This document shows positions 1 through 35,808 of a stretch of DNA of 35,808 bases, in pieces. Made by a program: the position numbers and the translations under genes. Positions within the stretch are counted from its first letter, which is position 1. Each line of letters begins with the position of its first letter. Under the pieces are notes generated by a model, which saw only the letters and a list, made by a program, of their open reading frames with translations, searched no databases and was not told the origin of the DNA. This stretch comes from a virus. Where the stretch lies: positions 1 through 35,808 of IMG/VR virus record IMGVR_UViG_3300037504_000204; one strand, given 5' to 3'.

Positions 1-832
1 CAGACGACAGGTCCGTACCGTCATTATACAGCGCCGAGTCGGTTGTAATATTGAGGTCTTCGCTTCCCGATGTTACATTCGTGAAATACGCACCAGAGGA
101 CGTGGAAAACGATGTAGTTGTACCTTCCGAGCCATCGTCCGTGTGAACTGACGTGGTATTGATAGTGGCGTTTTCATTTTCATTTTCGATGTCTTCCCCA
201 GTGTTGCCACCACAGTAAGTGTTCTTAATGTAAAAAGTGTCGTAAGCGTTACACTTAATGCCTGACGATCCATTATTAACACAGCAGCAGTTGTAGATAT
301 ACCCACCACCGTCAGTGACGATGTCTATGCCTTGGGAACCGCACCCCATAGCAATACAGTTTATGACTGTAGCGGGGTCGCTGCCCACATTAATATTCAT
401 GCCGTCGCCTGCAGAATCGTAGGCGATGGTATCTATAATTCGACAGTAACCTGCATTTACGTCAAGCGCCCCCCACGCATTGGCATCGGTGTTTTCGACC
501 TGGAATCCCCTTACACGGACGTAGGAATTGTCGATAACAAGCACATAAGCATAATTGTCAGCCAGCGATATACGGTACTTACTGGTTGATCTTGTACCAT
601 CGTGCCTATGGCTGGAATCCACGGTCAAATCAAGATAGTAATCTGCGCTCGTGACAAACCCGTCTATAACGGCGCGTGTAGTATCAGCGTTGCCATCCGT
701 AGACTGACAGGTACACGTGTAGGTATCCCCTCCACCGTCGGTCAAGTCCTGCGCTTCGGCGGCTTCCCAAGCCGACAAAGACGTGTAGTCGCCGGTACCG
801 CCTGTGTCTACTGTTGAAGAGAGTGCAGCCAC
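1..832 (-). CDS. Right-handed beta-helix tail-associated protein (3' end outside window)
   Basis: A frame with no stop runs from a GTG at 830-832 to the left edge, about 277 codons, so the C-terminus is missing. The GTG is preceded by GAGGGGG, and an in-frame TGA lies four codons upstream, which fixes the start region. The N-terminus has the GGTGDYTSLSAWEAA motif typical of phage and secreted parallel beta-helix proteins. Short repeating Asn/Gly/Val-rich rungs follow (VRVRGFQVENT, GMNINVG, GIDIVTDGGG, GIKCNAYD). It overlaps the upstream gene by 25 nt, at the distal end of the tail/lysis operon. A tail-spike or surface-binding role is likely from fold and position; no catalytic residues can be assigned. 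The family is clear, the role is inferred. Confidence 0.8.
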   Translation of the reverse strand, partial: MAALSSTVDTGGTGDYTSLSAWEAAEAQDLTDGGGDTYTCTCQSTDGNADTTRAVIDGFVTSADYYLDLTVDSSHRHDGTRSTSKYRISLADNYAYVLVIDNSYVRVRGFQVENTDANAWGALDVNAGYCRIIDTIAYDSAGDGMNINVGSDPATVINCIAMGCGSQGIDIVTDGGGYIYNCCCVNNGSSGIKCNAYDTFYIKNTYCGGNTGEDIENENENATINTTSVHTDDGSEGTTTSFSTSSGAYFTNVTSGSEDLNITTDSALYNDGTDLSS

Positions 833-1254
833 ACAACCCCCTCACGCGTCGTCAGGTTCGCCTTGTCGTGTATCCTCAAATCCTTGGCCGCCACTTCAGT
901 AACCTCTCCGACAGTATAAGCGTTTTCAATTTGGAATCGTCGTTTATTCAGCCGCACCGATACTTCCTCGTCCGTACTGCTATTATTGCTTTTCTCAAGA
1001 TATTTCTGGGGCGTTTCGCCGCTGACTCGGACAACAGCAAAACAATGCTGCATCCTGTTTTTTGGGTTTGTCCGCATGACCCAATCCCACCATCCATCCT
1101 CATGTACTTCGAGAATATCACCTGGCCGAAGGCGGGAAGCATACGCCCTGTCAAACCGTGGGTTTTCCCGTTTTGCCGAAAGCTCTTGCTCGGTGAGGTC
1201 GTCCATCCAGTATCCCGATCTATTATATGAGCGTACGAATATTAGCAGCTCCAT
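808..1254 (-). CDS. Hypothetical protein, 148 aa
   Basis: I do not recognise a family. The ATG at 1254 overlaps the previous stop as TGATG and has GGGTGG upstream; a TTG one codon earlier is less likely. The protein is soluble, with no signal peptide or membrane segment. It has a Trp-rich stretch (EDGWWDWVMRTN, residues about 52-64) and a charged, beta-looking C-terminal half. Its place between a secreted fibronectin-like protein and a beta-helix protein suggests a tail-tip accessory or chaperone, but that rests on position only. Confidence 0.65.
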   Translation of the reverse strand: MELLIFVRSYNRSGYWMDDLTEQELSAKRENPRFDRAYASRLRPGDILEVHEDGWWDWVMRTNPKNRMQHCFAVVRVSGETPQKYLEKSNNSSTDEEVSVRLNKRRFQIENAYTVGEVTEVAAKDLRIHDKANLTTREGVVWLHSLQQ

Positions 1255-1823
1255 CAATCCACCCTAAGACCTTGAGGTACAGCTGCAGGATGATAGTACA
1301 ACACAACGAAAGGGTCGGGGGTTTGCGCTCCATTTTCCGTTGACCAATTTATGACTGAGTGCACGACCACCGATTCCTGGGCCTTCCCGTATCCGGACCC
1401 GGACCCCGTAGCCTCAAATATTTCCCCGACCTCCCCTGTAACGGCTCCTATAGACACCCAGTCGGTATCCCCGAGAGAAGTGATTTTATATCTGGTACCG
1501 TAGACAATATCCCTTGCCGAGACCTCAGGCCCCTGGAATGTGGTCCGCACAGACTGCACGCCTACCTTGTACGTACCCTCATCTGGGAATGTTATGGTGT
1601 AACTAGTTGCTTGCGTCCTCGCCACAAAAGTTTCTACGCCGCCAGAGTGAAAATAAACCTTGTACTCGATAATATCATCCGGCAGGGGAGGCACGCCACC
1701 TTCCAGTGTCGTTACCTCATCCCATGCAATGGTGATTTGATTGGTATAGACTACCTCCTGTGACCACGCCAGCGGCAGGGCGGCGACCAGAAGAACCAGC
1801 AGAATCAGAATGAATCGTTTCAC
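1254..1823 (-). CDS. Secreted protein with fibronectin-III-like fold and phage-fibre motif
   Basis: The GTG start at 1823 has GGAGGCACAAC just upstream. Residues 1-21 form a signal peptide (MKRF, a Leu/Ile/Val core, then LAWSQ) without a lipobox cysteine. Residues about 25-105 look like a fibronectin type III domain (ITIAWDE, then EYKVYF, then GTYKVGVQSV). Residues about 108-148 read YKITSLGDTDWVSIGA followed by IFEATGSGSGYGKA, a motif often seen in phage structural and fibre proteins. An export signal on a gene inside the tail/lysis region is odd. It could be a lysogen-surface protein or an adhesin released at lysis. Domain calls are by eye. Confidence 0.7.
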   Translation of the reverse strand: MKRFILILLVLLVAALPLAWSQEVVYTNQITIAWDEVTTLEGGVPPLPDDIIEYKVYFHSGGVETFVARTQATSYTITFPDEGTYKVGVQSVRTTFQGPEVSARDIVYGTRYKITSLGDTDWVSIGAVTGEVGEIFEATGSGSGYGKAQESVVVHSVINWSTENGAQTPDPFVVLYYHPAAVPQGLRVD

Positions 1824-1856
1824 GTTGTGCCTCCAGTTTCGATATTAATTGTTCGA

Positions 1857-2156
1857 TCATCCACCGATTGCCTTCTCAAGGAACACCCCCAGCAACGTCA
1901 GGGCTGCGCCCCCTGCGAGTGTCGCACCGAACTTGATGAGGCTCCATCCTCCCTGCTGGATCTGCTCGCGCAGTTTCGTAGTTTCTTGTTTCAGGTCGAT
2001 GACGGAATCTTTCAGGCCGTTGTTCAGCGTTGATTCATGTTTGTCGATGAGATTGTCGTGCTCGGCGCACTGCAGCGTTTCGCGGAATTCTCGCACGACC
2101 TCGGTTGCCGTTATCCGCGCCGTCATCTCGACAAATTGCCGGTCTAATTCGTTCAT
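1857..2156 (-). CDS. XhlA-like membrane-anchored coiled-coil protein
   Basis: This 99-residue protein is charged and helical over residues 1-70 (LNNGLKDSVIDLKQETTKL and similar heptads), with one C-terminal membrane segment near 74-95 (FGATLAGGAALTLLGVFLE). The architecture matches XhlA/hemolysin-type lysis accessory proteins and some holins. The ATG overlaps the previous stop as ATGA and has GAGGGTGGG upstream. It is the last gene of a five-gene cluster of tiny membrane or exported proteins, so a lysis role is likely; which member is the holin is not determined. Confidence 0.65.
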   Translation of the reverse strand: MNELDRQFVEMTARITATEVVREFRETLQCAEHDNLIDKHESTLNNGLKDSVIDLKQETTKLREQIQQGGWSLIKFGATLAGGAALTLLGVFLEKAIGG

Positions 2157-2500
2157 TTTCCCACCCTCACCACGATCCCGGCCTGAATCAACGGGTTATC
2201 GAGATAATGCGCCGACAGCAGTACACCGAACCGTCTGAACCTGTACAGACCATACGCTGACACGGAGGGAAACGGCAGCCCGGCACCCACGCCGGCGTAA
2301 AATCCCGTACTCTCGCGCCGCAGCTGGTCGTTTTCCAACTCCAGCTCGATGACCGTTTCCGTGAGCGTGTCGACCTGGTCCTGCAGGGAACGGATATGGT
2401 CCCGCCATTCTTCCAGCTTGGACACGGGTACCTCGACGGTTTCCTCCGCGGCCAGGGGGACAGCCACCAGCAGCAGGCAGACAATCAACAGCAGTCTCAT
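2153..2500 (-). CDS. Exported coiled-coil protein with beta-rich C-terminus, candidate spanin
   Basis: I chose the ATG at 2500 because it overlaps the previous stop and opens a clean signal peptide (MRLLLIVCLLLVAVPLAAEE). It gives 115 residues. Residues about 22-65 form a coiled coil (KLEEWRDHIRSLQDQ, then ELELENDQLRRE). The C-terminal 45 residues alternate small and aromatic residues (GFYAGVGAGLPF, then YGLYRF) and end in a hydrophobic strand, as in outer-membrane strands. There is no lipobox. Exported coil plus outer-membrane-like end next to holin candidates suggests a spanin-type lysis protein joining the membranes. This is inference from architecture, not a family match. Confidence 0.65.
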   Translation of the reverse strand: MRLLLIVCLLLVAVPLAAEETVEVPVSKLEEWRDHIRSLQDQVDTLTETVIELELENDQLRRESTGFYAGVGAGLPFPSVSAYGLYRFRRFGVLLSAHYLDNPLIQAGIVVRVGK

Positions 2501-2715
2501 TTTTCCCTCGCCTGATTGATGTAGGATTCGATCTCCTGGATGACTGACTCTGATGCGGTTCCGGATTGTTCGGCCTCGCGTTTCCACTGCTCGATCTTAT
2601 CAATGACGGCAGGTGAGGGGGATACACCCGCCGCCGTATGGGTTCGCCTGGTCAGGATGATACCCAAGACGAGACCGCCGACGAAACACACGCCCGCTAC
2701 GATGACATACGTCAT
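2497..2715 (-). CDS. Small membrane protein with cytoplasmic coil, lysis cassette
   Basis: The ATG at 2715 overlaps the stop of the 56-aa gene as ATGA, which supports this start over the longer GTG-initiated frame. It encodes 72 residues: one N-terminal membrane helix (MTYVIVAGVCFVGGLVLGII), then RR and a charged helical tail (VIDKIEQWKREAEQSG). It could be an inner-membrane spanin subunit (i-spanin-like: N-terminal anchor plus helix) partnered with the exported coil protein immediately downstream, or an antiholin. No sequence family is recognised. Confidence 0.65.
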   Translation of the reverse strand: MTYVIVAGVCFVGGLVLGIILTRRTHTAAGVSPSPAVIDKIEQWKREAEQSGTASESVIQEIESYINQAREK

Positions 2716-2882
2716 AAGCTGGGAAGTGTAACCGAAATGCCCACGACCCCAGCCACAGCACCGACGATACCCAGAACTGTGGGGAGCCATGATGCGTCCG
2801 AGCTCCATGTCGCAACACCAGCGATCAGGAACACGGCACCTGTGACGAGAAAACCGATTGCACGTTTTTTACGGTCTGTCAC
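2712..2882 (-). CDS. Small two-helix membrane protein, holin candidate (56 aa)
   Basis: GTG at 2882 overlaps the previous stop as GTGA, has GGAGG ten bases upstream, and its own stop overlaps the next ATG as ATGA. It encodes MTDRKKRAIGFLVTG and continues through two hydrophobic segments (residues about 9-24 and 33-52) with a short polar turn (SSDAS). The positively charged N-terminus and two short helices fit small class II holins. The coupled stop/start overlaps on both sides are good evidence that this very short frame is translated. Confidence 0.7.
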   Translation of the reverse strand: MTDRKKRAIGFLVTGAVFLIAGVATWSSDASWLPTVLGIVGAVAGVVGISVTLPSL

Positions 2883-3082
2883 TGGACGCCTCCATTCTTG
2901 TTTATTTTCTTGCTCGCGACGTTCGCGGCCTGGTACCCGACGAACGCGACCCCGACTCCCCCTGCATACACCCTGTACATATCCGGATCAATGCCGAGTG
3001 CGTCCGCCACGACCATGCCTATCAGCAAAAACGCCGCTGTTGCAAGGCTGTTCAAAATCTTTCGTTTACCGATCAGATCCAT
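2879..3082 (-). CDS. Small two-helix membrane protein, holin-like (67 aa)
   Basis: The ATG at 3082 follows AGGGGAATAACG. Two hydrophobic segments are visible (residues about 10-29, LNSLATAAFLLIGMVVADAL, and about 38-56, VYAGGVGVAFVGYQAANVA), then a basic tail with KKINK. It begins the row of five small membrane or exported proteins just after the tail-tip gene, the usual place for a lysis cassette. Holin or antiholin is likely, but no family signature is present. Confidence 0.65.
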   Translation of the reverse strand: MDLIGKRKILNSLATAAFLLIGMVVADALGIDPDMYRVYAGGVGVAFVGYQAANVASKKINKNGGVQ

Positions 3083-3092
3083 CGTTATTCCC

Positions 3093-5444
3093 CTATGCGT
3101 CGTTCAGCCGGCGCAGCTCCATGGTGACGGTTCCGTCGGCTGCATCCTTGTCGAAATCGATCAATTCAGCGTTGATGTCAGCGTAAATCACGCCACCTCC
3201 CTGCCGGCGGACCGGGATGTGCAGCACGTCCATAATCTCCACGTCCATGAACCGCGCGAACGTGGTATGCGTCACGATCGGTTCAGCGTCGTTGAATATC
3301 TCTGCCAGGTGCTCGGCAAGCTCCTGAGCGTCCGTAGAGTTGATCAGCAGGGTTTCTTTCTCCAGCCGCTGATATTTGCTGTACCGGGCGTACAGGGCCG
3401 CTTCCTCGTCATCGTAGGTGTACCAGCGGAACTTTTTGTCCCCCCAGGTGCGGGCGTACCCGATACTCACGCTGGTCAGGAGCTCGTCCATATCCGGGGA
3501 TACGCTGGGCGCCTCGGCAACCTCGTCCTCGTACAGGGTGCGACTGCCCGTGGCGGTGACGTCGGTGATCCTGCAGGTGTACAGCCCGTCGTTCTTCCGG
3601 ATGAAGTTCGCGCCCATGCTATCGACCAGCTTTTCGATGATATCAACGATCTGGGTGCGTTCTGCCAGGAACAACCCGATCTGGTTGTGCAGCGCGTTGG
3701 CTTTCGCTGCCGCCCACTCGGTGGTGTCATAGTTCGTGGATCCGTATGTGATGGACAGATACTGGCTCAGCAGGTGCTCGATCAGCGAAAGCGGGTAGTT
3801 ATATTCCTCGCGGGGGATGAAATCCGTTTCCTCGTCCGCCAGCTCGATCTGGATATTGTCCCAGTACACGTACTCGCTGGCTGAGGCGGTATTTGCCATC
3901 CTTAGATTTATTCGCGCATACGTCAGCCCTGTTCCATAGGTCCGGGTTACCGTCAACCGTTCCCAGGTGTCGAATGCGGTAGGGTTACCCGAATCGTTAT
4001 TTCCTCCGTCATCAATGAGGCGTATATGCACTTCATTTAGTGCAGGGCCACCCATTGACGGGACGTACACCCACGCAGACGCCGTAATGGTTTTCCCCTC
4101 GAAATAATCTGTCAGCCGATTATCCTCATCTGCGAGCTGGTACACTCCGCCGCCTGCAGTCAAGGTATGCTTCAAGGATGTCGTGCCCGCATACGCCTGT
4201 TCGGTGGTTAACGTTGTCGTGCAGTTTAAATCCCCATCCGCTGTCTGATCCAGAAATGACGGTTTGATCCCGTCCTCGCATTCGCCGTATCTGCACAGGT
4301 TCCGTGTGCCGATCCCGACGATGTCGGCGGTTACCGTCTGCCCGGGGTCATAGTTCGCATCCGCGATCGTGAACATCCCGGTCAGTGCGTTTCGCCCGAC
4401 CCACGCCACCGAAACCCCGTCCACGTACACCGCAGAGACGATCTGTATCCCTTGGTTCGTGTAGTCCGTCAAGTCCGCGACCTTGAACGTGTAGTTGGAC
4501 GGGGAAGATTCGTCCTCGTTGGTACACACGCAGGGTACCCGGTAGCAGGTACCGAACGGCAGCGGGATCGGTTTTCCCACGTCCTTGTCGTTCAGGTCGG
4601 TGTATGTGGTCTGGTCATACTCGTACAGCGGAAGCATCCGGGACAACCGTTTTCGGTCGTCGCGCAGATGCAGGGACACGGATTCCGGGTCCAGGCTGAT
4701 ACTTTCCACATAGGTGCGAACGATCTCCTTGTATTGCTCGTACAACAGCCCCTCGAACCCGTACTTTATCCGGCACTGCTGCCCGTACACGTCCAGGGTG
4801 AGAAACGAGTCCAGTGCACCGTCCAGGTTGTCCAGACGGATGCTCGACGCGCTTCCCTGGATGAACCCGTATTTGTGCGAATCCTTGCTCTTGGTTATTC
4901 CACCTACGTCCAGCAGCCGTTCCTCGTAGTACCCCTGCCCCAGATCGGAAGCCAGCGAATCGTTCGTGTACCGGGCCTCGACACCGATGGTCATAGCGTG
5001 CTCGTGTACCCAGTCGGAGTTGGTCAGCTGCACGTACAGCATCTGCTCGAAATAGTTGAAGTACCACCGTGCGGCCGTCGCAACCACTGCGGCCAGTGAC
5101 ACGGCCTCGGTCAGCTCGACCCCGTCCTCCTGGAGGGAACCGACCTTTACCCGGCCGGGGAAATCCGCGTTGCTCACCGTCGCGGTCCCGGACTGCTTGA
5201 ACGGGGAAAGGAGGAACGACTGTTTGAACCCGTACTCAGCGTCCGTCTCCTGGAAGTACAGGCGGGTTTTCCACACGCCCGCGCTCTCGTTGGTCCATTT
5301 GGTGTACGTCTTGCCCAGGTCGATTTCGACGAGCACGATCTTGCGGGAGTTGGGCTTATTCGCCTCGGATTCAAAGCTCGGGCTGGTATCCGCGCTCAGG
5401 CTCTCGGCAATAGTGATGGAGTCTGAAATGTCAATGCTGCTCAT
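3093..5444 (-). CDS. Tail tip / baseplate hub-like protein with inserted carbohydrate-binding-like domain
   Basis: This 783-residue protein follows two other tail-tip genes and abuts the upstream stop. Residues about 150-300 resemble phage tail hub proteins that repeat the pattern of beta-strands around SIRLDNLDGALDSF and VESISLDPESVSLHLRDDRKRLSR. Residues about 385-545 look like a jelly-roll carbohydrate-binding module of the CBM4/9 type: AYAGTTSLKHTLTAGGG, then TASAWVYVP, then TAFDTWERLTVTR, then YVYWDNIQIE. The C-terminal part (about 550-783) resumes a tail-protein pattern with YLSITYG and DVEIMDVLHIPVRR. It probably sits at the tail tip and binds the host surface. The domain insertion is visible by eye; homology should be tested by profile search. 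Confidence 0.75.
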   Translation of the reverse strand: MSSIDISDSITIAESLSADTSPSFESEANKPNSRKIVLVEIDLGKTYTKWTNESAGVWKTRLYFQETDAEYGFKQSFLLSPFKQSGTATVSNADFPGRVKVGSLQEDGVELTEAVSLAAVVATAARWYFNYFEQMLYVQLTNSDWVHEHAMTIGVEARYTNDSLASDLGQGYYEERLLDVGGITKSKDSHKYGFIQGSASSIRLDNLDGALDSFLTLDVYGQQCRIKYGFEGLLYEQYKEIVRTYVESISLDPESVSLHLRDDRKRLSRMLPLYEYDQTTYTDLNDKDVGKPIPLPFGTCYRVPCVCTNEDESSPSNYTFKVADLTDYTNQGIQIVSAVYVDGVSVAWVGRNALTGMFTIADANYDPGQTVTADIVGIGTRNLCRYGECEDGIKPSFLDQTADGDLNCTTTLTTEQAYAGTTSLKHTLTAGGGVYQLADEDNRLTDYFEGKTITASAWVYVPSMGGPALNEVHIRLIDDGGNNDSGNPTAFDTWERLTVTRTYGTGLTYARINLRMANTASASEYVYWDNIQIELADEETDFIPREEYNYPLSLIEHLLSQYLSITYGSTNYDTTEWAAAKANALHNQIGLFLAERTQIVDIIEKLVDSMGANFIRKNDGLYTCRITDVTATGSRTLYEDEVAEAPSVSPDMDELLTSVSIGYARTWGDKKFRWYTYDDEEAALYARYSKYQRLEKETLLINSTDAQELAEHLAEIFNDAEPIVTHTTFARFMDVEIMDVLHIPVRRQGGGVIYADINAELIDFDKDAADGTVTMELRRLNDA

Positions 5445-6281
5445 TTATTTGTTCCCGATGTATTTGAGACGCACGCCCAGGATATATCCTGAAAAGGATG
5501 TTGCTCCGTCGACCTCGATCATCCAGCCGCCGATCTCGTCGCTATACGCATATGGAACGTTTGCAGGTGTCGTGTCCGTCAACGCACCTGTTGAACTGTG
5601 TGCATTTGAGAACACCGTATTCGCGGACGCGGCATCATATTCCGTGGTATGAAGATTCACATTGACTGTACCGCCTGTAATACTCGCCGCGGAATACATC
5701 TCAACCCACAACGCGCGGTCGTCGCGCAATGGGACAGGGAAGAAACATTCATCCGTCGTGGTTGACCCCTGCAGTTGTGTCCCGCTTCCATCGATAGACC
5801 ATCCTGAGCCCAGATGCCCCGCCCATGGAATGACTATGTAATGGTATCCCCATTCTTTCCCGAGCGGCCCATCCTGAATAATCTGTTTTACGTAAAGTGG
5901 CGTTGCCGCGTAATAATACACCGCCGCGATATATCTGGATGTTCCGTCGTACCATCCGAGGTACGAATCACTCCACGTCGGAAACGTCGTTGTCCAGGTC
6001 GCGGTGACAATCGCAGAATCCCCTGATCCGGACGGAACGAGTTTGATATAGTTGATTGAATCATCCGTTAGGGAACCGGATATCGTTTCTGCCGAATCCC
6101 AGGCGTACATGCTCCCCGCGACTTCCGCCCAGGATCCGGACGCGATCTGTGGAGCCGAACCGTTGGTGTTGTAGTTCGTCAGCGAAACACCGTGCTTTCC
6201 CTTCCGCCCGTATTCGACCTGCTGCCAGGTGTTCGCGTAATCGTCCCCCGCGTCAACGGTGTATACGATTTCTCCTGCCAT
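5445..6281 (-). CDS. Tail-tip-associated protein, beta-rich (278 aa)
   Basis: ATG at 6281 has GGAGGCGCTGTAA upstream and directly follows the stop of the previous gene. It is rich in Thr, Ser, Gly and aromatic residues (TATWTTTFPTWSDSYLGWYD; YYYAATPLYVKQ), with no signal peptide, coil or membrane segment. Its C-terminus (SGYILGVRLKYIGN) is a typical strand-closing end. Position between the distal-tail-like protein and the hub protein makes it a tail tip or receptor-binding component. No named family is recognised. Confidence 0.65.
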   Translation of the reverse strand: MAGEIVYTVDAGDDYANTWQQVEYGRKGKHGVSLTNYNTNGSAPQIASGSWAEVAGSMYAWDSAETISGSLTDDSINYIKLVPSGSGDSAIVTATWTTTFPTWSDSYLGWYDGTSRYIAAVYYYAATPLYVKQIIQDGPLGKEWGYHYIVIPWAGHLGSGWSIDGSGTQLQGSTTTDECFFPVPLRDDRALWVEMYSAASITGGTVNVNLHTTEYDAASANTVFSNAHSSTGALTDTTPANVPYAYSDEIGGWMIEVDGATSFSGYILGVRLKYIGNK

Positions 6282-7052
6282 TTACAGCGCCTCCGTGAAC
6301 AGAATCCGGCAGCTCCACTGCCAGGCGACGATGTGGTCCAGCTCGAACTCGTCGATGTACCCGTACACCGGGTCCAACGTGGTATCGTCGGTGTTGATGT
6401 CGATCACCAGCGGTGTGTGGGGACCGTGCAGCTCCCAGATGGTTTCCAGGTTCGTCCGTTCGGTGTCGGTGATGTACGGCCACACGAAGTTGTACTGTTT
6501 GTACTGCACGCCCTCGTCCGTATAATCCTGGCCGGTGAAACTTTTTCGTTTTCGGCTGGTATCGATAATCCGGCGCGGGGTACGCGACTGCGGGTAGTTC
6601 GTCATGCTGTAGGTATCCAGCAGCAGCACCCGGCCCATGGACACGTACCCGTCGGGGTTCGTGGAATTCTGAAACCGCAGCCGGTGATATGCGTCCTCGC
6701 GTGTCGCGGCGGGGTATTCTTTCAAGAAATACGAGGTATACGAAACGGTGTCCGTCGTCGCGGGTACGCCCCAGGAATCCGAACTGTTGGTTTCCCACGT
6801 GATGGTGAGGGTGTCGTTGTAGAGGTTGTGCCCCACCACGAACAGCATATCGGCTGACAAATCGTCGCTGCCCACGTCGTCGTAGAACAGCAGCCACTCA
6901 TCGTCCGCGTTCGTACTGCGCCACTTTCGCGATACCCGGTTGTCAGCGACGTTGCTGGCCTCGTACCCCGCCCGCTGGGTCAGTGTGGTACCGTCGTGGG
7001 ATGACACGTGGTACTGGGCCACTTTGTCGTTGTACCCGAATCTAAACGCCAC
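6282..7052 (-). CDS. Distal-tail-like protein (256 aa)
   Basis: GTG at 7052 has GGAGGGCGATCA upstream and lies 11 nt inside the tape measure gene. The sequence has the look of phage tail proteins encoded just after the tape measure: NDKVAQYHVSSHD, RVSRKWRSTNADDEWLLF, then a C-terminal half with FVWPYITDTERTNLETIW and a final WQWSCRILFTEAL strand. In siphophages this slot holds the distal tail (Dit-like) protein that attaches the tip complex to the tube. The function comes from gene order and general pattern, not from a diagnostic motif. Confidence 0.65.
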   Translation of the reverse strand: MAFRFGYNDKVAQYHVSSHDGTTLTQRAGYEASNVADNRVSRKWRSTNADDEWLLFYDDVGSDDLSADMLFVVGHNLYNDTLTITWETNSSDSWGVPATTDTVSYTSYFLKEYPAATREDAYHRLRFQNSTNPDGYVSMGRVLLLDTYSMTNYPQSRTPRRIIDTSRKRKSFTGQDYTDEGVQYKQYNFVWPYITDTERTNLETIWELHGPHTPLVIDINTDDTTLDPVYGYIDEFELDHIVAWQWSCRILFTEAL

Positions 7053-8868
7053 TGATCGCCCTCCGGCTCACGGGTATGTTCTTGTTGTCGATTTCGCGCG
7101 AGATCCACTTGCCCACCTTGCGGTTGTTCAGGTACACGTCCCCGCACATCGGCCCGCTCTGCTGCGGGGTGCTGGTCGTAGGCTCTACGGTTACCCGTTC
7201 CCGCCCCGACGGGTTATCCCCCACCATGATCAGCTGCGGCTGGCCGTTGGTTTCAAACGTCCCGCCCTGGGCCATGCTCCGGACAAACCCGGCGGCAGCT
7301 GCAGCCATTCCGGACGCCACAGCCCATTTGATACCCTGGCCAATTTGTAATCTAGCAAAAGCGAATGCCGACCGTATCGCCGCATCGCGGGCCATCATCA
7401 TGAACAGGTCGGCGAACAGCTGCTTGAATGCGTCCCGAATCGTCGCAGTTTCCGAGATCGCGGCCGCGCCCATTCCTGACCAGAAGCTGGTCCAGATCGG
7501 TGCATACCTCTTGAGCTTCTCGAAAAGTTCCCGCTGTTTTTCTGTGAGTCCTTCGACTGCAATTTCCGCATCGTGCATGCGGTCAATTAAGGTCGGAATA
7601 ACCACGTCGTTGAATCCCTCGTACTGATTGGACAGCCGCTCCAGGGCCGCACGCGCTTCCTCTGTCATTGCAACCTGTTCATCGGTTTCTTCCCTGAATC
7701 TTCCGGTGAACCCGACCCACGAATATTCATAATCCCGCAAATACTGCTGCATGGCGGTCAGCGATTCTTCCGTCTGCTCCTCCGTCTCCTTCTGCTTTTC
7801 CTGGTAATCGTGCAGTGCTCCTTTGATACGTGGGATCTCGTAATTCACAACCTCGTCCCAGCCCTCTTTCTGGTTCGATATGTACGTGCCCCAGTCCTCG
7901 ATCATCACGTTCATGGTGTCAGCCCAGGTGTCGCGGATTTCCAGAATCGCCTTCTTCATGTTCCCGGAAGTGTACGCCATCGGGTTCAGCGCGTTCTGCA
8001 TGATGTACCCGAGATCGTACCACATCACGTTCAGGGCTTTGATCAGGTCGATATTCGTTTTGATGCTGCGCCCGATGAACCCGAACACGGTTGAGGCGGT
8101 CTGTGCCACCATGCGAAACCACTTTGCGGCAACAGCCAGGTTCTCAGCGTTGTAGAGAAAATCGATCAGGAATTGCTGCATGGGCTCGGCCTGCTCGGCC
8201 AGGATCGCGCCCATGGTTTCCTTCCAGTCGCCGAAAGCATTATTTATACGTTTCTGACGGCCGAGGAAAGAATCACTCATAACCTCCGAAAGTCCGCCGA
8301 ACGATTTCTCGATCTGTTCTATCAGCTGTGCAAGCTTCTCCTGTTTCGGGAGCCCGGTATCTATCACGATGCCGTACCGGGAGAGAGCGTTTGTGGTGCT
8401 CCCCATGGTTTTACCGACGAGGGAGGCGGCCATTTCCAGATCCATACCCATGCCGGCTGCCAGGTCCTGTACGGCGGGGATCGCTTTCTGAAGGCCTTCG
8501 GAGTCAAGTTTTCCGAGAGATTGCAGAAGACCGGTCGCTGCCAGAGTGGTTTCATCTCCGTAACGAGTAGCTCTCTGCAACTCGGAGGCGAGGTCCTGTA
8601 TGTCTCCGGATAATTCCGGGGTATATATACCTGTCGTCTGCAGGGCGGCATTCAGCTTCATCACCGCATCTTCTTGCTCGCCCCACGCGGCGGTGAGATT
8701 CTTGTAGATTTTTATCGCACTGTAGACCGCCCCGATCACAGCGCCGATCTCTGCACCGTAGGCCTTGATCGCTTTCGTCAGGCCGCCGATCCCGCCCTGG
8801 GCCTTCTTCAGCGTCGGCGAGGCGTGATCCTCGGCCCTGAGATAGATCTTTGCTTCTGCGCTTGGCAC
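7042..8868 (-). CDS. Tail tape measure protein
   Basis: The 608-residue protein starts at a GTG overlapping the chaperone T frame by about 60 nt, a common arrangement. The N-terminal part is helical and Ala-rich with a hydrophobic stretch near residues 36-55 (AEIGAVIGAVYSAIKIY). Residues about 110-190 contain LAATGLLQSLGKLDSEGLQKAIP, split by the segments AVQDLAAGMGMDLEMAA and SLVGKTMGSTTNALSRYGI, typical of phage tape measure proteins. A long coiled coil (KGALHDYQEKQKETEEQTEE) follows. The C-terminus is hydrophobic, then has GRERVTVEP. Length sets tail length, so this predicts a rather short siphophage tail. No peptidase or lysozyme domain is seen. Confidence 0.9.
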   Translation of the reverse strand: MPSAEAKIYLRAEDHASPTLKKAQGGIGGLTKAIKAYGAEIGAVIGAVYSAIKIYKNLTAAWGEQEDAVMKLNAALQTTGIYTPELSGDIQDLASELQRATRYGDETTLAATGLLQSLGKLDSEGLQKAIPAVQDLAAGMGMDLEMAASLVGKTMGSTTNALSRYGIVIDTGLPKQEKLAQLIEQIEKSFGGLSEVMSDSFLGRQKRINNAFGDWKETMGAILAEQAEPMQQFLIDFLYNAENLAVAAKWFRMVAQTASTVFGFIGRSIKTNIDLIKALNVMWYDLGYIMQNALNPMAYTSGNMKKAILEIRDTWADTMNVMIEDWGTYISNQKEGWDEVVNYEIPRIKGALHDYQEKQKETEEQTEESLTAMQQYLRDYEYSWVGFTGRFREETDEQVAMTEEARAALERLSNQYEGFNDVVIPTLIDRMHDAEIAVEGLTEKQRELFEKLKRYAPIWTSFWSGMGAAAISETATIRDAFKQLFADLFMMMARDAAIRSAFAFARLQIGQGIKWAVASGMAAAAAGFVRSMAQGGTFETNGQPQLIMVGDNPSGRERVTVEPTTSTPQQSGPMCGDVYLNNRKVGKWISREIDNKNIPVSRRAISGV

Positions 8869-9508
8869 TCTCGTTTTACCTCACAGAACGTCGTCCTGAC
8901 TTCCCCCAGGGCATCCATTACTCGGGCCGGCTGATCCCAGTACCCGCCGGCACAGGGAAAATGCCGGTAATTCCCGGCTTCGTCCCGGATGGAGTCGAAC
9001 AGTATAATCAACGCCTTCCATCGAAGAAGAAGCTCAGCGCCTCTCCCGGAAGGCGTGAATCCCTTGAACATGATCTGTGCTGCTACTCTGATGTCTGCTC
9101 GATCCTGTTCAGCAAAGGGCGGTTCAAAGCCTCCACTCTTTCCGAAAGTTCGCGAATCAGCGCCGGACATACTGCGTCCAGCTTCTCGATAAACTCACGG
9201 TTCCAGTCCTCGTATGGAAACTCCGGATCGTCTTTCACGACGCTCCTCTCGAGAAGGGCGATCCGGTTTTCGTGCAGCCACTTCGGATCGGACAGCCGCA
9301 TTTTCCGTGTCCCCTGATCCATAGATGCGTACCGCATCAGCGCCCCCTGGACCTCGTCCACCTCCTTCGTGGTCAGCGTCCGTATTTTCACCACCGGCCG
9401 CTGGTTGTTCTCTTTCAGCTTCTCCACAACCCCTGGACGCAGAAACGACGATATATCCACCTCCTCTACGTCCCTTGTATCCCGCATGTCCGCCATGCTG
9501 AGTTTCAT
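8808..9508 (-). CDS. Tail assembly chaperone GT fusion made by -1 frameshift
   Basis: The T frame (ends 8808) has no good start and overlaps the G frame. Its coding signal continues as AEQDRADIRVAAQIMFKG directly after the slippery CCCTTTG in G. A -1 slip at codons CCT TTG joins residues 1-132 of G to 101 residues of T, giving about 233 residues. The T part ends in a basic tail (SISGPRITPRRR) that overlaps the tape measure start. This matches the conserved G/GT pattern of long-tailed phages, where the fusion is the minor product and T contacts the tube protein. The frame relation (-1) and heptamer are seen; use in vivo is inferred. Confidence 0.75.
9083..9508 (-). CDS. Tail assembly chaperone, G-like
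   Basis: This 141-residue protein lies between the tail tube gene and the tape measure, where lambda G and equivalents sit. It is acidic and helical, starting MKLSMADMRDTRD and containing VVKIRTLTTKEVDEVQGALM and LSDPKWLHENRIALLE. The ATG follows GGGGGAAATTT. Its last codons contain the heptamer CCCTTTG in the right phase for a -1 shift. Members of this family coat the tape measure and recruit tail tube subunits. Low sequence conservation is normal for the family, so the call rests on gene order plus the frameshift. Confidence 0.8.
   Translation of the reverse strand: MKLSMADMRDTRDVEEVDISSFLRPGVVEKLKENNQRPVVKIRTLTTKEVDEVQGALMRYASMDQGTRKMRLSDPKWLHENRIALLERSVVKDDPEFPYEDWNREFIEKLDAVCPALIRELSERVEALNRPLLNRIEQTSE
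9113..9119 (-). promoter_or_regulatory. Programmed -1 ribosomal frameshift site CCCTTTG
   Basis: On the minus strand the heptamer reads C CCT TTG in the G frame, an X XXY YYZ slippery site. Slipping gives CCC TTT, and both tRNAs can re-pair at the first two positions. The G stop lies 30 nt downstream. I see no convincing pseudoknot directly after it; only a weak stem occurs about 60 nt further on. Confidence 0.7.
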
Positions 9509-9529
9509 AAATTTCCCCCTTGCGCGGTA

Positions 9530-10513
9530 TTAAGACTCGCTCCACTTGCTGCTGCTCGCATCCCGGAGCGTAATCTTGCAGATGTTCGTTGCGTCATAGA
9601 AGCTTTCAAAGTTGATGGTGAAGGGGATCCGCTCCCGAGTGGAGACCACCGGCAGCTCGCCTATCAGCTTGCAAACCGGTATGTCCACGGTGATCGTGTA
9701 GTAATACCCGGCCTCGATTGTCGTTTCGTGCGTAATAACCACCGTCAACTGCACGTCGGTGTTGTCCTTGATAGCATCCCGGAGCGCATCGGAAGCGGAG
9801 CTCCACTCCAATTCAAAGTTGCCCGAGACCAGGAACTCCTGTGGCTTGACCTCGTCACGGTACCGATCCCCCGAGAGCCGGTATCCCGAATCCTCGGATA
9901 GAAAGTTCTGAATTACGATCTGACCGCTGATCGCGTAGGCCACATCTGAGGTGTCAACCTGCAGCTTAGCGAAATCCCCGACGAAGGGGTCTTTCGTGCT
10001 CAGCGTATTCCCGGCAAGCGACTGGTCATCGGTTTCTTTTTCTGCCAACAGATCGATCGTCGCCTGCATGATCGAGCCCTTCTGCAGGTTGAGCGTCAGC
10101 TGATTGATGATACAGCCCGGATACTCGCATACCGTCCCGCCGCGGTCGATGCGGAAATTCAGGCTTGGAAGGGCCGTACCCGCAGCCGCCGGCGTGAAAT
10201 CGTGGTCGTACGCCGTGGTCGCGTCCACCTGAGCTGCAGCCGCTTCTGCGCCCATGAGCGCATACACGATCTGAGGGAAGCTGTCGGCGTTCACGTAGAA
10301 CGGTATCGACCCGGCTGCGCCCTTGCTACCCTGATATGCCGTCCTCCTGGCCCGGCTACCGAACACATGTTCCGCCCGCAGCGGCTCGGTATCCTCCCGC
10401 ATGGTTTCGCCGGGAATCATCTCCAGCGCGGTGTCCGGAGCGTCCCCGTTCGCCCAGGACGTTTCCAACGCGTACTCGCATGATGTCCCGGCGCCTACGT
10501 ACAGATCACTCAT
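9530..10513 (-). CDS. Major tail tube protein
   Basis: The 327-residue protein begins MSDLYVGAGTSCEYALETSW and has the features of long phage tail tube proteins: an early loop with PGETMREDTEPLRAEHVF, a strand pair around SIPFYVNADSFPQIVYALMG, and a Cys-containing GGTVCEYPGCIINQLTLNLQ segment. The C-terminal half carries a second beta domain (FELEWSSASDALRDAIKDNT; TIEAGYYYTITVDIPVCK). It sits just before the chaperones and after the tail terminator module, the standard place. The start overlaps the preceding gene by 8 nt. Confidence in the role is high from order plus pattern. Confidence 0.85.
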   Translation of the reverse strand: MSDLYVGAGTSCEYALETSWANGDAPDTALEMIPGETMREDTEPLRAEHVFGSRARRTAYQGSKGAAGSIPFYVNADSFPQIVYALMGAEAAAAQVDATTAYDHDFTPAAAGTALPSLNFRIDRGGTVCEYPGCIINQLTLNLQKGSIMQATIDLLAEKETDDQSLAGNTLSTKDPFVGDFAKLQVDTSDVAYAISGQIVIQNFLSEDSGYRLSGDRYRDEVKPQEFLVSGNFELEWSSASDALRDAIKDNTDVQLTVVITHETTIEAGYYYTITVDIPVCKLIGELPVVSTRERIPFTINFESFYDATNICKITLRDASSSKWSES

Positions 10514-10697
10514 CGTCTTCTCCCTTCTGGACGCTTGCCCGCATCATCTTGTCTTTCTGCGGGCGGTCCAGCACCTTGACTTTGTCTCGCACTTCCTCCA
10601 GATCCTCTTCCGGCATTCTGATCACTTCGTCCGGGCCTCTGGAAATCACCCGGTGAGCCTTTGTCTCGAAAGCTGTCAGCGTTTTGACTTTTATCAT
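10506..10697 (-). CDS. Small protein of the tail module (63 aa)
   Basis: The ATG at 10697 overlaps the tail terminator stop as ATGA, so the much longer frame beginning near 10865 is not used. The product starts MIKVKTLTAFETKAHRV and is highly charged, with a basic C-terminal half. It has no recognised domain. A similar tiny basic gene often precedes the tube gene in siphophages. A DNA or tape-measure contact is possible but unsupported. Confidence 0.65.
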   Translation of the reverse strand: MIKVKTLTAFETKAHRVISRGPDEVIRMPEEDLEEVRDKVKVLDRPQKDKMMRASVQKGEDDE

Positions 10698-11134
10698 GGC
10701 GATCCCTTTATGTAGTTGTATTTGATAATGAACGTGTAATCGAACACCGCCCGAGGCGTGTCCCGAGGCAGCGTATAATACCGGCAGTTGGCAGGATCCG
10801 TGTACCAGGCGTTCCCGTCCCTTGTGCCGTCGACTGCCAGGGCCTTTTCTATGTCTCCAGCCCACAGCTTTTGTCGCTGATCGTAGTTGCCCCCTCCGTC
10901 TACCACGCCCTGTATAATCACCGTCATGGTGGAGACGACATGTTCGCCCTGCGTGTCATGCACATCTTTTTCATCGTTGTCCAGCATCACGATCGCAGCT
11001 GGTAGCTCTTTGTGTTCGAGGTCGGTCCAGTTGCGCCCTTCCCTGGTGGCGAGCTTGCAGTTGTTGTTGTATGTCCCGGACGTGATACCATCGAGAGTCG
11101 ATACGATGTCGTCCAGTATGTCCTCAACGATCAT
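10694..11134 (-). CDS. Tail terminator / minor tail protein (lambda U-like position)
   Basis: The 146-residue protein starts MIVEDILDDIVSTLDGI and has the alternating helix/strand pattern of tail terminators: ELPAAIVMLDNDEKD, STMTVIIQGVVDGG, then ARVFD-like strands near the C-terminus (RAVFDYTFIIKYNYIKG). It follows the gp10-like gene and precedes the tube gene. The ATG overlaps the previous stop by four bases as ATGA. Terminators cap the tube and bind the head connector. The call rests on order and overall pattern. Confidence 0.75.
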   Translation of the reverse strand: MIVEDILDDIVSTLDGITSGTYNNNCKLATREGRNWTDLEHKELPAAIVMLDNDEKDVHDTQGEHVVSTMTVIIQGVVDGGGNYDQRQKLWAGDIEKALAVDGTRDGNAWYTDPANCRYYTLPRDTPRAVFDYTFIIKYNYIKGSP

Positions 11135-11565
11135 CTGAGCTGCCTCCGGAACTGTCTGACGAAATGACCTCGGAACATCGTCGAGATCTTACGCCATTGC
11201 TCCTGCAGAAACGGTTTCAGAAACGGTCTCGGTCCACCATGCCGCGTACCGCGATACTCCCAGTACGACGGATAATCAAACCCACGAGGGCTCTTCACGT
11301 GGTTTTTGACATAGATGACGCCAGTGGTTTTCTCGGTTGCCACCACATCCCCGGCGATCCCGCGCGCGAGCCTCCCCGTGGTGCCCCTGCCAGGATCAGA
11401 CACCAGATTGTCAGGCCGTGGGCCTTTCAAATACAAGGGCGGTATCTGCTTTGCGCCCCATTCCGCCGTATCGAGCATCGCGCGACTGACTATATCAGGG
11501 AACCGCCGTTTCATGTTGCGAAGCATCGCATCCACTTCCCTTGTATCGAATCGGACTTCAGACAT
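11131..11565 (-). CDS. HK97 gp10-like head-tail joining protein
   Basis: The 144-residue protein begins MSEVRFDTREVDAMLRNMKR, with an amphipathic helix and then GAKQIPPLYLKGPRP and GRGTTGRLARGIAGDVV. It ends with the family's typical aromatic/Pro segment, PSYWEYRGTRHGGPRPFLKP, and a basic helix. This is the pattern of the HK97 gp10 family of minor structural proteins, which act between connector and tail. Start overlaps the previous gene by 8 nt. Confidence 0.8.
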   Translation of the reverse strand: MSEVRFDTREVDAMLRNMKRRFPDIVSRAMLDTAEWGAKQIPPLYLKGPRPDNLVSDPGRGTTGRLARGIAGDVVATEKTTGVIYVKNHVKSPRGFDYPSYWEYRGTRHGGPRPFLKPFLQEQWRKISTMFRGHFVRQFRRQLR

Positions 11566-12394
11566 AACGCCTCCGGTACAGGTCGAACACTCTCAGCGCA
11601 GTCTTCGGCAGATCGCTTGTCTCGATCGTCATGGTACCGTCCGCGATGGTCCTGCTGACAATTCCCAGCCGGTTGTTCTTGTACGAATCATAAAGCCACT
11701 TGATCGCTTCCAGCGCGGCCTCTTTGATGTCCCCTGGAATAGTGCTGAATCCGGCCGTATAATCGACGAACACGTTACGATGCCCTGACGGGAACCCTCC
11801 CTCGTAATAGAGCACACCATCGTCCTCGTACAACTCGAATCCGTTCAGGTGCTGACTCGGTATATGCAGATAAGCGTATTCGTCAAGGCAATACAGACCC
11901 CAGGCCGGCAGGAGGTTGTCGCTCGCGTAGCTGTCGTAGTTGCTGTCTACTACCTCAGCGGACCATCCGCTCAGTGCGTTGATAGCCGTCTCCAGGGCTG
12001 ACAGTGTTGTGTAATCGGCGAATGCCAGCGTGCTGCTACTCCCGTCTTTCGTGACCGTCACAGCCGTCGTGCTCACGCTCACTGTGGCGTTGGTTACCGT
12101 CCCGGTGTTCTTCACCTTCACGGCACAGTATTTTCCGTAAGCCACCCGCGAGACAGCGCTCACAGGGAAGTTGTCCAGATAGATGTACTGCTTCCCGCCG
12201 TCGTACCTGTCAGCGTGGCTTGTGCTCGGGAGGACCCGGCCCGTATACTCCTTGATAAATCGGTGAACCGAATTACAGGCCAGGTTGAGCCGTTCGGCTT
12301 CATTGTCGTCGTACCAATCGATACCGAGCGCCGTCTTCGCATCCCTGTTGTTGTCCCCGATCAGGCTGTATGTGTCGATGAATGAAATCGCCAT
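11558..12394 (-). CDS. Head-tail connector (gp6-like) with inserted beta domain
   Basis: The N-terminal 85 residues match gp6-type connectors: ALGIDWYDDNEAERLNLACN, then VHRFIKEYTGRVLPS and a YIYLDNFPVSAVSRVAYG strand. The C-terminus has the matching end, VDYTAGFSTIPGDIKEAALE then AIKWLYDSYKNNRLGIVSRT. Between about residues 90 and 150 is an extra Thr/Val/Ser-rich beta segment (NTGTVTNATVSVSTTAVTV, LSALETAINALSGW), also seen grafted onto phage adaptors. The family's usual length is nearer 100-200 residues, so 278 reflects that insert. The ATG is next to a hairpin with only a weak SD. Confidence 0.8.
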   Translation of the reverse strand: MAISFIDTYSLIGDNNRDAKTALGIDWYDDNEAERLNLACNSVHRFIKEYTGRVLPSTSHADRYDGGKQYIYLDNFPVSAVSRVAYGKYCAVKVKNTGTVTNATVSVSTTAVTVTKDGSSSTLAFADYTTLSALETAINALSGWSAEVVDSNYDSYASDNLLPAWGLYCLDEYAYLHIPSQHLNGFELYEDDGVLYYEGGFPSGHRNVFVDYTAGFSTIPGDIKEAALEAIKWLYDSYKNNRLGIVSRTIADGTMTIETSDLPKTALRVFDLYRRRYV

Positions 12395-12412
12395 ATCACA
12401 CCCGTAATATAT

Positions 12413-12446
12413 GGGGCGAGGGAAAGGAGGTCAGAACCCTCACCCC
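12413..12446 (-). promoter_or_regulatory. Intergenic RNA hairpin with anti-Shine-Dalgarno loop
   Basis: On the minus-strand RNA the stem GGGGTGAGGG pairs with CCCTCGCCCC (10 bp, one U-G wobble; the plus strand would have a C-A mismatch). The 14-nt loop is TTCTGACCTCCTTT, which contains ACCTCCTTT, the sequence of the 16S rRNA 3' end. The hairpin is 18 nt upstream of the connector start, whose own SD is weak. It has no T-run, so it is not a classical terminator. A near-identical loop occurs at 26114-26147 on an unrelated stem. Confidence 0.7.
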
Positions 12447-12459
12447 TGAGTAGAGTACG

Positions 12460-12774
12460 TCACTGGAATAGCACCTCAAGCCCCCATGTCTTACTGTTCG
12501 TGTTCGTGTAGGTGAAATCCACCTTGTCGTCCTTGTGGATAAACACCGGCCTGGTGGGCTGATAGTGCACGTCCGTTTCCGCATTCATGTCCTGTTCTTT
12601 GAGCACGAGGTCGTATTCAGTGCCAAGATGGGAATTGATCGTAACCTCGAAATTCTCAGAAGCACCTCCTGCAGCACTGAGATGCAGACGGACTTCCTCC
12701 AGCTGGATGTAGTCGGGCGCATCCAGCGTTTCGTTCATCGCCCCGCTACCCTTCCAGTTCAGAGACCGATACAT
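12460..12774 (-). CDS. Small head-module protein (104 aa)
   Basis: ATG at 12774 follows GGGAGGGATGAT and lies one base after the upstream stop. The sequence is beta-rich: YIQLEEVRLHLSAAGGASEN, FEVTINSHLGTEYDLVL, VFIHKDDKVDFTYTN and a closing TWGLEVLFQ. It has no signal peptide or membrane segment. The compact strand pattern suits a small capsid or decoration protein, but I do not recognise the family. It follows two paralogous jelly-roll-like genes in the head module. Confidence 0.65.
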   Translation of the reverse strand: MYRSLNWKGSGAMNETLDAPDYIQLEEVRLHLSAAGGASENFEVTINSHLGTEYDLVLKEQDMNAETDVHYQPTRPVFIHKDDKVDFTYTNTNSKTWGLEVLFQ

Positions 12775-12775
12775 A

Positions 12776-13501
12776 TCATCCCTCCCTGATCTGAATCGCG
12801 CGCATCCATTCCACGTTCAGGATCTCCGCACCGTCGTCGCCGGCACGCACGTTGATACTGGGTGTCAGTGCCTGGTCCGCGAGACCGCTTGAAATCGAAG
12901 TTATCTCCGACCCGTCGACGTACGCGTACAGAGTGTCCACCCCGTCGTAGTAAAACTCCAGATCGTGTTTCGTCGCATTCCCGGTGGTCACACCGCTTGC
13001 AGTCGTCCCTGCCGTTCCACCGAGCTCGTTGACGAAGGTGAACGCTGTCTCATCGTTCAGCTGGTAGAAATACACGCCGTCGTCAGTAACGGCCACCGCG
13101 TGTGAACCCGACGCGTTCAGCAGCGTGGTATCCACCTCACACAAACCGATCAGATAATCGCCTTTCGCACCGTTCTGCATCGACACCCGTGCACCGAAAT
13201 ACAAGGGGTTCCCTGCTTCGATCTTGAACGCTGAACCGTGTGCTTGCAGGTTCATGCCGTTGTACTCAGTGCCACCTGTGGTGATGATGAGCCGATCCCC
13301 CGCCGTGGTGGAAGAAAGCGCACTGTTCGTGCCCCCCTCGGTATTCACCATGCCTGACGGATCATCCGAGGTGTCGTCCTTCGGGATCCCGACGGGCAGT
13401 TCCCATTTGACGACGTTCGTTCCGAATGCTTCGACCCACCTGTTGGTGTAACGGTCGTCGTAGAGAACCCGAGCGTTTTGTACTGATTTTTCCTGTATCA
13501 T
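12776..13501 (-). CDS. Jelly-roll-like head protein, paralogue B (241 aa)
   Basis: This protein matches the adjacent upstream gene along its length: NRWVEAFGTNVVKWELP vs HRWLDAIGPNVVKYID; GNPLYFGARV vs NDPLYFGVRW; FYYDGVDTLYAYVDGSEI vs FYWDGVDTVYWWHDGTRI; LNVEWMRAIQI vs INVDWLRCIQI. The pattern of strands and the WDGVDTLY block resembles concanavalin A/LamG-like sandwiches. Between capsid and connector genes, it is best read as a capsid surface or decoration protein arising by tandem duplication. No binding site can be named. Confidence 0.7.
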   Translation of the reverse strand: MIQEKSVQNARVLYDDRYTNRWVEAFGTNVVKWELPVGIPKDDTSDDPSGMVNTEGGTNSALSSTTAGDRLIITTGGTEYNGMNLQAHGSAFKIEAGNPLYFGARVSMQNGAKGDYLIGLCEVDTTLLNASGSHAVAVTDDGVYFYQLNDETAFTFVNELGGTAGTTASGVTTGNATKHDLEFYYDGVDTLYAYVDGSEITSISSGLADQALTPSINVRAGDDGAEILNVEWMRAIQIREG

Positions 13502-13511
13502 CTCAGCCCTC

Positions 13512-14231
13512 CTATCTCGATGCGAGTATCTGGATGCACCGAAGCCAGTCCACGTTGATTCCCGAATGCTGCATGGATCCGGCTCCGTTCAGATACGCGA
13601 TTGAGATTTTCAGCTCGTCACTGGTCGGGATGTTCGCGGCGGTCGAGTAGGTCCCGATCCTGGTACCGTCATGCCACCAGTACACCGTGTCAACCCCGTC
13701 CCAGTAAAACTCGTCCACGTAGTAGGTGCTGGCAACGATGGTGGCCAGCAGCTCGGTCTCGCCCTGAGCAGTCGCATCGGTCACACCTTCGACGGTCGTC
13801 TCGCCGTCCTTGGTGCGGATGTACACGCCGTTGACGTTCGTTGCGATCAGAGTCGTGCTGTTGACAGCCAGGCCGATGACCATATCCGCCTGTGGTGTAT
13901 CGGTGATGGCCCATCTCACACCGAAATACAGCGGGTCATTGGTAGTCAGTTTCCACGCTTCGCCCACATGCTGGATCTGGATGCCGTCGTTTTCGTTCGC
14001 CGCCGCGTCAGCCGTGAGGATACCGTTCTGAGCGTCATCAACGTCGATATCAGAGGTGCCTGTGCCGGCCGACACTGCTGTTTCCGTCCACTCGTCTTCC
14101 GAGTAGGTGATGAAATCATCGATGTATTTGACGACATTTGGCCCGATAGCATCCAGCCAGCGATGCTCTTTCCCGCTTTCGTAGTAGACGATGTGACCAT
14201 TCACTTCTTTCGTGTCAACCTTAAAACTCAT
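13512..14231 (-). CDS. Jelly-roll-like head protein, paralogue A (239 aa)
   Basis: The start is the ATG at 14231, after AAAGGAG; a longer frame would run through a GC-rich hairpin upstream. The product begins MSFKVDTKEVNGHIVYYESG and contains DSWL-like and FYWDGVDTVYWWHDGTRI blocks shared with the following gene. The two genes are clear paralogues in tandem. The LamG-like look and location just after the capsid and the small head protein suggest a decoration or head-fibre function. Function is inferred. Confidence 0.7.
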   Translation of the reverse strand: MSFKVDTKEVNGHIVYYESGKEHRWLDAIGPNVVKYIDDFITYSEDEWTETAVSAGTGTSDIDVDDAQNGILTADAAANENDGIQIQHVGEAWKLTTNDPLYFGVRWAITDTPQADMVIGLAVNSTTLIATNVNGVYIRTKDGETTVEGVTDATAQGETELLATIVASTYYVDEFYWDGVDTVYWWHDGTRIGTYSTAANIPTSDELKISIAYLNGAGSMQHSGINVDWLRCIQILASR

Positions 14232-14255
14232 CGTCTTTGCTCCTTTCTTTGAGAT

Positions 14256-14280
14256 GGGCGGCGGCACGAAACCGCCGCCC
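14256..14280 (-). promoter_or_regulatory. Intergenic hairpin upstream of paralogue A
   Basis: Perfect 9-bp stem GGGCGGCGG / CCGCCGCCC with the 7-nt loop TTTCGTG on the minus strand. It begins 24 nt upstream of the ATG at 14231 and has no T-run, so a role in transcript stability or translation is more likely than termination. Confidence 0.55.
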
Positions 14281-14301
14281 TGGATTCATCTTCAGTTACC
14301 C

Positions 14302-14787
14302 TCAGTCGACCGCGCTCAGCTGTGAAGCCTGCGGGTACCGAGGCAGCAACAGTGCGATTACCCCGATGAGAACCGCACTTGCTGAACCGCCCGGGTCCAA
14401 TTTCACCCGAACGTACGGATAGCCGTCCGACAGTTCAGAAGCATCCACGTCGACGAGAAAAACCTTGTCGTCGTCCGTAGCCGCAACCGTGACGCCTGAC
14501 GTTGTCGCATCCGCACGGGCTCCCATGCTGTCCGTTCCCGTCGCCGAGCTTTCTCGGTACGAAAACGCAATCGCCGTGGTGTTCGACGCCGATATATCGT
14601 CGCATTCTTCGACCGTCATCGCGATCGTATCACCTGCGATGTTTCCGAAGTATACGAGGAACTCGACACCGAAATATTCTTTCAGCCCGATGATGTCGCT
14701 GTACGTTGTCGTGCTGGTGATGTCCTGTGGTTCAAGTGCAGGGACAACGTGAATCAGTTCGTCGTTCAAAAAGCTATGTCCGAACAT
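14302..14787 (-). CDS. Head decoration-like protein (161 aa)
   Basis: ATG at 14787 follows GAGAAGGAGAAGATA. The protein is rich in Thr, Ala, Asp and beta-branched residues: EYFGVEFLVYFGNIAGDTI, AMTVEECDDISASNTTAI, VFLVDVDASELSDGYPYVRV. The C-terminus has LIGVIALLLPRYP, a hydrophobic stretch that is too strand-like to be a membrane anchor. It lies directly after the major capsid gene, the usual decoration or head-completion slot. No diagnostic motif. Confidence 0.65.
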   Translation of the reverse strand: MFGHSFLNDELIHVVPALEPQDITSTTTYSDIIGLKEYFGVEFLVYFGNIAGDTIAMTVEECDDISASNTTAIAFSYRESSATGTDSMGARADATTSGVTVAATDDDKVFLVDVDASELSDGYPYVRVKLDPGGSASAVLIGVIALLLPRYPQASQLSAVD

Positions 14788-14801
14788 TATCTTCTCCTTT
14801 C

Positions 14802-16016
14802 TCAGCTTCTCGCGGCCAGAGCCACGAAGCTGGACCTGTCAGTGCTCCCCTTATAGGAGGTCACAGCGCTTGCATATGCAGGCTGCCCGCCTACCCGGTA
14901 TGTCCACCGGAGTGCCATCTGGTCGGAAACAAACTCCACGTGCATGGAGCTCGCCGCATTGACCCCGCCTTTGCTGATCAGCAGGTAGTCTGACATGTCG
15001 GCGAAAAGCACGTCGCCGTTGTCGCCCAGGGCCGGGCACTGTTCGATCATGATGATCGGCCGGCCTTTGAGCGTCCCCGCCGGTGACTGGGTAAAACCCA
15101 TCCCCGGGGGAATAAAGACCGGTATGCCACTGGAACCGACAGGGATATACATCTTGTCCAGCTGCGGCTCCACGTCCTGGTTCATGAACCAGACCGCATT
15201 CGTGCGCTTCGCGGCAGGCATCAGCGTCCACATGGAGCTGACGTTTTCGGCGATGAAGGTGTCAGCCGTCTGCCCGGTTTTTTTGGAAGCACTCACCAGG
15301 CATCCCGCATTGAGAACACCCAACGGCTTTCCTGCACCGTTTCCGTTGATTATCGCATCCTCGAGGACGAAAGCCAGCTCCTCGGCCACTGCCTGATTCG
15401 TCAACGACTCGGCAGCCGTGGTGTCCTGCATGAGCTCGTCGGTGAGGTACGACAGCGCAGCCACTTTTTCCAAGGGAATGTTCACCCGGCGGTACTTGGG
15501 CTTGCTGGCGGTGATGTCAGCGCCTTCCTCGACCCAGTAACCCCGGATTCCACCCCATCTGGAACCGGCCGCACGGGAGGTCTCGTCGATCGCCCGAAAT
15601 ACCAGGGCGTTCGCATTCGGTCCGATGGTGATCTGCCGGCAGCGGGACATGACCTGGCCAGTCTCGTGCATGTTCGCCAGGATCTCCTGGGCGAACTGCG
15701 GCTGTACCAGAAATCCACCCTCTGACGGGATGAGCTCTCCCTGTCCGTCCGGTGCTTTGCCCTGGGAGACCGCGATCACGTCTTTGATCTGGTCGCCGAG
15801 ACTTTTGTACCGCTTTTCTTTGTCCAGCTCCTGGTTGTCCATGGCGTGAAGAGCTTTCGCTCCGCCGGCATCCTTCAGGAGCTTATCGAACACCTCGTGA
15901 AACGTGTTCTTGATCTCCTCGGTCAGTTCGCCCTTCATCTCCTGCACCTGCGCGCCAAGGATGTCCTCACCGATTCTGTGCAGTTCTTCTTTCAGCCGTT
16001 CTTCGACTGTAGGCAT
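14802..16016 (-). CDS. HK97-type major capsid protein
   Basis: The 404-residue protein has an N-terminal charged coil (residues 1-90, the delta-domain/scaffold region removed by the protease in HK97-type phages) and then the HK97 fold pattern: GGFLVQPQFAQEILANMHET, RQITIGPNANALVFRAIDE, a PKYRRVNIPLEKVAALSYLT strand-helix, LTNQAVAEELAFVLEDAIIN then GNGAGKPLGVLNA, and SKGGVNAASSMHVEFVSDQM toward the end. It forms the icosahedral shell. The gene follows the protease/scaffold gene by about 95 nt with AAAGGAGAGG before the ATG. High confidence. Confidence 0.92.
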   Translation of the reverse strand: MPTVEERLKEELHRIGEDILGAQVQEMKGELTEEIKNTFHEVFDKLLKDAGGAKALHAMDNQELDKEKRYKSLGDQIKDVIAVSQGKAPDGQGELIPSEGGFLVQPQFAQEILANMHETGQVMSRCRQITIGPNANALVFRAIDETSRAAGSRWGGIRGYWVEEGADITASKPKYRRVNIPLEKVAALSYLTDELMQDTTAAESLTNQAVAEELAFVLEDAIINGNGAGKPLGVLNAGCLVSASKKTGQTADTFIAENVSSMWTLMPAAKRTNAVWFMNQDVEPQLDKMYIPVGSSGIPVFIPPGMGFTQSPAGTLKGRPIIMIEQCPALGDNGDVLFADMSDYLLISKGGVNAASSMHVEFVSDQMALRWTYRVGGQPAYASAVTSYKGSTDRSSFVALAARS

Positions 16017-16109
16017 TTTCCTCTCCTTTCCTCGGTGCTTCGCTGGTCTCCAGTCTATCAGCCTGCAGTCTCCACCTCTCGGCTGACTGCCCCAGCCTCG
16101 GTACCTGAC
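16017..16109 (-). promoter_or_regulatory. Structured intergenic leader of capsid gene
   Basis: This 93-bp gap is the longest inside the head module. On the minus strand, CAGTCAGCC can pair with GGCTG and ACTG further on, and ACCGAGG is repeated at each end of the gap. No T-run and no clear promoter are visible. The region may set capsid gene expression; evidence is weak. Confidence 0.35.
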
Positions 16110-17525
16110 TCAGATCACTGCACCAGTTCTTTTCAAAAGTTCGTTTTTTATTTCTCCCAGGATGTCCCGGGTTGTCTCCGTCAATTTTTCCCTGTTTTCG
16201 ACGGCCATAACCTTGATGGCATCAGCAATGTCTTTCAGATCTATTTCTTCATCCCTTTCCTCTATTCCCACCAGCAAAAGAAGCTTTTCTCCTGCCTGGG
16301 CATTCGCTTTCACGAACCCGCGGATCGCCTCTTTCTGTTCTTCCCAGCTGTCGGGGTCTTTTAGCAGTTCCAGCAACATCTCATTCCGTTTCTGCATACT
16401 CCGCAGAACCTCGATTTCCCCGAACACCCCGCCGTCGGCGTTTTCCTGTTCCATGCTTCGCAGCTCCGGTGGATCCTCGTCGAAATCATCCCGGTAATGT
16501 TTAGCGAGGTGATTGTATACGCCTCGGCGGTCGCTGTCCGGGATGGCAGAACCACCCCGCCCGCCGTTCAGTACAGCTATCCCGGCGGCCAGGGCCTTGT
16601 ACACGACCGGATGCTCGCCGGCAGCGCGGTGATGCGGGAACTTGTACGCACTTTTCGTATCGTCGTTTTCGCTATCAACCCAGGCGCACATGACCTTCAA
16701 ATCGGGCAATTCCGCTGAAGAGACCTCTTTGCCAGCGTCCCATTCGAAATCTTTCGGTGCGACAGGTGTCCCGCCACTGTGCGCCGCTCCATAGGTGATT
16801 ACGCGTTTGATTTCCGTAGGTATCTGCCACAGTTCGGCCTGCTTCTGTGTCACAAGTCCCTTGCTCATCATTAGCTGCAGGGCATCCGGATTGCTCGGCA
16901 CGGGAACATCGGAGTATTCGAGCAGCAGCCATTTCGTAAATATCCTGTTCGGTTCCTGTTTCGGCTTCTTCCCGTATGCGGCCTGGTACTGATCTTTCCA
17001 GTCCTTGAGCGTGTCGGCCCACCCCTCCGTTCCATGCCCGTCACTCCATGCATCTTTCCCGTTCTCCTGCCACTCCAGCGGGATGAATCCGACGCTCTCT
17101 GCCATCGGAAACCCATCCATGCGGTATTGATAGTATTCCTCAGCCTGGGCGTGGCGCGCATAAATCGTCTTCCCGATCAATCCCTTTTTGTCCGCCTTGA
17201 TCCAGGCCGCTTTCCCGATCGGCAATGCCCTGTAATCGTGAACAGGGAGAACCACCGGAAGTTTCCGGTAATCGTCCAGCACGGCCCCTTTCGGCAGAAG
17301 CACTTCCCCGTCTCGGTCCACGGCGATCGTGGAAATGTAGCTTGTAATACTGCGCTCGTCCGGAGACACCTCTTTCTGTTCTACTTCAAAATCCTTGTAC
17401 AGGAGCTCAGCCTCGTCTTCGTCAATTCCCTCGCGTTGCAGAATGGAAAGAACCCGCGAGATAGCTTCATCATCCGCTACCTGGTTTCTGAATTCACTCC
17501 ACTGCCACTTTCTCGTATACGGCAT
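16110..17525 (-). CDS. Prohead protease (XkdF/HK97-type) fused to middle domain and scaffold-like tail
   Basis: The first 200 residues carry the prohead protease pattern: ISTIAVDRDGEVLLPKGAV, then LPVVLPVHDYRALPIGK with H96, then DGFPMAESVGFIPLEW with S144, and LLEYSDVPVPSNPDALQL. H96 and S144 are the expected catalytic pair. Residues about 285-365 hold a second conserved block, DTKSAYKFPHHRAAGEHP followed by LNGGRGGSAIPDSDRRGVYN and HLAKHYRD. The C-terminal 100 residues form a charged coiled coil suited to scaffold function. At 471 residues it is about twice a stand-alone protease, so protease and scaffold may be one chain. It lies between MuF-like and capsid genes. Confidence 0.85.
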   Translation of the reverse strand: MPYTRKWQWSEFRNQVADDEAISRVLSILQREGIDEDEAELLYKDFEVEQKEVSPDERSITSYISTIAVDRDGEVLLPKGAVLDDYRKLPVVLPVHDYRALPIGKAAWIKADKKGLIGKTIYARHAQAEEYYQYRMDGFPMAESVGFIPLEWQENGKDAWSDGHGTEGWADTLKDWKDQYQAAYGKKPKQEPNRIFTKWLLLEYSDVPVPSNPDALQLMMSKGLVTQKQAELWQIPTEIKRVITYGAAHSGGTPVAPKDFEWDAGKEVSSAELPDLKVMCAWVDSENDDTKSAYKFPHHRAAGEHPVVYKALAAGIAVLNGGRGGSAIPDSDRRGVYNHLAKHYRDDFDEDPPELRSMEQENADGGVFGEIEVLRSMQKRNEMLLELLKDPDSWEEQKEAIRGFVKANAQAGEKLLLLVGIEERDEEIDLKDIADAIKVMAVENREKLTETTRDILGEIKNELLKRTGAVI

Positions 17526-17526
17526 A

Positions 17527-18336
17527 TTATTCTCCCATAAGGACCGGCGTCATTGTGCACCGGCAGTTCAGAATTTCAGCGGCTGATCCGTTCGGGTCGC
17601 CCGGGTGCCTCAATCCGTTGCTGAATGATTCGTGTACGCCGACGGTTTGCCGGTCCATAGCCATGTGCGAATCCCGCACGTCAGCGTCTCTCATGGACAG
17701 CCACTGCTTGCCTTTTACCTTGCCGCTCTGATCCATCGCCTCGAGGTTGCCGAAATTGCTTGCCGCCGTGGTCTCCGTCCTCGCGATCCGTTCCACTCGG
17801 TACTGCTCCCAGCCGTCGTACGTTCGGTTTACCCGGTCCGCAATTTCCCTGGTCGTCTCGTTATTTCGGATCCCCTCCATCAGCTCTTCGCGGAGATCTC
17901 GGTAAGAATTATTCGTTACCATGGTGGAATATTCGAATGGTCGATTCGTTACGTATTCGACCACGGCGCCGGCGGAATCGTCGAAATCGATCCCCAGCTG
18001 GTCGGCCATTCGTCCTCCAAACGCCACCACGGTCAACTTGACTACCGATCCGGTGGTCTCAGCCATCAGAGCTATTTCCGTTACTGGATCAAACAGCCAG
18101 ACGTCCACCTGCTCGGGGGATATTTTCAACGATTTCTCCTCCCGTATTCGACGGAGAATCCCCTTTCGTTGATCTTCGAACAATTCCCGGACCTGTTGGC
18201 TGAGTTCCGCTTGTTTCTCACCGGCGGATTTCGCGTATTCGCTCCAGAGCCGTTCCCGCTCTTTTTCCTCGGCCTGGCGCAGGTAATACTGGCCCAGGGT
18301 GAGGTATTCTCCTCGGTATTCAATCAGCGGATACAT
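17527..18336 (-). CDS. Mu F-like head morphogenesis protein
   Basis: I chose the ATG at 18336 (MYPLIEYRGEYLTLGQYY), preceded by GGAAG; a longer frame would run deep into the portal gene. The 269-residue protein has a helical N-terminal half and the Mu F C-terminal signature: RIARTETTAASNFGNLEAMD, KQWLSMRDADVRDSHMAMD and RHPGDPNGSAAEILNCRC with C258/C260. MuF-family proteins help head assembly and sometimes carry C-terminal effector domains; none is attached here. It overlaps the portal gene end by 17 nt. Confidence 0.88.
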   Translation of the reverse strand: MYPLIEYRGEYLTLGQYYLRQAEEKERERLWSEYAKSAGEKQAELSQQVRELFEDQRKGILRRIREEKSLKISPEQVDVWLFDPVTEIALMAETTGSVVKLTVVAFGGRMADQLGIDFDDSAGAVVEYVTNRPFEYSTMVTNNSYRDLREELMEGIRNNETTREIADRVNRTYDGWEQYRVERIARTETTAASNFGNLEAMDQSGKVKGKQWLSMRDADVRDSHMAMDRQTVGVHESFSNGLRHPGDPNGSAAEILNCRCTMTPVLMGE

Positions 18337-19624
18337 TTTCGTCTTCCGTCGCCGGCGCAGATCCCAGCGGAATCGTGTTAAAAGGCACCAGCGGTCTGTC
18401 GCCCCAGTCAACCGGAGGCAGCCCGTCCGCCTCCCGTTCCTCGTTCGCGGTCGTCATAAAGTTTTTCAACCTGACCTCGATCTGCTTCAGTCGGAAATCC
18501 TTGTCTTCCGGCACCGGATTGTCGAACGCTACAAACAGCTGGTCGTTATACCGCGGCATGAGCTTTTCGTTCAGTTTCTCCTGGATCCGAACCAGCCGTG
18601 GCTTTATCGCATCTTTCATGTGCAGATACACCGCGTTATCGCTGTTCGCCCGGTTCGTGCCGATGTCGTACATCCCGAGGGTCTGCCCGTAAATGTTCAG
18701 TATCTCCTCTTTGACCAGCTTCCCGGTCTGCAGGAACCCGATCTCCCGTGGTGACAGGCCATATTTCTTGTAATCCAGGTCACCGCTCAACAACGCGAGC
18801 TGATTCCCTTTGCTCCCGGAATATTCCTGTCGTAGCTGTTGTTTCATCCTGTTGAAATTCGTTTCGCTCAACACCTGTTTGGCCACGAACGCACCATCCA
18901 GCGAGCCCATCGTCTTGAATGTCTGCTCGGCGTATTCCTGGATATAGGTATTCGCGTTCACGGAAGCGGCCGCGGCCTGCATCGGTGACATGCCGTAATA
19001 GGCGTTGCTCAGACTGGCGTATTTGAAATGGATTATTTCCTCGGCCTCGAACGGGATTTTAGATGTGCCCGCTTCGTAGATGTATCCGGCGATGAACTTC
19101 TGTTTGTCCGGTACGACATTCATGTTCTGACTCGGTATTATCCACAGCTCCTGCGGCAATCCGAGACGGTCGTACACCAGATGCCAGTATGAGTTCCCCG
19201 TCACGTCCAAATACCCGAACGTCATCTCCATCAGATCGAACCGATTCATGTGCGGGTTCACGTTGCGTATGAGATCGAGAAATGGATGCTCGGTGACTTC
19301 TTCAACGTCCCGAGCTTGCTTGAGGTACGGGGAGAGATCAGCCTGCGAGTATAGATAATCCTTCTGTTTCGTGCCGAGCTGCCGGGTCATGTTCCCGCTG
19401 GTACGCCTGGTCACGTACAGCCTGATCGGTATCGACGCGCAGGTGATGGCGTTTCGCTGCGCCGCGACGTACACCCACGACCGGTAATGCTGGATCATCC
19501 TTTTGAAATCCCGATCACTTCTCAGTCCACGGGACCCCACGAATACCGGATGATGCACATTGCTCCATTGTCCCGGCCGTTTGAAAAACTCAGCTATCGC
19601 TTTGCCGACATCGTAGATCGTCAT
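18320..19624 (-). CDS. Phage portal protein
   Basis: The ATG at 19624 overlaps the terminase stop as ATGA, giving 434 residues (MTIYDVGKAIAEFFKRPG). It has the HK97-family portal pattern: HYRSWVYVAAQRNAITCASI, PFLDLIRNVNPHMNRFDLME, GNSYWHLVYDRLGLPQELWI, then AEEIIHFKYASLSNAYYGMS and SPMQAAAASVNANTYIQEYA, and a C-terminal stem with LMPRYNDQLFVAFDN. The portal dodecamer is the DNA entry channel at one vertex and docks the terminase. Its place between terL and MuF is standard. Confidence 0.92.
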   Translation of the reverse strand: MTIYDVGKAIAEFFKRPGQWSNVHHPVFVGSRGLRSDRDFKRMIQHYRSWVYVAAQRNAITCASIPIRLYVTRRTSGNMTRQLGTKQKDYLYSQADLSPYLKQARDVEEVTEHPFLDLIRNVNPHMNRFDLMEMTFGYLDVTGNSYWHLVYDRLGLPQELWIIPSQNMNVVPDKQKFIAGYIYEAGTSKIPFEAEEIIHFKYASLSNAYYGMSPMQAAAASVNANTYIQEYAEQTFKTMGSLDGAFVAKQVLSETNFNRMKQQLRQEYSGSKGNQLALLSGDLDYKKYGLSPREIGFLQTGKLVKEEILNIYGQTLGMYDIGTNRANSDNAVYLHMKDAIKPRLVRIQEKLNEKLMPRYNDQLFVAFDNPVPEDKDFRLKQIEVRLKNFMTTANEEREADGLPPVDWGDRPLVPFNTIPLGSAPATEDENVSAD

Positions 19625-21039
19625 GCTATCCATTCGATCCTCGGCGCGAAATCCGGGTAAAAGCTCAATGCCAGCGCATCGGATTTATCCGGGCTCCGTC
19701 CGATCATTTTTTTCACCCCGTCCTTATCGTCCAGAAGAATGTCTCCGTTGCTCCTCTGTTTCCATGTATGCGCATGGAGTTCCTCTTCGAGTTCGTCGTC
19801 CGGCGGCAGCGCCAGATCCTGCCCGTACTGCGGATCCAAGGCGTCACGTACCGCCCAGTAGCACCAGGCTCGCATATTGGCGAACGTCCGTTCGTCCGAA
19901 TAGTCCCTGAGATCGCATCCCTCGCTAAATTTTGCAGAGACAGAGTTAACCCCCAGCTCAAGACACCGACTGTGCACTCCCGCTCCCTCGCCGATCGTGT
20001 CTATTTTTGCGACACCGCTCAGGGACGAAACTATTTTCCCTACAGTCGCCATGTGATCTTGTTTGCTGTACACGTCGAACCCCTCGACGTACATACCGTA
20101 ACGCCGGCACACTACTGTAAAATCCCTACCCATACCGGCGACATCCACGCCGAGCTCCTGGTCCCCGCTCCTCCCTGCCGTTTCCCACCGACGGAAGCTC
20201 GCGCGAATCCAATCCAGGGGAACCAGCACACTCTCCCCTTCTTTCGGCGGCTCCCCGAGCACCTTCACCCGGAACAGATCATTGGGCCGATACCACTGCC
20301 CTTCCCACTCGAAATCGTGCTCGTCGGGCCGGGCCTGGTCGGCGTCGATCGGCAGCGCCCAGCGTTTCTCGTGGATCAGGTTGCACACCCACCCATAGTC
20401 AACCTGGCCGGGTATGACGATCCGTTTCTCCCGGACGTTCGGTGCGTTCAGGCAGTTGAGCCGGTGTTTTCGGTACGCCGGCGAGCTGATGCTCCGGTAC
20501 GCCTCGCCGCTGGTACGGTTCGGGTTGAAAACCATCACCAGCCGGGAGTTTCCCGTCAGGATCGATTCCATGCTATCAAAGACCGTATCCTCAATACCCG
20601 ACGCCTCGCTGATGATCACCATGAGGTTCGGGCTGTGGAATCCCGTCCAGCTCTCGACCTTCGCGTCGCCGGCCTTGAACGCGGTCAGATACCAGTTCGG
20701 ATCACTGCCGAACCGGATGTGATCACGCAGCACTTCACCGCCGAGCGGCACCCGGGCGCTGCCGTGTATCGTCGAGACTTCGGCCATCATGATGTCCAGC
20801 GCCTGACGTCCGGTCGGCGCGGTCTCGATTACCTTGCTCGGGTAGTTCAGATAGAGCCAACAAAGAGCAGCTGCCGCCGCTACGAAATCCTTGCCGCGGG
20901 AGTTCCCGCTGCGGATCGATACCCGGCGGCACGTCTGTATCGAATGCAGGCACTCCTGTTGTTCGGTGTCCAGCCGAACACCCAGGATGTCCCGTGCGAA
21001 CAGATTCCAGTCATTCTGATACTTCCTGATCTCCGTCAT
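19621..21039 (-). CDS. terL: Terminase large subunit
   Basis: The 472-residue protein has an ATPase then a nuclease domain. A Walker A variant is visible at residues about 43-51 (RSGNSRGKD), followed by FVAAAAALCWLYL. The Walker B-like strand and catalytic Glu are in NLMVIISEASGIEDTVFDSM. The adenine/coupling region follows with VMVFNPNRTSGEAYRS. Nuclease acidic residues fall in QELGVDVAGMGRDFTVVCRR and near the C-terminal KSDALALSFYPDF. It packages DNA through the portal. The gene overlaps the small subunit by 29 nt. A second in-frame start is possible, but the ATG at 21039 is favoured. Confidence 0.92.
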   Translation of the reverse strand: MTEIRKYQNDWNLFARDILGVRLDTEQQECLHSIQTCRRVSIRSGNSRGKDFVAAAAALCWLYLNYPSKVIETAPTGRQALDIMMAEVSTIHGSARVPLGGEVLRDHIRFGSDPNWYLTAFKAGDAKVESWTGFHSPNLMVIISEASGIEDTVFDSMESILTGNSRLVMVFNPNRTSGEAYRSISSPAYRKHRLNCLNAPNVREKRIVIPGQVDYGWVCNLIHEKRWALPIDADQARPDEHDFEWEGQWYRPNDLFRVKVLGEPPKEGESVLVPLDWIRASFRRWETAGRSGDQELGVDVAGMGRDFTVVCRRYGMYVEGFDVYSKQDHMATVGKIVSSLSGVAKIDTIGEGAGVHSRCLELGVNSVSAKFSEGCDLRDYSDERTFANMRAWCYWAVRDALDPQYGQDLALPPDDELEEELHAHTWKQRSNGDILLDDKDGVKKMIGRSPDKSDALALSFYPDFAPRIEWIA

Positions 21040-21487
21040 CGTTGGTTATTTCGCTTTTAAGCCAGTCGGCAAACGTCCGGGGCACGTCCAGGGACACCTC
21101 GTGTTTGTCGCGCCACTTATCGGGTCTCCGGTTCTTAAGCCACCAGATCTGTGCCGTCACGTCCGGAGGCACGTGCTTTATTGTGGGCACCACGATCGGC
21201 TGGCCGTTGTGCTGCAGGATCTTGTCCTCCGGATAGCTGTACCCGGTAGCCCGCTGAAACAGGCAGATCTCCACCAGGTCGTCCGGTTCTTTTTTGCCGT
21301 TCTTCAGCGCTTCTCTGAACTCGGGATGATCCAGTTTCCACTTGTTGAGGGTTGATTTTACGATATGCAGCTCGCCGGCCATCTCCTGGTCGGTAAGCCC
21401 GTTTCGTGACATCCAGAACGCCAGCTGCGGATGCCACAGGGGATTGTACTTTTGGTGTGGACGTCTCTTTTTCTTTGGTTTATCCAT
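21011..21487 (-). CDS. terS: Terminase small subunit
   Basis: I set the start at ATG 21487 (MDKPKKKRRPHQKYNPLWHP), with GGGAG upstream. A longer reading frame would start inside a transcription terminator and is unlikely. Residues about 20-55 form a helix-turn-helix (LAFWMSRNGLTDQEMAGELH, then IVKSTLNKWKLDHPEF). The later LFQRATGYSYPEDKIL and PPDVTAQIWWLKNRRPDKWR blocks are typical of TerS proteins of this type. It recognises the packaging site. The gene lies 18 nt from a strong terminator with no promoter in between. Confidence 0.88.
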   Translation of the reverse strand: MDKPKKKRRPHQKYNPLWHPQLAFWMSRNGLTDQEMAGELHIVKSTLNKWKLDHPEFREALKNGKKEPDDLVEICLFQRATGYSYPEDKILQHNGQPIVVPTIKHVPPDVTAQIWWLKNRRPDKWRDKHEVSLDVPRTFADWLKSEITNDDGDQEVSE

Positions 21488-21504
21488 CAGTGCTCCCAGC
21501 CCAC

Positions 21505-21563
21505 AAAAAAAGGACCGATGCGACACCACACCCGTTGAATGAGTGTGGCATCACACCGGTCCT
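21505..21563 (-). terminator. Strong intrinsic terminator directly upstream of terS
   Basis: The minus-strand RNA can form a 21-bp stem with four G-U wobbles and no mismatch (arms at 21543-21563 and 21511-21531), an 11-nt loop and a following run of seven T residues. On the plus strand the wobbles would be A-C mismatches, so the fold is selected as minus-strand RNA. It follows the 51-aa gene and ends 18 nt before the terS ATG. Confidence 0.9.
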
Positions 21564-21584
21564 GTGTGCGCAGGCTGCCGGAGT

Positions 21585-21740
21585 TTATGTGTCGTACTCG
21601 GTGATGTGAATCTTTACATCACGGTTGACGGGATTCACGCAAACCTCAATCCTGAGCTTCGCGCCCCGCCGCTGAGCTTCGGCAAGCGCCAAATCCTTGC
21701 ACGTTTGCCTCAACTCCATCAATTGCTTGTATGGTAGCAT
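21585..21740 (-). CDS. Small hypothetical protein before terminator (51 aa)
   Basis: The frame from ATG 21740 to TAA 21585 encodes MLPYKQLMELRQTCKDLALA and goes on with charged residues to TEYDT. Codon third positions and residue mix look like its neighbours. The SD is weak. An alternative start is ATG at 21719 (44 aa). The stop is 22 nt before the terminator stem, so it is probably the last gene of the short unit that begins near 22600. Function unknown. Confidence 0.55.
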   Translation of the reverse strand: MLPYKQLMELRQTCKDLALAEAQRRGAKLRIEVCVNPVNRDVKIHITEYDT

Positions 21741-21760
21741 ACTTTCATCACGAAAGTCAA
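21731..21760 (-). promoter_or_regulatory. Weak candidate promoter TTGACT-18-TACCAT
   Basis: On the minus strand, TTGACT (21755-21760) and TACCAT (21731-21736) are 18 bp apart. If used, transcription would start just after the 51-aa gene's first ATG, so that gene would then start at 21719 with almost no leader. It cannot bypass the terminator downstream. Confidence 0.3.
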
Positions 21761-21770
21761 CCAAAAGTTT

Positions 21771-22187
21771 TTATCCTTTCGGATCCATGATAACGCCCTT
21801 GGGTATGATGATGTGCGACGTTTTCAGCTTCTCGGCCGTTATGTCGCAGGACAGCAGCTCGTCTTTCTCGTCGCTGAATTTCACCTTCACGTTGATCTTG
21901 TACTCAGGCGGCGGTTTGTCCGGGTTCTTGTGCGGCTCGAACAGCGGCGAGAATGCGATCCAGTGGAACACCTTTTTCTTGTCGATCTGCACAAAGATCG
22001 GCACGAACCGGCTCACAAACTGCTGCCACACGGGATAAGTCATCGAATCGATGAAACTGCTTTGCAGGCGAAACCGTCCGAGGCGGTACTCGACCACGGG
22101 CGCGTTCGGTCCAGTGTGCACCGGCTTCGGTTTCTGCTCGATCTCTTTCAATCGCGGATTCTTTTTGTGCATGTTGGACATAGTCAC
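21771..22187 (-). CDS. Hypothetical protein (136-138 aa)
   Basis: The GTG at 22187 overlaps the previous stop as GTGA; an ATG two codons in (22181) is an alternative with GAGAAAGG upstream. The product has a Lys/Pro-rich N-terminus (KKNPRLKEIEQKPKPVHTG), then a core with YPVWQQFVSRFVPIFVQIDK and YKINVKVKFSDEKDELLSCD, ending SHIIIPKGVIMDPKG. It is soluble and has no recognised domain. It lies in the short unit between the early operon and the terminator. Confidence 0.6.
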   Translation of the reverse strand: MTMSNMHKKNPRLKEIEQKPKPVHTGPNAPVVEYRLGRFRLQSSFIDSMTYPVWQQFVSRFVPIFVQIDKKKVFHWIAFSPLFEPHKNPDKPPPEYKINVKVKFSDEKDELLSCDITAEKLKTSHIIIPKGVIMDPKG

Positions 22188-22369
22188 ACCTTTCTCATGA
22201 TCCGCAGATCGACAAACTGATCGATCGGCCTTTGAGGGCCATCAATTTCAAGTCTGACCTCGCCTGCGTCTGGTTTGTAATGCGAGTTCTCGATCCTGGT
22301 CACTGTAAATCCGAGCTCTTCAATCGCCTCGACCAATCTTTTCAATGTCAGTTTCGGTTGATCTTCCAT
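22184..22369 (-). CDS. Small hypothetical protein (61 aa)
   Basis: ATG at 22369 has GGAGAACGAAGG upstream; the longer frame running through the leader hairpin is not credible. The product is MEDQPKLTLKRLVEAIEELG, then FTVTRIENSHYKPDAGEVRL, a compact alpha-beta pattern. Its stop forms a GTGA overlap with the next gene. No family recognised; a small regulatory or inhibitor role would be speculation. Confidence 0.6.
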   Translation of the reverse strand: MEDQPKLTLKRLVEAIEELGFTVTRIENSHYKPDAGEVRLEIDGPQRPIDQFVDLRIMRKV

Positions 22370-22396
22370 CCTTCGTTCTCCTTTCGGTTTTAATTT

Positions 22397-22423
22397 CCCC
22401 GCCGGCTGCTCAGGCCGGCGAGG
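22397..22423 (-). promoter_or_regulatory. Leader hairpin of the 61-aa gene
   Basis: The minus-strand RNA forms a 10-bp stem (CCTCGCCGGC with GCCGGCGGGG, one U-G wobble that would be C-A on the other strand) around a 7-nt loop CTGAGCA. It is 27 nt before the ATG at 22369. No T-run follows. Confidence 0.55.
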
Positions 22424-22596
22424 TATTCTTACCCTGCTCGCTGTTACCGCAACCAAGTTTATTCTCTCCAGCGAGCCCGAGAGAAAGCGGCCTTCCCGGT
22501 GTGGGAAGATTTATGGTATCGCGGGGCCCGGGCAACGCCACGGGGAAGAAAGCCCGCGAATCCAATCAGTATTTAACGATGACTTAATATGTCGGT

Positions 22597-22625
22597 CATA
22601 TACACCTGTTTTCAGGTCATGTCGA
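22597..22625 (-). promoter_or_regulatory. Promoter TCGACA-17-TATATG with palindromic operator
   Basis: On the minus strand, TCGACA (22620-22625) and TATATG (22597-22602) are 17 bp apart. The spacer holds a perfect palindrome, ACCTG-AAAA-CAGGT (22604-22617), placed where a repressor would block RNA polymerase. It would drive the 61-aa, 138-aa and 51-aa genes. The gap 22370-22653 holds nothing else I can identify apart from this and the leader hairpin. Confidence 0.45.
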
Positions 22626-22653
22626 TTGTTTCTTGTTTCTTCGACACGTCCCT

Positions 22654-22848
22654 CTACCACTCTTCGCCTCTCCTACCGTTCATCTGCTTTTCCCACTCGT
22701 ACACATCTATCCACGGCGGCACCCATATCACCTTCTCCATGATGCAGTCTTCAGCGTGACCACCGTACTCTATGCGGTAAAAACGCCACCCCTCCATACG
22801 TGGGTCAGGGTAGTTAAATACGCCCATCTCAACAAACGATACGTACAT
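22654..22848 (-). CDS. Small hypothetical protein (64 aa)
   Basis: The ATG at 22848 overlaps the previous stop as TGATG and has GGAGGAGGAG upstream. The product begins MYVSFVEMGVFNYPDPRMEG and is rich in aromatic residues (EKVIWVPPWIDVYEWEKQMN), ending in a charged tail. No domain recognised. It is the last gene of the long early operon. Confidence 0.65.
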   Translation of the reverse strand: MYVSFVEMGVFNYPDPRMEGWRFYRIEYGGHAEDCIMEKVIWVPPWIDVYEWEKQMNGRRGEEW

Positions 22849-23165
22849 CACTCCTCCTCCTGCCCGAGGGCTTTAGCGCTCCATTTGTGAACAAATCTGC
22901 CTCCTGATTTCACCCCCTTGATATAGCCGTCCTCTACCAGCAAATCGATAGCATCCTCGTAAGCGGAAAGTGCGCAGTCAAAGAGTGAACCGTCTTCCTG
23001 CCTGCATGCCTGATTAATCGCATCTATCAATGCCACCCTGTAATTGTCCCGCTCTTTCTTCAGGGCCGCTATCTCTTTGTCCACGTCACCGGCAAGGTAG
23101 ACCCTGATGCTATTGTGGTATATATCTCTTTCTTCCCTAAGAGATGTTGCCCAGTATTCCTTCAT
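22848..23165 (-). CDS. Hypothetical coiled-coil protein (105 aa)
   Basis: The ATG at 23165 forms TGATG with the amidase stop and has GGAGG upstream. The sequence MKEYWATSLREERDIYHNSI opens a coiled coil (EIAALKKERDNYRVALIDAI), followed by a small winged-helix-like end (AIDLLVEDGYIKGVKSGGRF). A DNA-binding accessory role is possible. No family assigned. Confidence 0.65.
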   Translation of the reverse strand: MKEYWATSLREERDIYHNSIRVYLAGDVDKEIAALKKERDNYRVALIDAINQACRQEDGSLFDCALSAYEDAIDLLVEDGYIKGVKSGGRFVHKWSAKALGQEEE

Positions 23166-23680
23166 CACTTCACCTCCTCCCACCATTCTTTGACCGAGAA
23201 GCCCGGGCAGTTGGGCTTGCTCGGGTCAAGGTCGCTGTGGCCGCAGACTTCGGCGTTTGGGAAATCCGGTACGTTTCCATACTTGTCCGTCAATAACCAG
23301 AGAAGGTTGTTGAGTTCCTCTATCTGCTCATTGGTGTACTGTGCCAGCCCTACCAGGGCTATCCCTATCGCTTCGTAGTTGTATTCCCTGACGTGCGCCC
23401 CCTTCCAGTACCAGGGCCTTCCATTCTCAAGGTTTCCATCCCGTTCGATACACCAGTGATACCCGATTCCATGCCAGCCGAGAATGTTCTTGTGGTACCA
23501 GTGTATGTCGGCGGCGATAATGTTTCCACTCTCGAAACGCTCTTTCATGTCGGAAAACATCTGCTTTACATAGATACGAAAACGCTTGAGATTTTCCTCT
23601 CTGTCCCTCCCGTGCCAATACCAGTTCTCGGGCCAGTCGGTAGCGTGTACCACGATATACTTTATGTCACTCTTCTGCAT
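23165..23680 (-). CDS. N-acetylmuramoyl-L-alanine amidase (amidase_2), likely endolysin
   Basis: The 171-residue single-domain enzyme has the amidase_2 pattern: IKYIVVHATDWPE with H12, HGIGYHWCIERDGNLENGRP, KGAHVREYNYEAIGIALVG, and CGHSDLDPSKPNCPG with H148 and C158. H12, H148 and C158 fit the three zinc ligands of the T7 lysozyme/amidase_2 family, which cuts the lactyl-peptide bond of peptidoglycan. No signal peptide or cell-wall-binding domain is seen, so it depends on a holin. It sits at the end of the early operon, about 20 kb from the holin-like cassette. It overlaps the gene before it by 14 nt. Confidence 0.9.
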   Translation of the reverse strand: MQKSDIKYIVVHATDWPENWYWHGRDREENLKRFRIYVKQMFSDMKERFESGNIIAADIHWYHKNILGWHGIGYHWCIERDGNLENGRPWYWKGAHVREYNYEAIGIALVGLAQYTNEQIEELNNLLWLLTDKYGNVPDFPNAEVCGHSDLDPSKPNCPGFSVKEWWEEVK

Positions 23681-23918
23681 GGTCGGCCTCCTCTTTCGGG
23701 ATGTACTCTATTTCAAGGGTGGCTATCTTTGTGATCTTTGTGTGATGGCATCCATCCTTGTCTATTACGAAATCCATCCAATCCCGCTCATCTTTGTGAA
23801 TCTGAATTATTTTTCCCTCCAACACCTCACGTATCGCAGGGGGTATGTCGGCCAGTCTGATACCCCACTCTCCGTCCTCTAAGTCGTCACTGTGAAACCA
23901 GACCTTCTGTATCCCCAT
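23667..23918 (-). CDS. Hypothetical protein (83 aa)
   Basis: I chose the ATG at 23918, preceded by AAAGGAGG. The product starts MGIQKVWFHSDDLEDGEWGI, is acidic and alpha-beta, with a central EVLEGKIIQIHKDERDWMDF segment. No recognised family. It overlaps both neighbours slightly, as is usual in this operon. Confidence 0.6.
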   Translation of the reverse strand: MGIQKVWFHSDDLEDGEWGIRLADIPPAIREVLEGKIIQIHKDERDWMDFVIDKDGCHHTKITKIATLEIEYIPKEEADHAEE

Positions 23919-24054
23919 TCGCTCCCTCCTTTCTCTTTTTGCACTCATCACACATATACCAGTACGTCTCCGTCCTTCTCCCGTCAGCGTGTACCACCTC
24001 CCTGACTTTTACCTGCTCGGTGGCCTCAGCCTTGCGGCATACGTGGCAGGTCAT
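23887..24054 (-). CDS. Small zinc-ribbon protein (55 aa)
   Basis: The ATG at 24054 overlaps the previous stop as ATGA. The sequence has CxxC pairs, MTCHVCRKAEATEQ and YWYMCDECKKRKEG, about 30 residues apart, enough for one zinc ribbon. Its end overlaps the next gene by 32 nt. It may bind nucleic acid or act as an adapter; the pairing of cysteines is the only support. Confidence 0.6.
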   Translation of the reverse strand: MTCHVCRKAEATEQVKVREVVHADGRRTETYWYMCDECKKRKEGANGDTEGLVSQ

Positions 24055-24248
24055 ATCACCACCCACCGCATCAGCACTATCGCCCCGACAGCCAATGCCA
24101 GTATACCTGCTGCTACCCCGTGTCCGTTCTTCTTCGCCCCACGCCACGCCGCGAATACCGTACCCGAAAGCATCAGCAGTAACGCAGTGTGCGGTATGAC
24201 GATGTAGCGTATAAGCTCCCTGATAGCGTACAGTTCTCCGATAGTCAT
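24051..24248 (-). CDS. Small two-helix membrane protein (65 aa)
   Basis: ATGA junctions on both sides support this frame. The product begins MTIGELYAIRELIRYIVIPH and has two hydrophobic segments (residues about 15-34 and 43-62) around a basic loop (WRGAKKNGHG). That is a holin-like topology, and it lies three genes before the amidase in transcription order, so an early or second holin is possible. Confidence 0.65.
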   Translation of the reverse strand: MTIGELYAIRELIRYIVIPHTALLLMLSGTVFAAWRGAKKNGHGVAAGILALAVGAIVLMRWVVI

Positions 24249-24469
24249 CCCACCCTCCTGTACTCGCCCGCGCTCTGTTTGTCGCCCAGAAAGGCGAGGT
24301 TCAAATCGTATTCCCGGTCAGTCACCAGATAAAACGGGTTCCAGTTGTTCTTCGGTCTGTACGCCTTTGTACACGCCCTGCACCATGCATTAAGACCGTC
24401 CTTTGTACCCCCGCTCTTGTTGAAGTCTCTCAGCCTCTTTTCTTTCCCGCACTTGGTACACTGTTTCAT
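24245..24469 (-). CDS. Small zinc-finger protein (74 aa)
   Basis: MKQCTKCGKEKRLRDFNKSG followed by GLNAWCRACTKAY gives a four-cysteine zinc finger of the kind that often precedes HNH nuclease domains. Here the chain stops after 74 residues without an HNH core, so it is either a stand-alone finger or a trimmed HNH gene. The ATG overlaps the 25-aa gene stop as ATGA. Confidence 0.65.
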   Translation of the reverse strand: MKQCTKCGKEKRLRDFNKSGGTKDGLNAWCRACTKAYRPKNNWNPFYLVTDREYDLNLAFLGDKQSAGEYRRVG

Positions 24470-24543
24470 AGTCTCCCCCCGCAGTGTCTTGCATCATCAA
24501 ACCACTCACACAGTATGCACCACAGCTTTGCTAGTAGTCTCAT
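24466..24543 (-). CDS. 25-residue microprotein
   Basis: The frame reads MRLLAKLWCILCEWFDDARH then CGGRL and stops. Its ATG overlaps the VRR-NUC stop as ATGA, its own TGA overlaps the next ATG as ATGA, and GAGGAGGGGG precedes it. Three consecutive four-base overlaps are hard to explain unless it is translated. It is hydrophobic at the start with three cysteines (C9, C12, C21). Function unknown. Confidence 0.65.
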   Translation of the reverse strand: MRLLAKLWCILCEWFDDARHCGGRL

Positions 24544-24827
24544 GCCCCCTCCTCGACATACGGTTCCAGATCCTCGTACCCACGCGCCACGATGTACACA
24601 CCGCCGGCGGCCTGGATGCTCTGCTTGAACCGCCGCTGTTTGTCGCTCAGCCGGCCGTTTGCCGCCTTGATCTCGATGAACAATACCTGGCCGTCCTTGA
24701 TCGCGATCCGGTCACACACCCCCGGCATGCTCCCCAGCCCCTGCATGATCGGGAAGTTGTACCAGCCGCGATAGTTCAGGTAATCCTTCACCTGGCGCTT
24801 GATCAGATTTTCGGGAGTTGGTTTCAT
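24540..24827 (-). CDS. VRR-NUC domain nuclease (95 aa)
   Basis: The 95-residue chain is one VRR-NUC (PD-(D/E)xK) domain. The motif residues can be placed: D39 in GVCDRIAIKDG, E52 and K54 in VLFIEIKAANGRLS, and Q64 in DKQRRFKQSIQAAGG. It ends GVYIVARGYEDLEPYV. Stand-alone VRR-NUC proteins are common in phage replication modules and may resolve branched DNA. The ATG overlaps the previous stop as ATGA. Confidence 0.88.
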   Translation of the reverse strand: MKPTPENLIKRQVKDYLNYRGWYNFPIMQGLGSMPGVCDRIAIKDGQVLFIEIKAANGRLSDKQRRFKQSIQAAGGVYIVARGYEDLEPYVEEGA

Positions 24828-25045
24828 CGTCGTTTTTCCTTCCGCAAGATGCGTCGCTTTATCCTGGTGACTTCAGGTTGCTCCCGGTACCATGGGCAGT
24901 CGTTTTTTTTGTTTATCAGCGCTGGGGGTAATATGCGAACCCCCATACGGCTGCGATGATTCTCCCGGCAGTTCTTATCCGCGTGGCACGCTTCTGGATT
25001 GTCCCTAAAGTGAATACAGTTGCAACAGTACACTTTCTCTTCCAC
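24824..25045 (-). CDS. Small cysteine-rich protein (73 aa)
   Basis: GTG at 25045 has GAGGAGGTGAGAC upstream. The product has six cysteines, four clustered (CCNCIHFRDNPEACHADKNC), then CPWYREQ and a basic C-terminus (RIKRRILRKEKRR). It is probably a zinc-binding, nucleic-acid-contacting protein. No named family. Confidence 0.6.
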   Translation of the reverse strand: MEEKVYCCNCIHFRDNPEACHADKNCRENHRSRMGVRILPPALINKKNDCPWYREQPEVTRIKRRILRKEKRR

Positions 25046-25090
25046 GTCTCACCTCCTCGCAGTAATGGTGCATCCGCAAGCTTCCGCACG

Positions 25091-25885
25091 CTACGGTTCC
25101 CCCTCGCCCGGAACATCCCAGCGGTCTTTTTCGGGGTCCGATTGCGGTCCGATCTGAGCCAGCTCCGGGTGCTTTTTCACCAGCTGCCGGTACGCATCGG
25201 GGTCCTCGACACGCAACCGATCGGCCATGGCACGTTGTTGTTCGAGGGCTGTGCCGTTGGGGTTTGAAAGGCGCGAAAGAACCTCCGCAGGACGAGCCGT
25301 AGGCGAGTCCGAAGGAGGAGCGCCTTGGTTCTCCGGTTCCTTTACTTCCTTTCCTTTACTTCCTTTACTTCCTTTACTTCCTTTGGGTTCGGAAAGTGGT
25401 GTTTCAGAATCTTTTTGGGCGCTTTCCGATTCGGAATGTGCGCTTTCAGAATCTAAAATATCGTCTACAGAATCTTGAATTAATTGAGTTTGCGACCATG
25501 ATGGAATCGTCGGGTGGACGAGCATGATTTCGGGGCAAAAATGGAGCTCTTTTCGCTTCAAAGAGGCTTCGATATACCGTTTCTGGACTCCTGAAGATGT
25601 CAGAATGTGCTGATTCCGAATCTTAAAGATTCTGAAAAGGCCCTTTTCGATTCCGAAAGTGATGATTCCGATTCCTTTTTCCGGCGAAATATGTACCTCA
25701 TTAAAGAAAAGAAGCTGCGTTTCGTCGTCCCAGATGAGGTAATATCCCTCCCGGTAAATCATGGCCCACAGCTCAATGACGAACCCGATACCTTCCAGGC
25801 CGAACTTCGCACGGATCAGTTTCATTTTCCGATCCCAGTTTGTGTCCACACTGAAATAGCTCAGACCTCGTTTTACACTCGCCAC
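25091..25885 (-). CDS. Lin1244/DUF4373-type replication protein
   Basis: The N-terminal 115 residues match the DUF4373 / Lin1244-Lin1753 N-terminal domain: FSVDTNWDRKMKLIRAKFGL, IELWAMIYREGYYLIWDDET, then ILTSSGVQKRYIEASLKRKE. Such domains are found on phage replication initiators and DnaD-like proteins. Residues about 140-185 are low-complexity Ser/Glu and KGSKGSKGSKG repeats encoded by 9-bp DNA repeats; the rest is acidic and disordered. The GTG start has GGAGGGG before it. The gene contains two clusters of GATTC-type repeats that may form a replication origin. Confidence 0.78.
   Translation of the reverse strand: MASVKRGLSYFSVDTNWDRKMKLIRAKFGLEGIGFVIELWAMIYREGYYLIWDDETQLLFFNEVHISPEKGIGIITFGIEKGLFRIFKIRNQHILTSSGVQKRYIEASLKRKELHFCPEIMLVHPTIPSWSQTQLIQDSVDDILDSESAHSESESAQKDSETPLSEPKGSKGSKGSKGKEVKEPENQGAPPSDSPTARPAEVLSRLSNPNGTALEQQRAMADRLRVEDPDAYRQLVKKHPELAQIGPQSDPEKDRWDVPGEGEP
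25353..25379. repeat. Tandem 9-bp repeat CCTTTACTT x3 (coding KGS/SKG)
   Basis: Three contiguous copies of CCTTTACTT on the plus strand, with a further copy at 25339-25347 after a 5-bp gap. They encode the Ser-Lys-Gly run in the replication protein. The array is short and inside a coding linker, so it probably varies in length by slippage. Confidence 0.85.
25402..25675. repeat. Clusters of GATTC-type repeats inside the replication gene
   Basis: GATTCYGAA-like sequences occur as two groups: 25402-25474 (TTTCAGAATC twice, a TTCCGA-T-TCGGAA palindrome at 25424-25436, and CAGAATC) and 25612-25675 (GATTCCGAATC, GATTCTGAA, GATTCCGAAA, GATTCCGATTCC). They straddle different parts of the same gene, as in lambda O where origin iterons lie inside the initiator gene. 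Confidence 0.45.
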
Positions 25886-25889
25886 AGGC

Positions 25890-26087
25890 TCACCCCTCCA
25901 TCTTGAACATGTGTGGCTGTTTCTCCGGCAGCGTCGGCGCTATTTCCTCGAGTATCGTTATCTCGGCCAGCCTGGCAGAGATCTCGTCCTCCGTCTTCTG
26001 TTGGTATTTGACGCACTTGTCCTGCAGTTCGGTGATCTCGGTTCGCCTGCGAAAAATCATTTCTTCAACGTCATCCTTGTAAGGCAT
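25890..26087 (-). CDS. Hypothetical coiled-coil protein (65 aa)
   Basis: ATG at 26087 follows GAGGAGATAGC. The protein is mostly helical (EITELQDKCVKYQQKTEDEI, then ARLAEITILEEIAPTLPEKQ). The upstream hairpin at 26114-26147 has an anti-SD loop that could pair with this gene's SD. Function unknown. Confidence 0.62.
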   Translation of the reverse strand: MPYKDDVEEMIFRRRTEITELQDKCVKYQQKTEDEISARLAEITILEEIAPTLPEKQPHMFKMEG

Positions 26088-26113
26088 ATGCTATCTCCTC
26101 GCAGATTTAATTC

Positions 26114-26147
26114 CCGCCCGGGGAAAGGAGGTTGGAACCCCGGGCGG
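26114..26147 (-). promoter_or_regulatory. Intergenic RNA hairpin with anti-Shine-Dalgarno loop
   Basis: Perfect 10-bp stem CCGCCCGGGG / CCCCGGGCGG with the 14-nt loop TTCCAACCTCCTTT on the minus strand. The loop differs from that at 12413-12446 at two positions while the stems are unrelated. CCTCC in the loop could pair with the SD GAGGAG of the following gene, masking it, or mimic the 16S 3' end. Confidence 0.7.
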
Positions 26148-26199
26148 TTTCTTGTGCCCTCGCCGGCCGTCTACAGCGACCAGGAAAAGGGTCGGTAAT

Positions 26200-26382
26200 T
26201 CAGGGAATCGGCAGCTCGTCGATACGTTCGCGCGGCTGCCACCGCATCTCCTTTTCGATACTGGCAATCACTTCCTTGCATGCGTCGTTCACGTACTTCA
26301 CGAATGCCACCTGGGTCATCTCCGGTTTGTACCGGTAATGCGTGACAATCTTCTCCACGATCGCCTGGTTGATATCGGTCAT
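26200..26382 (-). CDS. Small hypothetical protein (60 aa)
   Basis: ATG at 26382 overlaps the previous stop as ATGA. Helical, charged (MTDINQAIVEKIVTHYRYKP, AFVKYVNDACKEVIASIEKE). No recognised family. Confidence 0.62.
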   Translation of the reverse strand: MTDINQAIVEKIVTHYRYKPEMTQVAFVKYVNDACKEVIASIEKEMRWQPRERIDELPIP

Positions 26383-26648
26383 AGAAACTCCTTTTGCAGC
26401 TCCGGGAACTTGTCGCTAAACCGGGATAGCACCCGGAGAACCTGCTCCATCTCGGCGACCTTCCGGTCACGTTTGACCCGGTCCCTCGCAAACACCTGCT
26501 GTCGCATGCGGATCTCGGCCTTGATCGTGCTCATGGCACGTCGTACGTCCTCGTTATAAATCCCTTTCCCGAAATAGTGCCGCACGTCCTCAACCAAATA
26601 AAACGGCACCTTCTTGCCGCCATGCATTTCAAACTCGTAAACATCCAC
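26379..26648 (-). CDS. Hypothetical protein (89 aa)
   Basis: I chose GTG 26648, four nt after the upstream stop and with GGGG nearby; the longer in-frame extension runs inside the RHH gene in another frame. Product begins MDVYEFEMHGGKKVPFYLVE, then a basic helical half (RDRVKRDRKVAEMEQVLRVL). No family recognised. The junction sequence is identical to that at 25882-25896. Confidence 0.6.
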   Translation of the reverse strand: MDVYEFEMHGGKKVPFYLVEDVRHYFGKGIYNEDVRRAMSTIKAEIRMRQQVFARDRVKRDRKVAEMEQVLRVLSRFSDKFPELQKEFL

Positions 26649-26652
26649 AGGC

Positions 26653-26907
26653 TCACCCCTTCCCGTTGAGCTCGGCCTCAATCTCTTTGATTCGCTGCTC
26701 GAGCTGGCGTTTCTCGGCGTACAGCTTGCCCCGCTTGCTCTGCGCGACGTACGATTCGAGGGCACTGGTCTGGTCAGCACCTGGCAGTGCCAGAAAATAA
26801 TTGATCATGGCGCGGAGTATTTCGGACTTCGGGAGCTTGTAATCTTCTGCGGTTTTCTTGATCTCGTTGAGCAGCTGCGTGGAAACCTGAGCGGAACATG
26901 TCGGCAT
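26653..26907 (-). CDS. RHH-fold protein with C-terminal coil (84 aa)
   Basis: Residues 5-42 look like a ribbon-helix-helix domain: AQVSTQLLNEIKKTAEDYKL, then PKSEILRAMINYFLALPG. The C-terminal half is a coiled coil (EKRQLEQRIKEIEAELNGKG). RHH proteins bind operator DNA as dimers. The GGGGGG-type SD is unusual but present. It is a third RHH gene besides the pair in the immunity region. Confidence 0.7.
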   Translation of the reverse strand: MPTCSAQVSTQLLNEIKKTAEDYKLPKSEILRAMINYFLALPGADQTSALESYVAQSKRGKLYAEKRQLEQRIKEIEAELNGKG

Positions 26908-26933
26908 GGAATAACCCCCCTTTCGGTTAAAGG

Positions 26934-26951
26934 TGCCGGTCTCTCCCGGCA
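26934..26951 (-). promoter_or_regulatory. Small intergenic hairpin
   Basis: TGCCGG-GAGAGA-CCGGCA on the minus strand, between the zinc-binding gene and the RHH gene. No T-run. Part of an 81-bp gap in which I see no convincing promoter. Confidence 0.4.
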
Positions 26952-26988
26952 GTCACACCACTCTATCCTGGCAGGTGTCGCTCAAAGG

Positions 26989-27189
26989 TCATACGACGTA
27001 CATCCCGTTCTGATTCATATGGGTCCGAATCATCAGAGCACAGCCAGAAACCCGTCCATACTCGGCGGTAAACACCTCAGTCCACAGGGCGCAGCGGTGC
27101 TCGTAACACTCGTCAAAATGCGCGACCGTCACGTTATTCGCCCTCTCCGTGTTCACCCGAAACGGGCACAGCTTCTTTTTTTTGCTCAT
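26989..27189 (-). CDS. Small cysteine-rich zinc-binding protein (66 aa)
   Basis: MSKKKKLCPFRVNTERANNV then FDECYEHRCALWTEVFTAE and GCALMI: C8, C28, C33 and C50 fit one zinc site, a layout common in small phage proteins of unknown role. The ATG overlaps the SbcDC-fusion stop as ATGA. Confidence 0.65.
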   Translation of the reverse strand: MSKKKKLCPFRVNTERANNVTVAHFDECYEHRCALWTEVFTAEYGRVSGCALMIRTHMNQNGMYVV

Positions 27190-30100
27190 GCCGTCACCTC
27201 CTCCCTCGCACCGGAGCTCAGGGCCCGCATCTCAATACGCTGACCGATCACCTCCTGCGCCTCGGCAGAATGCGTGATCACAATCGTATGCCAGCGGCCA
27301 GCTTCGACGTGTGCCCGTTCGAGCATCCGGAAATAGTGCTGCCGGGCCTCCGGGTCCAGGGCGCCGTCGGCCTCGTCCTGGAACACGGTACGGAACTGTG
27401 TCCCGGTTTTCCGTGCACGAATGATACCGAAGGCATCGTAAATCGCACGCTTCACCCACACGCTCTCGCCACCGGACAGCGTCTCAAGCAGCTGTTCCTC
27501 GCCTGTCTCAGAGTCGAGGATCCAGATTGAGAAATCCTCGATCTGCTTCGTTTTCGATCCGGACCCACCGATACGCGTGGTACGGAATTCCACCTGGAAC
27601 CGGCTGCCGTAGGCGCTTTCAAGGATGCTGTTCGCGACTTCCGCGATCCCCGGGCCCATGGCGTCCAGCTCGAGCGCCTGGATGCCGTCCGGACCGCACG
27701 CCCGCTGCAGGTACACCCAATCGGCCTTGTCCTGCTCTCTACCCGCAGCTGTCGCCCGCAGGTCCGATATCTGCGAGAGCTCGGCCTCAAAATGGTCGAT
27801 TCTGTCCTTGCAGGCCGCGATCTCCGTGCGGATCCGCGTGAGATCCTTGTCCTTCTCGTGGTACTTCGCCCGGGTTTCTTCGAGCTCGGCGCCCACCCGC
27901 CGGAACTCGGATTCCGCCTGGACGTTTATCTTTGACCCGAGAGCCTGGATCTCTTTCTCTTTCTCGCGGATTATGCTACGGATCTGTTCCAGGCGCTTGT
28001 TGATCTCACCCATACGCACCTGAGCCTCGTCAGCTTTCCGGATGGTTTCATTCAGCTGGTCAGGGTTGATGGCTCTTATCTGGTCCTGGATCTCGAGTAG
28101 GATGCGGGTATCGAAACCGGGCAAGTCCGGTTCGGGCGGGTACTGCAGGGCTCCCTTGCGGGCATCGAGCTCCTGCACCTGCTTTTTGAGCTCTGCAAGC
28201 TCCTTGTCGGCCTCGAAAATGTGCTGTTGTAATTCGTTCAGTTCCGCCTGCTTTTCCGTCCGTTTCTGCTCGAAAACAGCCTTCTTTTCAGCAGGCCATT
28301 TCTGGCCACAGGTCGGGCATTCCTCGGTCACCGGCTCCCGGAGCCCGGTGTCCAGCTGCTCGGCCTTTGTTTTAATGACAGCTCGCGAACTCTCAACGCT
28401 CGAAATCTTCGCAGACAGCTCGGACGTCTCTGCCGTGATCTCTCGCTCAGCATCCGCCACAGCCTGTTTCTCACGGTTGTACTCAGCGTTGATCCGTTCC
28501 CGCTCCTCGTAAACCCGGGCCCGTTCTGCATTGAGCTCTCCCTCCTGCTTCTTCAGGTCGTGGTACCGCTGGCGCTCGTGGTTCGCGCCCACCAGGTTTG
28601 ACGCGGCTGATTCGTAGACAGAATGATCAGCCTGCAACCGGTATCGCTCGTCGCACAGTTCGTCTATCTGCTTACCCAGGTCGTTAATCTTCTCCAGGAC
28701 CCGGTCGCTCTCTTCAACCTTCTTCTGCAGATCCTCGTACTGCTCCTTCAGGGTTTTGCCTTTTTCCCCGAATGATTCCAGCTCGGCCTGTGCGTTGTAC
28801 TCGTCCTCTTCGATGTCGGCCAGGTGATGTCGCGCCTCGGCCAGTTCAGCTTGAAGCTCTTCTTCCCGCTCCAGCTTCGCGCGGATCCCGACCAGCTCTT
28901 GCTCAATGGCATCCGCCTGCGCCTTCGCGATCTCTGCATGCGTCTGCAGGTAATCCAGCCCGCCGAGCTCACGGAATAACGCTTTCTTCTCGCCTTTGGT
29001 CGCCTCGCTCAGGTCCGGCAGGTTCTTCGGCTGTTTCTGACTGACGAACGCACTCCGGAGGAACAGCGGCAGGCTGCCGAACAGCCGGGCAACCTCGGCC
29101 TCGTATGGATCCTTCCGGCCGTTGGTCTCGCCCACGGGCTGCCAGGTATCTCCGTTACCTCTGAGGTAAAGGAAATACTCCACGGACCCGCTCTTGTTCG
29201 CACCGTCGATCTGCATGAACGCTCGGTACTCAGTGACGGTATTCTCGTCGATGAAATACAGATCTCGGTAGGAGTCGCGCAGGCAGAAATGATCCTGCAG
29301 TTTGCCCGAGCGCGTGAGCATCTGTGGATACGGGTGCATGTTCTCGATCAACGTGGTCTTGCCGGCGCCGTTCTGCCCGACCAGCGCTATCAGCCCCTGG
29401 TCAAACGTGTTCAGGTCAACCGTCACCTCGTCGAGCCCAAGCCCCTTCTTGATGCCGATTGCACCACGGAGAACAAGCTGCTGGATCCGGATATGCAGAC
29501 CAGTTGGAGCTTCTCCCTGCTCCTGGGCCCGGAGCTCCAGCTCGTCAGATTTTTCCAGTATGCTATCCGTCACCTGTTCACAGGAGAGTTCAGCGTAGAT
29601 GCCGACCTTGTCCCGGAGCCGCAAAGCCTCGGTGATCCGCTCTGAGCGCACAGTTTCTGTAGATATGTTTACAATCTCGACGCGGGAACCTGGGCCAGCG
29701 CCGGCGTTCTGGAGGCCTGCAAGGATCTCATCAGAATCGATACCGGCCCTCTGCTCCTTTGCAGCCCTGATCTGAAGCCAGACATCGTATCCGTTGATAT
29801 CGGAATCAGATGTGACCAGGTCAATCCAGCCGTCCTTATGAACGTCCGCCTCCACCACAATCTTCTTCCGCGGCAGGAAGGGATACGGGACGGTGTCGAT
29901 GGTCAGATCGAAGCCGTCGGCAGCAGGAGACTCCGCGATGTTGAAATGCTTCTGATCACGTTCCCCCCAGTCCACTGGAAACGCGCTGCCGGCATAGCAG
30001 GCAGGAAGATTCCCGACCTGCTGCCCCATGTGAATATGCCCGAGCGCGTAATAATCCGCCCCGACCAGCGCCAGGTCGTCAGCACCGATCTGGATACCTC

Positions 30101-30704
30101 CCGGAGGCAGCACTTGGCTCTCACTGATGCTTGCGCCGGCCACGGTGAGGTGCCCGACGAACAGGCAGGGCAGATCCGCGTGCTCTTCCCTTATGGCGCC
30201 CATGCCCAAAAGCATCCCACGCATACCGTCGACAATCGCCCTGTTGCTCTCCTCTTTGCCAAGCTGCTGGCCGGCCAGGAACCAGCTCTTTTGCGGCTCA
30301 GGCATCCCGAATACCAGCAGCTTACTGTGTTCGGTCCTGCCCTCGGGCTGCACGTCGAAGTTGTCCACGAAATACGGGATCATCGGCATCAGCAGCGTGA
30401 ACCGGTGGCGCGCATGGATCTCTTGGAATATCGAATACGACCCGAGCACATCATGAGTCGGGGTCCCAGTGACCGCGACAACCGGCGCCGCATCCATGAG
30501 CCGTTGTATAGCCCGCACCAGATACGGTAGGCCGGAGCTGTCCGTGTTGTTCACGGGCCGATCCCATAAATCGCCGGCGATCACGATCACATCCGGTGTA
30601 TCCTTCTCGGCTGTCTCTGCGACAGTTTCCAGAGCCCGCAGCGCCCGTTCCTGATTCTCACGTGAATAATGCAGATCGGAAAAATGGAGCAGTCGAATAC
30701 TCAT
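27186..30704 (-). CDS. Single-chain SbcD-SbcC (Mre11-Rad50) fusion nuclease
   Basis: The 1172-residue chain starts at ATG 30704 after GGGAGGACAAC. Residues 1-250 are an SbcD/Mre11 phosphoesterase: D10 and H12 (LHFSDLHYS), D45/D48 (IAGDLWDRP), G80-D85 (GTPTHD in place of GNHD), H185 (FVGHLTVAG), H223/H225 (ALGHIHMGQ). Residues about 400 onward are SbcC/Rad50: Walker A GQNGAGKT at 443-450, a coiled coil with a zinc hook CPTCG at C796/C799, the LSGGESV signature near 1075, Walker B QDEAD at 1110-1111, and H1145 in ITHSAEA. Together they would process DNA ends. Normally two genes; here one frame with no stop and a linker near 260-400. Position after the HNH and annealing-like genes supports a recombination role. 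Confidence 0.93.
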   Translation of the reverse strand: MSIRLLHFSDLHYSRENQERALRALETVAETAEKDTPDVIVIAGDLWDRPVNNTDSSGLPYLVRAIQRLMDAAPVVAVTGTPTHDVLGSYSIFQEIHARHRFTLLMPMIPYFVDNFDVQPEGRTEHSKLLVFGMPEPQKSWFLAGQQLGKEESNRAIVDGMRGMLLGMGAIREEHADLPCLFVGHLTVAGASISESQVLPPGGIQIGADDLALVGADYYALGHIHMGQQVGNLPACYAGSAFPVDWGERDQKHFNIAESPAADGFDLTIDTVPYPFLPRKKIVVEADVHKDGWIDLVTSDSDINGYDVWLQIRAAKEQRAGIDSDEILAGLQNAGAGPGSRVEIVNISTETVRSERITEALRLRDKVGIYAELSCEQVTDSILEKSDELELRAQEQGEAPTGLHIRIQQLVLRGAIGIKKGLGLDEVTVDLNTFDQGLIALVGQNGAGKTTLIENMHPYPQMLTRSGKLQDHFCLRDSYRDLYFIDENTVTEYRAFMQIDGANKSGSVEYFLYLRGNGDTWQPVGETNGRKDPYEAEVARLFGSLPLFLRSAFVSQKQPKNLPDLSEATKGEKKALFRELGGLDYLQTHAEIAKAQADAIEQELVGIRAKLEREEELQAELAEARHHLADIEEDEYNAQAELESFGEKGKTLKEQYEDLQKKVEESDRVLEKINDLGKQIDELCDERYRLQADHSVYESAASNLVGANHERQRYHDLKKQEGELNAERARVYEERERINAEYNREKQAVADAEREITAETSELSAKISSVESSRAVIKTKAEQLDTGLREPVTEECPTCGQKWPAEKKAVFEQKRTEKQAELNELQQHIFEADKELAELKKQVQELDARKGALQYPPEPDLPGFDTRILLEIQDQIRAINPDQLNETIRKADEAQVRMGEINKRLEQIRSIIREKEKEIQALGSKINVQAESEFRRVGAELEETRAKYHEKDKDLTRIRTEIAACKDRIDHFEAELSQISDLRATAAGREQDKADWVYLQRACGPDGIQALELDAMGPGIAEVANSILESAYGSRFQVEFRTTRIGGSGSKTKQIEDFSIWILDSETGEEQLLETLSGGESVWVKRAIYDAFGIIRARKTGTQFRTVFQDEADGALDPEARQHYFRMLERAHVEAGRWHTIVITHSAEAQEVIGQRIEMRALSSGAREEVTA

Positions 30705-31225
30705 GTTGTCCTCCCGACAGCGCCGATTTTTTGCCCCTTTGGATGGTGGATCGCCATATGGCAGATGCGGCACACTACGAGAAGATTGTCTTTGCTGTGA
30801 TTCGGACTATCACTCGTTCGCCCACGTCCATCTATATGGTGGACATCAAGCTTCCTGTTCCACCTACGGATCGCTTCAGCCTCAGTCATCCCGCAGAGCT
30901 GACACGATCCACTGGCATTGGCAATTATCTGCTGACGATCACCACCAAAACGGTATCGTTCACCGGCGCGATATTTTTGGATTCTCCGTCTATCCCTGTG
31001 GTACCTCTCAAGGATGCGGCCATAGCAACTCTTGCATAAGCCTCTGGCACTTACTGGTTTTGCGCCACAGAGTCGGCATTCCGTACATTTTCCCCACCAG
31101 CGGTTTTCTTTCATTCCGAGCCTTCGGCGCCTCCATCTGCTATAGCAGGTGTTACAGAGCCCCCGGCACCTGATCGGTTTCTCGCCGCAAGATGTGCACT
31201 TCATGCCGACCCATTTGACATTCAC
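30701..31225 (-). CDS. HNH endonuclease with two zinc ribbons
   Basis: GTG at 31225 overlaps the previous stop as GTGA. The 174-residue protein has two related four-cysteine ribbons (C10/C13 with C24/C27; C50/C53 with C64/C67; both carry RGLCxxCY) and a C-terminal HNH core: CQLCGMTEAEA, DVHHIDGRGRT with H129/H130, KDNLLVVCRICHMAIHH with N147 and H156/H160. Homing-like or structure-specific nuclease. It lies between the recombination protein and the SbcDC fusion with ATGA overlap to the latter, which argues that it is part of the operon rather than a random intruder. Confidence 0.85.
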   Translation of the reverse strand: MNVKWVGMKCTSCGEKPIRCRGLCNTCYSRWRRRRLGMKENRWWGKCTECRLCGAKPVSARGLCKSCYGRILERYHRDRRRIQKYRAGERYRFGGDRQQIIANASGSCQLCGMTEAEAIRRWNRKLDVHHIDGRGRTSDSPNHSKDNLLVVCRICHMAIHHPKGQKIGAVGRTT

Positions 31226-32223
31226 GAGGACCGGCCCCCCTTCTGCTGTAGGTACCGCTGCTCCCAATCCTGGGCGCGGTCAAGCAGACTGCTCACCACT
31301 TCCAGGTCATGTTCTTTCTTCTGAAGCTCGTCCTCGATCCAGCCTTTTGGCCCGACAGGGAGCACGGACTTGTACTGTTCGTAGAACGCTTCCAGCTCAC
31401 GCATGGCCCCTTTTATCCCGGTCGCATCCTCTTTCGGCTCTTCTGGAATATCCCATTGTTCATCTGCAGGATTTTCAACCGCCGATTCCTCCGGCGCCTC
31501 GATTCGCGCAGGCTCATCGCCGTTCTGCACCTCGTAGTCCGCGTGCCCATACACCTGCTGAGTGACGCCCAGGGCGTGCTTCACGGCTTCGCCGCGGGTA
31601 GCCGGATCTTCCAACAGCCGGTCAGTGTTGACCAGGACACGCGCGAACACCAGGGCTTTCCGCACCTGGTTCGGCTCCAGAGCCGTCGGCATGCCCGTCA
31701 GCTCGTTGATAACCCGGAGCCGGGCGCCGGTACTGGCTCTCTGCCGCCCGAACTTCTGGTAATTCAGGATCGCCAGCTTCTGGTCCTTCTCGGTCTTGTA
31801 TTTCCCTCTGGTATCCCGGAGAAAATCCTCTTCCGCTCGTTTGATCGGATCGAACTCGTACTCACAGACCGAACTCGTTCGCCAGGTGCCGTCGGGCATT
31901 CGTTTCTTCGCCTGCGCGTACCCGACATACACCGTGTTCCCGTCCACGTTCTCCGTCCTGGTACCGCAGTTCTGCTCCAGGAATACGATCCCTGCAGCCT
32001 CCGCGATACGGTCTTTGAGCTCACGTTTGGGCATCATCTTGCCGGAAATGTTGTGAAAATCCGTTTGTTCGGCGTGAACTGCTACTACGGCGGGGATAAA
32101 CGCGGACTGTGTCTGCAGATCCTCCTCGCTCACGAACACCAGCTGGTTCTCGCTCCGGTACTTCTGTACCAGGTCCCGGGCCTCTTGTGGATCCCGGACT
32201 GTCAATGCTTTGTTGTCACTCAT
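31222..32223 (-). CDS. Candidate recombination/annealing protein (333 aa)
   Basis: Start at ATG 32223 with GGAGG eight bases before. Residues about 40-200 form a conserved-looking globular core: QSAFIPAVVAVHAEQTDFHN, KRELKDRIAEAAGIVFLEQN, RASTGARLRVINELTGMPTA. The C-terminal 120 residues are acidic and disordered, ending in a helix. The place directly before an exonuclease fusion is that of a phage single-strand annealing or ssDNA-binding protein. I do not recognise a named family, so the role is inferred from position and pattern. Confidence 0.55.
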   Translation of the reverse strand: MSDNKALTVRDPQEARDLVQKYRSENQLVFVSEEDLQTQSAFIPAVVAVHAEQTDFHNISGKMMPKRELKDRIAEAAGIVFLEQNCGTRTENVDGNTVYVGYAQAKKRMPDGTWRTSSVCEYEFDPIKRAEEDFLRDTRGKYKTEKDQKLAILNYQKFGRQRASTGARLRVINELTGMPTALEPNQVRKALVFARVLVNTDRLLEDPATRGEAVKHALGVTQQVYGHADYEVQNGDEPARIEAPEESAVENPADEQWDIPEEPKEDATGIKGAMRELEAFYEQYKSVLPVGPKGWIEDELQKKEHDLEVVSSLLDRAQDWEQRYLQQKGGRSS

Positions 32224-32246
32224 TTCCTTCACCTCCTGATTATGGT

Positions 32247-32274
32247 CGGGAGAGGGCTCAACGGCCCCCTCCCG
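32247..32274 (-). promoter_or_regulatory. Leader hairpin of the recombination gene
   Basis: 11-bp stem with one G-U wobble on the minus strand (C-A on the plus strand) and a 6-nt loop; arms at 247-257 and 264-274 of this kilobase. It is 23 nt before the ATG at 32223. No T-run. Confidence 0.5.
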
Positions 32275-32320
32275 CCAGCGGTGAAAGGATCTACCCGCAG
32301 GCCTGCAGGAGTACCCTTCT

Positions 32321-32578
32321 TCACCACTCGATTCCTTTTAGCTCATCAGCCTGTTTTTTCAGAAGCACCTCCTCCTTTCTGAGCTCGGCGATAATCCCCC
32401 TCTGTACCTCCGGGATTTCTGCCAGCCGTTCGGCATAACCCTGGAGAAAATCAGCCCGTGCCAGCAGTTCGTTCGCCACGATCTCTACCGTCGCGTACGC
32501 TTCGCGGGCAATATCTCTGCACCGCTCCAGGTCCTGCACAATTTCTTTCTGCACATCGATACCGAGCCCTCGTACCAT
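32321..32578 (-). CDS. Hypothetical helical protein (85 aa)
   Basis: ATG at 32578 follows AAAGGAGGTGGGCTGAC. Almost wholly helical (QKEIVQDLERCRDIAREAYA; LRKEEVLLKKQADELKGIEW). No family recognised; sits between an excisionase-like protein and the recombination gene. Confidence 0.65.
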   Translation of the reverse strand: MVRGLGIDVQKEIVQDLERCRDIAREAYATVEIVANELLARADFLQGYAERLAEIPEVQRGIIAELRKEEVLLKKQADELKGIEW

Positions 32579-32579
32579 G

Positions 32580-32804
32580 TCAGCCCACCTCCTTTCTCAG
32601 CGTGTACAGCCTTTCAGCTTGTGGCCGCCGGACCTTGTAGTCCCGGTGCCACCAGATCCAGAAGTCCTCGACACAGATGCGTATCACTTTCCCCTCGCGC
32701 TTATGCGGTAGCGGGTCCACGTCTCGTCCACACCAGTTGATAACGGTCTGCGTGGACACGCTCACCATGCCAGCAATCGTCGAAGGCTTTACCCAATCGT
32801 TCAC
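32580..32804 (-). CDS. Excisionase-like helix-turn-helix protein (74 aa)
   Basis: GTG at 32804 overlaps the previous stop as GTGA. The 74-residue product is MNDWVKPSTIAGMVSVSTQT followed by VINWCGRDVDPLPHKREGKV and ICVEDFWIWWHRD, which is the MerR-like/HTH_17 (excisionase family) pattern with a helix-turn-helix then a wing. In phages such proteins direct excision or act as early activators. It is the third gene of the leftward operon, opposite to the integrase, as expected for Xis. Confidence 0.72.
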   Translation of the reverse strand: MNDWVKPSTIAGMVSVSTQTVINWCGRDVDPLPHKREGKVIRICVEDFWIWWHRDYKVRRPQAERLYTLRKEVG

Positions 32805-33247
32805 CAGGAGTACCTCACTGCGATTTTGTTTCCGCCCTGAAGGATGTAATCCGAGTAGCCGAACAGAACTCCGTCGGCACGCCAGATTGGATGCATGCAA
32901 TAATGCGTGTAGGTGAGATCAATGCGGTTTATGCGGACACCCGCTCCGAACCGGTATACCTGCACCCATGGCGTCCATGTGTCGAGGCTCTGGACTTCGG
33001 TCAGCGTATACCAGCCGCCGAACACGTGCGGGTACAGCTTCCAGACCTGCTGCCCAAGATCGACTTCAACCGAGTATTCCCACAGCTGGTTATCGATGTC
33101 GTACCCGATTTCCATCTCCCCGTGAAAGTCCGCGGCCTGCACCGGCAGCGGCGTGAGCATAACCACGAACATCCACAGAACCATCAGCCCGACGATCACT
33201 ATCAGCAGTTTTTCAAACAGAGATAGTTTCTTTGTTTGATCCTTCAT
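32801..33247 (-). CDS. Exported protein with membrane-barrel-like sequence (148 aa)
   Basis: MKDQTKKLSLFEKLLIVIVG opens a signal peptide or anchor ending near PLPVQAADF (residue about 40). The rest alternates aromatic and polar residues as in beta strands: MEIGYDIDNQLWEYSVEVDL, YPHVFGGWYTLTEVQSLD, VQVYRFGAGVRINRIDLTYT, and a final NKIAVRYSW with a terminal Trp. That fits a small outer-membrane barrel or a periplasmic beta protein. It overlaps the RHH repressor gene by 35 nt, so both are made from one mRNA. A role in superinfection exclusion is plausible but not shown. Confidence 0.6.
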   Translation of the reverse strand: MKDQTKKLSLFEKLLIVIVGLMVLWMFVVMLTPLPVQAADFHGEMEIGYDIDNQLWEYSVEVDLGQQVWKLYPHVFGGWYTLTEVQSLDTWTPWVQVYRFGAGVRINRIDLTYTHYCMHPIWRADGVLFGYSDYILQGGNKIAVRYSW

Positions 33248-33407
33248 GTAATCCCCCTTTTTCTGCCGCCAGGTCAGCTTTCAGAGATTTCTCTACGTAC
33301 AGAATTATCTGCTGGCTGGTAGATCTGCGTTGCTCATGAGCTCGACGTTTTATATCAGCAAGCAAATCGTTCGGCATCCTTACTGTAACAGAAGTCTTGT
33401 TGTTCAT
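33213..33407 (-). CDS. Arc/Mnt-like ribbon-helix-helix regulator (leftward)
   Basis: ATG at 33407 follows GAGGGG. The 64-residue product MNNKTSVTVRMPNDLLADIK then RRAHEQRRSTSQQIILYVEK is a classic RHH domain: beta strand TSVTVRMP, helix A, then STSQQII helix B. It is the first gene of the leftward operon and faces another RHH gene. It probably represses one or both divergent promoters. The C-terminal tail (AAEKGGLHEGSNKETISV) is polar. Confidence 0.82.
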   Translation of the reverse strand: MNNKTSVTVRMPNDLLADIKRRAHEQRRSTSQQIILYVEKSLKADLAAEKGGLHEGSNKETISV

Positions 33408-33440
33408 CCCATTCCCCTCTATTGAAGTTCTCGTAATCCC

Positions 33441-33468
33441 ATTGTAATACATCGTCATGTTTTGTCAA
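33441..33468 (-). promoter_or_regulatory. Leftward early promoter TTGACA-16-TACAAT
   Basis: On the minus strand a perfect -35 TTGACA (33463-33468) lies 16 bp before TACAAT (33441-33446), about 34 bases upstream of the RHH start. It is the strongest promoter-like sequence of the window and starts the early operon. It includes the palindrome TGTAATACA (33443-33451). Confidence 0.75.
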
Positions 33469-33498
33469 GAAAAAAAGGCCGAAAAAACAAAGTTTTTA

Positions 33499-33527
33499 TT
33501 GTACAGATGTTACAAATGCATTAAAAT
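33499..33527 (+). promoter_or_regulatory. Rightward promoter TTGTAC-17-TAAAAT with operator-like repeat
   Basis: TTGTAC (33499-33504) and TAAAAT (33522-33527) are 17 bp apart, with an SD and ATG at 33558 downstream. The -35 region carries the inverted repeat TTGTA-N7-TACAA (33499-33515). TGTA/TACA half-sites occur in both divergent promoters, suggesting shared operators for an RHH repressor. Confidence 0.6.
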
Positions 33528-33557
33528 GAATACACCGGGAGGGAAGGATGATGGAAT

Positions 33558-33794
33558 ATGCAGGCAGAAAAATACGATCCCCAAAAAACGATTCGATTTC
33601 CTGAAGATATTATTCAGGCAATCGAGAACCTTCGAATCGAAGGAAACCGATCATTCAGCCAACAGGTCATCTATTTGGTCAGAAAGGGAATAGAGCTGGA
33701 AGAAGAAAATAAGAGGATCATACAGGAACATCGCCAGCGTGAACGCGGCAGCCCTGGGTCAGGGGAGGAAGGGCGGGCCGCCAACGATGTGTAA
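33558..33794 (+). CDS. Arc-like ribbon-helix-helix regulator (rightward)
   Basis: Residues 8-45 match Arc-family RHH: KTIRFPEDIIQAIENLRIEG then NRSFSQQVIYLVRKGIELEE. The rest is basic and disordered. It starts at ATG 33558, with GGAGGGAAGG before it. It is divergent from another RHH gene and followed by the lipoprotein and integrase, so it is a candidate lysogenic regulator. No cI or Cro-like protein is seen in the window. Confidence 0.8.
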   Translation: MQAEKYDPQKTIRFPEDIIQAIENLRIEGNRSFSQQVIYLVRKGIELEEENKRIIQEHRQRERGSPGSGEEGRAANDV

Positions 33795-33870
33795 AGACCA
33801 TTGTTGACGGAAATTGCACTATTTACTACCTGGGGAGAAACCCGAAAAACTCACAATAAAGGGGATAATT

Positions 33871-34353
33871 ATGAAGTGCAGAACAGTTGCTTTAGTGATT
33901 ATCTCGATACTTTTACTTGCAGGATGCGCCTCAACGCCAACATCTGACGGAAACCCCATTCATATTCAAAGAGTTATCAAAGCGCAGGGAACGCAGGACG
34001 ATTTGTACAGACGTGCGAACGAGTGGATGGCAAAAACATTTGTGGCTTCCAGTGAAGTTATTCAATATCAGGATAAAGCAGAGGGAATTATAGTTGGACG
34101 AGGGATACACAAAAAGAAAATGGGATTAGGTATTGTTGTTGATTTCTGGTACACAATGACGATAGAAACAAAAGAAAACCGATGCCGCACGACAATAGAA
34201 GATGTTTTTGGAGAAATCACGATAGAGGGAAGAAAAGATCACGTACCAGATGAAGAATTGGACAATAAGACAAAGGCCGAATTAACAGCATATTTTGAAT
34301 CGTTAATTAATGACCTCGCTTCTGCTCTCGACCAAATTCCGGACGAGTGGTAA
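33871..34353 (+). CDS. DUF4468-like lipoprotein, possible moron
   Basis: I chose ATG 33871 (MKCRTVALVIISILLLAGCA), with GGGG in the leader. It is a typical lipoprotein signal with the lipobox LLAGC (Cys 19). The mature part resembles the DUF4468 TBP-like fold: LYRRANEWMAKTFVASSEVI and IQYQDKAEGIIVGRGI, then a conserved VDFWYTMTIETKENRCRT strand pair. The DNA is visibly AT-richer than the integrase next door. Lipoproteins expressed from prophages often block superinfection; this is a hypothesis here. The stop abuts the integrase ATG (TAA ATG). Confidence 0.8.
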   Translation: MKCRTVALVIISILLLAGCASTPTSDGNPIHIQRVIKAQGTQDDLYRRANEWMAKTFVASSEVIQYQDKAEGIIVGRGIHKKKMGLGIVVDFWYTMTIETKENRCRTTIEDVFGEITIEGRKDHVPDEELDNKTKAELTAYFESLINDLASALDQIPDEW

Positions 34354-35424
34354 ATGCCAAAACGTAAAGGCGTCTACCGCAAGGGCAACAAGTGGTACGC
34401 GGCCAAGTGGTACAAGGGCAAGACGTACACCGGCCCCCTTCGACCCACAGCTGAGGCTGCGGCAGCCGATTACGACCGCCTGGTACGCGATCTGGCCGCC
34501 GGAGCGGTACCTTCGAGAGTACCCACCGAGCGGTTTTTCCGCGAGTACCTGGAGCATCTTGCCGGCCAGGTGGACAGCGGAATTCGCACCGACACCTTCG
34601 ATGTGTACGAGAAAATAGCCCGCACCGTGCTTCTGCCCCGGTTACCGGCGACCCTCAAGGGGCTCACCGCCCGCGCCCTGGACGAGGCGCAGAACGCCAT
34701 ACGGCGCGACTACTCCGACAGCTACGCTCGGCAGGCTTTGAGCTTTCTCCGGCGGGCGCTTGATACTGCTGTCAGGTGGGAGCTTTTGCCCCGGAACGAG
34801 CTGCACATCCAACGGCGAAAGACCGAGAAGGTAAAACCCGCCGTGCTCACCATGGAGCAGTACCGCACCCTGCTCGACCGGGCGGCCCCGCGGGAGCGGG
34901 CGCTCATCGGCCTGGGTGGCATGGCGGGGCTCAGGCGGTCAGAGGCGTTCGGGCTCCGGGTCGAGGACATCGACTTCAAAGGCGGCTGCATCCACGTGCA
35001 TCGTCAAGTACACAACAGCCGCGTCAAAGAATACCTGAAGAGCCAGCCGGCGAGGGTTGTTCCGCTACTGCCGGAGCTGGAGCGTATCCTGCGCGGGTAC
35101 ATCCAGCATACCGGGTGGCTGTTTCCCGGCAAAACCGCGCGGGTGCTGAATGCATCGGGATGGATACGAGACCACTTCCAGCCCCTGCTTGCCGCTTGCG
35201 GCCTGCCCCATGTGCGCTACCATTCCCTGCGTCACTTCTTCGACGTGACTATGCACAACCTCGGTTACTCCACACGTGACATCATGCAGATGATGGGCCA
35301 CCAGACGGTAAAGATGAGCATGCACTACGACCGCGAGAGCCCCGAGCATCTGGTACGGATCACCAGGGATGCTCGTTTTTTTTCGGACGTTTCCTTAGAA
35401 TATCCCTTAGAATCGGGCGGTTGA
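34354..35424 (+). CDS. int: Tyrosine recombinase / integrase
   Basis: The 356-residue protein has an N-terminal arm-binding region (residues 1-50, with KGVYRKGNKWYAAKWYKGKT), a SAM-like core-binding domain (about 58-150) and the catalytic domain. Catalytic residues: R194 (AGLRRSE), H290 and R293 (HSLRHFF), H316 (MMGHQTV) and the nucleophile Y325 (MHYDRES). A Lys near 226-229 is a candidate for the fourth conserved residue. It would integrate and, with the excisionase-like protein, excise the phage. The last codons of the gene are inside the CCTTAGAA repeats. Confidence 0.95.
   Translation: MPKRKGVYRKGNKWYAAKWYKGKTYTGPLRPTAEAAAADYDRLVRDLAAGAVPSRVPTERFFREYLEHLAGQVDSGIRTDTFDVYEKIARTVLLPRLPATLKGLTARALDEAQNAIRRDYSDSYARQALSFLRRALDTAVRWELLPRNELHIQRRKTEKVKPAVLTMEQYRTLLDRAAPRERALIGLGGMAGLRRSEAFGLRVEDIDFKGGCIHVHRQVHNSRVKEYLKSQPARVVPLLPELERILRGYIQHTGWLFPGKTARVLNASGWIRDHFQPLLAACGLPHVRYHSLRHFFDVTMHNLGYSTRDIMQMMGHQTVKMSMHYDRESPEHLVRITRDARFFSDVSLEYPLESGG
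35393..35412. repeat. Paired CCTTAGAA repeat, left pair
   Basis: CCTTAGAA at 35393-35400 and 35405-35412, start to start 12 bp. They overlap the last integrase codons, which read SLEYPLES. Together with the pair 202 bp downstream they look like arm-type integrase binding sites. This is inference from layout. Confidence 0.6.
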
Positions 35425-35594
35425 CGGATGGTAACTCATTACATGGCAAGCAATTCAGTGTTTGGATAGCAGAACCGCTACTTGTCAGTTATTCTTTTCG
35501 ACCATTGGCGCCGTTGCCATTATATAGCTATTTGAGGATTTACGAAAAGCCGTTTTTGAAATAGGGCAATTAAAACAACCAAAACAAACGGTTT

Positions 35595-35613
35595 CCTTAG
35601 AAATTCCTTAGAA
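35595..35613. repeat. Paired CCTTAGAA repeat, right pair
   Basis: CCTTAGAA at 35595-35602 and 35606-35613, start to start 11 bp. The same octamer is paired at 35393-35412, each pair preceded by TTT. The region 35425-35594 shows no gene, terminator or promoter that I can support. The attachment core, if near, is likely between here and about 35720, but no repeat partner is in the window. Confidence 0.6.
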
Positions 35614-35652
35614 AAAAACCGAAAAAAAAGCGAAAAAATCGTACGAAAAAGC

Positions 35653-35681
35653 TTGACAAATACGCACAATGTGTCTATAAA
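35653..35681 (+). promoter_or_regulatory. Promoter TTGACA-17-TATAAA
   Basis: A consensus-like promoter on the plus strand, TTGACA 35653-35658 and TATAAA 35676-35681, spacer 17. The spacer has the palindrome CACAATGTG. It drives the partial gene at 35727. Confidence 0.7.
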
Positions 35682-35726
35682 AGTAATATGATGATGATGA
35701 GAAAACAGACTGAAGGGGGATGCAAG

Positions 35727-35808
35727 ATGAAGCGGAATATGATGGATGACCTTAAGAGGGATGAGATAGAGGCTGCACGGATTGCCAAGTCGTACCCGGT
35801 CGGGACCA
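35727..35808 (+). CDS. Start of a gene cut by the window edge, possibly DUF4314-like
   Basis: ATG 35727 has AAGGGGG at the right distance and is in the promoter's transcript. The visible residues, MKRNMMDDLKRDEIEAARIA then KSYPVGT, end on YPVGT, which matches the start of DUF4314 domains by eye (YPxGTRV). Only 27 codons can be seen. It may be a host gene or part of the mobile element; the right border cannot be placed. An upstream ATG cluster is in frame but lies too close to the -10 box. Confidence 0.45.
   Translation, partial: MKRNMMDDLKRDEIEAARIAKSYPVGT

Follow-up and report, generated by a model that had tools for sequence, protein, structure and literature searches.

Two hairpins with a common loop

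The DNA analyzed here, referred to as the window, is a 35,808-base virus record. The majority of its genes lie on the minus strand, and it encodes a block of capsid, connector and terminase genes, together with a region for replication and an integrase of the tyrosine type. One open reading frame, 27186-30773 on the minus strand, appears to be a fusion of an SbcD-like phosphoesterase (PF00149) and an SbcC-like ATPase (phrog_77) of the Mre11-Rad50 type. Two short intergenic gaps, 13.7 kb apart, each contain a single hairpin with an anti-Shine-Dalgarno (anti-SD) sequence in its loop, placed among the neighboring features as follows.

26114-26147, minus strand: anti-SD-loop hairpin copy 1; 10-bp stem, 14-nt loop TTCCAACCTCCTTT at 26137-26124; covariance model score 58.4 bits
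26105-26113, minus strand: A/T-rich spacer GAATTAAAT, directly 3' of copy 1
26095-26100, minus strand: SD GAGGAG of gene 25890-26087
25890-26087, minus strand: 65-aa gene downstream of copy 1, ATG at 26087, followed by the replication gene
25091-25885, minus strand: Lin1244_N replication-initiation-like gene; the homolog in the related contig L129 likewise lies downstream of its hairpin
12413-12446, minus strand: anti-SD-loop hairpin copy 2; 10-bp stem including one U-G pair, loop TTCTGACCTCCTTT at 12436-12423; covariance model score 55.4 bits
12405-12412, minus strand: A/T-only spacer ATATATTA, directly 3' of copy 2
12399-12403, minus strand: weak SD-like stretch GGGTG of gene 11558-12394
11558-12394, minus strand: head-tail connector gene downstream of copy 2, ATG at 12394 (phrog_442, PF05135)

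No family match was found for the 65-aa gene. Both hairpins had been proposed, at exactly these coordinates and ahead of gene starts, in an earlier sequence-only reading, and the minus-strand sequence agrees on both counts. Copy 1 (26147-26114) reads CCGCCCGGGG-TTCCAACCTCCTTT-CCCCGGGCGG and folds at -22.7 kcal/mol, with 0 of 200 shuffles folding as well; copy 2 (12446-12413) reads GGGGTGAGGG-TTCTGACCTCCTTT-CCCTCGCCCC and folds at -19.6 kcal/mol (2 of 200 shuffles). The ATG follows 26 nt downstream of copy 1 and 18 nt downstream of copy 2. Direct comparison confirms that the two loops, both exactly 14 nt, are equal at 12 of 14 bases, and both arms of the stem differ. A wobble had been claimed for both stems; it exists in copy 2, where the U-G pair becomes a C-A mismatch on the opposite strand (-19.6 kcal/mol sense versus -15.8 antisense), but not in copy 1, which is paired by Watson-Crick pairs throughout.

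For the motif ACCTCCTTT, 0.20 occurrences are expected in the window and three are observed; the one outside the two loops, at 32587-32595, is simply the backward reading of the SD that serves gene 32321-32578. We estimate the chance of such a pair in a window of this kind, that is, two 10-bp hairpins of equal loop length sharing 12 of 14 loop bases, at about 1e-5. The two-hairpin observation is more than chance, and an independent copy was later found in L129.

A third copy and covariation of the stem

A search of IMG/VR for a third copy asked for ACCTCCTTT in a loop closed by three G-C pairs and allowed any base at the five other loop positions. It returned 11 contigs, one of which possesses a 10-bp stem: L129:213-246, GGCCCCGGGG TTCCGACCTCCTTT CCCTGGGGCT, a third unrelated stem. 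Its free loop bases are TTCCG, those of the window being TTCTG and TTCCA, and an ATG lies 22 nt downstream, belonging to a short gene upstream of a Lin1244-type replication gene. L129 comes from a relative of the window virus (terminase 62% identical), and the Lin1244-type genes of the two are homologous (26%, E 3e-25). Each lies downstream of its hairpin, with one gene intervening in the window and two in L129. The sequence-only reading had named a lack of further copies in related genomes as grounds for rejecting it; L129 supplies such a copy.

Across the three copies, 10 of 10 pairs are kept, with both bases replaced in six of them and a single base in one. The covariation score is 0.90 versus 0.13-0.37 for slid pairings, as computed from three sequences with slid controls of the same relatedness. 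The loop is kept in 12-13 of its 14 bases on three unrelated stems, and its two variable bases change by transitions only (U/C and A/G, in three copies). This conservation in L129 of both the loop and the changed pairs supports the earlier proposal of selection on structure plus loop. Copy 2 has one G-U pair and L129 has two; in the antisense strand all three turn into A-C mismatches, and the hairpins bearing them fold 3.8-4.7 kcal/mol better in sense than in antisense. As these pairs form in the sense RNA only, the functional molecule is most likely the sense RNA. The hairpin has a covarying structure in the sense orientation, is placed in leaders, and recurs independently in a related virus, and we consider it very probably a real, conserved phage RNA element.

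A possible fourth copy is found in an AT-rich, unrelated phage (L236:10107-10145), where a perfect 10-bp stem, GAGAGGGTGG/CCACCCTCTC, encloses TTCTGACCTCCTTTCTTGT. Its loop is 19 nt, unlike the 14 nt of the three firm copies. Its start lies some 15 nt downstream of a sigma-70-like promoter sequence with a TG extension (TTGACT-17-TATACT), and an ATG is found 46 nt downstream of the hairpin. An IMG/VR-wide scan for GGTTCNNACCTCCTTT matched 112 contigs, and two of these, L129 and L236, have stems of at least 10 bp, versus 0.067 expected from the background frequency of 10-bp stems. Taken alone, L236 as a fourth copy is suggestive, with a chance of about 0.07 and its position in support. Under covariance model R1, built without L236, it reaches 29.4 bits (E 1.8e-4 over 1.0 Mb, the locus having been pre-fetched by motif). 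No further copy is present in the first 40 kb of the 47-kb record of this phage. Similar A/T-rich stretches are also found 3' of the L129 and L236 hairpins.

Distribution of the element

In reverse complement the loop reads AAAGGAGGTYRGAA, a classic ribosome binding site (RBS). Motif searches that omit the stem therefore return mainly ribosome sites, a pitfall illustrated by the IMG/VR matches to the loose motif GTTCNNACCTCCTTTC, which were rejected as mostly ordinary SDs read backwards. The two window hairpins themselves are not hidden SDs of antisense genes, as neither has a plus-strand start codon at SD distance.

A search for loops closed by C-G (CTTCYRACCTCCTTTG) found no stems of at least 6 bp, a pattern search of GTDB genome contigs gave 0 matches, and the element is absent from approximately 90 other terminase-relative loci in IMG/VR and GTDB genomes, many of which are fragments. 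No Rfam family matched at or above its gathering threshold in a relevant way, and the leader at 12413 has no DNA match among named phages. The covariance model found no convincing copy in about 300 Chloroflexota and 300 Pseudomonadota genomes. Its nine matches at E<=0.05, in eight of these ~600 bacterial genomes, were judged to be chance: that in L365 lies within a 466-codon open frame, that in L368 has a U-run, those in L369 and L370 are tRNA-like by eye, and the others have non-matching loops. The firm copies thus number three, in two related viruses, and the element is apparently a small, lineage-restricted family. Two of the sampled Pseudomonadota genomes carry a strong hairpin (L366:1501-1541 and L367:1501-1541, minus strand) with the same stem (CTGGCCGGGG...) and different loops, which is unrelated to the anti-SD hairpins.

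Comparison with known systems

Hairpin loops with anti-SD sequences are already known from some bacterial regulatory sRNAs. The C-rich hairpin loops of Staphylococcus RNAIII pair with SDs, as is proposed here for the phage loop, but RNAIII is a large trans-acting RNA and its loop sequence and genetic setting differ from those of the phage hairpins. The nearest design is that of the alphaproteobacterial alpha-r14/NfeR1 ("cuckoo") sRNAs, in which three hairpins present an identical, unpaired anti-SD motif, CCUCCUCCC, on very different stems, and for which mRNA silencing through the anti-SD motif has been demonstrated for NfeR1 (PMC10746234). By analogy, the phage hairpin, which likewise has its anti-SD in the loop of stems of differing sequence, may act in the same way. 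It is nevertheless not a member of alpha-r14: the latter are stand-alone trans sRNAs with three hairpins each, whereas the phage hairpins are single and lie in intergenic leaders, and the phage loop is UUCYRACCUCCUUU, with ACCUCCUUU, in place of CCUCCUCCC.

Repeated inverted repeats upstream of phage gene starts have also been described as ESAS in Cluster K mycobacteriophages, where they lie just upstream of translation starts and their function is unknown. ESAS have conserved 17-bp imperfect arms, a variable 4-13 bp spacer, and an adjoining 13-bp repeat, GGGATAGGAGCCC (PMC3203893). The element described here is the reverse, with a conserved anti-SD loop and variable arms: the arms are unrelated between copies, and GGGATAGGAGCCC is not seen beside the window hairpins.

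Possible functions of the loop

We tentatively propose, with a probability of roughly one in three, that the element is a leader hairpin with a trans base-pairing loop, whose likeliest targets are the purine-rich initiation regions (SDs) of other mRNAs. The 14-nt loop UUCYRACCUCCUUU would be held open by a strong stem, free in its sequence, with an A/U-rich spacer behind it, and would base-pair in trans, its likeliest partners being SDs on other mRNAs of the phage or the host. Such pairing would reduce translation of the target or link it to the hairpin-bearing mRNA, as with the anti-SD loops of alpha-r14 (NfeR1). We infer all three elements of this scheme, namely loop-SD pairing, action in trans, and an effect on translation. 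If correct, an anti-SD design in phage leaders would be a compact way to tune translation.

The loop is fixed over varying downstream SDs, suggesting that its partner is located elsewhere. A single partner, AAAGGAGGUUGGAA, could pair with all loop variants by means of G-U pairs, and the transition-only changes in three sequences hint at such a fixed partner. When the best RBS-loop duplexes were compared with those of loops with random first-five bases, no significant partner emerged by duplex energy among the RBSs of the window phage (P 0.74 and 0.42). In L129, the same search was nominally positive (P 0.04) for the RBS of L129:3543-3851 (plus strand), a gene encoding a small membrane protein. 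The window gene 24051-24248 (minus strand), also encoding a small membrane protein, is weakly similar to it (24%, E 6e-4) and its RBS ranks high. Both RBSs show good predicted pairing with the loop flanking one mismatch, making them candidate trans targets, as a lead only. A point against a trans-acting sRNA is that the hairpins lie within short intergenic gaps and do not form separate sRNA genes that end in a terminator.

The main alternative to trans RNA pairing, possible if less than probable, is a phage or host RNA-binding protein that would read the UUCYRACCUCCUUU loop and control translation or decay of the mRNA. Identity with the 16S tail would then be incidental, or would mimic the site of a 16S-tail-binding protein. 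A covarying stem with a fixed loop is typical of protein operators, the loop is exactly 14 nt in all three firm copies, and conservation extends outside the SD complement (UUC); indeed, SD pairing does not require the UUCYR half, yet this half is fixed, so that there is scope for a protein ligand. However, no protein can be named as a candidate, this reading would not account for the 9-nt match to ACCUCCUUU, and the loop of the doubtful fourth copy is 19 nt long.

Action in cis appears doubtful. Here the loop would form an H-type pseudoknot with the SD of the downstream gene; as a mimic of the 16S tail, it would lower translation of that gene until the pairing is opened. The SD of gene 25890-26087 could pair in this way (GAGGAG/CUCCUU), the spacer of ~9-13 nt would suit a pseudoknot, and the predicted duplexes reach -13.3 kcal/mol in L129 and -12.5 in L236, the latter through a 9-nt match, AAGAAAGGA, at 10156-10164. 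In the window, the corresponding value is only -4.3 kcal/mol for the connector gene 11558-12394, near the bottom of 54 listed ORFs (an automatic, approximate list; median -9.5), and -8.7, also weaker than the median, for gene 25890-26087. Moreover, the loop is fixed while the downstream SD is different in each copy. Masking of an SD, as suggested from the sequence alone, is therefore not favored in cis, as both downstream SDs are weaker than the median of the listed ORFs and pair poorly with the loops. Recruitment of the ribosome or competition with it, suggested in the same reading, is a further possible action.

Rather unlikely is a more general imitation of the 16S rRNA 3' tail by the leader hairpin, which would act on translation initiation itself, either pairing with SDs in phage or host mRNAs at large or binding a factor that normally holds the 16S tail. 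Equally improbable is an ordinary 5'-leader or intercistronic stabilizer, or weak terminator, with the loop as a quirk of the lineage. Plain, short-loop hairpins rich in GC do occur in the window phage, at gene starts or immediately ahead of them (14280-14256, 22423-22397, and 32274-32247, minus strand). The L129 virus, which extends into L173 (4.5 kb at 100% identity), has a UUCG hairpin without an anti-SD loop (L173:5956-5975, plus strand) before a short gene ahead of the connector gene, approximately where the window phage carries copy 2. Hairpin leaders thus look to be general in the lineage, with the anti-SD loop a special subset. A stabilizer leaves unexplained the retention of 12-13 of 14 loop bases on three unrelated stems, and a terminator is at odds with the lack of a following U-run: no T-run follows any of the three firm stems, and terminator scans, which cover loops of 3-8 only, were negative. 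Very improbable is a DNA element, either a palindromic binding site or a promoter (loop CTGACC as -35, A/T spacer as -10). The promoter reading stems from a CTGACC-17-TATATT call at copy 2 (12434-12406), but no promoter was called at the 26114 and L129 copies, and neither the conserved pairing of variable arms nor the sense-only G-U pairs would be explained by a DNA element.

Two further features of window hairpins may be recorded. The genes behind the plain GC hairpins have stronger SDs than those behind the two anti-SD hairpins. Directly upstream of the small terminase region, a 23-bp inverted repeat followed by a T-run (21563-21511, minus strand) forms a strong terminator-like structure.
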